Positions 1 to 64,000 of a DNA stretch of 64,000 bases are shown one piece after another (position 1 is the stretch's first letter; each line of letters opens with the position of its first letter). Under the pieces are notes generated by a model. That model ran no database searches. It worked only from the letters and a program-made list of their open reading frames with translations, and was not told where the DNA came from. The stretch is from Planococcus plakortidis (GTDB lineage: Bacteria > Bacillota > Bacilli > Bacillales_A > Planococcaceae): NCBI RefSeq assembly GCF_001687605.2, contig NZ_CP016539.2, forward strand, positions 2,138,501-2,202,500, given 5' to 3'. The position numbers and the translations under genes are program-made.

Positions 1-20
1 ATGAAATCTCTAGTGGTCAT
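1..20 (-). CDS. Start of next oligopeptide ABC transporter gene (AppF/OppF-like), cut by window edge
   Basis: An ATG at 20-18 on the minus strand overlaps the TGA stop of the upstream OppD/AppD reading frame (17-19) in an ATGA arrangement, which is typical of translationally coupled ABC transporter genes. Only six codons lie inside the window, reading M-T-T-R-D-F. In the B. subtilis app operon appD is followed by appF, the second ATP-binding subunit, so that is the expected product. The identity comes from position, not from sequence. Confidence 0.4.
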
Positions 21-1061
21 AATGCGGCGGCTCCTTCTCGTTCTCTTTTTCCGTCCGTAGGCCAACTTTCTTCATATAATAGACATGCAGCTTCATGCCG
101 ATCGGCTACTTCCGCAAGTTTTGGCGTTACCGTCAAACATTCTGCCATTGCCTTCGGGCAGCGGTTCGCGAAACGGCATCCGACTTGCGGCATATTGACG
201 ACAGATGGCACCAAGCCCTCGATTGTGGCAAGTTCTTCGACCTCTTCATCCATTTTCGGAATCGCTTTCATCAATAATTCCGTGTACGGATGCTTCGGGC
301 TTTCGAACAAGTCTTCAACAAATGCGCGCTCCACGATTTTTCCTGCATACATGACCAGGACTTCGTCGCAGATTTCTGCCACAACGCCTAAATCATGTGT
401 GATGAGAATGATCGACATATCGTTCGCTTCCTGTATCCCTTTCATCAGCTCGAGGATTTGGGCTTGTACCGTAACATCCAATGCAGTTGTTGGCTCATCG
501 GCAATCAACAGTTTCGGCTGGCAGGCAATGGCCATGGCGATCATGACCCGCTGGCGCATCCCCCCGACAATTGGTGGGGTATTCAGTGACGATTTGTTCG
601 GCACGCGGAATCCCGACTTGCTTCAAAAGGGCAATGGAGCGCAACCGGGCTTCTTTTTTCGTCAGCTTTTCATGGTTCAAGATCACTTCTTCTATTTGAT
701 AGCCGATAGTGAAGACCGGATTGAGCGAAGTCATCGGTTCCTGGAAAATCATCGAAATATCTTTACCTCGGATGCTGTTCATCTGCTTGTCCGAAAACTT
801 GGAAATATCCTCCCCTTCGAATTCGATCTCACCGCCCCTGATCTTGCCGATTCCATTCGGCAGCAATTGCATGACGGACAATGACATGACGCTTTTGCCG
901 CAGCCAGATTCACCCACTACCCCTACGATTTGCTTAGGCTGCACGTCAAAACTGACTCCCTCGACTGCATTATAATATTCCCCGTCTATTTTGAACCCTG
1001 TCTGTAGGTTCTTGACCCGCAAGAGCGGTGTATTCCCAATGGATCCGTATATTGTTGCCAT
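17..1061 (-). pseudogene. appD: Peptide ABC transporter ATP-binding protein (OppD/AppD family), frameshifted as read
   Basis: This is an ATPase subunit of an oligopeptide importer; it powers uptake from the cytoplasmic side of the membrane. The N-terminal part has Walker A (GESGCGKS) and the Q-loop ([12 protein letters not shown]). The C-terminal part has GGMRQRV, Walker B ([12 protein letters not shown]), the H-loop (LITHDLG) and the Opp/Dpp C-terminal cysteine motif (GCRFANRCP). The two parts lie in different frames. Adding one base in the G-run 576-579 and one in the C-run 560-565 (plus-strand view) restores the family signature YPHQLSGGMRQR and a protein of about 348 residues, the usual length. 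The ATG at 1061 has a GAGGTG ribosome binding site. In B. subtilis appD is the first app gene and lies beyond fabHA-fabF, as here. The break is probably a homopolymer sequencing error, but a true pseudogene is possible. Confidence 0.85.
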
Positions 1062-1271
1062 GAAAACACCTCAAAATTCTTTTTTTTCTGTCAATTCTAA
1101 CTAGTTTTAAGCATATTACAAAAGTATTACATACGCAATATAATTTTTGTATTTCAAGCAATGATTACCAAAATAGATAATCCTTGCTTCCCTCTATCCC
1201 TTGCTGTCATTGGGTTTCGCTGCTTATTCTTTATTTTCATATTTTTACCATATTAAGAAATGTATAATAAA

Positions 1272-1297
1272 AAAAGCTCCCGGCATCGGGAGCTTTT
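1272..1297 (-). terminator. Rho-independent terminator after fabF
   Basis: Perfect 11-bp stem (AAAAGCTCCCG / CGGGAGCTTTT) with a GCAT loop lies 10 bp past the fabF stop. On the minus strand it is followed by a T-rich run. Confidence 0.85.
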
Positions 1298-1306
1298 GAA
1301 TATGAC

Positions 1307-2542
1307 TTATATTTTTTTCAATACGAGCGAAGCGTTATGGCCGCCAAACCCGAGTGAATTGCTCATGGCATACGAGAAGTCCGCGGTTCTTGCTTCATTC
1401 GCGACATAATCCAGATCCAATTCTTCATCCGGTGTTTCGTAATTGATTGTCGGCGGCATGATGCCTTCCTTCAAAGCCAAGGCCGTAAAGATGGCTTCGA
1501 TTCCGCCTGCAGCACCGAGCAGATGCCCTGTCATCGATTTCGTCGAACTCATGCCCAGTTTGTAAGCATGGTCACCGAATACGGTTTTGACCGCCATCGT
1601 CTCGAACAAATCGTTATACGGGGTGCTTGTTCCGTGGGCATTGATATAGCCGACATCCGTCTTTTCGATGCCTGCGTCATCAATGGCTTGCTGCATGGCA
1701 CGCGCTGCCCCTTCGCCGCCTGGGGCCGGTGCTGTAATATGATGGGCATCGCCTGTCGAACCGTATCCGACAAGTTCTGCGTAGATTTTTGCGCCGCGTG
1801 CTTTGGCATGTTCGTATTCTTCCAGGATGACGATCCCTGCACCTTCACCGATAACGAAGCCATCGCGGTTTTTATCGAACGGGCGCGATGCGGTCGATGC
1901 ATCATCATTTGTCGTCAACGCGGTATTCGCCGTAAATCCGGCAACAGACAGGCGGGTGATCGGAGCTTCCGCGCCGCCGGAAATCATGACATCGGCATCG
2001 CCGCGCTGGATGACTTTAAAGGCATCACCGATCGAGTTCGTACCCGATGCACAAGCCGTTACCGAGCAGGAGTTGATCGCTTTCGCGCCGAAATGGATCG
2101 ATACCTGCCCAGACGCCATATCCGGAATGATCATCGGCACGAAGAATGGGCTGATGCGGCGGACACCGCGGGAGTTCAAGACGTCCATCTGGTTCTCGAT
2201 CGTTTCCATTCCGCCGATCCCCGAGCCGATCCAGACACCTGTGCGAAGCGCTGTCTTTTCATCCAGCTCAAGCGCTGCATCCTTCATCGCCATGATGGAT
2301 GATGCGAGTGCGTAATGAGTGAAGCGGTCCATCTTACGGGCTTCTTTGCGCTCGATATACTCTTCGATCGAAAAAGCCTTCAATTCAGCGGCAACTTTCG
2401 CCGGATACTGATCGGCATCGATGCGCGTTAACGGGCCGACGCCAGAACGTCCTTCCTTTACCGCTTCCCACGTAGATTCCGCACTATTTCCAAGCGGTGT
2501 TACGGCACCGATACCTGTAATGACTACACGACGATTTTCCAT
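1307..2542 (-). CDS. fabF: Beta-ketoacyl-ACP synthase II (FabF)
   Basis: This enzyme elongates acyl-ACP by condensation with malonyl-ACP in cytoplasmic type II fatty acid synthesis. The thiolase-fold triad is intact: the nucleophile Cys in TACASG, the first His in NAHGTSTP and the second His in [10 protein letters not shown]. From the ATG at 2542 it is 411 residues, the normal family length. A longer frame opens 7 codons upstream, but AAGGAAG sits about 9 bases before 2542 and the FabF consensus begins at [10 protein letters not shown]. It lies just downstream of fabH under the same FapR-controlled promoter and ends in a strong terminator. Confidence 0.97.
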
Positions 2543-2604
2543 TTCTTTTACTTCCTTTCGCATATCCGATTATTTCCCCCACTTCATGGCAATTGCGCCC
2601 CAAG

Positions 2605-3501
2605 TCAATCCGCCCCGAAGCCGACCATGACGACGACATCATCGTCTTTGATCCGGCCTTCCTCTAGATCTTCCACTAGGGAAATCGGGATCGACGCTGC
2701 TGAAGTGTTTCCGTATTTTTGTATGGTTTTCGACATTTTCTCAACCGGCAAGTCCAGGCGTGCCCGGGAAGATTCCATAATCCGGATATTTGCCTGATGC
2801 GGGATGAGGAAATCGACATCCTCTTTTTTCAATCCTGCTTTTTCGATGACATGGATGGCTGACTCACCCATTTGACGTACCGCGAATTTGAACACTTCAC
2901 GGCCATTCATCACCAAATGCTTGTTCTGATACAAATGTTTCCCGCCAGAGCCGTCCGCCCCGAGTTCGAACGATAGAATCCCGCGTCCTTCCGATACCTT
3001 GCCGATGACGGCAGCTCCGGCTCCATCACCGAACAGCACAGCCGTATTGCGGTCTTCCCAATTGGTGATCTTCGACAGCTTCTCAACACCAACTACTAAG
3101 ACGTAGCGATAGGTATCCGATTCGATGAACTGTTTCGCTGTAATGACACCATACATGAAGCCTGCACACGCCGCAGAGATATCCATGGCGGCTGCATTCA
3201 CTGCGCCGATTTGCTGCTGGATATCGCATGCGACAGATGGAAACGGGCGGTCGGGCGTAACTGTCGCCACCAGGATCAACCCGATGTCTGCTGGATCGAT
3301 GCCAGCATCTGCAATCGCCTTCTGTGCCGCGACCCGTGCCATATCCGACGTATCTTGTTCATCGTTTGCGATGCGGCGCTCTTCAATTCCGGTCATGGTC
3401 CGGATCCATTCATCCGAAGTATCCATGCGCTGCTCCAAATCAAAATTGGTCAGTTTATCTTCCGGCAGGCATCTGCCGGTACCGATGATTCCAGCGTTCA
3501 T
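2605..3501 (-). CDS. fabH: Beta-ketoacyl-ACP synthase III (FabH), 3' end frameshifted as read
   Basis: FabH starts fatty acid synthesis by condensing an acyl-CoA primer (branched-chain in Bacillales) with malonyl-ACP. The catalytic Cys is in SAACAGF, the His in IPHQAN and the Asn in YGNTSAAS. The ATG at 3501 fits the family start (MNAGIIGTG) and follows a GAGG site. As read, the protein ends after VMVGFGAD. One extra base in the C-run 2613-2616 changes the tail to [18 protein letters not shown] with a stop at 2570-2572, giving 310 residues, exactly the family ending. The stop at 2605 is therefore most likely an assembly error. If it were real, the conserved C-terminal strand would be lost. 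Confidence 0.95.
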
Positions 3502-3533
3502 CTCTATATCCCTCATTTCGATTAACATCAATT

Positions 3534-3552
3534 ATTAGTACCTGGTGTTAAT
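3534..3552. promoter_or_regulatory. FapR operator
   Basis: The sequence ATTAGTACCTGGTGTTAAT is an imperfect palindrome. The left half, ATTAGTACC, matches the FapR half-site exactly, and the right half differs from GGTACTAAT at two positions. It abuts and overlaps the -10 box of the fabH promoter, so FapR would block fabH-fabF transcription until malonyl-CoA or malonyl-ACP releases it, as known in Bacillus. Confidence 0.85.
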
Positions 3553-3579
3553 AATACGCCCTTTTCTCACTGATTTCAA
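3551..3579 (-). promoter_or_regulatory. Sigma-A promoter of fabH-fabF
   Basis: On the minus strand the -35 is TTGAAA (3579-3574), followed by a 17-bp spacer and the -10 TATTAT (3556-3551), about 50 bp before the fabH ATG. The FapR operator begins inside the -10. Confidence 0.85.
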
Positions 3580-3691
3580 GTCACCGCCATATTTCCGACA
3601 AAAACTTTCGAAACGCGCGAAACTTCCTTTCTGAAAAGGCTTCCTTATGCTATGATAAAACTAGTTATTCTATGTATAGAGGTGAAAACAG

Positions 3692-3874
3692 ATGCAATAT
3701 ATTGGAACACTTTTCTGGTCTGTCCTTATTATTTCCATGTTGAATTATGTAGTAAGTGCCGTGCAAAACGTGCCATTTGATTTCATGATGGGTATCTTTA
3801 TGGCAGTAGCCGTCACTGTATTGGTTATCTTGATGGATGCCATCATCCCGAAAGAAGCAGCGAAAGAATATTAA
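3692..3874 (+). CDS. Small membrane protein, DUF2929/YjzD-like
   Basis: This is a 60-residue protein with two predicted membrane helices (about residues 5-24 and 30-52) separated by a short loop, and a charged C-terminus (KEAAKEY). Size, two-helix layout and the fab/app neighbourhood fit the DUF2929 (YjzD) family of Bacillales, whose function is unknown. The ATG follows GAGGTG, and a strong terminator follows the stop, so it is expressed alone. The family name is recognition from overall pattern only. Confidence 0.7.
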   Translation: MQYIGTLFWSVLIISMLNYVVSAVQNVPFDFMMGIFMAVAVTVLVILMDAIIPKEAAKEY

Positions 3875-3881
3875 TAACGAT

Positions 3882-3914
3882 AAAAAACGGAAGCCCACGT
3901 GGCTTCCGTTTTTT
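3882..3914 (+). terminator. Rho-independent terminator after the DUF2929-like gene
   Basis: A 14-bp perfect stem (AAAAAACGGAAGCC / GGCTTCCGTTTTTT) has a 5-base loop. The T-run makes it work on the plus strand, and it may also work in reverse. Confidence 0.9.
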
Positions 3915-4161
3915 ATTAAAGTGAATCTAATGCTTTTCTAAAGAAGAAAGAACAGAAGCCGTATTTTTCGAAACTTATCGCACGACACCGCAGGCTCGCG
4001 CCCAAGCATTCTCATCCGTTTCGAAAACCTTGTGCTCAATTCTCACTGAGTTCGAGCATCGCAGAAAAAGAGTCGCTCCCGCATCTGCCTGGCAGATGCG
4101 GCGCAAATGAATTCGGTCGTTTCGTCACTTACGCTGCTCATTAATTTTTTTCAGCATTTTG
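3915..4161. other. Non-coding stretch with a perfect hairpin, possible dispersed repeat
   Basis: No reading frame with a ribosome binding site was found here. It contains the near-continuous palindrome CGCATCTGCC-T-GGCAGATGCG at 4080-4100 and a GC-richer, non-coding-looking sequence on both sides. The hairpin has no T-run on either strand, so it is not an obvious terminator. An intergenic repeat family or a structured RNA are both possible. Confidence 0.35.
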
Positions 4162-4190
4162 AAAGCCGCATTTCAATGAAATGCGGCTTT
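4162..4190 (-). terminator. Hairpin downstream of clpB
   Basis: A perfect 13-bp stem (AAAGCCGCATTTC / GAAATGCGGCTTT) with a 3-base loop lies immediately after the clpB stop (4194-4196). The T-run on the minus strand is short, so termination is probable but not certain. Confidence 0.6.
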
Positions 4191-4193
4191 TCC

Positions 4194-6329
4194 TTATACA
4201 GTGATTAGCAATTGTTTATTGGCATCCATCGAAACTTTCAAAGTAGACCCTGGAGTGACATCTCCTTTGATCAATTCCTTGGCGATGCGCGTCTCGATTT
4301 CACGCTGGATAAAGCGTTTTAGCGGACGCGCCCCGAAGACAGGATCGGTTCCTGCTTCAATGATATAGTCGATGACCGAATCTTCGACTTCCAAGGAAAT
4401 TTGCTGTTGTTTCATGCGAGCGGCCAATTCGCCGATCATTTTCTTGGCGATGCCATAGAAATGTTTATTGGACAATGAATGGAAAATGACGATATCGTCG
4501 ATGCGGTTCAACAATTCGGGACGGAAATGCTTGCGCAGCTCCACCATGACGATGTCTTCCATGTCATGATCATCACTTTTTTCGCCGATGTGCTGGGAGC
4601 CGATATTCGATGTCATGATGACGACCGTATTCGAGAAGTTCACCAGTCGCCCTTGGCTGTCCGTAATCCGCCCATCGTCCAATATCTGCAACAGGATATT
4701 CGCGACATCCGGATGGGCTTTCTCGATTTCATCCAACAGGACGACGGAATATGGATTGCGGCGGACCGCTTCTGTCAATTGCCCGCCTTCCTCGTAGCCG
4801 ATATACCCTGGAGGCGCGCCGACCAGCCGTGATACGCTGTGCTTTTCCATATACTCGGACATGTCGATGCGGATGAAATGGTCTTCCGAATCGAATAAGT
4901 TCGCTGCCAGCGATTTCGCAAGCTCCGTTTTCCCAACACCGGTCGGCCCAAGGAAAATGAACGAGCCGATCGGTTTTTGTTCATCTTTGATGCCGGCACG
5001 TGCACGCCATACCGCTTCTGTCACGAGTTCGACGGCTCTGTCTTGGCCGATGACGCGCTCTTTCAATGTATCTCCGAGGCGCAATAGCTTTTCACGCTCG
5101 CCTTCGACCAATTTCGTTACCGGAATACCCGTCCAGCGAGCGACGATGCCGGCAATTTCTTCTTCGGTCACTTCTTCTCGAAGCAAACGCTCCCCGCCAT
5201 CCCCGGCAAGTTCGACTTCCATCGCGCTCAGTTCTTTTTCGAGCTCTGGAATTTTCCCGTGGCGCAGCATCGCCGCGGTATTCAAATCATATTTGTTTTC
5301 CGCGTCTTCTAGCTGGCGGCGATATTGGTCCAATTGTTCGCGCTTGGCCTGGATTTTCTGAAGCGATTGCTTTTCTTCGTTCCATTGCTGCTGCATGCCT
5401 TCAGAAGAAGACTTCAGCTCTTCAATCTCTTCGCGCAGCGCAGCGAGGCGTGTTTTGCTCGCTTCGTCTTTTTCTTTTCGAAGCGCCTGCTCTTCAATTT
5501 CGAGCTGCATGAGACGCCGCGTCACTTCATCCAGTTCCTGTGGCATGGAGTCGATTTCTGTCCGGATCATCGCACACGCTTCATCGATCAAGTCGATTGC
5601 CTTGTCCGGAAGGAATCGTTCTGTGATATAGCGGTCAGACATCGTCGCGGCTGCAACGATCGCCCGGTCATGGATGCGTACCCCGTGGTGGAGTTCAAAA
5701 CGCTCTTTCAACCCGCGGAGAATCGATACCGCATCTTCGACAGATGGCTCGCGCACCATCACTTGTTGGAAGCGCCGCTCAAGCGCTGCGTCTTTTTCGA
5801 TGTGCATGCGGTATTCATCGAGCGTGGTGGCTCCGATGCAATACAGCTCTCCGCGCGCAAGCATCGGTTTGAGCATATTTCCGGCGTCCATCGCGCCTTC
5901 CGTTTTACCTGCGCCGACGATCGTATGGATCTCGTCGATAAACAGGATGATCTGCCCTTCGCTGTCTTTCACTTGCTTTAATACGCTTTTCAGCCGTTCC
6001 TCGAATTCCCCCCGGTATTTTGCGCCTGCAATCAGCGCACTCATATCGAGTTCATATATGACGCGATCCTTCAAGCCTTCCGGCACATCGTTTCGGACGA
6101 TGCGCTGCGCCAAGCCTTCCACGATTGCGGTTTTCCCGACACCCGGTTCTCCGATCAGTACCGGATTATTCTTTGTCTTTCTGGATAGAATCCGGATGAC
6201 ATTGCGGATTTCCTGATCGCGCCCGATGACCGGATCCATCTTTCCGGACTGTGCTTGTTCAACCAAATTGCGGCCGAATTGTTCCAATGGCGATTTTTGT
6301 TCTTCGTTTGGGTTTTGGAATTGAACCAA
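4194..6329 (-). CDS. clpB: ClpB-type Hsp100 disaggregase lacking the N-terminal domain
   Basis: This AAA+ ATPase would pull polypeptides out of aggregates with the DnaK system. It has two nucleotide-binding domains: NBD1 with GEPGVGKT and LFIDEIH, and NBD2 with GPTGVGKT and [12 protein letters not shown]. Between them lies a long charged coiled-coil M domain (about residues 265-390), which marks ClpB rather than ClpC or ClpE. At 711 residues it is about 145 shorter than standard ClpB, and the whole Clp_N domain is absent. The TTG start at 6329 follows AAGGGAG and is directly preceded by an in-frame TGA, and the upstream DNA is promoter, so the domain is not hidden in another frame. Pore loops ([23 protein letters not shown]) are intact. 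It is expressed from a CtsR-controlled promoter. Confidence 0.93.
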
Positions 6330-6352
6330 TCAAATCACGCTCCCTTGATTAA

Positions 6353-6369
6353 TTTGACCATCTTTGACT
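6353..6369. promoter_or_regulatory. CtsR operator upstream of clpB
   Basis: On the minus strand AGTCAAA-GAT-GGTCAAA matches the CtsR direct heptad repeat (A/GGTCAAA-NAN-A/GGTCAAA) perfectly. It lies between the -10 and the start codon, where repressor binding blocks transcription until heat shock. Confidence 0.92.
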
Positions 6370-6375
6370 AATTTG

Positions 6376-6404
6376 ATTATATGATTGCCCCGCTCCTTTT
6401 GCAA
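6376..6404 (-). promoter_or_regulatory. Sigma-A promoter of clpB
   Basis: On the minus strand TTGCAA (6404-6399), a 17-bp spacer and a perfect TATAAT (6381-6376) lie just upstream of the CtsR operator. Confidence 0.88.
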
Positions 6405-6420
6405 TGGAAATGCTCATTAA

Positions 6421-6456
6421 AAAAAGCTGCAAGGAATTTCTTCCTTGCAGCTTTTT
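6421..6456 (-). terminator. Terminator after the DUF59 gene
   Basis: A perfect 16-bp stem (AAAAAGCTGCAAGGAA / TTCCTTGCAGCTTTTT) with a TTTC loop lies 10 bp past the stop at 6467. It separates this gene from clpB. Confidence 0.9.
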
Positions 6457-6466
6457 GCTGTTTTTT

Positions 6467-6775
6467 TTAACGAACGCCGAGTGCCATTTTGGCATAGCGC
6501 GACATATGGTCTTTGCTCCAGACAGGCTGCCAGACGATTTTCACGTCGACTTCTTCGACTTCCGGTAACTCGTATAAGGATGTTTTGACCATCTGGACGA
6601 TTTGAGGTCCCATTGGGCACCCCATGGAAGTGAGTGTCATCGTGACTACGCAGAAACCATCTTCGGATAATTCCACATCATATACAAGACCCAAATTGAC
6701 GATATCAACACCCAGTTCCGGGTCGATGACATTTTCAAGTGCGCCCAATAGATAATCCTTTGTTTCTTGATCCAT
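6467..6775 (-). CDS. sufT: Metal-sulfur cluster biosynthetic protein (DUF59/MIP18, SufT/YitW-like)
   Basis: This 102-residue DUF59 protein belongs to the family that helps mature Fe-S proteins in the cytoplasm. It has the family core (VIDPELGVDIVNLGLVYDV), the conserved Cys in the SMGCPMGP loop, and a C-terminal VWSKDHMS segment. The start at 6775 follows AAAGGAGGG. In B. subtilis yitW lies next to yitV and yitU, and the same three genes are adjacent here, though yitU is divergent. Client proteins cannot be told from the sequence. Confidence 0.9.
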   Translation of the reverse strand: MDQETKDYLLGALENVIDPELGVDIVNLGLVYDVELSEDGFCVVTMTLTSMGCPMGPQIVQMVKTSLYELPEVEEVDVKIVWQPVWSKDHMSRYAKMALGVR

Positions 6776-6843
6776 TCGGAATCCCTCCTTTTCCTGTTAC
6801 TGCTTATCTTATCAAACATCCATGCGAAATGAAATTGACTTGC

Positions 6844-7611
6844 TTATTCGTTTAAGCGATCGGCGATCCATCCAGTCACAGAGAGCATCCCTTTCCGGCT
6901 GACCGCGTGAGCGGCTTCTGTTTCTTTCAGGAACATCAAACGTTCAGGATAGGCGGCATAATCCTGCTGCAATGCATGGAAAAGCCGGTTGGTCGGTTCG
7001 AATGGGACAGTCGGGTCTTTCACGCCGTGCCAGAAAAAGACCGGGCGCCCACCGAAGGCCTGGCGGTTCAAGCTGATATCAAAACGCGACAACGCCTGAA
7101 GCATCCTTTCGCGCTCTTCTTCCGTGAGCGGCAAATCAAACCCGCGCGATTCGTATTGCCTCATCTGAGCTTTCGCCAGCTCCACGTAATTGCCTGATCC
7201 CATCATGACTGCAGCCGCTTTGATCCACGGATGCGCAGTCAATGCGCCAAGCGTTGTGATGCCGCCCATCGAGGTACCACCGACAGCCGGTTCCCCACTG
7301 GTCAATTGGCGCTTATGCAATTCATCCTGCAAAAATCCTAGCTCTTCAATCGAGGTCAGGACGATTTCCCAGAAGCGCAGGCTGATCTGAACCTCATCAA
7401 GCGACTGGTCCCGTTCCCCATGAAGCAGCGCATCGGGCAGGATGACCCGAACCCCTCTTTTCGCCCATTGCCAAGCGTAATGCAAATTATGTTCTTTAGC
7501 ACTCATATGGCCGTGCAGAAAAATCACGGTTGGCAAGGGCCCGCCATCGTGTCCATCGGGGATGATATGTAAGACGGGGATATGTCCCCATGCTTCGTTT
7601 TCTACTCTCAT
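6844..7611 (-). CDS. yitV: Alpha/beta-hydrolase, prolyl oligopeptidase-like esterase (YitV family)
   Basis: This cytoplasmic serine hydrolase has 255 residues. The nucleophile elbow is GTSMGG (about residue 117), the oxyanion region is FLHGHMS, the Asp is in HGVKDPTVP and the His in EAAHAVS, giving a full Ser-Asp-His triad. A GTG frame opens three codons earlier, but the ATG at 7611 is correctly spaced from GAGGAG. No signal peptide is present. Substrate is unknown. Synteny with yitU and yitW supports the YitV assignment. Confidence 0.85.
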   Translation of the reverse strand: MRVENEAWGHIPVLHIIPDGHDGGPLPTVIFLHGHMSAKEHNLHYAWQWAKRGVRVILPDALLHGERDQSLDEVQISLRFWEIVLTSIEELGFLQDELHKRQLTSGEPAVGGTSMGGITTLGALTAHPWIKAAAVMMGSGNYVELAKAQMRQYESRGFDLPLTEEERERMLQALSRFDISLNRQAFGGRPVFFWHGVKDPTVPFEPTNRLFHALQQDYAAYPERLMFLKETEAAHAVSRKGMLSVTGWIADRLNE

Positions 7612-7747
7612 TTGCTCCACTCCTCTCCCTAAATCCTACCAATTTTTCGTGATAGCCGCAAATTAAGACTCCGCCGTCAGGTTTTTTTGACGGATAGCCT
7701 GTATTATCGCTAAACTGAAGATAGATAGAAGGGAGCCGGATTTTTAT

Positions 7748-8560
7748 ATGAAACAACATTTGATCGTACTCGACTTGGACGGAACATTATTGACCGACCA
7801 AAAAGTCATTTCACCTAAAACCAAAATGATATTGGGCAAAGCCCGTGAAGCGGGCCATCAAGTCATGATCGCTACAGGACGGCCATACCGCGCAAGTGAA
7901 ATCTATTACCGTGAACTCGGCTTGAACACGCCGATTGTCAACTTCAATGGGGCCTTTGTCCATCATCCGAAAGATGATGGCTGGGGGCTGCACCACACGC
8001 CGATCGGCTTGGATGTCGTACACGAAGTCGTAGAGTCGATGCATAGTTTCGACTTCCATAACATTGTGGCGGAAGTGCTGGATGACGTCTATGTCCACCA
8101 CCACGATGAGAAACTGATGGACATTTTCAGCTTTGGGGACCCGAGCATCACTACAGGGGATTTGCGGAATTACCTGAAGGCCGACCCGACTTCCATGTTG
8201 ATCCATGCGCCTTACGAGAAAGTCCACGCCATCCACGACCACTTGTCGGAAGTTCATGCGGAAGTGATCGACCATCGCCGTTGGGGCGCCCCTTGGCACG
8301 TGATCGAACTCGTCCGCTCGGGCATGAACAAGGCAGTCGGCATCGACCGCGTCTCGAAATCATTGGGCATCTCGAAAGATCGTATCATTGCATTCGGTGA
8401 TGAAGACAACGACCTGGAAATGCTCGATTTCGCAGGCGTCGGCGTCGCTATGGGCAATGCTATCGAGCCATTGAAAAACATTGCCAATGAAATCACGTTG
8501 AACAATAACGAGGACGGTATCGCCGAACTGCTGATGGACCGTTTGAAACTGAAACTCTAA
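7748..8560 (+). CDS. yitU: HAD-superfamily Cof-type phosphatase (YitU family)
   Basis: This 270-residue cytoplasmic phosphatase of the Cof/IIB subclass has motif I DLDGTLL with the nucleophile and acid Asp, motif II with Thr in IATGRP, a lysine in the C-terminal core, and motif IV GDEDNDLEML. The cap domain occupies about residues 85-190. Members dephosphorylate small metabolites such as flavin or sugar phosphates, and the substrate here is not determinable. It is divergent from yitV and followed after 13 bp by a DegV gene, likely in one transcript. Confidence 0.9.
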   Translation: MKQHLIVLDLDGTLLTDQKVISPKTKMILGKAREAGHQVMIATGRPYRASEIYYRELGLNTPIVNFNGAFVHHPKDDGWGLHHTPIGLDVVHEVVESMHSFDFHNIVAEVLDDVYVHHHDEKLMDIFSFGDPSITTGDLRNYLKADPTSMLIHAPYEKVHAIHDHLSEVHAEVIDHRRWGAPWHVIELVRSGMNKAVGIDRVSKSLGISKDRIIAFGDEDNDLEMLDFAGVGVAMGNAIEPLKNIANEITLNNNEDGIAELLMDRLKLKL

Positions 8561-8573
8561 AGGGGGAAATTCC

Positions 8574-9425
8574 ATGAGATTATTTGCAGATAGCGCATCT
8601 GATTTACCAAAAGATTTTTTTGAGCAGGAACAGGTCATCCTGTTCCCTTTGCGCGTCCATATTGGGGACGAGGAGTATGAAGACATCCGGTCGATCGATT
8701 CCATGAAAGTGTATGATGCCATCCGCTCAGGCGTCCACCCCAAAACGTCTCAAGCCTCTCCTGAAGAAATGCTGAAAGCATTCGAACAATTGGCGAAAGA
8801 CGGGGAACAAGGGGCTTACATTGCTTTTTCTTCTGAATTGTCCGGGACTTATGCGACAGCCGTCATGGTGGCGGACCAAGTGCGCGAAGAATATCCCGAT
8901 TTGAAATTGACGATCATGGATTCCAAGGCGGCTTCGCTCGGCTATGGCCTCCTGGTCAAAGAGGCGGTGAAATTGCGCAATGCCGGCGAAGAGCTGGATG
9001 GCATCATCCATACCGTCCAGGCCATGGCCGACCAGCTCCAAAGCCTATTCACTGTAGAGGATCTGGATTATATGGCAAAAGGCGGCCGCATTTCAAAAGG
9101 CAGCGCATTTGTCGGCGGCTTATTGAATATCAAGCCCTTGCTTCATGTTGAAGATGGCAAACTGGTGCCGATCGAAAAATTGCGCGGCCGCAAAAAAGTT
9201 ATCAAGCGCATGATCGAATTGATGAAAGAGCGCGGCAATAATTTGGATCAGCAAGTGATGGCCATCAGCCATGCTGACGACCTTGAATTCGCAACGGCAT
9301 TGAAAGACGAAATCGAAGCTGCCTATAACCCGAAGGAAATCGAAATCCATATGGTCGGTTCCGTGATCGGTGCCCATACTGGCCCTGGCACGCTTGCTTT
9401 ATTCTTCTTTAATAAAACCGATTGA
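8574..9425 (+). CDS. DegV family fatty acid-binding protein
   Basis: This 283-residue DegV/FakB-type protein binds a fatty acid in the cytoplasm. In the Fak system such proteins present the acid to the kinase FakA. The family start is seen in FADSASDLP, the binding loop in FSSELSGTYATA, and the C-terminal HTGPGTLALFF. The start follows AAAGGGGG. A second paralogue lies at 41088-41918. No FakA gene is present in the window. Its stop is 14 bp before the next gene, so the three genes from 7748 probably form an operon. Confidence 0.9.
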   Translation: MRLFADSASDLPKDFFEQEQVILFPLRVHIGDEEYEDIRSIDSMKVYDAIRSGVHPKTSQASPEEMLKAFEQLAKDGEQGAYIAFSSELSGTYATAVMVADQVREEYPDLKLTIMDSKAASLGYGLLVKEAVKLRNAGEELDGIIHTVQAMADQLQSLFTVEDLDYMAKGGRISKGSAFVGGLLNIKPLLHVEDGKLVPIEKLRGRKKVIKRMIELMKERGNNLDQQVMAISHADDLEFATALKDEIEAAYNPKEIEIHMVGSVIGAHTGPGTLALFFFNKTD

Positions 9426-9439
9426 GGAGTGGACTGTTG

Positions 9440-10771
9440 ATGAAAAAAGTGATCATTGTCGGCGCGGTAGGCGGCGGTGCGACCGCTGCCGGTCAGCTGC
9501 GGTTTTACGATAAGGAAATGAACATCACGGTTTATGACCGGGATTCGACCATGTCCTATGCAGCTTGTGGAACGCCATATGTAATCGGGGAAGTCATTGA
9601 AGATGAAACTTCGATCTTGATGGCGAATCCGGAACAGTTCCAACAAAAACGCAACATCGATGTCCGCCTCGAGCATGAAGTCATGGAAATTCTTCGCGCC
9701 GAGAAAAAAGTACGGGTCCGCAATTTGAAAACCGGCGGAGAGTTTCACGATTCCTACGACGCCTTGATTTTGTCTCCCGGCGGCCGCGCCATCATGCCAG
9801 AAATTGAGGGCTCAGGACAAGGGCATGTATTCACCCTGCGCAGCTATAGCGATATGCAAGCGATCCACTCCTATATACAAAAGCAAAAGCCTAGTCATGG
9901 GACAATTTCCGGCGCAGGCTTCATCGGGCTCGAAATGGCAGAGAATCTGAAGCATCTTGGATTGGCAGTCGATATCGTCCATAAGTCGAGCGCCATTCTA
10001 TCGATTTTGGATGAGGACCTGTCACTTCTCCTGCATGCCGAGCTGGAAAAAAACGGCATCCAAATCCATACCGACACCGTCATCGAAAATATCGGGCAGA
10101 AAAACGTACAGCTCTCCAACGGAAAGAGCCTGGATACCGATTTCGTCATCATGAGCATCGGATTGAAACCAAACACCCTCCTTGCTGAAAAGGCGGGGCT
10201 CAGCATCGGTGAAACCGGGGGGATCCAGACCAACGAATTCATGCAGACCGATGATGAATCGATCTACGCCATCGGGGATGCTTCGGAAAACTTTGATTTC
10301 ATTACCGGAGACCCGAAACGTGTCCCGCTAGCTGTCCCTGCACACCGCCAGGCTTTCCTGGCCGCTCAGCATATTACCGGAAAACCCGTTCCCAAAAAAG
10401 GACTTCTCGGCACTTCCATTTTAAAAGTTTTTGAATTGGATGCAGCGATGACAGGCATGACTGAAACTGCGATCAAAGAAAAAGGCCTGCTTGCCAAAAC
10501 AGTGACCCATACAGGCAATTCAAATGCAGGTTATTATCCCGACCATGAAAAACTGACCTTAAAAGTCCATTACAATCCCAGCACCAGACAGATTTTGGGC
10601 GCACAATGCGTCGGGGGCAAAGGTGTCGACAAGCGCATCGATGTGATTGCAACCGCGATCCACGGAGGATTGACTGTCGATGACTTACAAGCGCTCGAAC
10701 TGTGCTATGCTCCCCCCTTCTCTTCACCGAAAGATCCCGTCAACATGATCGGCTATAAAGCTTTCGACTGA
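9440..10771 (+). CDS. cdr: CoA-disulfide reductase (FAD-dependent pyridine nucleotide-disulfide oxidoreductase)
   Basis: This 443-residue flavoprotein is expected to reduce CoA disulfide with NAD(P)H, supporting CoA-based thiol redox in the cytoplasm. It has the FAD-binding N-terminus VGAVGGGATAAGQ, the single redox Cys in the SYAACGTPY motif, a second Rossmann motif with GAGFIGLEMAE, the FAD ribityl motif (YAIGDAS) and the dimerisation domain. It lacks a C-terminal rhodanese domain. The ATG at 9440 follows GAGGAG; an earlier in-frame start at 9422 would overlap degV. A related NADH oxidase or peroxidase function is the main alternative. Confidence 0.85.
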   Translation: MKKVIIVGAVGGGATAAGQLRFYDKEMNITVYDRDSTMSYAACGTPYVIGEVIEDETSILMANPEQFQQKRNIDVRLEHEVMEILRAEKKVRVRNLKTGGEFHDSYDALILSPGGRAIMPEIEGSGQGHVFTLRSYSDMQAIHSYIQKQKPSHGTISGAGFIGLEMAENLKHLGLAVDIVHKSSAILSILDEDLSLLLHAELEKNGIQIHTDTVIENIGQKNVQLSNGKSLDTDFVIMSIGLKPNTLLAEKAGLSIGETGGIQTNEFMQTDDESIYAIGDASENFDFITGDPKRVPLAVPAHRQAFLAAQHITGKPVPKKGLLGTSILKVFELDAAMTGMTETAIKEKGLLAKTVTHTGNSNAGYYPDHEKLTLKVHYNPSTRQILGAQCVGGKGVDKRIDVIATAIHGGLTVDDLQALELCYAPPFSSPKDPVNMIGYKAFD

Positions 10772-10785
10772 TTATACGGATAAAT

Positions 10786-10806
10786 GCCTGGAAACAGGCG
10801 TTCTTT
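10786..10806 (+). terminator. Terminator after cdr
   Basis: Hairpin GCCTG-GAAA-CAGGC followed by GTTCTTTTC, about 15 bp past the cdr stop. The stem is short. Confidence 0.5.
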
Positions 10807-10813
10807 TCAGGCA

Positions 10814-10853
10814 AAAAGGCTGTGGACAGGTTACAACCTGTTCACAGCCTTTT
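10814..10853. terminator. Bidirectional terminator between cdr and the GH13-like gene
   Basis: A long stem (AAAAGGCTGTGGACAGGTT against AACCTGTTCACAGCCTTTT, one G-T pair) lies between two convergent genes. It has a T-run on the plus strand and an A/T tail on the minus strand. Confidence 0.8.
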
Positions 10854-10855
10854 GT

Positions 10856-12307
10856 TTATTTATTCTTTTTTGCAGCTTCATCGGCTTTCCGCTGCTTGCC
10901 TTTTTTCCAGACAACCCATAAGAAGCCCATGAAAACTAAATACATCAAGCCCAATGTGACGATATACGCCGTATTCAGGCCACGTTTTTCCGTAATATGG
11001 TACGTTTCAACCAATTCACGGTCCAATGTAAGGCGATACTGGCCGTCTTCGTCCGGCCGGACGATATCGCTTTCGAACAAGCCCCGCAACTCCATTCCTT
11101 CCCCTATGATATCGGGTGACAGACTGTGGCTTTTCGTCCCGGATGAGTTGTTGATCGCGATGATCCATGCTTCTTCTTCGTTTGAACGTTTATAGACCAT
11201 CCAGCCCTCTTCTTCGTGAAGCATCTCCAATTCCCCCATGCGCAAGGCTTCAGATGAATTGCGTAACGAGTTCAGGTTGGTGATGTAGTCGATTAATTCC
11301 TTTTCGACCGCCATATCCAGGATCTGATGCGATTCCGGCAAGGCTTCACCGTTCATCGCGGTTTCGGAACCGTACTGGACAACCGGGATTCCCGGCATCG
11401 TCAATAATTGCGCAAACAGCATCCGCCACCGGGTCGGCGGATAGCCTCTTGATTCGACGATGTCCGATGTGAAACGGGACCCGTCGAGTGAATCGACACG
11501 GATCAATTTACCTTCTGTCTGCTGCATCAATTCAGGGATGTCTGCCAACGATTGGTCGAAATTACGATAGCTGTCGCGCAGTGTTTGTTCCACACCCTCC
11601 TGGACGACGGCATCAAACCCTGGCCGACTCTCCATTTCCGCATCTGCCAAGACATAAAAACCTTCCTGCCTTTTCATGGCAGCCGAGAAGTTTTCGATGA
11701 ACGCCGGGTCCAGTTCTTCCGAATCCTGCAGCCGGACCCCGTCTATTCCGTATGTATCGCGGAAGTCGACGAACATTTGAATCAAGGCTTGCTGCACCTC
11801 TTCATTGCCTGTGTCCAGGGAAAGCGTCTGGTCCCCGTTTTCGATGAACCAATCAGGGTTTTCCTGAGCCCAGATGTGCTCTGCACTCACTTCTTGCGTT
11901 GGCAAGTCGACGATGGCTTTCATATCACTTTCATGCACTTCATCGATGAGCGATTGAAATTCTTCCACCGTTCCGAAATGGCGTTCCAATTGGCCGTAAT
12001 CCAACACTTCCCGCCCGTCATAGCTTGCAGTCTGGAATACAGGACCCATCGACAGCACAGTAAAGCCCATATCTCGGACGTGCGCGATCTCACTTTCCAT
12101 ACCCGAGAAGTCACCGCCACTGAACGCTCCCGGGTCTGTGGCATCCACATCATAATCGTTCTGGATCTGTTTATTGAAATAGCGGTCTACGAGAACGTCG
12201 TAGATGCTTTCATCTTCGATTGTGCGGGCCTCTTCAGCCGCCACACCAGCTGTTGACGGCAATAATAAGGCGGCTGCCAACGCCCAAACAATAGTTTTTT
12301 TCTTCAA
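10856..12307 (-). CDS. Membrane-anchored GH13 (alpha-amylase-like) protein, catalytic residues replaced
   Basis: This 483-residue protein has an N-terminal signal peptide (cut near GVAAEEA), a GH13 TIM-barrel, and a C-terminal membrane helix (about residues 448-468) followed by KKGKQRK, so the barrel faces outside. The GH13 landmarks align (IYDVLVDRYF, YGIDGVRL, SLDGSRF, MPGIPVVQYGSE), but key residues differ. The nucleophile Asp of GxRxD is Gln (GVRLQ), the region I Asn-His is missing (VDLPTQEV), the region III Glu position reads LADAE, and region IV NHD reads SLD. It is probably a pseudoenzyme, perhaps glycan-binding. The TTG start follows AAGGAGGAG with good spacing. Confidence 0.8.
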   Translation of the reverse strand: MKKKTIVWALAAALLLPSTAGVAAEEARTIEDESIYDVLVDRYFNKQIQNDYDVDATDPGAFSGGDFSGMESEIAHVRDMGFTVLSMGPVFQTASYDGREVLDYGQLERHFGTVEEFQSLIDEVHESDMKAIVDLPTQEVSAEHIWAQENPDWFIENGDQTLSLDTGNEEVQQALIQMFVDFRDTYGIDGVRLQDSEELDPAFIENFSAAMKRQEGFYVLADAEMESRPGFDAVVQEGVEQTLRDSYRNFDQSLADIPELMQQTEGKLIRVDSLDGSRFTSDIVESRGYPPTRWRMLFAQLLTMPGIPVVQYGSETAMNGEALPESHQILDMAVEKELIDYITNLNSLRNSSEALRMGELEMLHEEEGWMVYKRSNEEEAWIIAINNSSGTKSHSLSPDIIGEGMELRGLFESDIVRPDEDGQYRLTLDRELVETYHITEKRGLNTAYIVTLGLMYLVFMGFLWVVWKKGKQRKADEAAKKNK

Positions 12308-12478
12308 GTCCGTACTCCTCCTTCAATGAGGCCAAGATGATGCTCACCCGGTCTATTTTATCAAACTCGCCTATTTGCCGCTATGTCGGATTCATGAAAG
12401 CGCAGCTGTTTATGCTTAGTTTCGTCCAAACTGTGAAATTCGCAACTTAAAAAGGCGATTTCGCCCGGTTGATGAATA

Positions 12479-12535
12479 GCAAAAAAAAATGCACGTTCCC
12501 TGCCAGTAAGGACCGGCAAGAAACGTACAGTTTTT
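12479..12535 (-). terminator. Terminator after yisL
   Basis: On the minus strand a stem built from TGTACGTT/AACGTGCA and CTTGCC/GGCAGG is followed by nine T residues. Confidence 0.75.
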
Positions 12536-12555
12536 AATTGGATATAAATTCCGTA

Positions 12556-12930
12556 TTATGCAAGGAAGTTGAAGCCGATCGGCAATTTGAAGCCGAGGAA
12601 CAAGGTCACGAGCAAGAACACGGCAAACAAGGCCCAGAACAATGTGACGGGTTTTTGTTTCTTGCCACGGACGAGCACCATTTCCATCATGCCGATGGTC
12701 AATAAACCGAATAGGAATTTCAAGCCGTAAAGCATGGCATCGTAAGAGGAATGCGCGATGAACAACGTCAGTCCGGTGATGATGATTAAAACATAGATCA
12801 GTCTCGTGATCATATGGACGATTTTACGCCCCTTGCTGTCGCGGTGCATGAATGCAGCCACGAGGAACAGCACGATCCCCACTACCCACATGGTAATGTG
12901 TAAATGCGTTGTGTCAGTTAAAAATCCCAA
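12556..12930 (-). CDS. yisL: UPF0344 membrane protein (YisL/DUF1516)
   Basis: This 124-residue integral membrane protein has four predicted helices. The family opening THLHITMWVVG and the ending LFLGFKLPIGF match YisL. The function is unknown. The TTG start at 12930 follows GAGGTG. The family start could instead be nearer the THLH segment, but no other start has a ribosome site. It lies beside yisK, as in B. subtilis. Confidence 0.85.
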   Translation of the reverse strand: MGFLTDTTHLHITMWVVGIVLFLVAAFMHRDSKGRKIVHMITRLIYVLIIITGLTLFIAHSSYDAMLYGLKFLFGLLTIGMMEMVLVRGKKQKPVTLFWALFAVFLLVTLFLGFKLPIGFNFLA

Positions 12931-12998
12931 AAGCTCACCTCATTTAATATAGTCCCCTCAAGTTTAACACACGCAGGACAATTGGAAGCGATTGTTCC

Positions 12999-13898
12999 TT
13001 ATGACAAATGTGTGACGAGTGTGCCGATTGACTGGATCGATACTTTGATCGTATCGCCCGCTTTCAAGAACTTCGGCGGATTGAACCCTTTGCCGACGCC
13101 AGCCGGAGTTCCTGTCAGGATGACATCGCCTGGTTCAAGGGCCACACTCTTGGAGATTTCTGAAATCAACTCATCGACACGGCGGATCATCTGTTCCGTA
13201 TTGCCGTTTTGGCGGACCTCATCGTTCACTTTCGTCACCAAGGACAGATTCTGTGATTGCGGGATTTCATCTTTTGTGACCAGGTATGGACCCATCGGGC
13301 AGGAACCCGGCAAGCTTTTTCCAAGGAAATATTGCTGATGTTTTTCCTGCAGGTCACGGGCTGTCAAATCGAGTGCGATCGTGTATCCGAATACGTGATC
13401 GTAAGCCAGCTGTTTCGGGATCTTATGCCCGGCTTTTCCGATCACGACGGCCAATTCGCCTTCATAATCATATGAATCGGTCACATCCGCATGCACGGAT
13501 ACCGTCTCTTCATCGGCTGCCACCGTATTCGGCGCTTTTGTGAAAACGACCATTTCGGTTGGTGCCTGCCCGCCCATCTCTTTAGCATGGTCTGCATAGT
13601 TCTTGCCGATGCAGATAAAGTTTTTCGGAGGCCTCGGGACAGGTGCCTGCCATTCGATTTCCGAAAAAGAGTGTTTGAATTGCTCAGGGGTTTCCGATTG
13701 GACAGCCGCCTCCGTCAGTTTGCGGATCTGTTCCACAAACTCCATTCCTTGCGCTACTCCATCAATCAGCTTATCCGGAAATTCCGGCAATACTTCCAGC
13801 TGCTCCTGGATGGCGAGGACATCCCACACGGCTTCTTCTTTTTTTACCTTTGGTCCAAAACGTTCTTCTCCTTGAAAGCGAAACGATAGAAGTTTCAT
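12999..13898 (-). CDS. yisK: Fumarylacetoacetate hydrolase family protein (YisK-like)
   Basis: This 299-residue FAH-fold protein should be a metal-dependent cytoplasmic C-C hydrolase or decarboxylase; B. subtilis YisK acts on oxaloacetate. The metal ligands are visible as Glu residues in YDYEGELAVVIGK and Asp in IALDLTARDLQ. The substrate-loop motif ICIGKNYADHAKEMG and the ending GDVILTGTPAGVG are typical. The start follows AAGGAG. A TATAAT box occurs at about 13930-13935 on the minus strand without a clear -35. Confidence 0.9.
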   Translation of the reverse strand: MKLLSFRFQGEERFGPKVKKEEAVWDVLAIQEQLEVLPEFPDKLIDGVAQGMEFVEQIRKLTEAAVQSETPEQFKHSFSEIEWQAPVPRPPKNFICIGKNYADHAKEMGGQAPTEMVVFTKAPNTVAADEETVSVHADVTDSYDYEGELAVVIGKAGHKIPKQLAYDHVFGYTIALDLTARDLQEKHQQYFLGKSLPGSCPMGPYLVTKDEIPQSQNLSLVTKVNDEVRQNGNTEQMIRRVDELISEISKSVALEPGDVILTGTPAGVGKGFNPPKFLKAGDTIKVSIQSIGTLVTHLS

Positions 13899-13941
13899 TC
13901 GTCAAACACTCCTTTTCTGTGATTGCATCCATTATACACAT

Positions 13942-15120
13942 TCAGCGTTTTGAATTGTTGCTTTTTTCAAAATTATTTCCGTATGTCCATCGGCGCCAGA
14001 CCATTTCAATCGGCCCCCGGTTGAATTTGCTGAACCATAGCTCAGCAAAAATCAATTGGAGGACGAAAATGCCGAGGGCGATCAGGGTGCCGGTCAACAA
14101 GTCCACTTGCCCATATAACCCCAGGCCGAATGAATAGAAGATGCTGGTCGCGATAATCGACTGCGTGATATAGACCGTCATTGACATCCTGCCGGCTTTG
14201 ACCAGGGGCGACAAGACTTTCATGAAATTCACGTTCAGGGACAATAAAGCGATGATCGCTGCATAACCGATCGCCACAAGGGGGCCGCCGAAGATTTCCT
14301 GGACATATTGGAAAGCGTAATTCTTGTCGAAGAGATACGGAGTCATTTTCAGCAGCAACCCGGCCGTGAGTGCAACCACACCAAGCACGAGCCATGTCTT
14401 TTTCTTTGCGGCAGTTTGTTCGATCATCCGCAATTTCGCCGCTGCCGCACCGACCATCATGAGCGGCAGGATCGTGACTGCCAGAATGATAAAGCTGAAC
14501 GGGTTGTTGACGTAATACCAATCCGTTAACCGCCGGCTGAAGATCTCAGCGAAAGTGCCTGATTGGTAGGCAGCCACGGATTGTTCGGCTTCCTGATAAC
14601 CGATATAGATGTTTGGGTCGACCATGACCGCAAGGAACATGATGACGGTAAACATTACATGCGGCAGTGTGTAGAGCAAGACCCCAAGGCCCAGGAGCCA
14701 AGCGGGTGGAAGCCGGAACATTCCGATCAATAACAAGCCCATAAGTGCATAGGTAATCAAGATGTCCCCATACCAGATCAAGAAGGCATGGACGATCCCA
14801 AATGCCAGCAGGACCAACAAACGTTTGACGGCAATCGGCATAAATGGCTGCCCGTAATGTTCTGCGCGCAGGAATTGCATCATCAGCCCATAGCCGAACA
14901 GCATCGAGAACAAGGGATAGAAACTTGCCTGGACGAAAATATCCAAGCCGGTGAAAATGGTTTGGTCCATATTTCCGCTGAACCATTTGTAGGGATCGAT
15001 ATAAGTTAAAGGGGTGTGGAAGGCCAGCATATTGATGAGCAGGATCCCGAATAACGAAAATCCCCTCATCAAGTCGATGGCGTCCACCCGTTCACGTAAA
15101 GAGATCGGCTGTAATTTCAA
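13942..15120 (-). CDS. DUF418 family multi-pass membrane protein
   Basis: This 392-residue membrane protein of the YeiB/DUF418 type has about eight to ten predicted helices and the family opening RVDAIDLMRGFSLFGILLINM. The conserved C-terminal DUF418 region includes PLVKAGRMSMTVYITQSI. The function is not established; transport or acyl transfer have been proposed for relatives. A longer frame opens inside addA, but TTG at 15120 follows AGGAGG precisely, and that site overlaps the addA stop region, so translation is probably coupled to addA. Confidence 0.85.
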   Translation of the reverse strand: MKLQPISLRERVDAIDLMRGFSLFGILLINMLAFHTPLTYIDPYKWFSGNMDQTIFTGLDIFVQASFYPLFSMLFGYGLMMQFLRAEHYGQPFMPIAVKRLLVLLAFGIVHAFLIWYGDILITYALMGLLLIGMFRLPPAWLLGLGVLLYTLPHVMFTVIMFLAVMVDPNIYIGYQEAEQSVAAYQSGTFAEIFSRRLTDWYYVNNPFSFIILAVTILPLMMVGAAAAKLRMIEQTAAKKKTWLVLGVVALTAGLLLKMTPYLFDKNYAFQYVQEIFGGPLVAIGYAAIIALLSLNVNFMKVLSPLVKAGRMSMTVYITQSIIATSIFYSFGLGLYGQVDLLTGTLIALGIFVLQLIFAELWFSKFNRGPIEMVWRRWTYGNNFEKSNNSKR

Positions 15121-15130
15121 AATAATCCTC

Positions 15131-18100
15131 CTAGACTTCCACTTCTTCGTTTGAAGAGAACAAATACAAGACACGCTGCGTTATCGGAATGCGCAAAATC
15201 GCTTCCACTGCTTCTTGGTAAACCGACAATTGGACAGAGTAGCGCTCTTTCATCACCGAATGGACATTGCCCATCCCCTGTGTCCGGTCGGTTTTGTAAT
15301 CGAGCAGGACCCATTCCCCATTTTCCTTGAACAGGCAATCGACGATTCCTTGGACGATCTGATGGTCGCCGTCTTCGTCCGCCCGTGCGTACGTAAAAGG
15401 AACTTCCCGCCTGATATCTTCTGCGTTCATCAAGCGCTGTGCGATAGGGCTATGGAAAAACGCTGCAATTTGTTCCGCCTTGACAGCTTGCGCTTCTTCC
15501 TTCGTCAGAATTTCCCGGCCTGCCAGTTCCTCAAGAAATTGCCTGATTTCCCCAACATCCATTTGCCGCTCTAGCGGCAAATGCTGCATGGCGGTATGGA
15601 CCGCCGTGCCGATATCTGCAGCCGACAGTTTGCGGTCCATCAGAAAATCAGGGCGATGCGGCGCTCTTTTCTGCGTTTTTGGCTGGTAATCCTGTATAAA
15701 GGATTCTGGCTCGTCCAAACGCTGCAATAGCTGCAATCTCTTCATTTCCGTCACCGATTGCTTGGAGCGTTTTTCGACTGCTGCCTGGTGCGGATAGATG
15801 AAATCGAAGCGGCTGCGGATCAATTCTGCATCTTTTTCTGCTTCCGGCCGGTCTTGTGGCGCTTCCAGCAATGGGAGCGGCTCTTCCAAGGAAAGCGTCT
15901 CGACAATGTCGATCTGGAAACGCGATTGATGTTCGAGCATCTCACCGCCGACGTGGAACACTTTGGCATCTGGATGCCTGGAAACGGCAGGGCCGATCCA
16001 ATCCAGATAGGACTTTGCACGCGACCGTTTAAAATCAGGTAAGAGCACATCGCCTGAGACGGTCTTCCACTTCTCCAATAACCGCTCTATATCTTTTACC
16101 GATGCGGTCAGGTAGAGCTTTTCTTTCGCACGCGTCATCGCTACATACAAAACGCGCATTTCTTCTGCTTTCGCCTGCATTTGCTTCATCTCTTTAACGG
16201 CAAGATAAGGCAGCGAGGTGTATTCGATGCGTGTATCGGGATTGACGGCCTTCACCGCAAGCCCATATTGCTGGTCGAATAAATACGGCTTGTGGAAATC
16301 CATTTCATTGAATGGCCTTGCGGTTCCCGCGAAAAAGACGACAGGAAACTCCAGCCCTTTCGATTTGTGGACGGTCATGAGCCGGACGACATTTTCCTTC
16401 TCACTCAACGATTTTGCAGTTCCAAGATCATCCCCGCGCTCACGCATGCGGTCAATAAAGCGCAGGAAGCGGAACAATCCGCGGAAAGCGGTTTTCTCGT
16501 ACTCGAGTGCACGGTCATGGAGGGCGCGAAGATTCGCTTGGCGTTGCTTGCCGTTCGACATGGCGCCCGCCATTTCATAATAATTCGTATCGATATAGAC
16601 TTCCCAGATCAATTCCGACAACGACCCCCGCCGCGCCAGGTCCCGCCACTTTTTCAAGTAGTTTGTGAAACGGCCGAGCTTTACGCGCGTCCTTTCGTCC
16701 ATCGAACCGATGCGGATGAATGCTTTTAGCGCATCGTAAAAGGTGCCTTTAGTGTCAGCCAGGCGGATCGCTGCCAACTCGTTTTCCCGAAGGCCGAAAA
16801 ATGGCGCACGAAGAACAGCGGCAAGCGGGATATCCTGATACGGATTATCGATGACGCGCAAGGTATTGAGCATGATCATTACTTCGAGTGCGTCAAAATA
16901 ACCTCCGCTCAATTCCGCGTACAGAGGGATGCCAGCCATTTTGAACTCATCTGAAAAGTCGCCCGACCAAGTCATAGAACGCATCAACACGACAATATCA
17001 CGATATTCAAGCGGCCGTTCTTTCCCGCTCCAAGGATCGTGAACGAGCGTTCCCGCATCCATCATATGGCGAATTTTTTGCGCAATCCAGCGGGCTTCCC
17101 ACTGCGACTTGTCCATGTCTACCGCTGTCTCTTCCCCTTCCTCCGCTTCAGGTTCATGGATGAGCGTCAAATGGATCGGCACATCCTCTTCGGGATATGG
17201 CGCTTTCGGCTTCAATGCCGCATCTTCATCGTAGCTGATTTCACCAACTCGCTCGCCCATGATCTGCGAAAAGATGTAATTGGTGCCATCGAGGACTTCC
17301 TTGCGGCTCCTGAAATTGGCGTTCAAATCGATTCTAAGGCCGGTCCCGTCAGCTTCCCGGCTAAAGCGGGAATACTTGCCAAGGAACAGCATCGGTTCTG
17401 CGAGGCGGAATCGATAGATGGACTGTTTGACGTCCCCGACCATGAATAGATTGCCATCCTGTTCCGTTCCGGATTTCACCAGGCTAAGTATCGTTTCCTG
17501 CAGCATATTCGTATCCTGGTATTCATCGACCAAGACTTCCTTGAACCGCGCACGGTAATCTTGTGCAATCGCAGAGGGTTCCCCGCCATCGCTCAGGATT
17601 TCCAGCGCATAATGCTCCAGATCCGAGAAGTCCACCAGGCCGCGGTCGATTTTCAAAGCTTTATAATCTTCCGCAAAGCGCTTCGTCAAATCGACTAATG
17701 TTGTCATGAGCGAGGCCATTTCACGCATCTCCTCAAGCAAGCGCTCAGGCGCACGGGTGAAATAGCCGTCTTTTACATCATTGAAGAGTTTTTTCGCTTC
17801 GTTTCTGCGCGCTTTCGCTTCTTCCGCCAGCTGCGGGTCACAGGAATCCTTTTTCACGGACGCCAGCCGCTCCCATTTAACGTTACGCGCATATGCATGA
17901 AGCGATGCCCAGGATTCATCCAATGCATCTAGTGCAGCACGGACCAGCGTGGCATCCATCCGGAAATTCTCTTCCAGTATGGCCGGGCCGTCCGGAGAAG
18001 TGGCCAGTTCCCAGCCTTCGTCCAGCAAATCGAGCGCCGCTTCAAAACTATGGCGTATCGTCATTTTCAGGTCTTCCATAAATGGCAAGTCATCGATCGT

Positions 18101-18736
18101 TACGGGTTCCGGCACATCGTAAAGCCTTGGCAATTGGTCGAGCCATGCATCCGGTTCGGGGTGGACTCGCGAATAATCGTATAGTTTGCCCAGCAGGATC
18201 TCCATTGCCTGATCGCTGCGGTCCGAAGTGAAACTATCCGCAAGCCTATAGACCTTCTCCCGCCCTTGGCCTTCATAAGCAGATTCGAGCACAGCTTCCA
18301 TCACATCATCCCGCAGCAATGCCGCTTCAGTATCTCCCGCAATGCGGAAGCCGGGATCGATTTCCAGGAGATAGGCATATTGCTTCACGACTTGCAGGCA
18401 GAACGAGTGCAAAGTGGAAATTTGGGCTTTATTGATCAAGCGCAGTTGTTTTTTCAAATGAACGGACTCAGGCTGTGCCGCGACCGCCTGTTCCAATGCA
18501 GCAGACATGCGGTGGCGCATTTCAGCCGCGGAAGCGTTCGTGAACGTTACGACCAATAGCTCATCGACGGATACCGGGTCTTGTTCATCGAGCACTTTTT
18601 CGATCATCCGGTTGATCAGGACAGCCGTTTTCCCTGAGCCTGCCGCCGCCGATACGAGCATATCCTGTCCTTTCGCCCATATCGCCTGCCACTGTTCATC
18701 CGTCCATGTGGCATCATTCGGTTTTTCCGGTATCAT
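15131..18736 (-). CDS. addA: Helicase-nuclease AddA
   Basis: AddA is the UvrD-like 3'-5' helicase and nuclease subunit of AddAB, which resects double-strand breaks to Chi sites for RecA repair. At 1201 residues it has the expected length. Walker A is SAAAGSGKT (about residues 33-41), the helicase motif II is DEYQDTN, motif VI is VLYVAMTRAKEKLYL, and the C-terminal RecB-type nuclease has LLDYKTDRT. The ATG at 18736 overlaps the end of addB by 23 bp, typical coupling. All key residues look intact. Confidence 0.97.
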   Translation of the reverse strand: MIPEKPNDATWTDEQWQAIWAKGQDMLVSAAAGSGKTAVLINRMIEKVLDEQDPVSVDELLVVTFTNASAAEMRHRMSAALEQAVAAQPESVHLKKQLRLINKAQISTLHSFCLQVVKQYAYLLEIDPGFRIAGDTEAALLRDDVMEAVLESAYEGQGREKVYRLADSFTSDRSDQAMEILLGKLYDYSRVHPEPDAWLDQLPRLYDVPEPVTIDDLPFMEDLKMTIRHSFEAALDLLDEGWELATSPDGPAILEENFRMDATLVRAALDALDESWASLHAYARNVKWERLASVKKDSCDPQLAEEAKARRNEAKKLFNDVKDGYFTRAPERLLEEMREMASLMTTLVDLTKRFAEDYKALKIDRGLVDFSDLEHYALEILSDGGEPSAIAQDYRARFKEVLVDEYQDTNMLQETILSLVKSGTEQDGNLFMVGDVKQSIYRFRLAEPMLFLGKYSRFSREADGTGLRIDLNANFRSRKEVLDGTNYIFSQIMGERVGEISYDEDAALKPKAPYPEEDVPIHLTLIHEPEAEEGEETAVDMDKSQWEARWIAQKIRHMMDAGTLVHDPWSGKERPLEYRDIVVLMRSMTWSGDFSDEFKMAGIPLYAELSGGYFDALEVMIMLNTLRVIDNPYQDIPLAAVLRAPFFGLRENELAAIRLADTKGTFYDALKAFIRIGSMDERTRVKLGRFTNYLKKWRDLARRGSLSELIWEVYIDTNYYEMAGAMSNGKQRQANLRALHDRALEYEKTAFRGLFRFLRFIDRMRERGDDLGTAKSLSEKENVVRLMTVHKSKGLEFPVVFFAGTARPFNEMDFHKPYLFDQQYGLAVKAVNPDTRIEYTSLPYLAVKEMKQMQAKAEEMRVLYVAMTRAKEKLYLTASVKDIERLLEKWKTVSGDVLLPDFKRSRAKSYLDWIGPAVSRHPDAKVFHVGGEMLEHQSRFQIDIVETLSLEEPLPLLEAPQDRPEAEKDAELIRSRFDFIYPHQAAVEKRSKQSVTEMKRLQLLQRLDEPESFIQDYQPKTQKRAPHRPDFLMDRKLSAADIGTAVHTAMQHLPLERQMDVGEIRQFLEELAGREILTKEEAQAVKAEQIAAFFHSPIAQRLMNAEDIRREVPFTYARADEDGDHQIVQGIVDCLFKENGEWVLLDYKTDRTQGMGNVHSVMKERYSVQLSVYQEAVEAILRIPITQRVLYLFSSNEEVEV

Positions 18737-21700
18737 CAGCGCTCAACTCCTTGCGTATTTTCTCCACTGCCTGGTCAGGATTCAACACCGGTAACTTCCG
18801 GTAGCTTTGTTCCGGGTCGCTCGGGTCGAATTGGCATACCGCCCGGAAATTGCAAAATTGGCAAGGCGTATCATCCTTCAAGCGGTAAGGCGAGACCTCC
18901 GTTTGGCCGTCGAGAATGCCATTTCCTGCCCCTTGGTGTTTTTTCCGGACAAATTTCCGGATCGTTTCCATATCATCTTTTTCGACCGTTTTCGACGACC
19001 CTTTCGAGACCGAGCCATTTTTGTTGAGCCGCACTGGAATGACATTCGAATAGCCGTCGATCCGATCATCCATCGCCTGTATGACGTCCGGATCCTCCAC
19101 GACGAGCCCATTCATCTTGAATGACTTCGCGAGCTCTTCTTCCAATTCTTCGGCACTTAGCAGCTTCGTCATCTTCAGCATCGGGTTATGCATGTGGAAA
19201 TACAGCACCCCGGCCGGTTCCGCCTGCTCCCCGAGCCAGCGTTTCGAGTGGGTCAGGGCGACATCCAGATAAGTGAAGGTTTGAAGGGCCAAGCCGTGGT
19301 AAACTTCACCCAGATCCAAGCCTTGCTTGGATGATTTATAATCGACCACCCGCAAATACGGTTTGCCTCCGATATCGGTTGAATCGATGCGGTCGATGCG
19401 CCCGCGTACATTCATCTTGCGCCCGCGTTCGAGTGGAATGTCTAGCGGCGGAATCGCCTCTTTCGTCCCGAAGCCCACTTCAAGGGCGACGGGTACGAAA
19501 CCGGATACTTGTGCATGTTTGCTCAACATGAACGCTGTCTGGCGGATGATGCCTTCAAGTTTGTATTGGATATACCGATAGCGATGGGTACTCAACAGGA
19601 TCTGGTTGACGAAATAAGGCGATAATTGTTCAATCGCCCGCTTCGCGAGATCCGCACATTGTTCCTTGCTCAAGGATGACCAGGAAACACCGAGCTGCAT
19701 CACTTCATCCGAAATCCATTTGATCGCGGCGTGGAATAAATCCCCCATCGCCGGGGCCGCCAGACGGTATTGGCTGCGCTCTTCGAGTTTTAAGCCATAT
19801 GCTGCATAATGCGCGAATTGGCAGCTGTGGTAGGTCTCGATGCGGGAGACGCTAGAGGCAATCGGCGTACCGTAAAGCGATCCAGCGACCTTTTCCGATA
19901 ATTTCTCTGCTTTTGTATGGCTCAAAGGCTTGAAGACCTGGTCGATGACCGACGACCATAACGGGTCTTCCCGGTAGTAATCAAGCACGGCTTGCCAGTG
20001 GCCGGTCAGTTCTCCGCTCCTGATTTGGGCAGCCAGATGCGATAGCGCCGCACGCGGATGCGTAATGTATTCCAATGCATCCGGCTCATGCAACTCTTCC
20101 GGGCCGATTGCAGCCAATTTCGGTTCGATCTGGAGCAGGTCGGCAATTTTCCTGATATATAAAGACGGCAGTAAAGCTTTTCCTTCTTCGTCCGCAATCG
20201 GATAGGAAACGCTCAGCCGATCGGAAGCGGAAGAGAAGGAGCGATATGCCATATACGTTTCATCCATCAGGCGCATGCGCGAACTCGGCGCGAGTTCGAT
20301 GCCGATTCTCTGGAACCACTCGCGTTCCGCGTCGGTCAAGAGCCCTTCGTGTTCGATGCGCTGCGGCAAGATGCCATCATTCGCGCCGATGATGAAGACC
20401 GACCGGATGTCCATCAAGCGCGCCAGGTCCATTTTGGCAATGGTCACTTGATCGAGCGATGGCGGAATGCGTGAAAACTCCAAGGTTTCAAAACCTTCAT
20501 CCAGAATCCTCGCAGCACTTTGGAGGTCCAGTTCTTTTTCCCCGAACATCAACACGAATTGGTCGAGTACGCCCACCCATTGATTCCACGCCTGCTCGTG
20601 CTCGGTCGCGGCAAGCAATTGATGTTCCGCTTCCTCGCGGTCTTTCAGCAACTGGATTTTCGCATAGACATCAAGCTCTTCGACAAACTGAAATAGCGCT
20701 GTGGCAAAGTCCCGGCCGGTCACACAGTCTCCTAGCCGGGTTTTCAAACGCTCAAGCGGGTCGCGCACTACATCCCGGACAGTCTGCAATTCCATCTGGA
20801 GCGCCAATTCCTCATCAGTCTGAATGCCTGAATGGAATTCCAGCCCGCGGTATTTCTTATAGATCCAGCGTTTATCGTCAAACCAGCGGTCCCCGTAGAT
20901 GCCATTGGCCAGGACGAAATTTTCGAGTTGGTCTCCGCGCTCCCGCCATTTGCTGACATTGCCTTCAGGGAAGAACAAATCCGTCTTCAACGCCCGGAAA
21001 ACCGGTTCATATGCATAATTGCCGATGACCGCTTCTAGTGCAGAACGGCTGAATTCGATCAATGGATGGTGGAGCATCGATTTTTTCTGGCTGATGAAAT
21101 AAGGGATGTCGTATTGTGGAAAAATGGTGTTGATCAGTTCGTCGTATACTTCGGGCTGGCGGTATAATACCGCAATATCTTTATATCGGCAGCCCTCCAT
21201 CACCTGCTGGCGGATCGATCGGGCAAGCTCATGGATTTCAGCTCGCCGGTTCGATGCTTCGACCAATTCGACCGCCCCTTGCCCCTGGATGGAAGGGGCA
21301 GGGAAGGTTTCGATATAGCGCTCCACATGCCGAAGCTCTTCATTCATGAAGCGTTTCGGCTCTTGCAGGTACACTTCCGGCTCAAGGCCGATTCCCTCCG
21401 ATGCAGCCAGCTCTATCAAACGGCTTGCCGTGACGGCGGATTGGTAGAACAACGATTGTTCGTCCTCTATATCGCTTGACTCATCCATCGGCAAGACGAT
21501 CGTCACAGATTTGGCATGCTTCAGCAACTCTTCGATGATCTGGAACTCGCGAGCGGTAAAGCTGACGAAGCCGTCGATATAAACAGCTGACTGCTTCATC
21601 GTGCCCGAATGGCGGATTTTTTCGCTCAATAAGCCAAGATGCCCCTCGGAATCCACGAATACCTTGCCCAGCCTGCGGTCGATTTCCAATAGAATCAGCT

Positions 21701-22190
21701 CTAAATCCGCTGCCTTGTCCTGCAGCGTCCTCGGAGCTCCGGCTGATTCGAGGGATGAACGGATGGTGCCCAGTTCATCGCAATCGATGCAATAACGCGA
21801 AAACTCTTTGATCAATTGCTCGATCTGGTCCGTGAAGCCCCGTTTCCCTGCGGCTCGCCTGAATAAGTTGAACTCATCCTTATGTTCCTCGAGCAGGCTG
21901 CGGATCAGCATCCGGTAGCCGAATGTATCGATTTCCTTGCGGCTGATCCCGCCGACTTCCTGCAACACACGCCATGCAAGGCGTTTAAAAGTCACAGCTT
22001 GTGCACGAATCATGCCATTCATGCCATATGCAGCGGACAACCTGTACTCCGTGGAAAACGACATCTGGTCCGGGACGATAAGAAATATCGGATCCCCATC
22101 CGCCTGGTCTTTTAAACTATCGGCGATCTCTTCCTGGACAAAGCGGGTTTTGCCGGTACCGGCGCGCCCGTACACGATTCGTAAAGACAT
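18714..22190 (-). CDS. addB: Helicase-nuclease AddB
   Basis: This is the second subunit of AddAB, with an inactive helicase-like part, Chi recognition and a C-terminal nuclease. It has GRAGTGKT near the N-terminus, the nuclease motif VVDYKSSKQ, and the four cysteines of the family Fe-S cluster: one in YHSCQFAHYA and three in CQFCNFRAVC. The ATG at 22190 follows GGGAGGAG; a TTG seven codons earlier lies within that site and is rejected. Length is 1158 residues. A LexA-like box sits at the promoter. Confidence 0.96.
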   Translation of the reverse strand: MSLRIVYGRAGTGKTRFVQEEIADSLKDQADGDPIFLIVPDQMSFSTEYRLSAAYGMNGMIRAQAVTFKRLAWRVLQEVGGISRKEIDTFGYRMLIRSLLEEHKDEFNLFRRAAGKRGFTDQIEQLIKEFSRYCIDCDELGTIRSSLESAGAPRTLQDKAADLELILLEIDRRLGKVFVDSEGHLGLLSEKIRHSGTMKQSAVYIDGFVSFTAREFQIIEELLKHAKSVTIVLPMDESSDIEDEQSLFYQSAVTASRLIELAASEGIGLEPEVYLQEPKRFMNEELRHVERYIETFPAPSIQGQGAVELVEASNRRAEIHELARSIRQQVMEGCRYKDIAVLYRQPEVYDELINTIFPQYDIPYFISQKKSMLHHPLIEFSRSALEAVIGNYAYEPVFRALKTDLFFPEGNVSKWRERGDQLENFVLANGIYGDRWFDDKRWIYKKYRGLEFHSGIQTDEELALQMELQTVRDVVRDPLERLKTRLGDCVTGRDFATALFQFVEELDVYAKIQLLKDREEAEHQLLAATEHEQAWNQWVGVLDQFVLMFGEKELDLQSAARILDEGFETLEFSRIPPSLDQVTIAKMDLARLMDIRSVFIIGANDGILPQRIEHEGLLTDAEREWFQRIGIELAPSSRMRLMDETYMAYRSFSSASDRLSVSYPIADEEGKALLPSLYIRKIADLLQIEPKLAAIGPEELHEPDALEYITHPRAALSHLAAQIRSGELTGHWQAVLDYYREDPLWSSVIDQVFKPLSHTKAEKLSEKVAGSLYGTPIASSVSRIETYHSCQFAHYAAYGLKLEERSQYRLAAPAMGDLFHAAIKWISDEVMQLGVSWSSLSKEQCADLAKRAIEQLSPYFVNQILLSTHRYRYIQYKLEGIIRQTAFMLSKHAQVSGFVPVALEVGFGTKEAIPPLDIPLERGRKMNVRGRIDRIDSTDIGGKPYLRVVDYKSSKQGLDLGEVYHGLALQTFTYLDVALTHSKRWLGEQAEPAGVLYFHMHNPMLKMTKLLSAEELEEELAKSFKMNGLVVEDPDVIQAMDDRIDGYSNVIPVRLNKNGSVSKGSSKTVEKDDMETIRKFVRKKHQGAGNGILDGQTEVSPYRLKDDTPCQFCNFRAVCQFDPSDPEQSYRKLPVLNPDQAVEKIRKELSADDTGKTE

Positions 22191-22210
22191 ATAAAGCACT
22201 CCTCCCAACA

Positions 22211-22224
22211 AGAACGTTTGTTCT
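22211..22224. promoter_or_regulatory. LexA (DinR/SOS) box upstream of addB
   Basis: On the minus strand AGAACAAACGTTCT contains GAAC-N4-GTTC and fits the Gram-positive LexA consensus CGAAC-RNRY-GTTYG at all but the two outermost bases. It starts one base after a TATAAT (22231-22226 on the minus strand), a position where LexA would repress. The -35 element is weak. Confidence 0.65.
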
Positions 22225-22262
22225 TATTATACAGTAAACAATCAAAAAGAACGACTTTCCAG

Positions 22263-22895
22263 TTAAGATAGCCGTTCTTTTTCCCGTTCTTCTTTCGCCC
22301 GCTTAAAGTCGGCTTCCACTCGCTTGTTAAGCCGCTTCTCGAGGATTTTCCCGATGACATACAACAGCACGATGACGGCAATGACAATGGCCGTCCGGAC
22401 CGGCTGCGTGAACAAAGCACGGATATCATACCCTACGTATGAAATCGTAAAGACCATGACGAATTTTCCTGCCATCAATGTCAGTAAATAGTAATGGCGG
22501 CTGATATTCGATAACCCTGCTACCAAATTGACCAACGCCGATGGGGTAAAAGGGAAACACAGCAACAGAAACAACGGGCCGAAGCCATTGCGTTCCACCC
22601 AGTGGATGAGCCTTTCGACTTTCTGGTGCCGTGTCATGAAATTCATGAACCGTGCTTGGCCGAATTTACGGATCAGCAAGAATACCGTATAGGAACCGGC
22701 CACTGCCCCGCCCCACGACAAGAGGAAGCCGAGCCATAACCCGTAGGCCGTCGCATTGGCAAAGACAAAGACAAAGAGTGGCAAAAATGGCAAAAAGGAT
22801 TCAAGGAACGGCAGCAAAAATCCGATAAAGGGGCCGAATGCCCGATAAGATTGCGTCAACTCAACGATGTTTTCCATTGTAAAAAAATCCGACAT
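22263..22895 (-). CDS. TVP38/TMEM64 family membrane protein (YhjE-like)
   Basis: This 210-residue VTT/DedA-superfamily membrane protein has five to six predicted helices. It shows the family loop FLPFLPLFVFVFANATAYG, GxxxG-type GGAVAGSY and the FPFTPSALVNLVAGLS motif, with a basic cytoplasmic tail rich in K, R and E. VTT proteins have been linked to lipid scrambling and membrane homeostasis; the exact role here is unknown. Start at 22895 after AAGGA. In B. subtilis yhjE lies near addBA, which supports the assignment. Confidence 0.82.
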   Translation of the reverse strand: MSDFFTMENIVELTQSYRAFGPFIGFLLPFLESFLPFLPLFVFVFANATAYGLWLGFLLSWGGAVAGSYTVFLLIRKFGQARFMNFMTRHQKVERLIHWVERNGFGPLFLLLCFPFTPSALVNLVAGLSNISRHYYLLTLMAGKFVMVFTISYVGYDIRALFTQPVRTAIVIAVIVLLYVIGKILEKRLNKRVEADFKRAKEEREKERLS

Positions 22896-23038
22896 AGGCT
22901 CATTCCTTTTAAATTGCGCGATTTTTCAAAAACGAATCCGAAAAACGGGTTAAAATATGCTATGCTATTATAATTACTTTACACTCTTTCTCCCATTTTG
23001 GAAAAGAGAAATACTTACGGCAAAAGGAGCGGAACAAA

Positions 23039-23731
23039 TTGCAGGAACAAGGATTCTCTTCGGGGGTGAAAGCAGGCGCCAGTATCGCCATCGGCTATTT
23101 TCCGGTCGCGCTGACGTTCGGGCTCCTGGCAAAAACGACAGGCTTATCGCTGATTGAAGCGACCGCCATGAGCATCTTCGTTTTTGCCGGCGCCGCGCAA
23201 TACATATCGCTTTCCCTCATTACTGCCGGTGTGCTCCCGGTACTCATTGTCGTCAACACATTCATCGTCAACATCCGGCATTTCCTGATGACTGCTGCGC
23301 TGAACGAAAAGATGGAACCGGATGCCCGCTGGAAAAAAGCATTATATGCTTTCGGCATCACCGATGAAACGTTTACGGTATTGGCCACGCAGCCAGGCGT
23401 CAAGGTCCGCACCTCGTTTGCCGCTGGGGTCATCATCATTTCCTATGGCAGCTGGGTCGGATTCACTTCGCTCGGCCATTTGATCGGCGCCAGCCTCCCT
23501 GCTTTTTTGCAGGCTTCCATGTCGATCGCGCTATACGCCATGTTCGTCGGCCTGCTTGTGCCGTCCATGAAAGGCAACCGGAAAGTCGTCAGCTTGGCGT
23601 TGATTGCCGCCCTTTTCAATTCCATGTTCTATTTCACCGGTTGGCTGTCTACGGGTTGGGCAATCATGGTCTCGACACTCGCATCGGCCATCTTCATTGA
23701 AATGATTTCACGGAAAGGAGTTGCCGCCTGA
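23039..23731 (+). CDS. azlC: Branched-chain amino acid exporter subunit AzlC
   Basis: AzlC is the large membrane subunit of the AzlCD exporter for branched-chain amino acids and their analogues. The 230-residue protein has the opening GVKAGASIAIGYFPVALTFG, the motif NIRHFLMTAAL and the segment AFGITDETFTV, all typical. TTG at 23039 follows AAAGGAG with 8-9 bases spacing; no ATG start is better placed. azlD overlaps its stop codon. Confidence 0.93.
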   Translation: MQEQGFSSGVKAGASIAIGYFPVALTFGLLAKTTGLSLIEATAMSIFVFAGAAQYISLSLITAGVLPVLIVVNTFIVNIRHFLMTAALNEKMEPDARWKKALYAFGITDETFTVLATQPGVKVRTSFAAGVIIISYGSWVGFTSLGHLIGASLPAFLQASMSIALYAMFVGLLVPSMKGNRKVVSLALIAALFNSMFYFTGWLSTGWAIMVSTLASAIFIEMISRKGVAA

Positions 23732-24039
23732 TGGGTGCCTGGTTTTGGTGGATGATTTTCGGGATGGCCCTAGTAACTTATATTCCACGCGCAATCCCGT
23801 TAACCTTTTTGGAAGGGCGCGAGTTGCCTGAGGCAGTGCAGAATGTTTTGCGCAACATTCCGTATGCCGTGCTCGGCGCTTTGATTTTCCCGGCCGTTTT
23901 CTTTATTCAGGAAAATATCTGGTTCGGCGTCATCGGGGCCGTTTCCGCTTTCGCAATCGCTTTTGCCGGGGCGAACGTCATCCTTGTCGTTCTCGGGACC
24001 ATTGCCATTCTTTCGCTATACGGACTTTGGTTCGGATAA
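23731..24039 (+). CDS. azlD: Branched-chain amino acid exporter subunit AzlD
   Basis: This 102-residue small membrane partner of AzlC has about four helices. The motif YIPRAIPLTFLEGRELP is characteristic. Its ATG overlaps the azlC stop (TGATG), so the two are translated together in equal amounts. It is followed by a terminator shared with the convergent csbA. Confidence 0.92.
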   Translation: MGAWFWWMIFGMALVTYIPRAIPLTFLEGRELPEAVQNVLRNIPYAVLGALIFPAVFFIQENIWFGVIGAVSAFAIAFAGANVILVVLGTIAILSLYGLWFG

Positions 24040-24041
24040 TG

Positions 24042-24082
24042 AAAAAAGCCGTCACTCATTTTCATGAGCTTCGGCTTTTTTT
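24042..24082. terminator. Shared terminator for azlCD and csbA
   Basis: Two nested stems (AAAAAAGCCG/CGGCTTTTTT and CTCAT/ATGAG) with T-runs on both strands lie between convergent genes. The last codons of csbA are inside the hairpin. Confidence 0.85.
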
Positions 24083-24309
24083 CGTTTATGATACATATTG
24101 CTTGAATACCAGAAACCGGCTGTTAACGAGGCGGCGTTGACGATGAACAATAGCCACGTATGCGTAAAGCCTGCATAAACGGCCGCAGCAATCAATGCGA
24201 CGGTTAATATGAGGCCGACGTAATGGTTAAACGTCACGCGCGTAAACAGGATCACAAGAAGCCCGGGCACAAACAGCGATAGGAAAAACTTGGTCACCAT
24301 TGATTCCAT
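24052..24309 (-). CDS. csbA: CsbA family membrane protein (DUF2198)
   Basis: This 85-residue protein has three predicted membrane helices. The segment ILFTRVTFNHYVGLILT is nearly the signature of B. subtilis CsbA, a sigma-B-controlled protein of unknown function. ATG at 24309 follows AAGGGGAG; a second Met three codons later is also possible and would match the usual family start. It is 12 bp downstream of minJ and probably co-transcribed. Confidence 0.87.
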   Translation of the reverse strand: MESMVTKFFLSLFVPGLLVILFTRVTFNHYVGLILTVALIAAAVYAGFTHTWLLFIVNAASLTAGFWYSSNMYHKRKKAEAHENE

Positions 24310-24321
24310 ATACTTCTCCCC

Positions 24322-25479
24322 TTACTCAACAATCAAAAGACCTAAACGATGATGGTCATGGCGGAAGACGACATGCTGCCGCAAACGCATTTCCAGGTTA
24401 TGGTCGATGACTTCCAGTCGGCAATGCGCTGCATTGAGCTGGATGGCTTCGTACAATTCCGTTTCATTCGTTACCGTCGTGCCGTTTACTTTGCGGATGA
24501 TTTCCCCGCGCACAAGCCCCATCTTCTCAGCTGGAGAGCCTGGAAGCACGTCGATGATCATGACGCCTTGCGCTTGTGGGGTCACAGTATAATTCCCGCT
24601 GCGCTCTTTCTGCGCGTAGTACAAGCTAATGCCCAGACGGAACAATACACCGGCGGCCAGTGCGATGATCGCCATCGGCTGCCACAGGAAACCGAATAAG
24701 GCCAGAACAATCGTCAAGACAGCCGACCAAGCGACCGATTTCGCGATTTTCGGATACAAATAAACCGGCAGTGTCCGTTTGCTGCGCCCTTGGAATCCAA
24801 AGACCAGCGGGAACAAAATAAAGGAAAACGCCGATTCCCCGATTGGCAGCTGCGGCCAGTACGGTGCGTATTCGGAGACCATTTCTCCAGGTACGACCAG
24901 CACAGCCGGAATCAGCCATAGACGACGGGAGATGTAAGCGGCCGCCCGCAATCCGCGAGCCGATTTATGCAGGCGCGGTGAAGCGGCAGCAGCAGCTGAC
25001 TTTTCGACCATGCGGCTTTCGATGAACAGCAAAAGCCCTGCAATCAACGCGACTGAAATGAGCCAGCCATCCGCAAGCCCCCTGCCTGTCATTTCAGCGA
25101 ACCCGAGATTAATGGTCCAATCATTGGCTTCGAACAACCAGACAACCAATGCGGACGCGGACGCCAAATAGACGAAAGAGGCCAGGTGGTAAAAACCCGT
25201 CAGCATGACGATGATGCTGACGATGCTGAGGGCGATCAACCATTCCATCGGCACTGCCAATCCGGCAGCTGCCACGATAACCGATAAGATCAGCGCATAC
25301 AACCAGCCATCTTTCAACAAGCGTTTGAATTCCGTTCCGCCATACACGATCCGCGTGCGGAAAATGCGGCGTTCTTTTTTAACGCGGAAATATCCAAGCA
25401 TCGTCGCAGCGAATAATGCGACATAAAAAACAGGGTTAAGAAAAAACATGGCGATTGCCATCAAAAAATCCGTTAACAC
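24322..25479 (-). CDS. minJ: Cell-division topology protein MinJ-like (multi-TM with PDZ domain)
   Basis: This 385-residue protein has about seven to eight membrane helices through residue 280 and a C-terminal PDZ domain (about 295-380; GVMIIDVLPGSPAEKMGL, GEIIRKVNGTTV). In B. subtilis MinJ bridges DivIVA to MinD at the poles and septum. Length, architecture and the neighbours (ftsEX, cccB, csbA) match. GTG at 25479 follows AAGGATGG at a slightly long distance. A generic PDZ membrane protein is the alternative. Confidence 0.85.
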   Translation of the reverse strand: MLTDFLMAIAMFFLNPVFYVALFAATMLGYFRVKKERRIFRTRIVYGGTEFKRLLKDGWLYALILSVIVAAAGLAVPMEWLIALSIVSIIVMLTGFYHLASFVYLASASALVVWLFEANDWTINLGFAEMTGRGLADGWLISVALIAGLLLFIESRMVEKSAAAAASPRLHKSARGLRAAAYISRRLWLIPAVLVVPGEMVSEYAPYWPQLPIGESAFSFILFPLVFGFQGRSKRTLPVYLYPKIAKSVAWSAVLTIVLALFGFLWQPMAIIALAAGVLFRLGISLYYAQKERSGNYTVTPQAQGVMIIDVLPGSPAEKMGLVRGEIIRKVNGTTVTNETELYEAIQLNAAHCRLEVIDHNLEMRLRQHVVFRHDHHRLGLLIVE

Positions 25480-25560
25480 TTCACTGACACCATCCTTAAG
25501 CTAAATGAACTTATCTTCCATTGTACCAAAGATGCAGGGCTAGCCCTACATCTTTTTCAA

Positions 25561-26667
25561 TCAGTTAAATGCCAGCTTTAGCTGTCCAAGGATGTCTTCA
25601 ATGCCTTCGATTCCGGCTGAAAGCCTAACAACCCGCTCAGTTACGCCAATCCGTGCTTTTTCTTCAGCGGATAAGGCCCGGTGAGATGTGCCGAATGGAT
25701 AAGAGACAGTCGTTTCGACACCGGCCAAAGTCGGGACGATTTTGATCCATCCGAGTGACGAGAAGAACGCGGAGACATCCGCCGATTCCGGCAGTTCAAA
25801 CGAAACGATCGCGCCTTTTCCCGGATACCAAACCCGCGCCTTGTCCTGCAGGAAATCGGCAATGGCCTGGGCATTGGCATTTTGCTTTTCCATACGCAGC
25901 GCCAAGGTTTTGACCCCGCGTAATGTCAGCCATGCTTCAAAAGGGCTTAAGTTCATGCCGAGGTTGACGACGCGTTTTGTAGCTTCTTCGATCAAAGCGG
26001 CATCGCCTACCAATACGCCTGATGTGACATCGCTATGCCCGCCGAGATACTTCGTTGCGCTATGTACGACCAAATCCACGCCTTGTGCATAAGGTGTATA
26101 CGTATAAGGCGTCGCGAATGTATTATCGATCATCACCTTTACGCCGTATTGATTTTTCAGTTGAACAAGCCCATCAATATCTTCAACCCGCAAAAATGGA
26201 TTGGTGATCGATTCGCTCAAGATCAATTTCACTTCGGGATAATCGACCAAAACCTGTTCAATCGTGCCGGTTTCCGAGAAATCCGCGAAATGGACGGTAA
26301 TGCCGAGTCTTTTCAATTCTTCTTTCAGCAAATGGAAAGTGCCTCCGTAAACATCTTCTGCCGCAAGGATATGGTCTCCCGCTTCTGCAACGGACAAAAT
26401 GCCCGCGAGTATCGCTGACATGCCAGAAGAAGCAGCCACGCCTTTTGGGGCGCCTTCTAGCTGTGCAACCGTCTGTCCGAGTGCATCCGTATTCGGATTC
26501 GCTGTCCGCGTGTAGAGATACGTTCCGTTTCCTTCGTAATAGCCTTCCAACTCTTCTAAAGATGAAAAAGAAAAAGCTGATGTTTGGTAAATTGGCATCA
26601 CTTTCGGGCGGATGGTCCGCTCTTCCATGCCGGCTGTGTGTACAGATTTCGTATCGATCGATGTCAT
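25561..26667 (-). CDS. Cys/Met metabolism PLP-dependent enzyme (cystathionine synthase/lyase family)
   Basis: This 368-residue cytoplasmic fold-type I PLP enzyme works in trans-sulfuration. The PLP lysine is in HSATKYLGGHSD, the cofactor Asp in MIDNTFATP, the tyrosine pair in YLYTRTANPNTDAL and the phosphate-binding SSGMSAI. It cannot be decided from sequence whether it is cystathionine gamma-synthase, beta-lyase or gamma-lyase. Its ATG overlaps the stop of the TlpA-like gene by one base (TAATG), which links it to thiol redox. No S-box or T-box leader was seen upstream of the pair. Confidence 0.9.
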   Translation of the reverse strand: MTSIDTKSVHTAGMEERTIRPKVMPIYQTSAFSFSSLEELEGYYEGNGTYLYTRTANPNTDALGQTVAQLEGAPKGVAASSGMSAILAGILSVAEAGDHILAAEDVYGGTFHLLKEELKRLGITVHFADFSETGTIEQVLVDYPEVKLILSESITNPFLRVEDIDGLVQLKNQYGVKVMIDNTFATPYTYTPYAQGVDLVVHSATKYLGGHSDVTSGVLVGDAALIEEATKRVVNLGMNLSPFEAWLTLRGVKTLALRMEKQNANAQAIADFLQDKARVWYPGKGAIVSFELPESADVSAFFSSLGWIKIVPTLAGVETTVSYPFGTSHRALSAEEKARIGVTERVVRLSAGIEGIEDILGQLKLAFN

Positions 26668-27254
26668 TATGATTCCCCCTCATTGATTTCGTCGATGAAC
26701 TCATTCATCATTTCTTCATCCATCGGGCCAACGATTTTATGAAGCACACGGCCCTCGCGATCTATAATATAGGAAGTTGGGATGGAAAACGCTTGATAGA
26801 GCGCCCCAATATCCCCGTCTATATCCATTGGAATTGGAAACTCCAAATCGAATTCCTCAACGAATTTCTCGATTTCCGCCATGCCCCGGTCCTCTGTCGT
26901 CAAATTGACGGCGAGTACCTCGACATCGTTTCCTTGCTGTTTCTCGTAAAAAGTTTGCATATGCGGCATTTCCGCACGGCAAGGCGGGCACCAAGTCGCC
27001 CAGAAATTAAGGATGACTGCTTGGCCCCGGTAATCCGACAGGCGCATTTCCTCGCCTTCCAATGTCGTCAATTCGAAGTCGGGAGCCAATTCGCCTCTTG
27101 CCAGGCCTTCGTCAGTCGGCAAAAAGTCAACAGTGCTGCCAAGTGCCATTTTATTCAGTGCGCGGTCCTCTTTTTGGCTGTCAAAGACCGCCCATACAGC
27201 TAGAATGATGACCAGAACGGCAACTAACAGGAGCCCGATTATTTTTTTCGACAT
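26667..27254 (-). CDS. Membrane-anchored thiol-disulfide oxidoreductase (TlpA/ResA-like)
   Basis: This 195-residue protein has an N-terminal membrane anchor (about residues 4-24) and an extracytoplasmic thioredoxin fold. The active site is FWATWCPPCRAEMP and the cis-Pro loop is SIPTSYIID. WCPPC is the ResA/TlpA-type motif, used to reduce disulfides, for example in apocytochrome c. ATG at 27254 follows GGAGTG; a GTG three codons earlier lies within that site. Its client is unclear. The cytochrome c gene cccB lies 3.6 kb away. Confidence 0.88.
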   Translation of the reverse strand: MSKKIIGLLLVAVLVIILAVWAVFDSQKEDRALNKMALGSTVDFLPTDEGLARGELAPDFELTTLEGEEMRLSDYRGQAVILNFWATWCPPCRAEMPHMQTFYEKQQGNDVEVLAVNLTTEDRGMAEIEKFVEEFDLEFPIPMDIDGDIGALYQAFSIPTSYIIDREGRVLHKIVGPMDEEMMNEFIDEINEGES

Positions 27255-27348
27255 TCTTTTCACTCCATTCCGTTACCATCATACGATAAATAAACTGTTC
27301 GTAGCCAGTAAATTCGCCGGAATTATTCCGCAACAAATTGTGTCATAG

Positions 27349-27423
27349 AAAAAAACCGCCACGGCCTCTTCCCGACACTTCATCCATACTGAAGCGGAAA
27401 GAATGGCCATGACGGCTTTTTTA
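27349..27423 (-). terminator. Terminator after the M23 peptidase gene
   Basis: Long hairpin with outer arms AAAAACCGCCACGGCC / GGCCATGACGGCTTTTT and an inner CTTCA/TGAAG stem, directly after the stop at 27424. Confidence 0.75.
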
Positions 27424-28902
27424 TTAATAAGAAAGGTAATTGGCTGGATTCACGGCATTGCTGCGCGAGCCGTTCCAAGATCCCACGTGGATTTCAAAAT
27501 GCAAGTGCGGCCCGGTCGAACGTCCGGTATTGCCCATTCCGCCGATATACTGGCGCTGGCCGACTTTCTGGCCGACCGATACACCGATCGAGTTCAAATG
27601 GGCGTATACGGTCGCATACGGCTGCCCGTTGATCGAGTGGTTGATGATGATGACATTGCCGTAACCGTTCATTGTCCCTGCATATGAAACGAATCCGGCG
27701 GCGGATGCCACAATCGGTGTTCCTGGGCTATTGGCGATATCGTAGCCAAGGTGCGTCTCGGCACCTGCCCCGATATCACGACCGCCAAATCCTGAAGTAT
27801 GGCGGCCGGAAGCCGGCATCACGAAGTTTGCTGATGGCTTAACGACAGGAGCTGGTGCTGGCGTCGGTGCTGGTGCCGGTGCGGCACTCGCCGATGAAGA
27901 CTGCGCCGATGATTTTTCAGCCGCCGCCTTTTCCGCAGCTGCCCGTTCAGCCGCCGCTTTCTCTGCCGCAGCACGCTCAGCTGCCGCTTTTTCCGCTGCT
28001 GCCTTTTCTGCTGCTGCTTTCCGTTCAGCCTCTGCTATGCGTGCCCGTTCGGCTTCTTCTTGCTGAGCCAATTTCGCCATGCGGGATTGTTGCCCCATGA
28101 TTTGTTTCTCCAATGCAGCATTCACTTCAAGCGCTTCTTCGTGCTGCGCTTCCAAGCTGTTCTTTTCGGAAGCCAGACGTTTCTGTTCTGCTTCCATTTG
28201 TTTTTTCAAGCCCGCTTGTTGTTTTTTCTGGCTATCCAATGAGGCTTTCAATGAAACCAATTCAGCCCGTCGTTCTTCTTGGTTGGCAAGAATCGTTTCT
28301 ACCGCCTCTTGCTTGGCAGCCAATTCTTTTTTATCGGCTGCTTGTTCACGCATGATTTCACGGTCCGCTTCAATCAAGGTATTGACCGCCGAAAAACGGT
28401 CGATAAAATCGATGAAGCTATTGGCGCCGAGCAAAACATCGATGTATTCGACAGACCCGCCGCTCATCTGGATGGCGCGGGCGCGTTCTTTCAATAATTC
28501 GGTGCGTTCATCGATTTTACGCTCGAGCTCTTTGATCGCTTCTTTCAGTTCATCGATCTCTTCTTTAGTTTGGTCGATCTCGGCTTGTACTGTATTGATC
28601 TTGGATTGTGTTTCCTGCATTTTCTTGTCCAATTGCTGGATTTCAGAAACAATGCGGTCGAGTTCTGAAGAGGTTTCCTGGATTTCGCTTTCTTTCTTTT
28701 GGATACCCGAGCTAAGATCCTCTTCTTTTTGTTCTATTTTCTTTCGTTCTTTTTCCAATTTTTTTTGTTCTTTCTGGACTTGCTGTTGTTCTTGTTCCAA
28801 TTCGTCCAGCTTGCTGCTATTTGCGTGTGCAGCAGGCATCAGCAAAGACAGCGCAAGAATTGATGAAACACCGGACAACACCCATTTAGACTTCGAATTC
28901 AA
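27424..28902 (-). CDS. Secreted EnvC-like murein hydrolase (coiled coil plus M23 peptidase)
   Basis: This 492-residue protein has a signal peptide (cut near AAHANSS), a long coiled coil (about residues 30-260), an Ala-rich AEKAAAERAAA repeat stretch (about 290-330), a P/A linker and a C-terminal LytM domain. The zinc ligands are seen in HLGYD and HLHFE. It lies directly downstream of ftsE-ftsX. FtsEX complexes activate coiled-coil hydrolases (EnvC, CwlO, PcsB) through the membrane, so this is the likely FtsEX-controlled wall hydrolase. The start follows a G-rich ribosome site. Confidence 0.93.
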   Translation of the reverse strand: MNSKSKWVLSGVSSILALSLLMPAAHANSSKLDELEQEQQQVQKEQKKLEKERKKIEQKEEDLSSGIQKKESEIQETSSELDRIVSEIQQLDKKMQETQSKINTVQAEIDQTKEEIDELKEAIKELERKIDERTELLKERARAIQMSGGSVEYIDVLLGANSFIDFIDRFSAVNTLIEADREIMREQAADKKELAAKQEAVETILANQEERRAELVSLKASLDSQKKQQAGLKKQMEAEQKRLASEKNSLEAQHEEALEVNAALEKQIMGQQSRMAKLAQQEEAERARIAEAERKAAAEKAAAEKAAAERAAAEKAAAERAAAEKAAAEKSSAQSSSASAAPAPAPTPAPAPVVKPSANFVMPASGRHTSGFGGRDIGAGAETHLGYDIANSPGTPIVASAAGFVSYAGTMNGYGNVIIINHSINGQPYATVYAHLNSIGVSVGQKVGQRQYIGGMGNTGRSTGPHLHFEIHVGSWNGSRSNAVNPANYLSY

Positions 28903-28975
28903 GTTCGTTTCCCCCTTGGATTTACGTTCTTTTTCTATGTCTGTATTTTATTTCCTGATTTATGTAAGATATAGA

Positions 28976-29000
28976 CCTATGGTTAAAGTGCGACCATAGG
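28976..29000 (-). terminator. Hairpin between ftsX and the M23 hydrolase gene
   Basis: Perfect 8-bp stem CCTATGGT/ACCATAGG with a 9-base loop, 12 bp past the ftsX stop. There is no strong T-run, so it may attenuate or stabilise RNA rather than fully terminate. Confidence 0.45.
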
Positions 29001-29011
29001 CCTTGAATTGA

Positions 29012-29896
29012 TTATACACGTAAAAACTTACGGATGGACATAAAACTTCCCCAAATGCCGATAAAGACACCCATCGCCAAGATCAATGCACTCACTTGGT
29101 AAATGAAAGGTGAAAACTCCAGCAGTTGGAAGAGTTCCCCACTAAGCCGGGGTTGAGCGAATTCCGTGATTTTCTGATATAGCAGGACGACTAGGCCGAT
29201 CGGTATGATTGAACCGAGGATCCCGAGCCACATGCCTTCCAAAATGAATGGAACGCGGACGAACCAATTGGTCGCCCCGACAAGTTTCATGATCTCAATT
29301 TCAGTGCGACGCGCCACGATGGTGATGCGGATCGTGTTCGAGATCAGGAACATCGCCGTAAACAATAACGCCAAAATGAGGACCAGTCCGACATTGCGGC
29401 CTGCATTGAGGAAATTGAAGAGCTTTTCAATCTTCCCTTCCCCGTATTCCACGTCTTCGATATATTCAAGCGCGGAAATTTCTTTGGCCACCGCTTCTGT
29501 CTGTTGGGGCTCTATCGCTTTTACATAGAACACATCAAACAGAGGGTTGCTTTGTTCAAACAAGCTGAGCTCTTCGCCGAAGTCGAGCACAAGATCCGTC
29601 AATTCCTCTTCTTTCGTGGAAAAGTCGGCCGATTCAACGCCCTCCAACCCAGATATTTCTTCTTCAAGCTCCGCAATGTTTTCCTCTTCTGCATCGAGTG
29701 AAACAAAGACTTTGATTTCTACATCATTTTCGAGATCGTCAGCCACTTTGTTCAAATTCATCATGATCATGACGAAGACTCCGACAAGCAATAATGTGAC
29801 AGTGACGGCACTGACGGAAGCAAAGGTCATCCAGCCATTACGGCCCAGGCTTTTGAAGCTTTCCTTGATGTGGCGCCCAAATGTTCTAATCTTCAT
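29012..29896 (-). CDS. ftsX: Cell division ABC transporter permease FtsX
   Basis: This 294-residue membrane subunit of FtsEX has four helices and a large extracellular loop after the first (about residues 55-160), which contacts the wall hydrolase. RHIKESFKSLGRNGWM and IRITIVARRTEIEIMKLVGATNWFVRVPF are family signatures. An earlier in-frame start lies inside ftsE, but ATG at 29896 follows GGAGGTG and fits the family. It overlaps the end of ftsE by 11 bp. Confidence 0.95.
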   Translation of the reverse strand: MKIRTFGRHIKESFKSLGRNGWMTFASVSAVTVTLLLVGVFVMIMMNLNKVADDLENDVEIKVFVSLDAEEENIAELEEEISGLEGVESADFSTKEEELTDLVLDFGEELSLFEQSNPLFDVFYVKAIEPQQTEAVAKEISALEYIEDVEYGEGKIEKLFNFLNAGRNVGLVLILALLFTAMFLISNTIRITIVARRTEIEIMKLVGATNWFVRVPFILEGMWLGILGSIIPIGLVVLLYQKITEFAQPRLSGELFQLLEFSPFIYQVSALILAMGVFIGIWGSFMSIRKFLRV

Positions 29897-30572
29897 AGCC
29901 GTAATCACCTCCGGCTGCATCGCGTACAATCAAGCCGCCTTCAATGGCGATGACGCGATGTCGTAACTTGTTGACGATTTCCCGGTTGTGGGTCGCCATG
30001 ATGATGGTCGTTCCGGCCGCGTTGATCTGTTCGAACAGGTTCATGATGTCCCAGGAAGTATCCGGGTCAAGATTTCCTGTCGGTTCGTCAGCGATCATGA
30101 TTTTCGGTGTGTTGACGATGGAACGGGCGATGGAAACCCGCTGCTGTTCACCGCCGGATAGCTCCCGCGGAAACATTTTCGCTTTGTGCTTCAAGCCGAC
30201 CATATCCAAGACTTCCATAACCCGCTCTTTAATGATTTGCGGTTTTTCCTCGATGACCTCGAGGGCAAAAGCGACATTTTCATAGACATTCAAGCGAGGC
30301 AGGAGTTTGAAATCCTGGAACACGACACCGATGTCGCGGCGCAGGAACGGCACTTTCCGGTTCTTCAATTTCCCGATATCTTTCCCATCGACGAGCATTT
30401 GTCCCGAAGACGGGCGTTCTTCGCGATACATCATTTTGATGAACGTGGATTTACCAGCTCCGCTCGGCCCGACGATATAGACAAATTCGCCTTGGTCGAT
30501 CTCAACATTCAATCCGTTGAGTGCCACAATGCCGTTCGGATATTTTTTGTAAATATTCTTCATTTGTATCAT
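29886..30572 (-). CDS. ftsE: Cell division ABC transporter ATP-binding protein FtsE
   Basis: This 228-residue ATPase of FtsEX has Walker A GPSGAGKS, signature ELSGGEQQRVSIAR, Walker B IMIADEPTGNLDP and H-loop MATHNRE. ATP hydrolysis is used to switch on a peptidoglycan hydrolase rather than to move a substrate. ATG at 30572 follows AGGTGG with 8 bases; a GTG four codons earlier lies in that site. A TATAAT stands about 75 bp upstream on the minus strand without a good -35. Confidence 0.96.
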   Translation of the reverse strand: MIQMKNIYKKYPNGIVALNGLNVEIDQGEFVYIVGPSGAGKSTFIKMMYREERPSSGQMLVDGKDIGKLKNRKVPFLRRDIGVVFQDFKLLPRLNVYENVAFALEVIEEKPQIIKERVMEVLDMVGLKHKAKMFPRELSGGEQQRVSIARSIVNTPKIMIADEPTGNLDPDTSWDIMNLFEQINAAGTTIIMATHNREIVNKLRHRVIAIEGGLIVRDAAGGDYGYED

Positions 30573-30584
30573 TAAATAAACCAC

Positions 30585-30816
30585 CTATATTATTCGGCCT
30601 TATGCCGAATGTAGATTTCCCAAGTACGTAGCAAATTTTGCAGCACGGTTATTATAACACTCCTCACCCCCTTTTTTGTTACAGATACATTTCAATTCAG
30701 ACTCAGTCTCGATACAAAGAATTATCTGAAATTTTAATAATATAAGGTCTTAGAGCCTTATTATCTTCCATATTTTTACCACAAACATTCGAATCTCCCT
30801 TGTTTTTTTCCAAAAA
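30585..30816. other. Intergenic region upstream of ftsE
   Basis: No gene was seen. It is AT-rich and contains a TATAAT on the minus strand near 30648-30653 and an inverted repeat ATAAGG...CCTTAT near 30745-30765. Presumably it holds the ftsEX promoter. Confidence 0.4.
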
Positions 30817-30846
30817 AAATAAACCGGGCATGATGCCGGTTTATTT
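30817..30846 (-). terminator. Terminator after cccB
   Basis: Perfect 11-bp stem AAATAAACCGG / CCGGTTTATTT with AT-rich flanks on both sides. It overlaps the cccB stop codon. Confidence 0.8.
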
Positions 30847-31188
30847 TTGGTTCGCAAGGTATTCCGCTACAGCTGTTGCTTCTTCGCCTTCAATGATGTT
30901 CGGCGGCATTGCACCTTGCCCATTTTCGATAACTGACAGGATTTCCTCTTGTGATAGGCGGGATCCTACATCGTTCAATGCCGGGAAATTGCCTTGGCCT
31001 TCCAAGTTTTCACCGTGGCACGAAATACAGTTTTGTTGGATGACTGCTTCTGCATCCACTGTCGTAGTTTCAGTTTCTGTATCGCCGCCAGTGTCAGCAG
31101 GCTCTTCTGGGGATGATTCTTCTCCGCCGCCACATGCGCCAAGCACAAGAGCGGAACCGAACAATACGGTCATCAATTGCTTTTTCAT
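30841..31188 (-). CDS. cccB: Lipoprotein cytochrome c-551 (CccB-like)
   Basis: This 115-residue small membrane-anchored cytochrome c carries electrons near the respiratory chain on the outer face. It has a lipoprotein signal with lipobox VLGAC, an acidic T/E-rich linker, one heme-binding CISCH and an axial Met in GAMPPN. The start follows AGAGGAGG. The order yvjA-cccB-ftsE-ftsX agrees with B. subtilis. Confidence 0.93.
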   Translation of the reverse strand: MKKQLMTVLFGSALVLGACGGGEESSPEEPADTGGDTETETTTVDAEAVIQQNCISCHGENLEGQGNFPALNDVGSRLSQEEILSVIENGQGAMPPNIIEGEEATAVAEYLANQK

Positions 31189-31242
31189 GGAAATCCTCCT
31201 CTTTGTCTTGCTTATTTTACCTTCTATAGAAGTATACCAATT

Positions 31243-32115
31243 TTACGCACGTTTGAAACCTTCCCCCAACACTTCCGAAGCATCCGATACGATAACGAAA
31301 GCTTGCGGATCGATCAATTTGACCAATTGTTTCAGCTTCGTAAATTCTGTTTGGGGAATCACGACCATCAATATCGGCTTTTCGTTGCCCGAATAGCCGC
31401 CGGTCGCGGTCAATTCCGTAACGCCTCGATCAACTTCTTCATAAATGGCATCGCGGATTTCCACTTGCTTGTTCGTAATGATGTAGACCATCTTCGAACG
31501 GCTGAACCCGACCTGTACCAAATCGATGGTCTTCGTCGTCAAGTACAGCCCAATCAATGCATACAAGCCTTTCTCGATATCAAAAACAATGGCGGCGGCC
31601 AGTACAATCATGCCGTCGATGATCGCGACGCTCGTCCCAAGGGTCAGGCCAGTATACTTGGTGATGATCTGTGCCGCAAGATCCGTTCCGCCTGTTGAAG
31701 CTTTTCCGCGGAATACGATGCCGAGCCCCAATCCGACCATGATGCCGCCAAACAATGACCCGAGCAGCGGATCTCTCGTCCAGGCTTCCCAATCTTCGGT
31801 CAGGAATACGACAAACGGCAAAAATACGGTGCCGACTGCTGTCTTGATGCCGAAATTCTTTCCGAGCAAAATGACGCCCGCGATGAACAGCGGGATATTG
31901 AATGCCCATTGGACGAATGCAGGCTTCCATTCGAATAAGCCGAAAAGGATCGTACTGATACCGCTGACTCCGCCCGAGGCTACTTCATTCGGCAATAGGA
32001 ACACGTTAAATGAAATGGCGACAATCGCCGCTCCAGCCAGCACGGCAAGATAATCCATCACACTCGTCAATACCGGATGTGGATCTTTTGTTTTGCGTAT
32101 ATTTCGTTTACCCAT
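31243..32115 (-). CDS. YitT family membrane protein (YvjA-like, DUF161/DUF2179)
   Basis: This 290-residue protein has five to six membrane helices (about residues 20-205) with the family motif FLLPNEVASGGVSGIST and RGKASTGGTDLAAQI, followed by a soluble C-terminal DUF2179 domain (about 205-285). The function is unproven; transport has been suggested. It sits between prfB and cccB as yvjA does. The ATG is 10-12 bases after GAGGAA. Confidence 0.85.
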   Translation of the reverse strand: MGKRNIRKTKDPHPVLTSVMDYLAVLAGAAIVAISFNVFLLPNEVASGGVSGISTILFGLFEWKPAFVQWAFNIPLFIAGVILLGKNFGIKTAVGTVFLPFVVFLTEDWEAWTRDPLLGSLFGGIMVGLGLGIVFRGKASTGGTDLAAQIITKYTGLTLGTSVAIIDGMIVLAAAIVFDIEKGLYALIGLYLTTKTIDLVQVGFSRSKMVYIITNKQVEIRDAIYEEVDRGVTELTATGGYSGNEKPILMVVIPQTEFTKLKQLVKLIDPQAFVIVSDASEVLGEGFKRA

Positions 32116-32261
32116 AAGCTATTATTCCTCTTCCTTCTATATTCACTTGAACCCTGTCAGAGTATAGCAGAACCCCCGTTTTTTGTGAACTTCATCCGGA
32201 TGAAGCAATAGCGTTTTCGCAGCACACTCCCGTTTTGAAACCCACCGTATACGGTCGTTTA

Positions 32262-33461
32262 TTATTGAAGGTTTTTCAATACTTTCGATAACGGATAGAT
32301 GCCGATGCTCTGAATGACGAGCGAAAGCACAATTGCCGCAAAGGCCAGGGAAATCAGCACTTGATCCTGTCCGGATGCCGTTTCTTCAAGCCAAAGAAGC
32401 AATGCGACTGACATCGCGCCTTTGATTCCTGACCATGCCGTTAATGTAATCGTCGAAAAATCATTATTGAACTCATGCTTCCATTTTGGCACTCCATAAA
32501 TGAACAGCGCGATGACGAGGAAACGGACGAGGACGGCCAACAGAAAAATGACAATCGCGAACCACCACCCTGAGAAGGCCAAATATTCCGCACCTCGTAT
32601 GCCGATCAGCAAGAACAGCACTGCCAATAAAATCGGCGTCACGATATCCCAGAAACCGTCCAAGGATTGGGGAAGCGTGTCTTCCTTGATTTCCCTGCCC
32701 ATTTCATAGGCGACGAATATGCCCGCCGCTACCGTGGCAAGCACGCCCGACACCCCGATGGCTTCGCCAATGTAAAATGCCCCGTAAGCGCCAACGACGC
32801 TCAACATGACTTGATACTTTTTATCATGTGTAAAACGGATCGTCTTGCTCATCAACCAGCCGATCGCGATTCCGAGAATGACGCCCCCGATTGAAACGAG
32901 CAGTAATTCCGCAGTGAATTTCCCTAATGAAAACCCGTTCCCGGTTTGATACATCGACAGGAAAATGGTGAAAAAGACAATACTCGTGCCATCATTGATC
33001 ATCGATTCCCCTTCGACGACGTCAGCAATCTGTTCCGCCCCGCTGCTTTCCTTCAGGATGGTCGTTACAGATACCGGATCCGTCGGAGTCAGGATAGCTG
33101 CCAGCAAAAACGCGGCAGTAAGGGACAACGCGGTAAATATACCTCCCGCCAAGTATATGGACAAGCCAAGCAATACGACAGTGAAGATCAGGCCTAGCGT
33201 ACTCAATGTGATGATGATGCCGATATTCTCCTTTAATTGCTTTAAAGGAAATTGATAGGCCGACGTAAATAAAATTGCCGGCAAGAAGACGTTGAAGATG
33301 ATGTCCTTTGAAATATTGAATCCGGCGAAATACGGAATAAATGACAGTCCCAGCCCGATTCCTACCAGCACCACTGGAACTGGGAAAAAGTTCTTTTTGA
33401 TGTCGATTGTATAGACGATATAGCCGATAACCAGCAAAATCAATAATTGATGGGTCATCAT
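32262..33461 (-). CDS. CPA1-type cation:proton antiporter
   Basis: This 399-residue membrane protein has about twelve helices. The ion-binding region shows LTPTDPVSVTTILKE (TDP motif) and EGESMINDGTSIVFF, both typical of NhaP-like Na+(K+)/H+ antiporters. It would expel cations for pH and salt balance. ATG at 33461 follows AAGGAGG; a longer frame begins 10 codons upstream, before that site. Ion preference cannot be read from sequence. Confidence 0.9.
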   Translation of the reverse strand: MMTHQLLILLVIGYIVYTIDIKKNFFPVPVVLVGIGLGLSFIPYFAGFNISKDIIFNVFLPAILFTSAYQFPLKQLKENIGIIITLSTLGLIFTVVLLGLSIYLAGGIFTALSLTAAFLLAAILTPTDPVSVTTILKESSGAEQIADVVEGESMINDGTSIVFFTIFLSMYQTGNGFSLGKFTAELLLVSIGGVILGIAIGWLMSKTIRFTHDKKYQVMLSVVGAYGAFYIGEAIGVSGVLATVAAGIFVAYEMGREIKEDTLPQSLDGFWDIVTPILLAVLFLLIGIRGAEYLAFSGWWFAIVIFLLAVLVRFLVIALFIYGVPKWKHEFNNDFSTITLTAWSGIKGAMSVALLLWLEETASGQDQVLISLAFAAIVLSLVIQSIGIYPLSKVLKNLQ

Positions 33462-33519
33462 GCCCAACCCCTCCTTGGCAAATTTAAGCATCTTCTACTT
33501 CTATTGCCTTTCTGCAAAT

Positions 33520-33568
33520 AAAAAAACCCCGGAAGCCGCCACTCTGTTGAGCAGCCGCTTCCAGGGCC
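33520..33568 (-). terminator. Terminator after prfB
   Basis: On the minus strand CCTGGAAGC...GCTTCCGGGG forms a stem followed by seven T residues. Confidence 0.8.
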
Positions 33569-33603
33569 CTTGCTTTTGAAATCCACTGATGGTTTGTTCA
33601 GCC

Positions 33604-34708
33604 TTATTGCATTTTCGAGCGCAGCATTGCATGGATGAATCCATCCAGGTCGCCATCCATGACAGCTTGGAGATTTCCAGTTTCATGGTTGGTCCGGTGG
33701 TCTTTGACCATGGAATACGGGTGGAAGACGTAAGAACGGATCTGGCTGCCCCAGCCGATTTCTTTCTGTTCCCCGCGGATTTCCAGCAATTCCTTTTCTT
33801 GCTCTTCGATCTTCAATGCATATAGCTTCGCTTTCAGCATTTGCATCGCTTTTTCGCGGTTCTTGATCTGTGAGCGTTCCTGTTGGCACGTCACGACTGC
33901 GCCAGTCGGCAAGTGGGTGATCCGGACAGCGGAGTCCGTCGTATTGATGTGCTGACCGCCGGCACCGCTTGCACGGTAGGTATCGATTTTCAAGTCTTCC
34001 GTGCGGATATCGATTTCGATTTCGCCAGTGAACTCCGGCATTACTTCACACGATACAAACGATGTGTGGCGGCGGCCGGAGGAGTCGAACGGTGAAATAC
34101 GGACCAAGCGGTGGACGCCTTTTTCAGCTTTTAAATAGCCGTAAGCATTATGGCCTTTGATGCCGAGCGTGACCGATTTGACCCCGGCCTCATCTCCTGC
34201 CAGGTAATCCAAAGTCTCCACTTTGAAACCGCGTTTCTCAGCCCAGCGCGTATACATGCGAAGCAGCATCGAACACCAATCCTGGGATTCCGTTCCCCCA
34301 GCGCCGGGATGCAGTTCCAGAATGGCATTATTTTTGTCATACGGTTCACTCAATAGGAGCTCCAACTCGAAATTGCCGAGATCGTCCAGAAACTGCTTCA
34401 TTTCCTCGCTTAATTGTTCATGCAGGTCCTCATCGGGCTCTTCCCGCAAAAGTTCGAGTGTCATTTCCATGTCTTCCTGGCCTTCTTCGAACTTGCGGTA
34501 ACGATTGACTGTATCCTTCAAGGCATTGAGTTCGGAGATGACCACTTGCGCTTCTTCCTGGTCGTTCCAGAAATCCGGATCGATCATTCTTTCGTCCAAT
34601 TCCTGTATGCGGGCTTCTTTGTTTTCTAAGTCAAAGAGACCCCCTGAAGTCCGCCAATTTTTCGGCTGTTTTGTCGAGCTGGTTGCGAATATCCGCTAAT
34701 TCCATCAT
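33604..34708 (-). CDS. prfB: Peptide chain release factor 2 (programmed +1 frameshift)
   Basis: RF2 ends translation at UGA and UAA. Its own gene has the classic autoregulatory frameshift: 25 codons from ATG at 34708, then an in-frame TGA (34633-34631) preceded by AGGGGG and CTT, followed by C. Slipping +1 at CTT-TGA-C continues into the main frame and gives 367 residues. The GGQ motif ([16 protein letters not shown]) and the stop-codon recognition tripeptide SPF (ISPFDSS) are intact. The start follows GAGGAGG. It lies downstream of secA, as in B. subtilis. Confidence 0.97.
34631..34650 (-). promoter_or_regulatory. Programmed frameshift site in prfB
   Basis: On the minus strand an internal Shine-Dalgarno-like AGGGGG, a 3-base spacer (TCT), the slippery CTT, the TGA stop and a following C. 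Low RF2 makes the ribosome slip, so more RF2 is made. Confidence 0.95.
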
Positions 34709-34731
34709 ATAAAGTTCCTCCTCATAATAAT

Positions 34732-34755
34732 GCCGAAGAGCTAATGCTCTTCGGC
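34732..34755 (-). terminator. Hairpin between secA and prfB
   Basis: Perfect 10-bp stem GCCGAAGAGC / GCTCTTCGGC with loop TAAT, between the secA stop and the prfB ribosome site. On the minus strand it is followed by ATTATTAT, a poor T-run. It may reduce read-through into prfB. Confidence 0.6.
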
Positions 34756-34769
34756 TATCGAACACTTGT

Positions 34770-37286
34770 TTACGAAGCTGCCCCATGGCAGTTCTTGAAT
34801 TTCTTGCCGCTGCCGCATGGGCATAGGTCATTGCGGCCTACTTCCATTTCCCGGCGGGCGGGCTCTTTCTTCTTGCGGGGCGCCTGGGCGCCTTCTTTCG
34901 GGTTGACCGCTTGGCCTTTCGCCACTTCTTCGCGTTCGAGATTGTTCTTGATTTCCGCTTTCATTGCGTATTTCGCAACGTCGTCTTCAATCGACTCGAT
35001 CATCGCTTCAAACATCGCGAAGCCTTCGTTCTGGTATTCGCGTAGCGGGTCGTTCTGGCCGTATGCGCGCAAGTGGATACCTTGGCGCAATTGGTCCATC
35101 GCGTCGATATGGTCGATCCATTTCGTATCGATTGAACGAAGCAGGACAACTTTCTCGAATTCACGCATGCGCGTAGGCGTCATTTCGACTTCTTTTTCAT
35201 CATAATGCGCGGTTACTTTACTGCGCACGAATTCGATGATCTGTTCTTGCGTCTTGCCTTCGAGATCCTGTTCAGTGACGGCATCTTCCGGCAAGAGATT
35301 CGCGGAGATCACTTCCGTCAACGATTTCAAGTGCCACTCTTCCGGCTTCTCGGCTGCGGTATAGCTTGCGACCATGCGGCCGATCGAGTTGTCGATCATA
35401 TTATCGACAAGTTCGCGCATATTGTCGGTCTCGAGCACTTCCATCCGTTCCTTATAGATGATTTCGCGCTGTTCGCGCAGGACATCATCATATTGCAACA
35501 GGCGTTTTCGTGCATCGAAGTTATTGCCTTCCACCCGTTTTTGGGCGGATTCGACAGAACGCGTCACCATGCGGGATTGAAGCGGCTGGGAATCGTCCAT
35601 GCCCAGCTTGCCCATCATATTGCGCATGGAGTCCGAGCCGAAACGGCGCATCAGGTCGTCTTCAAGCGACAGGTAGAATTGAGTCACGCCCGGATCTCCC
35701 TGGCGGCCTGAACGCCCGCGCAGCTGGTTATCGATGCGGCGGGATTCATGCCGCTCGGTGCCGATGACTGCGAGCCCGCCTGCTTCGATGACCCCTTCGC
35801 CCAATTTGATGTCTGTTCCGCGCCCTGCCATGTTCGTGGCAATCGTGACGGCGCCTTTCTGGCCGGCATCCAGGATGATTTCAGCTTCGTGGGCATGGTT
35901 TTTGGCGTTCAAGACCGAATGCTTGATGCCTTTTTTCGTCAAATAGGCGGAAATGATTTCCGACGTCTCGATCGCTACGGTACCGACTAGGACCGGCTGC
36001 CCTTTTTTATGGCGCTCGATGATGTCTTCAGAAACCGCCTTGTACTTGCCTTCGGTCGTCGCGTAAATCAAATCGACGCGGTCGTCACGGATGATCGGCT
36101 TATTTGTCGGAATCGAGATAACGTTCATATTATAGATATTGCGGAACTCTTCTTCTTCCGTTTTCGCCGTACCGGTCATGCCGGACAATTTCTCGTATTT
36201 GCGGAAATAGTTCTGGAACGTGATGGTCGCCATCGTCATCGATTCATTCTGGACTTCGAGGCCTTCCTTGGCTTCGATCGCCTGATGAAGCCCGTCCGAA
36301 TAGCGGCGGCCTTTCATGAGGCGGCCGGTGAATTGGTCGACGATGACCACTTCGCCGTCCTGGACAACGTAATCGACATCTTTTTGCATCGTAACATGCG
36401 CTTTCAGTGATTGATTGATCGCGTGGTTCAAGCGGACGTGGCTCAAATCGAATAAATTGTCGATGCTGAAAGCTTTTTCGACTTTCTCGATGCCTTCTTC
36501 CGTCAGGACGACGCCTTTTGTCGTTTCATCGTATGCGTAATCCGTGTCTTTTTGCAGCAGGCGGCCGAACGCATTCGCTTGCATATAGAGCTGTGCAGAT
36601 TTCGCCGCCTGTCCTGAAATGATCAACGGGGTCCGTGCTTCATCGATCAAGATCGAATCGACTTCATCGATTACGGCAAAATGAAGCGGACGCTGGACCA
36701 TGTCCTCTTTATAGAGCACCATATTGTCGCGCAAATAATCGAAGCCGAGCTCATTATTCGTGCTGTAGGTGATGTCCGCCTGATAAGCTTTACGTTTCTG
36801 TTCTTTCGTCAGGCTGTTGACATTGAGCCCAACTGTCAAGCCGAGCCAGTTATACAGTTTGCCCATTTCTTCGGCATCGCGGCTCGCCAAGTATTCGTTG
36901 ACTGTCACGACATGGACGCCTTTTTTCGTGATGGCATTCAAATAGACGGCCATCGTCGAAGTCAAGGTTTTACCTTCACCGGTCTTCATTTCAGAAATAT
37001 TCCCTTGATGGAGCGATGCAGCTCCCATGATCTGCACACGGAATGGATACATTCCAAGTACGCGCTTCGATGCTTCGCGCACCGTAGCAAATGCTTCAGG
37101 CATCATGTCATCGAGCGACTCGCCTTGTTCATAGCGTGATGTGAATTCGGCTGTCTTCGCTTTTAAGGCTTCATCTGTCTTGGCTGTATACTCATCAGCC
37201 AAGGCTTCCACCTGGTCTGCCACTTTTTCCAATCGTTTCAAATCCCGTTTGTTCGGGTCAAATACTTTATTCAATACTCCAAGCAT
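34770..37286 (-). CDS. secA: Preprotein translocase ATPase SecA
   Basis: This 838-residue motor pushes proteins through SecYEG. It has Walker A GEGKT ([15 protein letters not shown]), the DEAD-like [17 protein letters not shown], the motif GRGTDIKLG and [16 protein letters not shown]. The C-terminal zinc-binding tail is [14 protein letters not shown]. It is full length, with a start after GGGAG. It reads like housekeeping SecA1, not the accessory SecA2. Its promoter lies about 125 bp upstream. Confidence 0.98.
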
Positions 37287-37410
37287 GTTTAACCGCTCCC
37301 TGCATGGCGATTCAGGCTATCGGAAGCCCATTAACCGCTATTGCTCATATTTTCATTCTCTGGGTTTATCTTAATCATTTGCAGCATTTTCAAGAAAAAT
37401 CTCATCATTC

Positions 37411-37439
37411 ATTTTAACACTGCAGTATAAAGCGTGCAA
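37411..37439 (-). promoter_or_regulatory. Sigma-A promoter of secA
   Basis: On the minus strand TTGCAC (37439-37434), a 17-bp spacer and TAAAAT (37416-37411), about 125 bp before the secA ATG. Confidence 0.6.
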
Positions 37440-37466
37440 ACAAAGCATTTCCCTTTAAACAGCAAA

Positions 37467-37511
37467 ACAATTTTGAAAGAAACAATTTTGAAAGAAACAT
37501 TTTTGATATAA
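37467..37511. repeat. 15-bp tandem repeat upstream of secA
   Basis: Two exact copies of ACAATTTTGAAAGAA (37467-37481 and 37482-37496) are followed by a decayed third copy. It lies just upstream of the secA promoter and could be an UP-like A/T element or replication slippage. Confidence 0.7.
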
Positions 37512-37561
37512 CTTCATGCCAGGAACGAGCTTGGGTAAATCCAGCTAAAAAAAAGCACAAT

Positions 37562-37588
37562 AAAAGCCTCCCGCTACGGGAGGCTTTT
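37562..37588 (-). terminator. Terminator after hpf
   Basis: Perfect 12-bp stem AAAAGCCTCCCG / CGGGAGGCTTTT, loop CTA, 5 bp past the hpf stop and followed by a T-rich tail on the minus strand. Confidence 0.92.
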
Positions 37589-37592
37589 CTGT

Positions 37593-38162
37593 TTATGAAG
37601 TTGTCTCGATCAGCCCGTACGAACCGTCTTTCCGTTTGTAGACGATATTCGTGCCGTTCGACTCCGCGTCGGTGAAGACGAAGAAGCTGTGCCCAAGCAT
37701 ATTCATCTGCAGGACTGCCTCTTCCTCATCCATCGGTTTCAAGTCGAATTGCTTTGTACGCACGATTTTCAAATCTTCCTCTTCATCCGTTTCTGCCGCG
37801 CCATTATTCTGCGCTTCGCTCTCTGCTGCTGCAAAGGCTAGGCCCATCCCTTCGCGGTCACGGAATTTGCGGTTGACTTTCGTTTTATACTTGCGGATTT
37901 GACGCTCCAGTTTTGAAACGATCAAATCGATCGCTGCATAGAGATCATCGTGCCGTTCTTCAGCACGCAGTGTTAGGTTTTTCATCGGAATTGTGACTTC
38001 CACTTTTGTTTGGTTATGGTTGTACGTTTTCAGATTCACCATTGCTGTTGCATTCGCCCCATCGGTGAAGTAGCGTTCGATTTTCTCTACCTTCTTCTCG
38101 ATATGTTCGCGAATTGCGGGAGTTACCTCAATATTCTCGCCTCTGATGTTGAATTGCAGCAT
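37593..38162 (-). CDS. hpf: Ribosome hibernation promoting factor, long form
   Basis: This 189-residue protein dimerises 70S ribosomes into inactive 100S particles in stationary phase. The N-terminal HPF/RaiA domain (about residues 1-110; NIRGENIEVTPAIREHIEKKVEKIERYF) is joined by a variable linker to the C-terminal dimerisation domain (about 130-185; VRTKQFDLKPMDEEEAVLQMNMLGHSFFVF). This marks the long form. The start follows GAAGGAGGAG. A sigma-B-like promoter candidate lies upstream; the B. subtilis gene is known to be under sigma-B and sigma-H. Confidence 0.96.
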   Translation of the reverse strand: MLQFNIRGENIEVTPAIREHIEKKVEKIERYFTDGANATAMVNLKTYNHNQTKVEVTIPMKNLTLRAEERHDDLYAAIDLIVSKLERQIRKYKTKVNRKFRDREGMGLAFAAAESEAQNNGAAETDEEEDLKIVRTKQFDLKPMDEEEAVLQMNMLGHSFFVFTDAESNGTNIVYKRKDGSYGLIETTS

Positions 38163-38204
38163 GTGAACTCCTCCTTCTGTTTTGCTATCTATCTATTTCT
38201 AGTT

Positions 38205-38230
38205 GTTCCCTCCGGAATCCTTCTTGAAAC
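38205..38230 (-). promoter_or_regulatory. Candidate sigma-B promoter of hpf
   Basis: On the minus strand GTTTCA (38230-38225), a 14-bp spacer and GGGAAC (38210-38205) approach the sigma-B consensus GTTTAA/GGGTAT, about 45 bp before the hpf ATG. The -10 half is a partial match. Confidence 0.4.
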
Positions 38231-38288
38231 GTAAAAAGTTTCAGCAGGATAGTAAAAAGGTAAACAATATGACAAGGAGATGAAGCCC

Positions 38289-38996
38289 ATGTTTACAAAT
38301 AAAACGATTGTAGTGACAGGTGCCGCACAAGGTATCGGGGAAACCGTAGCACAATATTTTCAAAAAGAAGGCGCAAACGTCATCGGCTTGGATATTGAAG
38401 AGGTCAAGATCGACGGTGTGGAATACCGCCAATGTGATGTAGGGAGCTTTTCGGAAGTCGAACGCGTCTTTTCTGAAATCCATAAAGCCCATGGCAGCAT
38501 CCATGTGCTGATTAACAACGCCGGAGTTTCAGAGTTCACGCCACTTTGGGAATTGACCGAAGAAGATTGGGACCGCGTGCTCAATACAAACTTGAAGAGC
38601 GTCTTTATCTGCAGCCGTGAAGCTGCCCGTTATATGGACGAGGACATCCGGTCGATCGTCAATATGTCCTCGACAAGAGCGTTCATGTCAGAACAGGGGA
38701 CGGAAAGCTACTCCGCTTCCAAGGGCGGGATTTTTGCGCTCAGCCACTCACTTGCCGCAAGCCTCCACCCAAAAGGCATACGCGTCAACTCGATCGCTCC
38801 CGGCTGGATCCACACAGGAGATGCAGAAGAATTGCGCAAAGTTGACCACGAACAGCATTGGAGCGGGCGCGTAGGCACTACGGACGATATTGCCAGAGCA
38901 TGCCTATTCTTGTCGAATCCGGATAATTCGTTTATCACTGGGGAGTGTTTGACGATTGACGGCGGCATGACGCGCAAAATGATCTATGAACATTAA
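38289..38996 (+). CDS. Short-chain dehydrogenase/reductase
   Basis: This 235-residue classical SDR is an NAD(P)-dependent cytoplasmic oxidoreductase. The cofactor motif TGAAQGIG, NNAG motif, catalytic Ser in NMSST and YSASK (Tyr and Lys) are present, with the C-terminal GGM. An Asp after the second beta strand (GLDIEE) favours NAD. ATG at 38289 is chosen because AAGGAG lies 9 bases before it, while the Met at 38280 touches that site. It stands alone between hpf (divergent) and comFC (convergent). Substrate unknown. Confidence 0.9.
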   Translation: MFTNKTIVVTGAAQGIGETVAQYFQKEGANVIGLDIEEVKIDGVEYRQCDVGSFSEVERVFSEIHKAHGSIHVLINNAGVSEFTPLWELTEEDWDRVLNTNLKSVFICSREAARYMDEDIRSIVNMSSTRAFMSEQGTESYSASKGGIFALSHSLAASLHPKGIRVNSIAPGWIHTGDAEELRKVDHEQHWSGRVGTTDDIARACLFLSNPDNSFITGECLTIDGGMTRKMIYEH

Positions 38997-39006
38997 TACA
39001 AACGTG

Positions 39007-39038
39007 AACGGCTGCTCCATGCGGCCGTTTTTTTTTTG
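39007..39038 (+). terminator. Terminator after the SDR gene
   Basis: AACGGCTGC / GCGGCCGTT stem followed by a run of T residues on the plus strand. Confidence 0.8.
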
Positions 39039-39064
39039 CCTAAGAGTCAGTCACTTTTTCAAGC

Positions 39065-39724
39065 TTACGCGCGAATCAAAGTGAGTATGCGGATCGACTC
39101 TGCGCCCGCTTCCTGCAAAGTTTTTGCTGCCTGCCGCATGGTGGTGCCTGTGGTATAGAGATCATCCACCAGCACCAGCTGCTTCGGGACCACTCTCCCG
39201 TTCAATCGAAACAACTGCTTTGTCGCCATCCGTTCCTGGCGGGTTTTCTCCCCCAAAGTTTCACCGCATTTCTCCAGCAGATGACTGTATGGAATCCCCG
39301 CCGCCAATAGCAATTCGTCCACTTGCGAAAAGCTCCGTTCGCGGAGCTTTTCTTCATTCAGCGGAATCGGCACCACCACTCCCCGCTCATTCTTCAAAAC
39401 TTCCCGTAAATCTTTGGCAAACACTTGAGCCAATAAGACATCCTTCAAAAACTTGTACTGGTGGAACCAGTCTTTCATGGCATCGTTGTAGCGGTAAAGA
39501 CTTGTTCCCGATTGGATGAGTTCACGATAGCCGTTCTCTTCCCAATAACGGCAATCAGGGCATATCGTTTCGCCTTCCTTGCTGCAAATTCGGCAACCGT
39601 GTTCGGTGATCTTCGAAAATTCTTTCCGGCACGGCTGGCATGCGACTTCCATTGGTTCGTAGAGGAAGATGCCGCGCCATGAGGGCACAAAACGCAATGC
39701 CTGGTCACATAGACAACAGTTCAT
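39065..39724 (-). CDS. comFC: Competence protein ComFC (ComF family, phosphoribosyltransferase fold)
   Basis: This 219-residue protein has N-terminal zinc-finger cysteines (CCLCDQ, CQPC, CRIC, CPDC) and a C-terminal PRTase fold with the PRPP-loop LVLVDDLYTTGTTM. ComFC acts with ComFA in DNA uptake across the membrane. Its ATG overlaps the comFA stop (ATGA), so the two are co-translated. Confidence 0.93.
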   Translation of the reverse strand: MNCCLCDQALRFVPSWRGIFLYEPMEVACQPCRKEFSKITEHGCRICSKEGETICPDCRYWEENGYRELIQSGTSLYRYNDAMKDWFHQYKFLKDVLLAQVFAKDLREVLKNERGVVVPIPLNEEKLRERSFSQVDELLLAAGIPYSHLLEKCGETLGEKTRQERMATKQLFRLNGRVVPKQLVLVDDLYTTGTTMRQAAKTLQEAGAESIRILTLIRA

Positions 39725-41049
39725 GCCCTTCCCTCCTTATTATAGAAGAGGATCTCGTGTCTTGCCGCGTCCATTTGGCGGGTAATGCCATTATGGAAAA
39801 AGATGACCTCCCCGCCAGGATCTTTTGTGCTTCTTCCGACTCTCCCTGCTATTTGGATAAGCGCTGCCCGGTCGAATACCCGGTGGTCGGCGCCGATGAC
39901 TGCGACTTGCAAATGGGGAATCGTGATGCCGCGTTCCAATATGGTCGACGTGGCAAGGCCTGATAAAGCGCCTTCCCTCAATTGCATCACTTTTTCTTTG
40001 CGCTGGGGGTCTTTGGAATGAACCGCGGCGATTGTCGGATCGATTTTTTGCAGTAAGGGGCTTGCTTGCTCAATCAATTGGACGGATGGGAAGAATAATA
40101 GGAACGGCTGTTGTTTCTGCAACTTGTCTTCTATCCAATATTTCAATGCAGCAGGGACCTTTTCTTTTCGGATCTGGCGTTCATAATTCCATAGTGCCCG
40201 GTACGCAGGAACTGGCAGTGGCGCTCCATGGTAACGCTTGAATATCGTAGATTGTGCGGAAATGCGGTTTTGGAGAGTTTTGGATGGGGTGGCGGAAATG
40301 TAGATGACAGGAGCGGATGGCTTACCGGCTTTTTTCACCGCCCGTTCGAGCGATGGGTCAAGTGAATACGGAAATGCATCCGCTTCATCGACGAATAATA
40401 AATCAAAAGCTTCGTGGAATCGATACAATTGATGGGTGGTGGCTAGGATGATTTCTGCGTAGCCGCTTTGTTCGGGGCTTTCTCCGTAGAGCGTGTGGAT
40501 GGTGGCATCTGGGAATGCCTGCTTGAATCTGGGGGAGAGTTCGAGTATGACATCGGTGCGCGGTGCAGCTACGCAAATGCGCAATCCTTTTTGCAGCGCC
40601 TCGTGGATCGGGGAAAATAGAATTTCCGTCTTGCCGGCACCACAGACTGCATAAAGCAGGTGGTCCTCTCGCTTGCGGATGCTTTTAGAAATGGCTTTTG
40701 ATGCGTTTTCCTGCAACGGCGTCAGATTGCCGGCCCATCCAAAGGCACGGGGGCCGGCATTCGCTGCAGCTGGCGTTTGCCATAAAACCAATTCCGTGCA
40801 GCTGCTGATGCGCCCCATCTTGATGCACCTTCTGCAATAGCTGCACACTTTACCGCATGTCGCGCACGGGAACGGGATGACATACTCCGTTGATGTCTCG
40901 TGGCACCTTGTGCACTCGCCATCAGCCGATATGCCGTTGACGACAATTGCATTGCCTTGATCGATGGCTTGTTGGATGAGTTCTTGCGGGAACGGGATGA
41001 ATTGCTTAATCCATATCCGCCCTGTCAGAAATGCTTCGATTGCTTGCAT
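39721..41049 (-). CDS. comFA: Competence DNA-uptake helicase ComFA
   Basis: This 442-residue DEAD-box-like translocase drives incoming single-stranded DNA through ComEC. It has an N-terminal four-Cys zinc finger (CTRC, CATC, CSYCRRC), Walker A CGAGKTE, motif II FVDEADAFPY, motif III YISATP, and a C-terminal half with TSTILERGITIP and AGRVGRS. ATG at 41049 follows AAGGAGG; the frame stays open for 14 more codons upstream without a ribosome site. Confidence 0.95.
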   Translation of the reverse strand: MQAIEAFLTGRIWIKQFIPFPQELIQQAIDQGNAIVVNGISADGECTRCHETSTEYVIPFPCATCGKVCSYCRRCIKMGRISSCTELVLWQTPAAANAGPRAFGWAGNLTPLQENASKAISKSIRKREDHLLYAVCGAGKTEILFSPIHEALQKGLRICVAAPRTDVILELSPRFKQAFPDATIHTLYGESPEQSGYAEIILATTHQLYRFHEAFDLLFVDEADAFPYSLDPSLERAVKKAGKPSAPVIYISATPSKTLQNRISAQSTIFKRYHGAPLPVPAYRALWNYERQIRKEKVPAALKYWIEDKLQKQQPFLLFFPSVQLIEQASPLLQKIDPTIAAVHSKDPQRKEKVMQLREGALSGLATSTILERGITIPHLQVAVIGADHRVFDRAALIQIAGRVGRSTKDPGGEVIFFHNGITRQMDAARHEILFYNKEGRA

Positions 41050-41087
41050 GGAGTTCCTCCTTTTTATAGCCGAAAGGCCTTGACCGG

Positions 41088-41918
41088 TCATTTCTTTGCC
41101 CAGCCAAGGCCCATCGCGCCTTCTCCTAAATGCGTGCCAATGACCGGACCGAAATGGGAAATCGTGAATTCCACATCCGGGCAGGTAAGTTCAAGCTCCG
41201 CTTTCCATTTTTCCGCTTCTTCCAGCCGGTTGGCATGAATGACCGTTGCTTGAAGCGGGCCTTTGCCGCAGTCTTTTTTCAATTCTTCCGCAATGCGGTT
41301 CATCGCTTTTTTCCGCGTGCGGATCTTTTCATACGGGACAATCAGCTTGTCCTGAAAATGAAGCAGCGGTTTGATCTGGAGCATGCTGCCGACCAAAGCC
41401 TGCGCCCCTGACAACCGTCCGCCGCGCTGCAGGTGGCGGAGGTCCTCTACCATGAAATAAGCGCGCAATGTCTTTTTCATTTCTTCTAGCTCTTCGAGAA
41501 TCCCGCTTGCATCCATGCCCTGCCCTGCAAGGTCCGCCGCTTTTAACGCATAGAAGCCTTGAACGGCGCAAGCGATTTCAGAATCGAATACATGGACATC
41601 CACGCCCTCGGTCATGTCCCCTGCCTGCTTCGACCCGGCCATCGTCCCGCTGATGCCGCTCGACAGGTGGATCGCCACCACTTCATCGTATTGCCGAGAA
41701 AGTTTCTCGTATAACGAAACGAACTCACCGACAGGCGGCTGAGAGGTTTTCGGGAGTTCTGTCCGCGCTTTCTCGTAAAATTCCAAAGTATCCAATTCGG
41801 TTTCTGCGTAGGACTCATTGCCGAATGTAATCTGCAAAGGCACTACGTGTATGCCTTTATCTGCTGCTTGCTGCTTCGGGATATATGCTGTACTGTCAGT
41901 CACTATTGCTGTTTTCAT
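41088..41918 (-). CDS. degV: DegV family fatty acid-binding protein
   Basis: This 276-residue paralogue of the protein at 8574-9425 has VTDSTAYIP, HLSSGISGTMAGS and the C-terminal GPVIGTHLGEGAMGLGW. It binds a fatty acid, likely for FakA-dependent phosphorylation. Its place directly upstream of comFA matches B. subtilis degV, hence the symbol. ATG at 41918 is 10 bases after GGAGG; a TTG two codons earlier is too close to that site. Confidence 0.92.
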   Translation of the reverse strand: MKTAIVTDSTAYIPKQQAADKGIHVVPLQITFGNESYAETELDTLEFYEKARTELPKTSQPPVGEFVSLYEKLSRQYDEVVAIHLSSGISGTMAGSKQAGDMTEGVDVHVFDSEIACAVQGFYALKAADLAGQGMDASGILEELEEMKKTLRAYFMVEDLRHLQRGGRLSGAQALVGSMLQIKPLLHFQDKLIVPYEKIRTRKKAMNRIAEELKKDCGKGPLQATVIHANRLEEAEKWKAELELTCPDVEFTISHFGPVIGTHLGEGAMGLGWAKK

Positions 41919-42092
41919 TTTCAATCAACCTCCACTGCTATCTTACCAAAACTTGCCTGCCGATAGGCATAAAATCCAGGCCATCGAAAGGCCAATTCCC
42001 ACTATTTTTTGAACCGGGGCGAATCCAAAAAAGCTTTTCCGGCTACAAGCACCTATTTGCCTGCGAGGAAAAGCCTTTCGTTCAGTTTTCCA

Positions 42093-42653
42093 TTATTGAT
42101 TTCCGATGAAATGCAGGCTCGTCACTTTCCAGTCGCCCTGCTCTTTTTTGAAAACGACCACTTGGCGGCCGGATTGTTGCATTCCTTGCTCTGTTCCGGC
42201 TTCATTCATTTCCACATCGATCGTGGCGAACACTTCCGCCCGGTCCTCTTCGTATTTGACGATCGTTTCGTCGCTTGTCGTATATGTCGTATCGTAATTT
42301 TCAAAGGCTTCACTTAATGCCTGTTGATCTTCTTCACGGTCGAAACCATCCGGGTTTTCAGCGATGGTTGCCATATAGCGATCCATGTCTTCAGCATTGA
42401 ACGCGGCGATGTATTCCTCATACGCGCCAAGAAGTTCCTGTTTTTCTGCTTCTGGAACATCCGCTGCGATGACATCTCCCTCATCATCCAATGTAAACCC
42501 TACTTCTTGGTCTGTGATGCCGTGTTCAACCGCATTATTCTCGTTGGTGGCATTGCCGTCTTCTGCCGTGTTGCCATTGACCGGCGACTCGTCCTCGCCC
42601 GAGCAGCCTGCGAGCGTTAGCATGAGCCCAGTTGCCATTATCCATTTTTTCAT
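42093..42653 (-). CDS. Lipoprotein with NTF2/SnoaL-like domain
   Basis: This 186-residue protein has a lipoprotein signal peptide (lipobox LAGC at about residues 14-17), an acidic N/E-rich linker, and a C-terminal alpha+beta domain (about 70-186). That domain resembles the NTF2-like fold: LLGAYEEYIAAFNAEDMDRYMATIAENP, then a strand-rich part ending with GDWKVTSLHFIG. It should sit on the outer membrane face. The function is unknown. The start follows AAGGAGG. It is monocistronic and divergent from the exonuclease gene. Confidence 0.82.
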   Translation of the reverse strand: MKKWIMATGLMLTLAGCSGEDESPVNGNTAEDGNATNENNAVEHGITDQEVGFTLDDEGDVIAADVPEAEKQELLGAYEEYIAAFNAEDMDRYMATIAENPDGFDREEDQQALSEAFENYDTTYTTSDETIVKYEEDRAEVFATIDVEMNEAGTEQGMQQSGRQVVVFKKEQGDWKVTSLHFIGNQ

Positions 42654-42784
42654 GATGCATTCCTCCTTCGCTCATTTTGCCATAGGTCTGCACGGAATAC
42701 AATGAAGAAACGGTGTCAATATGCGACAGGACAATTCCTTCCGCCGTCATGTACAATGGAAGGAAACCGAAAGGAGACGATCAT

Positions 42785-43393
42785 TTGGAAAAATGGGAGG
42801 CAGAGCGTTTGCTCAACCAGAAAATGCAGGACACACGGACGTACCCGAAAAGAAGAACCGCCACACGAGCGAAAAAATACAATTTGACGATGGAGCCGGC
42901 AGAAAACTATATCGTACTGGATTTTGAAACGACCGGCTTGCGTGCAGGCGATGATAAAATCATCCAAATCGGTGCCGTTAAGTATATCGGGCATCAACAG
43001 CAGGACACGATGTACTTGTTGATCAATCCGGAACGGCCGATTTCGAGCACGATCACGCGTATTACAGGCATCCGCAACGGAGATGTCCAGGATGCGCCGG
43101 TCATCGAGGAAATCGCTCCCCAGTTGATCGACTTTATCGGCGATTTGCCGATTGTCGCCCATAATGCGCCATTCGATATGGGATTCCTTTATGCACTTGA
43201 GCACATCACGCCGGTGCCGCCTTACCAAGTCATCGACACGGTCAGGCTGGCACGCAAATTCATCACCGAAACGCCGAACCATAAGCTGACCACTTTATCC
43301 GCTTATCTCGAGCTCGAGCACAATGCGCACGATGCGCTCGGCGATTGCCTGGTCACCGCATCGATCTATCAGTTCTGCATCGGACGCATGTAA
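42785..43393 (+). CDS. DEDDh 3'-5' exonuclease (DNA polymerase III epsilon-like)
   Basis: This 202-residue exonuclease has all DEDDh residues: Asp and Glu in VLDFETTG, Asp in HNAPFDMGF, and His and Asp in HDALGD. There is no polymerase or helicase domain attached, so it is a free proofreading-type or DNA/RNA trimming nuclease. TTG at 42785 is 7 bases after AAAGGAG; an in-frame ATG far upstream lacks a site. AGGACA and TACAAT with an 18-bp spacer upstream may be the promoter. A basic segment follows the start. Confidence 0.87.
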   Translation: MEKWEAERLLNQKMQDTRTYPKRRTATRAKKYNLTMEPAENYIVLDFETTGLRAGDDKIIQIGAVKYIGHQQQDTMYLLINPERPISSTITRITGIRNGDVQDAPVIEEIAPQLIDFIGDLPIVAHNAPFDMGFLYALEHITPVPPYQVIDTVRLARKFITETPNHKLTTLSAYLELEHNAHDALGDCLVTASIYQFCIGRM

Positions 43394-43428
43394 AAAAGCG
43401 CCGGAAGCTTTGGCTTCCAGCGCTTTTT
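43392..43428. terminator. Terminator after the exonuclease gene
   Basis: AAAAAGCGC and GGAAGC pair with GCTTCC and GCGCTTTTT around a TTTG loop. It lies between convergent genes and is strong on the plus strand. Confidence 0.88.
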
Positions 43429-43466
43429 ATATTTGGCATCAGTTGAACCGACTGCCTATATGCTTT

Positions 43467-44141
43467 TTAACGTACTTCCACCCAACCGTTCTTAATGGCT
43501 GTGACCACTGCTTGGGTACGGTCATTGACCTGCATTTTTTGCAGAATGCTCGACACATGGTTTTTCACTGTTTTTTCAGAGATGAACAAAGTTTCACCGA
43601 TCACGCGGTTGCTTTGCCCATCCGTCAACAGCTGTAAAACTTCGCTTTCGCGTTTTGTCAACAAATGGTAAGGCCGGCGGATTTCCGTTTGATGGAAAGA
43701 TCCCTTGTTTTCACGTTCGCTCAAGCGGCGGAATTCCATCACCAGATTGCGCGTCACTTTCGGATGCAGGTAAGACCCACCTTTTGCGACCACTTTAATG
43801 GCCTGGATGATGGCGTCTGCATCCATTTCCTTCAGCATATAGCCAAGCGCGCCTGTTTTAAGGGCATGCGTCACATACGATTCATCGTCGTGAATGGACA
43901 GCATAATGACTTTAGCGTCCGGGAATCTTTCGATTAGTTCACCCGTTGCTTCGACGCCGTTTTTTTGCGGCATGTTGATATCCATCAACACCACATCTGG
44001 CTGGTGCTCTTCGTATAGTTTGATGACTTCCTCGCCGTCGCCGCCTTCTGCGACCACTTCAAACGATTCTTCAAAGTCCAGGATGCGCTTAACGCCTTCC
44101 CGGAACAATTGGTGGTCATCGATAATAATAATTTTTGTCAT
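43467..44141 (-). CDS. degU: Response regulator DegU
   Basis: This 224-residue NarL/FixJ-family regulator controls exoenzymes, motility and competence. The receiver domain has IIDDHQ and the phospho-Asp in VVLMDINMP (about residue 56). The LuxR-type HTH is in [36 protein letters not shown]. The start follows GAGGAGG. It is 28 bp downstream of degS in one operon. Full length and intact. Confidence 0.96.
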
Positions 44142-44169
44142 TATGTCGTCCTCCTCAAAATACCATATC

Positions 44170-45315
44170 TTACATACCCGCCTTCAGCGGGATATGAAAC
44201 ATTAACACTGTTCCTTCGCCGAGTGTGGAGTTGATGAAGAACTCCCCGCCGATCAATTCAATCCGCTCCCTCATTCCGGTGAGGCCGAATGACTGGTCCT
44301 TGACGATTTCCTGGTCAAAGCCGGATCCATTGTCTTTGATGATAATGGACACTTGTTCGGCGAGCCACTCCATCTTGACTTCAATATCTGTCGATTTGCC
44401 GTGGCGGATTGCGTTCGAGACCGCTTCCTGCACAAGCCGGAAAATGGAAGTCTCAAAATTATTCGGTAGCCGGACCTCGTTTCCATTGGAATGGAAAAAC
44501 AGCCGGACGCCGCGATTGTATTCTTCAATCGTCTCCAGATACTTTTTCAAGGTCGGCACAAGTCCGAGATCGTCAAGCGCCATTGGACGCAAATCATAGA
44601 TGATGCGCCTGACTTCCGTGAGCGCTTGCCGTACCATATCCTTTAACGAAGAAATTTCCTTGAAGGCTTTATCCGCACCTTTTTCGCGGTAAGTTTTCTC
44701 GATTAAATCCGAGCGCAACAGGACGTTCGCCATCATCTGCGCAGGCCCATCATGGATCTCGCGCGACAGCCGCTTGCGTTCTTCTTCCTGGGCTTCGATG
44801 ATTCTTAAGCTGTAATCCTGCTTGCTTCTTGACTTGTCGACCGCATCCCCGAAATCTTCCAGATCCGATGACAAATAATTGGTGGCCACATTGATTTGAT
44901 TGACCAGCCGCTCTGCCCTTTCAATCGTCTGGAGAAGCTTTTGGAGTTTTCGCTGGAGCCGGTCCCGCTTTTGCCGGAACTTCTTTTCCTCGGCGCGGTT
45001 CAAAGATAATTGGACTTGCAGTTCGTTGGCCAGCTCAAAAGCTTCACGTACCTGGCTTTCAGTGAAAGACTCGAATGAACCTGATAATTCCGCGAGCCTT
45101 CTCCGCGCCGAACGGGTCCGCTCTTCAAGCGCGTCGCCTTCCGCGATGATGCGGCTGATGTTTGCCCTGACGTTCTCCAGTTCGTCTTTCATCTCTTCAT
45201 AGCTGTGGCGACTTTCTTCGCTAATGGCGAAAATATCCTGTTTCGACTGGTCCATCTTTGCGACCAGCTCGTCAAAGATGGAATCTAATGAAGTTCCATC
45301 ATTTTTCTTTGCCAT
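44170..45315 (-). CDS. degS: Sensor histidine kinase DegS
   Basis: This 381-residue cytoplasmic kinase partner of DegU has a long N-terminal coiled coil (about residues 30-170) as sensor, then HisKA_3 with the phospho-His in [13 protein letters not shown] and a C-terminal HATPase domain ([26 protein letters not shown]). There is no membrane segment, as in B. subtilis DegS. The start follows AAGGCGG. It is divergent from yvyE. Confidence 0.96.
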
Positions 45316-45467
45316 TCTAAAACCGCCTTAGCTATACTTACTGTAACCATCCGTTTTCTTATTTCATGCGCTTACGGGCTTTAACAAGTATATCACTATA
45401 TACGCAACAGCATATTAAGAATACATTACAAATTATCTGATTTCATTTTACAACAGGGGGAATAAAA

Positions 45468-46103
45468 ATGCGAGAAAATTACATAACAGTAGGTTCTTCT
45501 GCCAGTGCAGAAATACTCATAAATAAGTCACGTTTCATCGGCCATGCCGCGAGAGCCGAGAGCGAAGAAGAAGCGCTGGCATTCATCGATTCGGTCAAGG
45601 CGCAACATCGCCAGGCTACCCACAATTGTTCAGCTTACCTCATCGGTGAACACGATTCGATACAAAAAGCGAACGATGACGGGGAACCAAGCGGAACGGC
45701 TGGCGTCCCTATGCTGGAAGTGCTGAAAAAACAAGGATTGAAAGATACCGTGCTGGTCGTGACGCGCTATTATGGCGGCATCAAATTGGGAGGCGGCGGT
45801 TTGATCAGGGCTTACGGAAAATCCGCTTCGGAAGCGATCGCCGCATCAGGCGTAGTGGAGCGCCGTTTGCATCATTTGATGAAGGTCTCCATCGACTATA
45901 CTTGGCTTGGCAAAATCGAGAACGAATTCCGCCAATCGGATTACCCCCTGGCAGGTATCGATTATTCCGATGTAGTGGTGCTCTCCATCCACGTGCCTGT
46001 CGAAAAACACCGCCAATTTATCGACTGGGTCAATGAACTGACAAATGGGCAAGCCGAAATCGAATCGGCGGATACCGAATTCCTCGAATTCCCCCACGCT
46101 TAG
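45468..46103 (+). CDS. yvyE: IMPACT/YigZ family protein (YvyE)
   Basis: This 211-residue UPF0029 protein has the family core SRFIGHAARAESEEEALAFI, then ATHNCSAYLIG, DDGEPSGTAGVPMLEVL and VVTRYYGGIKLGGGGLIRAYG. Relatives are linked to translation control, but the role in bacteria is not settled. The start follows a G-rich site (AGGGGGA). It lies between degS and an LCP gene, as in B. subtilis. Confidence 0.93.
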   Translation: MRENYITVGSSASAEILINKSRFIGHAARAESEEEALAFIDSVKAQHRQATHNCSAYLIGEHDSIQKANDDGEPSGTAGVPMLEVLKKQGLKDTVLVVTRYYGGIKLGGGGLIRAYGKSASEAIAASGVVERRLHHLMKVSIDYTWLGKIENEFRQSDYPLAGIDYSDVVVLSIHVPVEKHRQFIDWVNELTNGQAEIESADTEFLEFPHA

Positions 46104-46113
46104 TTTCTTTTCG

Positions 46114-46142
46114 TTTACGCACGGAAAAAATCACTGTATAAT
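46114..46142 (+). promoter_or_regulatory. Sigma-A promoter of the LCP gene
   Basis: TTTACG (46114-46119), a 17-bp spacer and perfect TATAAT (46137-46142), about 125 bp before the ATG at 46267. Confidence 0.65.
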
Positions 46143-46266
46143 ATCCACAGCACAAAAAAATGAAAATTCGTAAATTCACTATGCCCAACAGACCAGTGAA
46201 ATGAAACATGCATGTGCCCGGCTAAACACAAAGCCGCACATAATCCCCCTTAGAGGAGCAACTATA

Positions 46267-47343
46267 ATGAGTAGAAAAATGAAACGGGAGGCAAAATCCA
46301 GCCGGCGGCGTAAAATCGTCAAAATCTCTGCCATCCTGGCCGTCTCCCTGTTGATCAGTTTATCCGCTTTTGGAATTTGGCTCGTGAAAAAAGCCGAATT
46401 TGCGGCGAACAACGCATATGAATCTGCGGACGGCCGCGACAAATCCGATCTCCGCGATGAACAGGTCGAACCCTTGAACGACAATATCTCGATCCTGTTC
46501 ATCGGCATCGATGATAGTGCCGCAAGAAACCAAAGCAGCGATAACATCCGCTCAGATGCTTTGGTCTTGGCGACATTGAATAACGAGGATAAGTCCGTGA
46601 AGCTGGTGAGCATCCCGCGTGATACGTACACGCTCATCCCGGACTCTGGCTATGAAGACAAAATCACCCATGCTTACGCATTGAACGGCCCGCGATCGAC
46701 AATCGAAAGCGTGGAAGGCCTGCTCGATGTACCGGTTGATTATTACATGACGATGAACTTCGATGCCTTCGTCGATGTGGTCGATGCACTCGGTGGGATC
46801 ACTGCAGACGTCCCGTATGACCTGAAGGAAAAAGATGAAACGGATTCCCACAATGCGATCGAACTCAAAGAAGGTACCCAGCACCTTAATGGCAGTGAAG
46901 CATTGGCGCTGGCCAGAACCCGTTATTACGACAATGACATTGAACGCGGCAAGCGTCAGCAGATGATCCTTGAATCGATCATGGACAAAGCCTTATCTGC
47001 AGGATCCATCACTAAATATGGCAATGTCATCGATGCGGTCGGGGACAACATGAAAACCAATTTAAGTTTCCGCGATATGCAAGCATTTTTCGAATATGCG
47101 AAAAACGGTAAACCGGATGTGGAAACGATGAGCATCAAAGGTTACGATGATATGTCGACAGGCATTTACTATTATATGCCCGACGAAGAATCGCTTGAGG
47201 AATTGAAAGACATTCTCCAAAGCCACCTGGGGTTGAAACCCGATACTTCCAACCTTTCTTTAAATGAAGAAAATCTCACCGAGCAAGCTCTTCCAGCTCC
47301 TGGAACAGACCCTGAAGATGAACAAAAAAACTGGCAACCGTAA
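46267..47343 (+). CDS. LCP (LytR-CpsA-Psr) family cell-wall glycopolymer ligase
   Basis: This 358-residue membrane-anchored enzyme attaches teichoic acid or other glycopolymers to peptidoglycan outside the cell. A basic N-terminus and one membrane helix (about residues 18-40) are followed by the LCP domain: LFIGIDDS, RSDALVLATLN, VSIPRDTYT, KITHAYALNG, and LNGSEALALARTRYYDNDIERGKRQQ with its conserved Arg residues. ATG at 46267 follows GAGGAG; the upstream in-frame Met at 46201 lacks a site. It is adjacent to tagO, like tagV (yvhJ). Confidence 0.93.
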   Translation: MSRKMKREAKSSRRRKIVKISAILAVSLLISLSAFGIWLVKKAEFAANNAYESADGRDKSDLRDEQVEPLNDNISILFIGIDDSAARNQSSDNIRSDALVLATLNNEDKSVKLVSIPRDTYTLIPDSGYEDKITHAYALNGPRSTIESVEGLLDVPVDYYMTMNFDAFVDVVDALGGITADVPYDLKEKDETDSHNAIELKEGTQHLNGSEALALARTRYYDNDIERGKRQQMILESIMDKALSAGSITKYGNVIDAVGDNMKTNLSFRDMQAFFEYAKNGKPDVETMSIKGYDDMSTGIYYYMPDEESLEELKDILQSHLGLKPDTSNLSLNEENLTEQALPAPGTDPEDEQKNWQP

Positions 47344-47360
47344 TGGTTGCCAGTTTTTTT
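47324..47360 (+). terminator. Terminator after the LCP gene
   Basis: CTGGCAACC / GGTTGCCAG with a GTAAT loop, flanked by A7 and T7. The stem includes the last codons of the gene. Confidence 0.92.
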
Positions 47361-47382
47361 CGTTTCATGACCCGCCCAAAAT

Positions 47383-47408
47383 AAAAAAAGCGGCCGCAGC
47401 CGCTTTTT
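47383..47408 (-). terminator. Terminator after tagO
   Basis: AAAAAGCGGC / GCCGCTTTTT with a CGCA loop; the minus-strand T-run is strong and touches the tagO stop. Confidence 0.88.
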
Positions 47409-48483
47409 ATTTCCCTATCATTCTAACCAGATTGATCAATGGACGGTAATTCTTTCCTGCCAGCCCCACCACTTCCACGAACAATTCGATTGCCAATAGC
47501 ATGACGCCGATTAGCAGGATGCCTCCCCACAAAGTCGCTTGGGAGAACAGCAAGGCCGCAAGACCGAACAATGCGGAAATGCCATAGATGATCAGGACGG
47601 TCTGGCTATGCGAGAATCCGATATTCAGCAAGCAGTGGTGCAAATGGGACTTGTCTGCTTCTGAGATGGATTTCTTTTCGCGCACACGGCGTACAATCGC
47701 GAAGAAAGTATCTGAAATCGGCACGCCAAGCATGATGATCGGAATGATCAAGGCAACGACTGTTACGTTCTTGAACCCCATCAAAGCGAGCACTGAAATC
47801 ATGAAGCCGAGGAACAATGCCCCTGTATCCCCCATGAAAATCTTCGCGGGGTGGAAATTATAGAATAGGAAACCGATGGAACTTGCAGCCAGGATGGCCG
47901 CTGTGGACATGACGAACACATCGCCCATGATGAAGGCCATCGCCGTCAGCGTCAATAACGCAACCGTGGAAACCCCAGCAGCCAGCCCATCGAGCCCGTC
48001 AATCAAGTTGATGGCGTTGGTGATGCCGACGATCCAAATGATCGTCAACGGAATGCTGAAGTAGCCGAAATCCAGCACGCCGCCGAACGGCAAGTTAATG
48101 AATGAAATTTCGAGCCCGCCGCCAATGACCACGACGCCGGCCGCAGCCAATTGCCCGAGCATCTTGGCTTTCGCTGTAATTTCAAGCATGTCATCCAAGA
48201 CGCCCGTTACGATAATCAAAAACGCACCGATGATGATAGCTGTTTCGATCGGGATCAGCGATGCTTCAAATGCGGCTGAAACCGGATCTTTCGGTTGAAG
48301 GAAAAGATAAGCGATCAGAAATGATCCGAATATGGCTAATCCGCCCAGGCGCGGCATGATCCTTGCATGTACTTTTCGGTAATTGGGCCGATCCACTGCC
48401 CCGATGCGAAATGCCAATCTCTTCACAAGGGGTGTCAGGAGAATCGAAGCGATGAATGCCACAACCAGTGTAAGGTATAGCAT
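47407..48483 (-). CDS. tagO: Undecaprenyl-phosphate GlcNAc-1-phosphate transferase TagO
   Basis: TagO moves GlcNAc-1-P from UDP-GlcNAc onto undecaprenyl phosphate, the first step of wall teichoic acid linkage-unit synthesis. The 358-residue protein has about eleven helices and MraY/WecA signatures: NYRKVHARIMPRLGGLAIFG, NAINLIDGLDGLAAGVS (catalytic Asp), NFHPAKIFMGDTGALFLGF, and HLHHCLL. A much longer open frame exists upstream, but ATG at 48483 follows AAGGAGG and fits the family. Its partner LCP gene is adjacent and convergent. Confidence 0.95.
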   Translation of the reverse strand: MLYLTLVVAFIASILLTPLVKRLAFRIGAVDRPNYRKVHARIMPRLGGLAIFGSFLIAYLFLQPKDPVSAAFEASLIPIETAIIIGAFLIIVTGVLDDMLEITAKAKMLGQLAAAGVVVIGGGLEISFINLPFGGVLDFGYFSIPLTIIWIVGITNAINLIDGLDGLAAGVSTVALLTLTAMAFIMGDVFVMSTAAILAASSIGFLFYNFHPAKIFMGDTGALFLGFMISVLALMGFKNVTVVALIIPIIMLGVPISDTFFAIVRRVREKKSISEADKSHLHHCLLNIGFSHSQTVLIIYGISALFGLAALLFSQATLWGGILLIGVMLLAIELFVEVVGLAGKNYRPLINLVRMIGK

Positions 48484-48531
48484 GTCCTTCCTCCTTAAAA
48501 AATCTCTCATTTTGCATACATATCCATCATC

Positions 48532-48540
48532 ATTATAGCA
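48532..48540 (-). promoter_or_regulatory. Extended -10 promoter of tagO
   Basis: On the minus strand TGC-TATAAT, an extended -10, lies about 50 bp before the tagO ATG. No good -35 is seen. Confidence 0.45.
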
Positions 48541-48707
48541 TGGACCGTAAAAAAGAAAAGTGATATATATTGTAAGCTTCTTTCTTTCCTTAAGTAATAG
48601 ACGGCTTTCACGAAGAAAAAGTTTCCGGCTTCCCTTCCTTTTGTTGAAATAATCGCTAAGCTGATACTTTTGGCACAAGCAACATGCCTTTTCATTAATT
48701 TTCAGAA
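48541..48707. other. Intergenic region between tagO and the LRV-like gene
   Basis: AT-rich stretch without a supported gene. It includes a CodY-like sequence AATTTTCAGAATTGA at 48697-48711 (11 leading matches to AATTTTCWGAAAATT). Confidence 0.3.
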
Positions 48708-48752
48708 TTGACAGGCACTTTTTATAGTATTATATCCATAATATGCTATAAT
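48708..48752 (+). promoter_or_regulatory. Promoter region of the LRV-like gene
   Basis: A perfect -35 TTGACA (48708-48713) with a 17-bp spacer to TATATC (48731-48736). A second -10-like TATAAT lies at 48747-48752. The CodY-like box overlaps the -35. Confidence 0.5.
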
Positions 48753-48801
48753 AAACACATAGGTCACGAATATCATACTAATTTGAGCGGGAGTGCGGAA
48801 T

Positions 48802-49092
48802 ATGGACAGCAATCTTCTATTTTATGCATCCAAGAAAGAATGGTCTCCTTCCGATGAAGCAGCTGTGTTGAAAATGGAATACCCTAAACGGGCTGAGCTT
48901 GCGCGGTCGATCAATTGCGAAGGGCTTCTCGTCGACTTGTCACTCGATCAGCATCCCGAAGTCCGCAAAGGGGTCGCTGCCAATGCAGCCACTCCAATAA
49001 CTACATTAAGGCGTCTGGCTGAACAGGATTTATGCATTTCAGTACAGGAAAAAGCACAAGAGACCCTTAAAGAACAAACGCTCGAATCATAG
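48802..49092 (+). CDS. Small protein with leucine-rich-repeat-variant (LRV)-like motif
   Basis: This 96-residue cytoplasmic protein has no membrane segment. The segment HPEVRKGVAANAATPITTLRRLAEQD resembles the LRV helical repeat (pattern VR..vA.N..TP...L..L), so a small protein-binding helical fold is likely. ATG at 48802 follows GGGAG; a GTG three codons earlier overlaps that site. It is monocistronic with its own promoter and terminator. The function is unknown. Confidence 0.72.
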   Translation: MDSNLLFYASKKEWSPSDEAAVLKMEYPKRAELARSINCEGLLVDLSLDQHPEVRKGVAANAATPITTLRRLAEQDLCISVQEKAQETLKEQTLES

Positions 49093-49098
49093 ATTGAT

Positions 49099-49129
49099 GC
49101 TTCCCTTGCTGTTTTCGGGAAGCTTTTTT
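49099..49129 (+). terminator. Terminator after the LRV-like gene
   Basis: GCTTCCC / GGGAAGC stem followed by six T residues. Confidence 0.85.
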
Positions 49130-49142
49130 CAATTGCCCGAAG

Positions 49143-49167
49143 GTTTATAAGACGCCAAAAAGGCTAT
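49143..49167 (+). promoter_or_regulatory. Sigma-B promoter of csbD
   Basis: GTTTAT (49143-49148), a 13-bp spacer and GGCTAT (49162-49167), close to the sigma-B consensus GTTTAA-N12/15-GGGTAT and 35 bp before the csbD ATG. Confidence 0.75.
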
Positions 49168-49202
49168 ATAAACAGTAAAGATATTCAAAAGGAGGCATTT
49201 AA

Positions 49203-49394
49203 ATGGCTGATAAAGAAGGTTTCTCAGATAAGCTGAAAGGTGCCGTCAGCAAAGGCAAGGGCGAAGTGAAAGACCAGGTCGGCAATGCAACCGACAACCC
49301 GGACCTGCAAGCTGAAGGCAAAGCCGACAAAACCAAAGGCAAAGTTCAGGATACGGTCGGCAAGTTCAAGGAAGGCTTCAATAAAGACAAATAA
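49203..49394 (+). CDS. csbD: CsbD family general stress protein
   Basis: This 63-residue very hydrophilic protein is rich in K, D, G and Q, with the CsbD pattern (DKLKGAVSKGKGEVKDQVGNATDNPDLQAEGKADKTKGKVQ split over two similar halves). CsbD proteins accumulate under sigma-B stress; the mechanism is unknown, perhaps hydration protection. The ribosome site AAAGGAGG is strong, and a sigma-B promoter and own terminator make it a single-gene unit. Confidence 0.93.
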   Translation: MADKEGFSDKLKGAVSKGKGEVKDQVGNATDNPDLQAEGKADKTKGKVQDTVGKFKEGFNKDK

Positions 49395-49402
49395 ACTCAC
49401 AC

Positions 49403-49430
49403 AACCCGGCGGAATTGCCGGGTTATTTTA
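49403..49430 (+). terminator. Terminator after csbD
   Basis: AACCCGGC / GCCGGGTT with a GGAATT loop, followed by ATTTTATTT. Confidence 0.85.
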
Positions 49431-49516
49431 TTTCCAAATTTTAATTTTCATAACTGCGTGAATTCAGTTATAATAAGTCCTTGTGTGGCTATGTTTAATT
49501 TAAAAGGAGAACTCCT

Positions 49517-50839
49517 ATGAATAAGAAAACGCTTACAAATTCAGAAACTTTGACCATCGGACTTATGCTTTTCGCGCTGTTCCTCGGTGCCGGAAATTTA
49601 ATCTTCCCTCCTTATCTCGGCCAATTGGCAGGCGAACAATTGCTTCCTGCCATCATCGGTTTTCTGTTGACCGGCGTCGGCTTGCCGTTATTGGGCATAC
49701 TAGCCATCGCAAAAGCCGGCGGGGACTTGCAATCGATTGCCGGCCGGGTCCATCCGGTCTTCGGCATCGTTTTCACGATGATTGTCTATTTGGCGATCGG
49801 CCCATTCTTCGGGATCCCCCGAACAGCCACCGTCGCGTTTGAAATCGGCACTGCGCCTTTCTTGTCTGCTGACATGGCTTCATCGTTCTGGTCCTTGTTT
49901 CTGTTTACGATGATCTTCTTCGCCATCACCGTGCTATTTGCGTTGAACCCGACCAAACTAGTCGACCGCATCGGTAAAATCCTGACACCGATCCTTATCG
50001 TTGTCATCGGCTTCCTTGCCGTCAAGAGTTTTCTGACGCCGATGGGCCCGATCGGTGCACCTGTCGGAAATTACGATACTGAAGCGTTTTTCGAAAGCTT
50101 CCTGCAAGGATATTTGACGATGGACGCGATTGCCGCGCTGGTGTTCGGGATTGTCATCATCCAGTCGATCCGCTCCAAAGGGGTGGAAGACAAGAATACG
50201 ATCCTGAAAACGACCGCTTACGCCGGGTTCATCGCGGCAGCCGGTTTGTCGCTGGTTTATATATCCTTAAGCTATATCGGCGCGACCAGCGTAGAAGCAA
50301 TCGGCATGCAAGAAAACGGCGGCGAAGTGATCGCGCTTGCTTCACGAGTGCTATACGGGGAAATCGGCGGCATCATCCTGGCTGCCGCCATCACATTCGC
50401 CTGTTTGACAACTTCCATCGGGCTCGTGTCAGCGACATCCCAGTTTTTCAATAAGATCTTCCCGCAATTGCCCTATGTAGTCTATGTATTCATTTTCGCA
50501 GGGTTTTCAACCCTCATTGCCAATGTGGGGCTGACCCAATTGATTGCCATTTCATTGCCGGTGTTGCTGGCTATTTATCCGCTTGCGATCGTCTTGGTGA
50601 TCCTATCATTTTTCGATTATTCATTTTACCGAAAGTCGTATGTCTACATCATACCGCTTGTTTTGACAGGTATTGTGAGTGTCTTTGATGCCTTGAAGAG
50701 TTCGGGTCTCGAATTCGATGCAGTCACCCAAATTTTCTCTTATCTGCCTTTCTATGAACAAGGAATCGGCTGGCTAATCCCGGCAATCGCGGGAACACTT
50801 GCAGGCGTCATCATTGCACGCACCACCCACAAAAAATAA
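49517..50839 (+). CDS. brnQ: Branched-chain amino acid:cation symporter BrnQ
   Basis: This 440-residue twelve-helix importer brings in Leu, Ile and Val with Na+ or H+. It has LFALFLGAGNLIFPPYLGQLAG at the start, GIPRTATVAFEIGTAPF, and QGYLTMDAIAALVFGIVII, typical of the LIVCS family. The start follows AAAAGGAG. TATAAT stands about 45 bp upstream without a clear -35, and a partial CodY-like AATTTTCATAA lies near it; CodY control is known for the Bacillus gene but only suggested here. Confidence 0.95.
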   Translation: MNKKTLTNSETLTIGLMLFALFLGAGNLIFPPYLGQLAGEQLLPAIIGFLLTGVGLPLLGILAIAKAGGDLQSIAGRVHPVFGIVFTMIVYLAIGPFFGIPRTATVAFEIGTAPFLSADMASSFWSLFLFTMIFFAITVLFALNPTKLVDRIGKILTPILIVVIGFLAVKSFLTPMGPIGAPVGNYDTEAFFESFLQGYLTMDAIAALVFGIVIIQSIRSKGVEDKNTILKTTAYAGFIAAAGLSLVYISLSYIGATSVEAIGMQENGGEVIALASRVLYGEIGGIILAAAITFACLTTSIGLVSATSQFFNKIFPQLPYVVYVFIFAGFSTLIANVGLTQLIAISLPVLLAIYPLAIVLVILSFFDYSFYRKSYVYIIPLVLTGIVSVFDALKSSGLEFDAVTQIFSYLPFYEQGIGWLIPAIAGTLAGVIIARTTHKK

Positions 50840-50848
50840 GGCAACACA

Positions 50849-50890
50849 TAAAAAAGGCCGGAGAAATTTAAAATTTCTTCGGCCTTTTTT
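50849..50890. terminator. Bidirectional terminator between brnQ and the YflT-domain gene
   Basis: AAAAAAGGCCGGAGAAATTT pairs with AAATTTCTTCGGCCTTTTTT, one G-T pair, with T-runs on both strands between convergent genes. Confidence 0.9.
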
Positions 50891-50894
50891 CTTA

Positions 50895-51839
50895 TCAGAA
50901 TAGACGCGGCGTCGGTGGTGTACCGGTCTTTTTCTCAACATTCTTATGGAAATCATCAACGTCTCTCGGGTTTTTCGGTGATTCGAAATCGTCACGGCGA
51001 TCACTCTCCGCTAGATGCTCTTCTTCTGAATCCCGCCCGAACGGCGCTGGCCCAAGGTTGGGATCGACTCCCGGGGAAGGTTCATCTTGCCGGCGGTTCA
51101 CGCCGTCCTCCCGGTTCAATTCCTTTACACCAGCCCCATCGCCGAGTTTCGGTTCATGTTCCATCCGCTTTTCCGATGGCTTTTCAGCCTCTGCCGGCTC
51201 CGCACGGTCGCTGGTCGGATGGATTTCAGCACCTTTTAGCCGGGAATCCTGTGATTTGCTGTGCATTTGTGTTTTGTTTGTCTCTTCGCGTGTCGCATCG
51301 GTCGTGTAGATGCCATCAACCCCTGTATCGTGACCGCCTTCATGCTTTTGGATGTCCTTGTCGATGAGCTTTTCATCATGATGCATCCTGCCGTCACGTT
51401 CTACATCGCGGCCAAACGGCGCAAATGCTGTATTGCGTTCCCCGGCATCCAAGTCCATCGGGTTGTTGTCGTCAGAATGGGACGAGAAGTGTTCGCTTTC
51501 CCCATTTCCGCCAGGTGCACCATCCGTATACAATAGGACAGCCCCCCGTTCGATTTCACGATCGTAATAGTCGGCCGTATCGCGATCGACGCCGAATTCG
51601 TCCAGCTTAGCGCGTGCTTTGTCTTCTCCGGTCAATAGGGTTTTCATGCGGTTACTGAAAGAATTGGCTTTGTCCGAATCCACGCCATAGCGATCATGAG
51701 CTTCATTCACTAAGTTTTTATCGTTAGCAAGCACGTGGATATCTTCATTCCGATAACCTTTGGAAATAAGTGCTTCCAGAGCACGTTCCATTTCATCCTG
51801 TGAGTAAACGATTTCAAATTGACGGTTTGTCTGTGCCAT
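50895..51839 (-). CDS. General stress protein with YflT domain and long acidic tail
   Basis: This 314-residue protein has an N-terminal YflT/GSP17M domain (about residues 5-110; VYSQDEMERALEALISKGYRNEDIHVLAND ... AVLLYTDG). A tail of about 200 residues follows, low in hydrophobics and rich in D, E, K, R, H and G, probably disordered. The tail has two similar segments, NTAFAPFGRDVERD and GPAPFGRDSEEE. It is soluble with no signal peptide. The start follows AGGAGG and a sigma-B promoter lies 40 bp upstream. A role in general stress survival is inferred. Confidence 0.85.
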   Translation of the reverse strand: MAQTNRQFEIVYSQDEMERALEALISKGYRNEDIHVLANDKNLVNEAHDRYGVDSDKANSFSNRMKTLLTGEDKARAKLDEFGVDRDTADYYDREIERGAVLLYTDGAPGGNGESEHFSSHSDDNNPMDLDAGERNTAFAPFGRDVERDGRMHHDEKLIDKDIQKHEGGHDTGVDGIYTTDATREETNKTQMHSKSQDSRLKGAEIHPTSDRAEPAEAEKPSEKRMEHEPKLGDGAGVKELNREDGVNRRQDEPSPGVDPNLGPAPFGRDSEEEHLAESDRRDDFESPKNPRDVDDFHKNVEKKTGTPPTPRLF

Positions 51840-51877
51840 TCATAAAACCTCCTGATTTAACTTGTCTTGCTTTCTGT

Positions 51878-51904
51878 TTACCCGCACCTTGTCATTACTA
51901 AAAC
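51878..51904 (-). promoter_or_regulatory. Sigma-B promoter of the first YflT-domain gene
   Basis: On the minus strand GTTTTA (51904-51899), a 15-bp spacer and GGGTAA (51883-51878), a close match to the sigma-B consensus. Confidence 0.75.
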
Positions 51905-51962
51905 ATTTCGTTTCTTCTACATGATCAATCTAGGCTTTCCGACAAACTGGACGTTTGCCATA

Positions 51963-51995
51963 TTAAAACCCCGATCCTGAGACGATCGGGGCTAA
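51963..51995 (-). terminator. Hairpin after the second YflT-domain gene
   Basis: AAAACCCCGATC (51965-51974 core) pairs with GATCGGGG near 51984-51991, just past the stop at 52000, with a T-rich tail on the minus strand. Confidence 0.7.
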
Positions 51996-51999
51996 CAAC

Positions 52000-52593
52000 T
52001 CATCTATATTTCTTATTGGTTTTGCTTTGCGCTTCGGTCTTGCTGGTCCCGCCCCTGGCTTTTTCGACTTCCGGTTTTTCCTGTGTCGTAAAGGAAACAT
52101 GCCGTTCGTCCTTTACCAATGTCGGATCCTGGAGGAAAGTCTCCCCCCGGGCAAAACGGTCTTCCTGTTCATCATAATTATTGTCGACGGATTGGATGAA
52201 CTGCTGGCGTTCCGCATCAGTCGGTTCGTGCTCCGGTGCCCCCTCCGATTGTTTCAGGGCATCGATTATCCCTTTCCGTTCATTTTCTACATATAATAAA
52301 ATACCGCCTTTAGCCACATCCTCCGTGTAACGTTTCGATTCTGCATCGGATAAGCCGAGCGAATCGATGGTCTCTTTGACTGCACTTTTCCCAGTCACGA
52401 AACTTTTCATCTTATCCACGAACGATCCTGCCTGTTCGACTTCCAGTTGACGGCCATCGAGTTGCTCTGGCTCTTCAGCCACTGCATGTATTTCGTCGGC
52501 AGAATACCCTTGTTCATTATATTGGCGCAACTTTCGGTCAAGATCCTCCTGCGAATATACAATTCCTAACACTTTTTTATTTGACGAGTTCAT
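52000..52593 (-). CDS. General stress protein with YflT domain (second copy)
   Basis: This 197-residue paralogue of the protein at 50895-51839 has an N-terminal YflT domain (VLGIVYSQEDLDRKLRQYNEQGYSADEIHAVAEE split by a short loop; GGILLYVENE) and a polar tail with many E, K and T. The frame stays open to an ATG at 52629 with an apparent AAGGA site, but that site is inside the sigma-B -10 region, so the mRNA would start too late. ATG at 52593 follows GGGGG at 7 bases and is preferred; two adjacent ATGs at 52599 and 52596 are alternatives. Confidence 0.85.
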   Translation of the reverse strand: MNSSNKKVLGIVYSQEDLDRKLRQYNEQGYSADEIHAVAEEPEQLDGRQLEVEQAGSFVDKMKSFVTGKSAVKETIDSLGLSDAESKRYTEDVAKGGILLYVENERKGIIDALKQSEGAPEHEPTDAERQQFIQSVDNNYDEQEDRFARGETFLQDPTLVKDERHVSFTTQEKPEVEKARGGTSKTEAQSKTNKKYR

Positions 52594-52638
52594 CATCATA
52601 CCCCCATTTGAGTGAATTGGCTGTTCCATTATTCTTCC

Positions 52639-52665
52639 TTACCCGTCCTTGTACTTTATCTAAAC
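52639..52665 (-). promoter_or_regulatory. Sigma-B promoter of the second YflT-domain gene
   Basis: On the minus strand GTTTAG (52665-52660), a 15-bp spacer and GGGTAA (52644-52639). Its position decides the start codon of the gene downstream. Confidence 0.78.
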
Positions 52666-52806
52666 TTTCATGAAATTATTCCGATAGAACAATAGGACTA
52701 GTAGTAAGTCCAAATGCTGTAATGATTTGGTTATATTTTTGGTCATTAGGCACTTTTTACCTTTTTTCTCAAAACAAGAGTTATGGAAATAAAAATGCAG
52801 TTTATT

Positions 52807-52835
52807 TTGAAAATTGATGCTATCATAGATTTAAT
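52807..52835 (+). promoter_or_regulatory. Sigma-A promoter of the receptor-peptide operon
   Basis: TTGAAA (52807-52812), a 17-bp spacer and TTTAAT (52830-52835) in an AT-rich stretch, about 150 bp before the receptor ATG. Confidence 0.6.
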
Positions 52836-52906
52836 ATATGTAATTAAAGTAAAATGTGGATGTGGAGGCGGTAATTATCGTACTTAACAATCTCTCGGAT
52901 ATACGC

Positions 52907-52926
52907 TGGCCAGGGCCGCCTGGCCA
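52907..52926 (+). other. Leader hairpin upstream of the receptor gene
   Basis: Perfect 8-bp GC-rich stem TGGCCAGG / CCTGGCCA with a 4-base loop, inside the 5' leader between promoter and start codon. No T-run follows. It may stabilise the RNA or take part in control. Confidence 0.5.
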
Positions 52927-52993
52927 AGCGGAGGAAAACTCTCCTACATGGATGATTGAAGTACTGCCCATGCAAACGGAAAGGAGAGCGGAC

Positions 52994-54283
52994 ATGGACA
53001 CAGGAATGCGATTGAAATATCATCGGCTGAAAAAACGTTTCAGCATGGAAGAAACTGCATCAGGCATTTTCTCTTCAAAAGAACTGAAAAAAATTGAAGC
53101 AGGCCTGAAAGAACCCGGCCTGAAAGAATTGGAAGCATTGTGCAAAAAACTTGAAATCCCGCTAGCTGCCAAAGATAACCCTATCGGCAAAGTGCTGGTG
53201 AAGAACTTCAAGAATTCATTGCTTCATCCACAGAACAAAGGCAAGATCATGGAGCATTATGCAGACATCTGCAACCATCCTCTCCTGCGCGCTGACGAAG
53301 ACGTGGAACTCGAATTCGATATCCAACAGATCCGCTACTTCATCATCACAGGTGATCTGGAAAGCGCAGAAAAGAAAATCAAAGAGATGGACCGATTCAA
53401 GGAGTTCATGGATCAAGAGCAGTACTACCTGTATCATAAATATAACGGAAACTATAATTACATCTTGAACGATTATGAAAATGCATTGAAAACCTATTTG
53501 ATTGCTGAAAAGATTGCCCCGAAGTCTACATCAGCCGCTGAAATGGGAGATTTATACTATTCCATTGGCATTTCAAGCAATCAATGCGAAGAACATGAAT
53601 TAGCTTTTAAATATTCCGAGCTGGCTTTAAAAATTTACCAGCAGGAGTTCGTTCCTAAACGAATTGTGGAATGTCATTTGAACATAGCGATAACCCATGA
53701 ACACTTCGGAAATTATAAACTATCTCTTGAACACCATAAAAACGCCCTGACTATAGGCAGTAAACTGGATATTGATATCCTTAAGTTCACTACGGAATAC
53801 AACGTAGGATTTTCAAATTTTATATATCAACAATACGAAGAAGCAATTGTTCATTTGGACAATGCTTTAAAGTACATCCCCAATGAATACTTAGCCGATT
53901 GTGTTTCCACATACTGTTTGCTGATTAGAAGTTATTTAGAAACTGACAACAAAGTTAAGGCTAATGAAGCTGTTAAAGCTGGGGCAGAAAAGATTAAGTC
54001 TAAAGATATTGCTTTAGATTCTCCGGCGAACTCTTCCTTTAGAAATGTTTACATGGAATTCATGGCGCTGACCTATTTACTTGAGGGAAATGAAACAGAG
54101 TTTGAAAACATCTTACTTAAGGAGTTAATAAAGACTTTTGAAGAAACAAATAGTTTTCATGATTTAGGATACTATTTTGGATATTTGGGTAAAATATATT
54201 TTAAACAGAGCCGATATAAAGAATCAGCTATCATGTTAGAAAAATCAAAGGATGCTTACAAAGCAGTCCTCAATATTAGTTAG
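52994..54283 (+). CDS. RRNPP-type quorum-sensing receptor (HTH plus TPR repeats, NprR/PlcR-like)
   Basis: This 429-residue cytoplasmic protein has an N-terminal XRE-type helix-turn-helix (about residues 1-65; GMRLKYHRLKKRFSMEETA, then KKIEAGLKEPGLKELEALCKKL) and a C-terminal array of TPR-like helix pairs (about 95-425). Visible TPR motifs include LNDYENALKTYLIAEKIAP, LNIAITHEHFGNYKLSLEHHKNAL and YQQYEEAIVHLDNALKYIP. HTH plus TPR at this length is the layout of NprR/PlcR-like receptors that bind a re-imported peptide and then bind DNA. ATG at 52994 follows AAAGGAG at 7 bases; a GTG-opened frame from 52856 has no site. The gene is AT-richer from about 53450 on than its neighbours. The repeat peptide gene follows after 13 bp. 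Confidence 0.87.
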   Translation: MDTGMRLKYHRLKKRFSMEETASGIFSSKELKKIEAGLKEPGLKELEALCKKLEIPLAAKDNPIGKVLVKNFKNSLLHPQNKGKIMEHYADICNHPLLRADEDVELEFDIQQIRYFIITGDLESAEKKIKEMDRFKEFMDQEQYYLYHKYNGNYNYILNDYENALKTYLIAEKIAPKSTSAAEMGDLYYSIGISSNQCEEHELAFKYSELALKIYQQEFVPKRIVECHLNIAITHEHFGNYKLSLEHHKNALTIGSKLDIDILKFTTEYNVGFSNFIYQQYEEAIVHLDNALKYIPNEYLADCVSTYCLLIRSYLETDNKVKANEAVKAGAEKIKSKDIALDSPANSSFRNVYMEFMALTYLLEGNETEFENILLKELIKTFEETNSFHDLGYYFGYLGKIYFKQSRYKESAIMLEKSKDAYKAVLNIS

Positions 54284-54296
54284 GAGTGAGAATATA

Positions 54297-54773
54297 ATGA
54301 AAAAGAGTATGTTTTTATTATTAGTATCTACTTTTGTAATAAGCACTTTACCAAGCGTTATTGCATCAAGCTCCATAGACGATCTTGCGGTCAAGTCTCG
54401 TATTCCTGAACCTTGGGCTGTCGAAAACCAGCTTGCGGTCAAGTCCCGCATCCCCGAGCCCTGGTCTGTTGAAGACCAGTTCGCGGTCAAGTCCCGCATC
54501 CCTGAGCCTTGGTCCGTTGAAGATCAGTTCGCGGTCAAGTCCCGCATCCCTGAGCCTTGGTCCGTTGAAGACCAGTTCGCGGTCAAGTCCCGCATCCCTG
54601 AGCCTTGGTCCGTTGAAGACCAGTTCGCGGTCAAGTCCCGCATCCCTGAGCCTTGGTCCGTCGAAGATCAGTTTGCGGTCAAGTCCCGTATTCCTGAACC
54701 TTGGTCCGTTGAAGACCAGTTCGCGGTCAAGTCTCGTATTCCTGAACCTTGGTCTGTCAATCCAAAAGCATAA
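54297..54773 (+). CDS. Secreted multi-copy peptide pheromone precursor (eight 16-residue repeats)
   Basis: This 158-residue protein has a Sec signal peptide (MKK, hydrophobic core, likely cut at about SVIA-SSS), a short spacer SSSIDDL, then eight head-to-tail 16-residue repeats, AVKSRIPEPWSVEDQF, with no other domain. The decamer AVKSRIPEPW is identical in all eight; variation is confined to the spacer (AVENQL in copy 1, SVNPKA at the end). This fits a pro-peptide that is exported, cut into several copies of a short signal and re-imported to the receptor encoded upstream. GGAG lies 10 bases before the ATG. The mature peptide ends are not known. A repeat-rich surface or antimicrobial peptide is a less likely alternative. 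Confidence 0.85.
   Translation: MKKSMFLLLVSTFVISTLPSVIASSSIDDLAVKSRIPEPWAVENQLAVKSRIPEPWSVEDQFAVKSRIPEPWSVEDQFAVKSRIPEPWSVEDQFAVKSRIPEPWSVEDQFAVKSRIPEPWSVEDQFAVKSRIPEPWSVEDQFAVKSRIPEPWSVNPKA
54387..54770 (+). repeat. Eight tandem 48-bp coding repeats
   Basis: Units start at 54387, 54435, 54483, 54531, 54579, 54627, 54675 and 54723. Copies 2-6 use one codon set for Ser-Arg-Ile-Pro-Glu-Pro (tcc cgc atc ccy gag ccy). Copies 1, 7 and 8 use another (tcy cgt att cct gaa cct). Inside the core all differences are synonymous. Confidence 0.97.
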
Positions 54774-54791
54774 TTTATAGACAAGTTCTTT

Positions 54792-54829
54792 ACCCCTCCC
54801 TCCAATACGGAGGGAGGGGTTTATTTATT
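54792..54829 (+). terminator. Terminator after the receptor-peptide operon
   Basis: Perfect 12-bp stem ACCCCTCCCTCC / GGAGGGAGGGGT followed by TTATTTATT. Confidence 0.92.
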
Positions 54830-54836
54830 CAACAAG

Positions 54837-54863
54837 AAAACGCCGAGGCTGCCCCGGCGTTTT
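54837..54863 (-). terminator. Terminator after the GATase-like gene
   Basis: AAAACGCCG / CGGCGTTTT stem directly after the stop at 54866. Confidence 0.8.
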
Positions 54864-54865
54864 TC

Positions 54866-55600
54866 TTATTGATTCTGTTTTTTATCTTTCAAGCATTCTT
54901 TGACGAAATACGCGAAGATATTGCATGAAGCTTCATCGCCTTGAAGCGCGAACTCTTCCGGATGCCATTGGATGCCCATCGCAAATTGGTGGTTCGGGCT
55001 TTGCAAGGCTTCTACCAGCCCATCTGCCGCTCGCGCAGCTACTTCCAGGCCTTGCGCTACATCTTTAACACCTTGGTGATGGAAAGAATTCACATGGAAC
55101 TCTTTTTCTTTCATGATTTCATAAAGCAAGCTATCTTCTTCCAATTTAACGGAATGCGTGCGGTGTGTCCGCATAGCCATTTGCTTGTGCTGATAAAGCG
55201 TTCCTTCGTATTGTGATTCCAGATCCTGATAGACGGTTCCACCGAACGCCACGTTGAACATTTGCATGCCGCGGCACATGCCGATAAACGGTTTATCCAG
55301 TTTCAGGAAATTCAAGATAAGTTCTTCTTCATATTTATCACTTCCTGGATAGACGGCACCTAAACGGATGTGGGGTTCTTCTCCATAAATATTCGGGTTG
55401 ATGTCCCCTCCTCCAGTCACGATCAATCCATCCAACCGCTCGCAAAGAAGCGGAATATCTTCCTCATCCACAATCGGGACTATTAAAGGCAATCCTCCCG
55501 CCTGTAAGATGGCTTTTGCGTAAACAGGATCCAAAGAGTACATTTGGTCCTCTTCCACACGAGCCGTAATGCCGATAACCGGTTTGTTTTCTGTAGCCAC
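54866..55600 (-). CDS. Class I glutamine amidotransferase-like hydrolase (gamma-glutamyl-gamma-aminobutyrate hydrolase, PuuD family)
   Basis: This 244-residue peptidase C26 protein has its nucleophile Cys in FIGMCRGMQMFN, the His-Glu of the triad in IQWHPEEF, and the family VTGGGDINPNIYGEE motif. It would hydrolyse a gamma-glutamyl amide such as gamma-Glu-GABA in the cytoplasm. GTG at 55600 follows GGGGA; a TTG seven codons earlier has no site. A GabD-like gene lies at 63065, so a link to GABA use is possible but distant. Confidence 0.9.
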   Translation of the reverse strand: MATENKPVIGITARVEEDQMYSLDPVYAKAILQAGGLPLIVPIVDEEDIPLLCERLDGLIVTGGGDINPNIYGEEPHIRLGAVYPGSDKYEEELILNFLKLDKPFIGMCRGMQMFNVAFGGTVYQDLESQYEGTLYQHKQMAMRTHRTHSVKLEEDSLLYEIMKEKEFHVNSFHHQGVKDVAQGLEVAARAADGLVEALQSPNHQFAMGIQWHPEEFALQGDEASCNIFAYFVKECLKDKKQNQ

Positions 55601-55684
55601 TTTAATTCCCCATTTCTGCAACGAAAATTTGTCAATGCAGGTTTATACCCTTTTTATAAGCATTGATAAACTTACATATTTTGC

Positions 55685-55996
55685 TTATGGATCCGGAAAA
55701 TATTGATAGCGGCTTAAAGATACTTTCCCTTCTTCCTCAAAACGAAGACCTTCTTCTTCCAATAGCAGCCTTTGCGTGAATCGCCCTTCACCGTCTTTAA
55801 TGGCGATCTCACCTTTTGCATTGACGATCCTATGCCATGGAATATCCTGTTTTTCGCTCATGCTGTGAAGAATCCTTGCGACTTGACGGGCTGAACGAGG
55901 GTTTCCGGCCGTCCGGGCTACTTGCCCGTAAGACATCACTTTGCCTTCCGGTATGCTTTTCATGATTTCGATCACTTTCTTCGTAAATGGCTGCAT
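55685..55996 (-). CDS. Alkyltransferase-like protein (ATL, MGMT-family DNA-binding domain)
   Basis: This 103-residue protein carries the MGMT DNA-binding domain: VMSYGQVARTAGNPRSARQVARIL with the Arg finger, and PWHRIVNAKGEI. The alkyl-accepting Cys of PCHR is Trp here (PWHR), so it cannot repair by alkyl transfer. ATL proteins instead flag O6-alkylguanine for nucleotide excision repair. Start at 55996 (QPFTKKVIEIM) has a distant GGGG site, so the exact start is less certain. It is 10 bp downstream of an unknown gene. Confidence 0.88.
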   Translation of the reverse strand: MQPFTKKVIEIMKSIPEGKVMSYGQVARTAGNPRSARQVARILHSMSEKQDIPWHRIVNAKGEIAIKDGEGRFTQRLLLEEEGLRFEEEGKVSLSRYQYFPDP

Positions 55997-56006
55997 CGCT
56001 TGAATA

Positions 56007-56492
56007 TTACCCCTTTTTCCCACTGGCTGAATTCTTTGCAACTTCCTCAAGCAACTCGCCTGCCTCATAACGATGAAGCAGTTCTTCGACAAATTCAAAC
56101 AGCGGCAGGTTGGAGGCCTCTACGGCTAATCCTCCGCTTTCGGCCTGCACTTGCCGGTAGTAAGCGCCCATTTTCCCCACTTGTTCCTTGAACCCATCCA
56201 AACTGGCTTCACCGCTATGCTTCAACGGTTCTTGAAGAATTTTCTTCTCCCCTTCATTTACATAAAGAAAATGCAGTTTGTCAAGTTCCCGTACTTTCTC
56301 ATCGAATAGCCGCTGGTTATCATCGTACCTGTAAAAATTGCGCCAGTATTCGAAAATGGTTTTTGCCACGCCAAGGCGCATCGCCCCCTCAACAGCATCC
56401 AATCCCTCCACCACACATAATTCATGCATGATTTTTCGCAGCGATTTCTTGTACTCCCGTTCAACTACCCCTTTATATTGCGTATATCTCAT
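56007..56492 (-). CDS. Hypothetical protein, helical
   Basis: A 161-residue protein not recognised as any known family. It appears soluble and mostly helical, with no signal peptide or membrane segment. The N-terminal half is basic (YKGVVEREYKKSLRKIMHE), with a stretch GLDAVEGAMRLGVAKTIFEYW that could be part of a DNA- or protein-binding helix bundle; the end is rich in E then K. ATG at 56492 follows GGGAGG at 7 bases; the frame stays open 38 codons upstream without a site. It sits in a tight run with the ATL and FemAB-like genes. Confidence 0.65.
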   Translation of the reverse strand: MRYTQYKGVVEREYKKSLRKIMHELCVVEGLDAVEGAMRLGVAKTIFEYWRNFYRYDDNQRLFDEKVRELDKLHFLYVNEGEKKILQEPLKHSGEASLDGFKEQVGKMGAYYRQVQAESGGLAVEASNLPLFEFVEELLHRYEAGELLEEVAKNSASGKKG

Positions 56493-56524
56493 TAGTATAC
56501 CTCCCTGTATTTGCTGGATACGGT

Positions 56525-57508
56525 TCAAATATTGCGGTAGCGCCGGATAATGTCTTCGTCGTCCAACGAAATGAATCGATCGTATATTTTTTGCTCGTGA
56601 ATGCATTTCCCGATAAAGAACGTGGAGGGTGGCATATTGGCAATCGCCCGCTTCGCATCACCCAGTTCACTGTCCAGGCTTCCGCCCAAATGAAATTCTT
56701 CATAATAATTATCTAAACCCCATTCAGCCACTTTAGCCAACAATTCACGGTCCGCCTGATGCTTTTTGCCCTCCGGTAAATTGCCTTCCAAATGAAAGTG
56801 AATGGCCTTGCCCATCGCCAGCACATAACAGGCGGAGACCAGTTTTTCTTCGATATAGGCACCGAACAAATGGAGGTTTGGCCCTAGCGCGCTGACCAAT
56901 GCTTCGAAATAGTCATTGGTGAAAAAATAATAGCTATCAGCTTCTTCCCGCCGCCGGGCATTCGAGTAATACAGGACCAAAAATTCGAACATATGGCGGA
57001 CGGTGCCTAGTTTACGGATATCCACTTCAGGTGAAGCCGTTTTTTCTTTCACGAAGGAATTTGTCCATTTTTTCAGGTCCACTGAATAAGTATCGTATAA
57101 GGGCAATAACTGCAAATAATCCTTGAAAAATTCGGCATTTTCCCTGGAAGGGTGAAAGCGGATGAATTCGGCGATAATCTGTTCATCTTTGCAAAATCCG
57201 ATGAATTCCTCCCTGAAGTTCGCTACGAGCGAGGCACTGTCAGAACGTATTTTCAATATTGGGCCACCATAGCCGAATGGCGTCGCGATATCAAAATACT
57301 GAGGCATCCCCTCATTCACTTTTCTCTTGATGAAAGGATAGGCCACTTCCCCGTCCGCACAATGAAAATAAAAGAGGTAAGCTTCCCCAGGATCCAATTT
57401 AAGGGCACTCAGAAAGTACTGGGTCGTGTAGTAAATATCCTGTATGTCTAAGGCATCAAGTATCTCTTGCCATTTGATATGCTCTTGGATGGAAACCAGC
57501 TTGTACAT
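56525..57508 (-). CDS. GNAT/FemAB-like acyltransferase
   Basis: This 327-residue cytoplasmic protein resembles the FemAB/BioF2-like double-GNAT fold: YYTTQYFLSALKLDPGEAYLFYF near the start, FDIATPFGYGGP as in FemAB-type proteins, a linker, then a C-terminal GNAT half with LHLFGAYIEEKLVSACYVLAMGKAIHFHLEGN and GGSLDSELGDAK. Such enzymes add amino acids or acyl groups to wall precursors or exopolysaccharide intermediates. It is 26 bp downstream of the Wzz-like gene, which supports a surface-polymer role. The ATG follows GGGTGAGAGT, a modest site. Confidence 0.8.
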   Translation of the reverse strand: MYKLVSIQEHIKWQEILDALDIQDIYYTTQYFLSALKLDPGEAYLFYFHCADGEVAYPFIKRKVNEGMPQYFDIATPFGYGGPILKIRSDSASLVANFREEFIGFCKDEQIIAEFIRFHPSRENAEFFKDYLQLLPLYDTYSVDLKKWTNSFVKEKTASPEVDIRKLGTVRHMFEFLVLYYSNARRREEADSYYFFTNDYFEALVSALGPNLHLFGAYIEEKLVSACYVLAMGKAIHFHLEGNLPEGKKHQADRELLAKVAEWGLDNYYEEFHLGGSLDSELGDAKRAIANMPPSTFFIGKCIHEQKIYDRFISLDDEDIIRRYRNI

Positions 57509-57534
57509 ACTCTCACCCCTGCCTTAACTCACGC

Positions 57535-58194
57535 TTATTTGAAGATGGTTTGTAAATGAGCGTTCTTTCTTCTGCCGAATTGGGCGTGTCGTCTCACAAA
57601 AGCCACTAGTTCAACCACAAGGCTTAACAAAACGCCTGCCATCAAGCCCGCAATTGCCGAAAATGACAGCAGCAGACTCAAGCTGTGGTTCTCCTCAAGC
57701 TCACTGCCGGATGTACCCGCTTTCAAGATGACGCTCACATTGTCCACCTTCAACAAGTGCTTCACTTCTTCTTGCAAGCTGAACGCTATGGCATTCGCTA
57801 TCGAAGCTGCTTCGTTCTCATTGCTTGCTGAGACAACGATATTCAGGACCCGGGAATTTTCAGGCCGCTCAATGGCTATGAGATCATGAAGCTCGGCCAC
57901 GGAGTATATACTTCCCGTATGTTCTAATGCTTGCGATAGTACAGCGGGGCTTTTCGCCAAGACTTGATAAGCTTCCAAGGTTTGATAGTCGGATCCCGCA
58001 AAAGCTTCCCCGTGGACGGTCTCGGATGTCAGCGGTTCGACAAATACTTGGCTGGTCGCCGTGTATTCGGGCTCGTAAATGAAGACCGAAACAAGCCACA
58101 CGGCAAAGACGGTTGATACTGTAGTCCCGGCTACCAGCATGAAATGCCTGCTGATGCAGGATAACAGCCGGTGCCCGATTAATTGTTTCCCCAT
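57535..58194 (-). CDS. Wzz/YveK-type polysaccharide chain-length determinant
   Basis: This 219-residue protein has two membrane helices (about residues 16-38 and 172-195) flanking an extracellular region, with the Wzz opening EPEYTATSQVFVEP and the segment NSRVLNIVVSASNENEAASIANAIA, typical of CapA/YveK co-polymerases. The C-terminal tail is basic and short, without a tyrosine-kinase domain, so a separate kinase would be needed; none lies in the window. The start follows AAGGAGG. It is first of a four- or five-gene run down to 55685. Confidence 0.88.
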   Translation of the reverse strand: MGKQLIGHRLLSCISRHFMLVAGTTVSTVFAVWLVSVFIYEPEYTATSQVFVEPLTSETVHGEAFAGSDYQTLEAYQVLAKSPAVLSQALEHTGSIYSVAELHDLIAIERPENSRVLNIVVSASNENEAASIANAIAFSLQEEVKHLLKVDNVSVILKAGTSGSELEENHSLSLLLSFSAIAGLMAGVLLSLVVELVAFVRRHAQFGRRKNAHLQTIFK

Positions 58195-58464
58195 TTCCCA
58201 TCCTCCTTGCTGGAATATTATCGAACTTCTTATCTAAAAATTCAGATTATTCTAGTACCTTTATATCACACTTTCTTGGTTCGTTCTACACTTTTTAGAG
58301 AATTTACATAAAAAATAAGAATAAGTATAAGTAAAAAGACCAGTTGTAAAGTTATGTTTGTTTTTTAAAAACCAACAGTAGTCCAATAGACCCTATTTCG
58401 CAAGATTCATCTCTTCATGATCCATGGTCATATATGCCTTGCTAATGGAATTTATACATAAGAA
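58195..58464. other. Intergenic region upstream of the Wzz-like gene
   Basis: AT-rich region without a supported gene. It probably holds the promoter of the Wzz-like operon (a GATATAAAG lies near 58260-58270 on the minus strand) but no convincing -35. Confidence 0.4.
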
Positions 58465-58465
58465 A

Positions 58466-58492
58466 AAGACTGCCGGATTATCCGCCAGTCTT
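58466..58492 (-). terminator. Terminator after the winged-helix gene
   Basis: AAGACTG / CAGTCTT with an inner CGGAT/ATCCG, followed by TTTTTC on the minus strand. Confidence 0.82.
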
Positions 58493-58521
58493 AGCTACTC
58501 CCCTTCATCGGCCTTGTTGAA

Positions 58522-58821
58522 TTATTCCTGCCATAAACCGATGATGCCGTTTCTTCTATAAATTATCTCCTCTTCCTCGAGCCGTTTCAAAACCTTGGTC
58601 AAGGTTTGGTGAGAAATATTCAGATCGTGAGTGATTTCTTTGATCGTCTTAAAAAGCACGCCTTCTGATGAAGCATTTCTTATGAAATATTCCATGAACC
58701 TTTCAGCGATTTCTGCTGTTCGAGCAGTTTCCGATGAAAAATAATGGCGGCACTCTTTCAAGATTTTTTCTTCAGAAAATGGGCGCGCACTATGGGAAGC
58801 ATTATTCTCAACTGCTTTCAC
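58522..58821 (-). CDS. Small winged-helix transcription regulator
   Basis: This 99-residue protein has a helical N-terminal part and a C-terminal winged helix of the Crp/GntR/MarR-like type: FKTIKEITHDLNISHQTLTKVLKRLEEEEIIYRRNGIIGLW. There is no effector domain, so it resembles the DNA-binding half of Crp-type regulators on its own. GTG at 58821 is 8 bases after GGAGG; an ATG two codons earlier abuts the site. It lies directly upstream of, and in the same direction as, the Wzz-like operon but behind its own terminator. The target is unknown. Confidence 0.72.
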   Translation of the reverse strand: MKAVENNASHSARPFSEEKILKECRHYFSSETARTAEIAERFMEYFIRNASSEGVLFKTIKEITHDLNISHQTLTKVLKRLEEEEIIYRRNGIIGLWQE

Positions 58822-58971
58822 ATTCATCACCTCCGAGTAAGTTATTGATTTCATTTCTTATATTTTTATATACCCGTTTTACCGTTAAATATACACTCTA
58901 TATCAATTTAACCTGATAATTCCATAACGATGTTCTATACATCTATATTTTTCCAAAACAGCTAATATAAA

Positions 58972-58996
58972 AAGGCCGAGGATGCACCTCTGCCTT
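58972..58996 (-). terminator. Terminator after the M20 gene
   Basis: AAGGC-GAGG / CCTC-GCCTT stem followed by TTTTTATATT on the minus strand. Confidence 0.82.
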
Positions 58997-59010
58997 CTAC
59001 GTGGAAATGT

Positions 59011-60306
59011 CTATGATTTTGCCATTCTTGATTCGATAAATGCTTTCAAGGCATGGACTCCCTGAACGCAATCCGATAATGACGACCATTCTTTCGGATT
59101 ATGGCTGATGCCTTCTTTGCTGCGGACAAACAGCATCGCGACCGGAATATGGCGCCCCACAATCATGGCATCATGGCCTGCCCCGCTCGGTATCCGTAGC
59201 GGTTCGATGCCTTGCCGTTCCAAGATCCCTGCCAGTTCCTGCTGCAGTTCCCCTGCAATCGGAACAGGGGTGATGCTGGTGTTTTGCTGGAGCGAAACAG
59301 TGACCCCATGTTTATCAGCAACTTCTTCCGCCAAGCCGCGAATGCGCTCGACAAGCAGATCTCTCGGTTCTTTATGGATATCGCGTGCATCGACATGAAG
59401 CACAACCTGCTCAGGGATGACATTGATGCCATTCGGTGATACGTCCAGCTTCCCGACAGTTGCTACAGCCGTCTCGCTGATTGCCGGCGGAAGCCCAGGC
59501 AGGCGGCTGACGAATTCACCGGCCGCGACCAAACTATCCGTCCGGCCGATCATCGGGGTATTGCCCGCATGGCCTGCCTGCCCTGAAAAACGCACTTCCA
59601 TCCAGGCTGGCCCGGCAATTCCACTGACGATGCCGACCGGCTGGTTTTCCTGTTCGAGCTTCTTGCCTTGCTCAATATGCACTTCAACAAACAACTCCAG
59701 CTCAGCGAGATCCCTCAGCGATTTGCGGAAGGCATCCAGGGAACTGCCATAGGACTCAAGGACCTGTTCCAATCCTTCCCCGTTATAATCCTTCAATTGC
59801 TTTATCTCATCTTCGGTAATATCCCCGGTCATCGCACGGCTGCCCGTCAGTCCGCTATTGAACCTTGAGCCTTCCTCGTCGCTGAAGATGACCACTTCGT
59901 ATGGTTTTTCAGGCACAAAGCCGGTTTCTTTCCAGGCTTCGGCCACTTCGAGCGCTGACAGTACACCAAGCGGCCCATCGAAATTCCCGCCATTCGGCAC
60001 GCTGTCGACATGGGATCCCGATGCGATGGCCGGGCCACCCGACCTGCCCGGTAAAGTGCCGAAAACATTTCCGGCGCCGTCTTCCCTTACTTTAAGGCCA
60101 GCCTCTTCCATCCAGGATTTGACCAATTGCTTGGCTTGTTTTTCCTCATTCGACAATCCGGGCCGTTTGATTCCGCCCGGTTCTGTGTATCCGATTTCCG
60201 ACAAAGCATGCAAGCGTTTCGCGATGCGGTCACCACTGACTCCCGAACGGTCTAGTTGATTATCATATCCTTTGATCAAATCTTCGTATAATGTACTATT
60301 TCCCAT
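59011..60306 (-). CDS. M20 family Zn hydrolase (N-carbamoyl-amino acid hydrolase/allantoate amidohydrolase type)
   Basis: This 431-residue cytoplasmic amidase has metal-site motifs SGSHVDSVPNGGNFDGPLG, FSDEEGSRF and VEVHIEQGKKLE, and a dimerisation domain with GQAGHAGNTPM. This is the AllC/HyuC (M20C-like) pattern, which cleaves N-carbamoyl or ureido groups and releases ammonia and CO2. ATG at 60306 is preceded by GGAGGGG; an ATG four codons earlier overlaps the stop of the upstream gene (TAATG) but lacks a site. It forms an operon with the second M20 gene and a transporter. Confidence 0.9.
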   Translation of the reverse strand: MGNSTLYEDLIKGYDNQLDRSGVSGDRIAKRLHALSEIGYTEPGGIKRPGLSNEEKQAKQLVKSWMEEAGLKVREDGAGNVFGTLPGRSGGPAIASGSHVDSVPNGGNFDGPLGVLSALEVAEAWKETGFVPEKPYEVVIFSDEEGSRFNSGLTGSRAMTGDITEDEIKQLKDYNGEGLEQVLESYGSSLDAFRKSLRDLAELELFVEVHIEQGKKLEQENQPVGIVSGIAGPAWMEVRFSGQAGHAGNTPMIGRTDSLVAAGEFVSRLPGLPPAISETAVATVGKLDVSPNGINVIPEQVVLHVDARDIHKEPRDLLVERIRGLAEEVADKHGVTVSLQQNTSITPVPIAGELQQELAGILERQGIEPLRIPSGAGHDAMIVGRHIPVAMLFVRSKEGISHNPKEWSSLSDCVQGVHALKAFIESRMAKS

Positions 60307-60317
60307 AAGCCCCTCCA

Positions 60318-61505
60318 TTAATTCGACTGTTTTTCATTCAAATATGCATAAGCGTATTGCGCATATAATTCCGCGCCGGTTGAAAGCGCGTCTTCATCGA
60401 TATTGAACCTGCCGTGATGATGGGCCCATTCCGTATCTTTCTCCGGATTCCCCGCTCCGACCAATGCAAAACAACCTGGGGCTTCATCCAAAAAGAATGA
60501 GAAATCTTCTCCGCCCATTGTCGGCTCTTCGGCGTAAAGAACATCTTTACCGAATGCTTCCGCTGTAACCGCCTGTGCCAATTTTGAACTTTCCGCTTCA
60601 TTGATGACCGCCTGCGTGCCGCGGATGTATTCCAGCTCAGCCGTTCCCCCGTATAGCTCAGCCGTATTTCTGGCATATACTTCGAGCTGCTTTTCAATAT
60701 GATTGCGCACTTCCGGATCGAAACAACGAACCGTGCCTTCAATAAGCGCATTTTCTGCGATGACGTTAAAGCGTGTGCCGACCGTCATTTTCCCTACGGT
60801 GACGACTGCAGGATGCTTTGGATCGATCGTTCTCGAGACGATCGACTGTGCATTCATGACAAATGCAGAAGCCATGACCGATGCATCGATGCATGCTTGC
60901 GGCATGGCGCCATGACCGCCGCGCCCCGTGAAGCGGATGTTGAAAATATCGGCAGATGCGAATGAGGGGCCGGCAGTACAGGATACTTTCCCGGTCGGGC
61001 TCTGCGACCAGATATGCATGCCAAAAACGTTATCGACGCCTTCCATCGCGCCTTGCTTGACCATCTCACGTGCGCCGGTTGCCACTTCTTCCGCCGGTTG
61101 GAACAGGAACCGGACCGTTCCCGCGAGCTGTTCTTTGACCGATACGAGCGCTTTTGCGGCAATCAAGAGCATCGCTGTATGGGCATCATGCCCGCAAGCA
61201 TGCATTTTCCCTTGCTCTTTGGAACGGTACGGCAGATCCGCATTCAGTTCCTCTACGGACAAAGCGTCCATATCCGCACGCAACGCTACGGTCTTTCCAG
61301 GCTTGCCGCCAACTAACTCTCCAATGACACCGGTCGGTTCAGTCTTGCGGCATTGGATGCCCAGTTCAGTCAAATAGTCAAAGACGTATTGTGTCGTTCG
61401 CTGCTCTTCCCAGGACAATTCCGGTTCACTATGCAATTTTCTCCGGATTTCAATTAATTCACCGGCGTAATTTGCTATTTCTTTTTTGATCGCTTCAAGA
61501 ATCAC
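60318..61505 (-). CDS. M20 family amidohydrolase (N-acyl-amino acid/hippurate hydrolase type)
   Basis: This 395-residue metallo-amidase has ALRADMDALSVEE, MHACGHDAHTAMLL (metal Cys and His), QPAEEVATGAREMV and GGEDFSFFLDEAPG, the M20D signatures. It would split N-acyl amino acids or related peptides. GTG at 61505 follows GGAGGG at 7 bases. It is co-transcribed with the hydantoinase-type M20 gene and, 23 bp upstream, with a membrane transporter that may import the substrate. Confidence 0.92.
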   Translation of the reverse strand: MILEAIKKEIANYAGELIEIRRKLHSEPELSWEEQRTTQYVFDYLTELGIQCRKTEPTGVIGELVGGKPGKTVALRADMDALSVEELNADLPYRSKEQGKMHACGHDAHTAMLLIAAKALVSVKEQLAGTVRFLFQPAEEVATGAREMVKQGAMEGVDNVFGMHIWSQSPTGKVSCTAGPSFASADIFNIRFTGRGGHGAMPQACIDASVMASAFVMNAQSIVSRTIDPKHPAVVTVGKMTVGTRFNVIAENALIEGTVRCFDPEVRNHIEKQLEVYARNTAELYGGTAELEYIRGTQAVINEAESSKLAQAVTAEAFGKDVLYAEEPTMGGEDFSFFLDEAPGCFALVGAGNPEKDTEWAHHHGRFNIDEDALSTGAELYAQYAYAYLNEKQSN

Positions 61506-61528
61506 TGCAAAACCCTCCTAGATGTTGT

Positions 61529-62724
61529 TTACAGGAACCCGACAAAGATTCCTGCCAAGATGACCGAGACGATGGTGACCGTAATGAATCCGGCAACGAG
61601 CATCGGTGGCAGCATGCGGCTCGTCAGCATCTCGCGTTCTTTTTCATCCTGAGTCAACGCGTTGATCACTTCAACCGTAATGATGTAATCCGCCGGGAAT
61701 CCGTAAAGTGCCGTCAACGAACAAGCAAACGCCATTTCTTTGCTGACTTTGAGGATCTTCCCGATGATGAACGAGAAGATATACATGCCGGCCAGGCCGA
61801 TAATGATTGAACCGATCAATGGATAGAGGATCTCGAGCATCATTTGTGGCGTCGCCGTTTTCAAGCCGTCGAAGATGAACAGCAGCAAAGCCATAATCGC
61901 AAAGCCAAAGCCGTTCGCTTTCTGCAGCGGATGGCGCTCCAAAAATCCGATCGAACGCGCCAATACCCCGAACAATAGGCACAATACATAAGGGCTGATC
62001 TCCACAATCGGCGCAGCCAACGTGGAAGCCAGGTAAGCAGCGTAGCCGACTAACGCAAGACGGAAGAATTTGAAGAAATCGGTATTGTATTTCTCAGGCA
62101 GCGCAGCAAATAGTTTCGGCTTTTCATCCTGGACTTTTTCTTCAGCTGTCCCTACTGCCAAAGGCGTATAATCCGGCAATTCGTTATTGCGGTATTTCTG
62201 CAGTAAATTGCGGCCTTCCCGTTTCAACATGACGGAAGTGAGTGGATAGCCCGCAAAGCCCTGGATCACATAAATGACGATGGCGAATACGGCGAGCGTT
62301 GGCAGCCCCGCTGCAGTCGCCCCTTCCGACATGATCAATGCAGAGACCAACCCTCCTACAAGCGGCGGGATCGCGACGATGACCGTCTGGAAATCGAACA
62401 GCAAGGTCCCGATCGCAAGTAGGAATACGACGATCCCCAAAATCCCGGACAAGGCGATCAAAATCGTGCGCCATTGCTTCTTCAATTCGTCAAGTGATAA
62501 TAAGGTCCCCATATTGGTGATCAGCAAATAGATCAACAATGTCGCGACGACCGGCGGGATCCCCCGATGGTCACGATATCTTCCGGGAAGAATGTCCAAT
62601 ACCCGATCAGGAACAAGACCCCACTGACAAAAATCGATGGAATCCAGGCTTTGGTACGGATGGAGATCAGTTCTCCGATAAACAGGATGAAAGCCATAAT
62701 GGCCAAGGCTAACATTTGGGGCAT
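61529..62724 (-). pseudogene. Multi-pass transporter-like membrane protein, frameshifted as read
   Basis: A protein with about ten to twelve helices, not assigned to a named family with certainty; the layout recalls GltS-like symporters. The N-terminal part (MPQMLALAIMAFILFIGEL to EDIVTIGG) and the rest (IPPVVATLLIYLLITNMGTLLS onward) are in different frames. One extra base in the C-run 62561-62565 joins them as TIGGIPPVVATLL and gives 398 residues. ATG at 62724 is used; another ATG at 62734 is nearer the AGGAGAGGA site but opens the wrong frame. Probably a sequencing error. It is first in an operon with two amidohydrolases, so uptake of an amide or amino acid substrate is a fair guess. Confidence 0.75.
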
Positions 62725-63003
62725 TGATATTCATTCCTCTCCTAGCTTCAAAACATTATGCAATCGTAAGTTTTTTCAGAAGCTTCATAGTTTTAAGCAA
62801 TAGTAGCACAGAATTTCGAGTACGGAAATAAAATTTATAGACTATTTCGAAATAATATTGAATTGAATAAACGTTCATTTTAATGTAAGCGCAACCAACA
62901 GCGATATATTGCGTATTTCGGTAAAAGTGAATTTTTTTCGTCATCGACTATTTTTTTGGAGGATTTTTAACCCCTTCGTTTCTCCACGGGTGCTTCACTG
63001 AAA
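62725..63003. other. Divergent intergenic region
   Basis: AT-rich region between the transporter operon and the aldehyde dehydrogenase gene. No gene is supported. It must hold promoters in both directions; none with good -35 and -10 boxes was found for the minus strand. Confidence 0.4.
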
Positions 63004-63029
63004 GTTTAGACGTTTTAAAGGAGAGGTAT
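63004..63029 (+). promoter_or_regulatory. Candidate sigma-B promoter of gabD
   Basis: GTTTAG (63004-63009), a 14-bp spacer and AGGTAT (63024-63029), two mismatches from the sigma-B consensus, 35 bp before the ATG. Confidence 0.55.
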
Positions 63030-63064
63030 TGACTACAAGAAGCAAAATTTAAGGAGGAATTCGG

Positions 63065-64000
63065 ATGAACGGCAAACATTATATAAATGGCGAATGGACA
63101 GATAAGGGTAACGACACGATCAAAGTCATGAACCCGGCGACCGGCGAGCAAGTCGGCACGGTGCCAAACGGCGGCGAAGCGGAAGCAACGGATGCGGTCG
63201 AAGCTGCCGCTGCGGCTTTTCCTTCCTGGTCGAAGACAACGGCCTACGAACGCGCTGACCTTTTAATGAAATGGCATGATCTCCTGTTGGAACATAAAGA
63301 AGAAGTCGGGGAAATCCTGACGAAGGAAATGGGCAAGCCGCTGAAAGAAGCGATTGGCGAAGTGGAATATTCCGCATCGTTCATTTCCTGGTTCGCGGAA
63401 GAAGGCAAACGCGTTTATGGCCGGACGATTCCTGCGAGCAAAGACGGCAAACGCATCCAAATCAATAAACAGCCAGTTGGCGTCGTCGCATCCATCACCC
63501 CATGGAATTTCCCTGCGGCCATGATGGCGCGCAAAATGGCGCCTGCCCTCGCAGCCGGCTGCACCTTCGTTTCAAAACCGGCGAAGATGACGCCTCTCAC
63601 AGCAGTCCGCATGTTCGAACTCGCAGAAGAAGCCGGGTTCCCGAAAGGCGTCATCAACTTGGTGACCGGCAGCGCTTCACAAATCGGCAAGGTGTTTACA
63701 AGCCATCCATCCGTCCGCAAGCTAACGTTCACTGGCTCCACGGAAATCGGCAAGGAATTGATGAAGCAAGGTGCGGACACAATGTTGAACCTGTCATTGG
63801 AACTTGGCGGACATGCGCCGATTATCGTTCTTGACGATGCTGACATCGACAAAGCGGTAGAAGGCGTCATGGCTTCTAAATTCCGTAACGCCGGGCAGAC
63901 GTGCGTTTGCGGCAACCGCATTTATGTGCAAGAAGGAATCGTCGATGAATTTTCCGAGAAACTTAAGCAGGCAGCCGGCCAATTAAAAGTCGGCAATGGC
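63065..64000 (+). CDS. gabD: NAD(P)-dependent succinate-semialdehyde dehydrogenase (GabD-like), cut by window end
   Basis: The first 312 residues of an aldehyde dehydrogenase that should oxidise succinate semialdehyde to succinate in GABA breakdown. The oxyanion and cofactor motif [21 protein letters not shown] split by a residue or two, FTGSTEIGK, the general base Glu in LELGGHAP and the catalytic Cys in [12 protein letters not shown] are visible; the CVC pair is typical of SSADH. ATG at 63065 follows AAGGAGG at 7 bases. The gene continues past 64000. A related semialdehyde dehydrogenase cannot be excluded. Confidence 0.92.

Follow-up and report, generated by a model that had tools for sequence, protein, structure and literature searches.

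Does a receptor gene followed by a gene for a secreted repeat protein in Planococcus encode a peptide signaling system, and what would such a system gain from its repeats? An earlier note on the window (the whole 64-kb stretch of DNA analyzed here, taken from an assembly consisting of a single 3.26-Mb contig) had read the two genes as an RRNPP-type receptor and a pheromone precursor with eight peptide copies. We followed this reading from the layout of the locus to the fold of the receptor, the distribution of the pair among relatives, and the selection acting on the repeats.

A receptor gene is followed by an array of eight repeats

The open reading frames (ORFs) and a terminator scan verified the layout given in the earlier note, with a receptor gene, a precursor gene 13 bp further on, and then a strong terminator (Table 1). 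The 13-bp gap contains no gene, and the first sizeable ORF beyond the terminator, a Peptidase_C26 gene, lies on the opposite strand. The terminator comprises 12 pairs, 9 of them G-C, and a T-rich tail; terminator-like sites numbered 5 in the scanned stretch compared to 1.8 in shuffles. Receptor and precursor are probably cotranscribed, with their transcript ending at this one terminator.

Table 1. Features of the receptor-precursor locus in window coordinates
Feature	Position	Strand	Details	Basis
Conserved upstream block GTTTATTTTGAAAATTGATG	52800..52819	+	Presumed part of promoter or operator	Genus alignment
In-frame receptor extension of 44 codons	52862..52993	+	From GTG 52862; possible long receptor form or translated leader	
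Receptor with TPR and putative HTH, 429 aa	52994..54283 including stop	+	ATG 52994, stop 54281-54283; predicted cytoplasmic, RRNPPA type	Pfam, PDB profile, AlphaFold2/Foldseek, N270
Predicted pheromone precursor, 158 aa	54297..54773 including stop	+	ATG 54297, stop 54771-54773	ORF and conserved arrays in the genus
Sec-like signal peptide MKKSMFLLLVSTFVISTLPSVIA	54297..54365	+		Visual reading of signal and cleavage site
Eight tandem 48-bp units	54387..54770	+	Core AVKSRIPEPW	Tandem Repeats Finder, unit comparison
Intrinsic terminator	54792..54820	+		Terminator scan

The precursor starts with a basic-hydrophobic N terminus which, read by eye, is typical of Sec signals. Its repeats share an identical core, as the earlier note had stated: AVKSRIPEPW is found in 8/8 units and the full 16-mer AVKSRIPEPWSVEDQF in 6/8, unit 1 reading AVKSRIPEPWAVENQL and unit 8 ending in SVNPKA. 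With a period of 48 and a Tandem Repeats Finder score of 568 (next best row, 113), the array is by far the strongest tandem repeat of the window. Searching the whole genome of the strain with the core pattern returned the eight matches of the array and one isolated reverse match, the control also giving one match, and no second array with this pattern was seen there.

The receptor resembles NprR and Rap

At 429 aa and with TPRs present, the receptor falls within the 250- to 500-aa range of RRNPPA receptors. Of the two domains named in the earlier note, the TPR scored above the Pfam cut-off in the window receptor (TPR_12, 4.3e-13), whereas HTH_3 reached 17.6 bits, under the cut-off of 23; HTH_3 nevertheless matched at an E value of 0.01 or better in 12/16 aligned members, window included (best, 5.5e-9). 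In a PDB search with a profile built from 16 sequences, the best natural match was NprR (8.2e-16 over residues 68 to 416, nearly the whole TPR part). Rap proteins came next, Rap3T among them, at 1.3e-13 and weaker, while the top of the list was taken by an engineered TPR protein (4.6e-16) via several short matches.

AlphaFold2 modeled the short form of the receptor with a mean pLDDT of 72.2. Confidence was low in the HTH region, and from residue 161 on the ten-residue means were mostly 73 to 96, with 60 at residues 341 to 350 and 58 at the end. The 26 best PDB matches of this model in Foldseek were all Rap or NprR, at TM-scores of 0.36 to 0.52 over the query length, which is a loose fit, and at 14 to 20% identity; generic TPR proteins such as LGN appeared from rank 27 on. 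The 50 matches listed from a viral structure library, mostly generic TPR and other proteins, included no Rap or NprR-type name.

Residue N270 aligned to N227 of RapF and to an Asn of NprR, and N270, N240, R223, and H228 were each invariant in 54/54 rows. In RapJ, Asn225 bonds the backbone of PhrC (PMC3601965). Judging from the two-residue offset in the profile search, RapJ Asn225 would be equivalent to RapF N227, and N270, with its position taken from Rap, would lie on the inner face of the TPR superhelix. Position 237, which a phmmer alignment matches to the Asp of Rap that anchors the Arg of Phr (Asp192 in RapJ; PMC3601965), was never acidic in the 54 rows (R, H, Q, Y, K, or N). This Asp is thus not retained in the Planococcus receptor, so that the binding mode must partly differ from that of Rap. 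Based on the profile and fold matches to Rap and NprR and on the conserved Asn, we assign the receptor to the RRNPPA type, close to NprR and Rap, in good agreement with the RRNPP-type receptor proposed from the window alone.

The gene pair is fixed in the genus

The receptor was detected at an E value of 1e-40 or better in 49/261 genomes of the family, distributed over 3/19 genera, and was present in 46/46 genomes of the genus Planococcus. Named relatives sharing the locus include Planococcus sp. A6, P. maritimus, P. maitriensis, P. citreus, P. koreensis, and P. salinus. At least two core units could be read directly downstream of the receptor in 44/46 genus genomes, a count that includes locus L023, from two array ends flanking a run of N, and L024, whose precursor has a frame break within its signal part; the remaining two loci, L050 and L056, are cut by a contig end. 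The same pair was found in genus g5 (G016 and G017) and genus g12 (G071), as well as at 5/5 paralogous receptors with 28 to 30% identity. Relatives of the repeat gene thus co-occur with the receptor in the genus, in other genera, and at paralogues, as the pairing proposed in the earlier note implies. In L060 (G016), the receptor frame is broken; this break and that of L024 reflect either decay or sequencing error.

A YflT-domain gene (Pfam) was located upstream in 45/45 fetched genus loci, the weakest match (31% identity, L057) overlapping that of a second, related neighbor. The Peptidase_C26 gene, which we take to be puuD-like, was located downstream in 30/45 genus loci and also beside L061 of another genus; as the fetched flanks were short, a missing neighbor match is not proof of absence. 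The locus looks chromosomal and vertically inherited. Spo0A was found in 46/46 genus genomes.

Copy number and code vary between species

Fifty-four loci were examined, and 47 arrays passed a strict rule, with 2 to 14 copies (median, 6; the 2 copies of L046, which reaches a contig end, are a lower bound). Unit spacing was 12 to 18 residues, apart from one spacing of 21 residues that spans a run of N. Precursors were longer than 100 aa in 37/47 arrays, and the longest among relatives measured 255 aa. The 47 arrays do not include L050, which is cut, or L054, which has N inside the array, and the strict rule gave no array in 5/54 loci. Despite failing this rule, L023, L024, L060, and L061 show units, and L056 has one unit-like stretch ahead of the contig end. 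In L003/L014, the first unit is degenerate (VVQSHNPEFSSVEDQ) and the seven other units retain the core. The aligned part of the L061 receptor starts past the HTH region, yet this receptor is accompanied by a six-copy MYPPPW precursor. Several drafts (L011/L046, L012/L050, L023, L054, and L056) have breaks or N runs inside or beside the array; assembly breaks of this kind could hide such precursors from automated surveys.

The core itself occurs as SRIPEPW, ARVPEPW, ERLPDPW, EKHPHPW, VIHPNPW, or ILWPQPW, and as MYPPPW in L061. P-x-P-W is its constant part, with the exceptions T-E-P-W (L050 and L057) and P-P-P-F (L060). Among 43 genus rows, the most common 8-mers were of 20 different kinds. Such variation by species would also suit peptides whose main action is extracellular, directed at other strains or antimicrobial, with the receptor serving as a feedback regulator of their synthesis, which the gene order would permit. 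We regard this as very unlikely: no gene lies in the 13-bp gap, the next sizeable ORF beyond the terminator is the Peptidase_C26 gene on the other strand, and RRNPPA receptors are usually highly specific for the pheromones of their own precursors (PMC11343458).

Signaling through the neighboring receptor remains our preferred reading, and the code was compared with the receptor in the same 43 rows. The residue at W-2 (numbered from the W of the core), which is E, D, or Q or H, tracks receptor residues 262 and 266, which are mostly I,T, V,S, and P,D, respectively. These two positions lie eight and four residues before N270. The covariation rests on about two clade-level events, and we take it only as a lead.

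Purifying selection is concentrated on the core of each unit

The motif used to find the units fixed the positions P, P, and W, and these were therefore left out of the following counts. In the 47 arrays, minimal changes at W-5, W-4, and W-2 were 69 synonymous versus 2 amino-acid changes, compared to 138 and 88 at nine linker positions (Fisher p 1e-10 versus core), in counts per codon position that treat arrays as independent although the species are related. W-6 and W+1 were intermediate (17 synonymous and 2 amino-acid changes, and 20 and 3, respectively). Pairwise comparison of W-5, W-4, and W-2 gave a pS of 0.329 and a pN of 0.0012. Furthermore, 45/47 arrays had no amino-acid difference in the core, motif-fixed positions included. 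Purifying selection is thus concentrated on the core of each unit. The near absence of amino-acid change there leads to a predicted pheromone of about [S/A]RIPEPW(S), the selected peptide being bracketed to about W-6 to W+1, which would be SRIPEPWS in the window. A footprint within the array also offers a prediction of the mature pheromone from sequence alone.

These data also bear on whether the repeat protein is a precursor at all. It could instead stay intact after secretion, free or bound to the wall, and be under the control of the upstream gene, as its Sec-like signal, its length of up to 255 aa in relatives, and a match to the Cornifin repeat model that is weak and falls short of the cut-off would allow. 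We consider this highly improbable, given a copy number ranging from 2 to 14, conservation among copies that is strongest on 6 to 8 of the about 14 to 16 residues per unit, single-copy peptides at the same place beside 18/29 distant receptors (manual reading), and the similarity of the receptor to peptide receptors. The earlier note had named an intact surface or structural protein as the outcome that would speak against a precursor, and we found no pointer to one.

If the protein is a precursor, its repeats could still be neutral by-products of slippage, with one copy, for instance the C-terminal one, being the copy that matters. This would be compatible with signaling, and it draws on the free expansion and contraction of the arrays and on the degenerate first unit in one relative (L003/L014). 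We judge it unlikely, because synonymous changes accumulate among the copies while the core remains nearly without amino-acid change, including the 45 arrays without any core difference.

Core DNA identity averaged 0.951 within genomes and 0.769 between genomes, as expected for arrays that are homogenized within a lineage.

A proposed signaling pathway

The gene pair is fixed in the genus, its receptor is like Rap and NprR in profile and predicted fold, and its copy number varies. We hold it to be highly likely that receptor and precursor form a quorum-sensing pair of RRNPPA type that is self-contained and belongs to the Planococcus lineage; very probably, the two work as an RRNPPA signaling system with a multicopy precursor. 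From this we infer a course of secretion, cleavage, import, and binding, as well as a direction and targets of regulation and a role for copy number. The precursor would exit via the Sec pathway and its signal peptide would be removed. Extracellular proteases would then cut the linkers, yielding per precursor up to eight copies of a peptide of 6 to 8 residues, for which we predict [S/A]-R-I-P-E-P-W-(S). Brought back into the cytoplasm by an oligopeptide permease, the peptide would bind to the receptor inside the TPR superhelix, on its inner face, with the conserved Asn270 as contact, and would alter the activity of the putative N-terminal DNA-binding domain. We count against this mechanism that two cuts are needed to free each inner copy.

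The number of repeats would set the peptide yield per transcript, and the signal amplification by eight copies proposed in the earlier note is a reasonable idea. Unequal exchange or gene conversion would hold the copies alike within a genome, so that the whole array could move to a new code together with the receptor. A more far-reaching view, which we put forward tentatively and rate as possible but not probable, is that of a separate RRNPPA subfamily: the polyprotein-like precursor would be ancestral and obligate, repeat number would be an evolvable gain setting, and homogenized arrays would switch code jointly, with receptor and pheromone diverging together, in jumps, from one species to another. 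As part of that view, two translation starts may give rise to two forms of the receptor.

The locus represents a compact, genus-wide natural series, with one receptor lineage in one neighborhood, 2 to 14 copies, and 20 codes in 43 rows. This makes two questions directly testable, namely, the benefit of extra copies and the joint change of receptor and message. The benefit of extra pheromone copies was raised in PMC9765709, and a partial answer comes from PMC11343458, in which both tandem copies are active in two Rap systems.

Comparison with known systems

Like NprR-NprX of the Bacillus cereus group, whose regulatory switch is described in PMC4970707, the locus encodes a TPR receptor, with a putative HTH, and a small secreted precursor downstream. 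The NprR-NprX subfamily is further marked by a dimer-to-tetramer switch driven by the peptide and by binding of Spo0F. Identity to NprR in the Foldseek matches was 17 to 20%. Clusters are assigned when a reference receptor is matched with 30% identity or more across 80% mutual coverage (PMC10075063); the phmmer comparison with NprR, made with the solved chain, which lacks the HTH, aligned only residues 73 to 304 and stayed below this level. Further differences are the core, P-x-P-W here (RIPEPW and relatives) and SKPDIVG in NprX (PMC4970707), the up to 14 copies in Planococcus, and the conserved upstream extension of the receptor frame.

The Rap-Phr systems, including multicopy Phr3T and Phr105, share with the locus the TPR peptide receptor fold, the conserved Asn, and tandem pheromones, but the Phr peptides themselves are different. 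In contrast to the Planococcus receptor, in which the HTH is found in most aligned members, Rap is without a DNA-binding domain. QssR, NprR, and Rap have been placed in one clan of nine-TPR folds (PMC12700828), and Alo systems have been described in Paenibacillus (PMC7425212).

Few copies had been taken as the rule in RRNPP propeptides, and this part of the earlier note did not hold. Large NprX precursors are repeated in 17/17 cases (Table 3 of PMC9765709), and RRNPPA precursors with up to six identical copies (PMC9765709) and up to eight pheromone copies for Phr (PMC11343458) are in print. Eight copies per se are therefore not new. New are the clade of this receptor and pheromone and the finding that it is fixed in the genus, along with arrays of as many as 14 copies and the selection footprint; the diversified P-x-P-W code and the range to 14 copies are among the features that stand out.

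Alpha-factor-type fungal precursors are similar in that several copies of one signal peptide are secreted, which is an analogy only. In fungal mating pheromone systems, the receptor, the processing, and the origin are all different. The likeness to yeast alpha-factor made in the earlier note thus stands as an analogy but not as a novelty, as duplication in Phr and NprX precursors and the parallel with fungal mating pheromones were pointed out in PMC5199041.

The 34 clusters of RRNPP_detector (PMC10075063) likewise consist of a receptor adjoining a small secreted precursor. Candidates there were limited to 10 to 100 aa, compared to 158 aa for the window precursor, and such systems may be missed because of length limits and because assemblies break in repeats. 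The string Planococc- was not found in the main text of PMC10075063, which, taken apart from its supplementary tables, does not prove absence. In the openly licensed literature, exclusive of supplements, we found no paper for Planococcus together with RRNPP and none for RIPEPW, RVPEPW, or PEPWSV.

The receptor frame extends upstream

The frame is open upstream of the receptor ATG in 46/46 genus loci. Over the last 22 codons before this ATG, pN/pS was 0.59 in frame versus 1.00 and 1.12 in the other frames, and the extension holds a conserved NSPTWMIEVLPMQTERR. The extension thus looks coding too. It starts with GTG, ATG, or TTG in 42/43 loci holding GGAGGCGG, among 54 examined. Speaking against a start there are an ACG at this position in L039, L043, L049, and L059 and, in the window, a GGAGG located just after the GTG and not before it. 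The internal ATG of the receptor is conserved and has an AGGAGAG ribosome-binding site. Long and short receptor forms arising from two starts are possible. AlphaFold2 modeled the long form poorly, at a mean pLDDT of 61.6 and with about 30 in the extension.

Block GTTTATTTTGAAAATTGATG was conserved among the rows listed from the genus alignment. We discarded it as a regulon-wide operator, with one exact copy and two sites at 3 mismatches in the genome of the strain (control, 0). The perfect palindrome GGCCAGG-GCCG-CCTGGCC (52908-52925) was likewise discarded as an operator, as it was present in only 1/46 genus genomes, namely, that of the window. Folding of the leader RNA gave a z-score of -1.9, and 11/200 shuffles were equally good. 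Within 75 nt upstream, CTCTCC occurs in 41/46 and AGGAGAG in 45/46 genus loci. The two are complementary (52938-52990), and their pairing in the RNA may mask the start site; they are too constant to be of use in a covariation test.

Multicopy precursors in the wider family

A profile search at class level found relatives of the receptor in 29/398 genomes, 12 of which are the genus and family members already counted. In plasmids, relatives with 22.9 to 25.7% identity were present in 11 records, every one of which carried the name Cytobacillus, Bacillus, Mesobacillus, or Priestia; five of these were fetched. A phage or plasmid origin of the window locus was rejected, since no receptor match was found in phages and the plasmid relatives reached only this low identity. 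A precursor in viral contigs was not confirmed.

By manual reading of the region downstream of the receptor in 29 distant loci, 18 have a single short secreted peptide, 6 have no precursor by the rule used, and 5 have a multicopy precursor. In a tree of 57 receptors, the multicopy label needs five changes and the starred branches force five, with copy labels of the distant rows set by hand and with one of the five changes being L050, whose label was left blank on account of the cut in its array. A single branch with a support of 100/100 unites the rows of Planococcus, g5, g12, and the paralogues. Long branches meet at the join of this branch (program warning) and the root is a midpoint root only, so that gains and losses are not surely separable. 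That expanded precursors arose several times would be the simplest reading.

The repeated peptides of the distant loci include three EPDHPKIV units each in L112, L113, and L115 and, on a separate branch, nine SDNSPGIKSL units directly downstream of the receptor in L118. L100, from a Mesobacillus foraminis plasmid, has six EE[L/F]PPPLAP units in a precursor at 3763-4176. This proline-rich precursor lies beside the receptor and near an annotated nonribosomal peptide synthetase.
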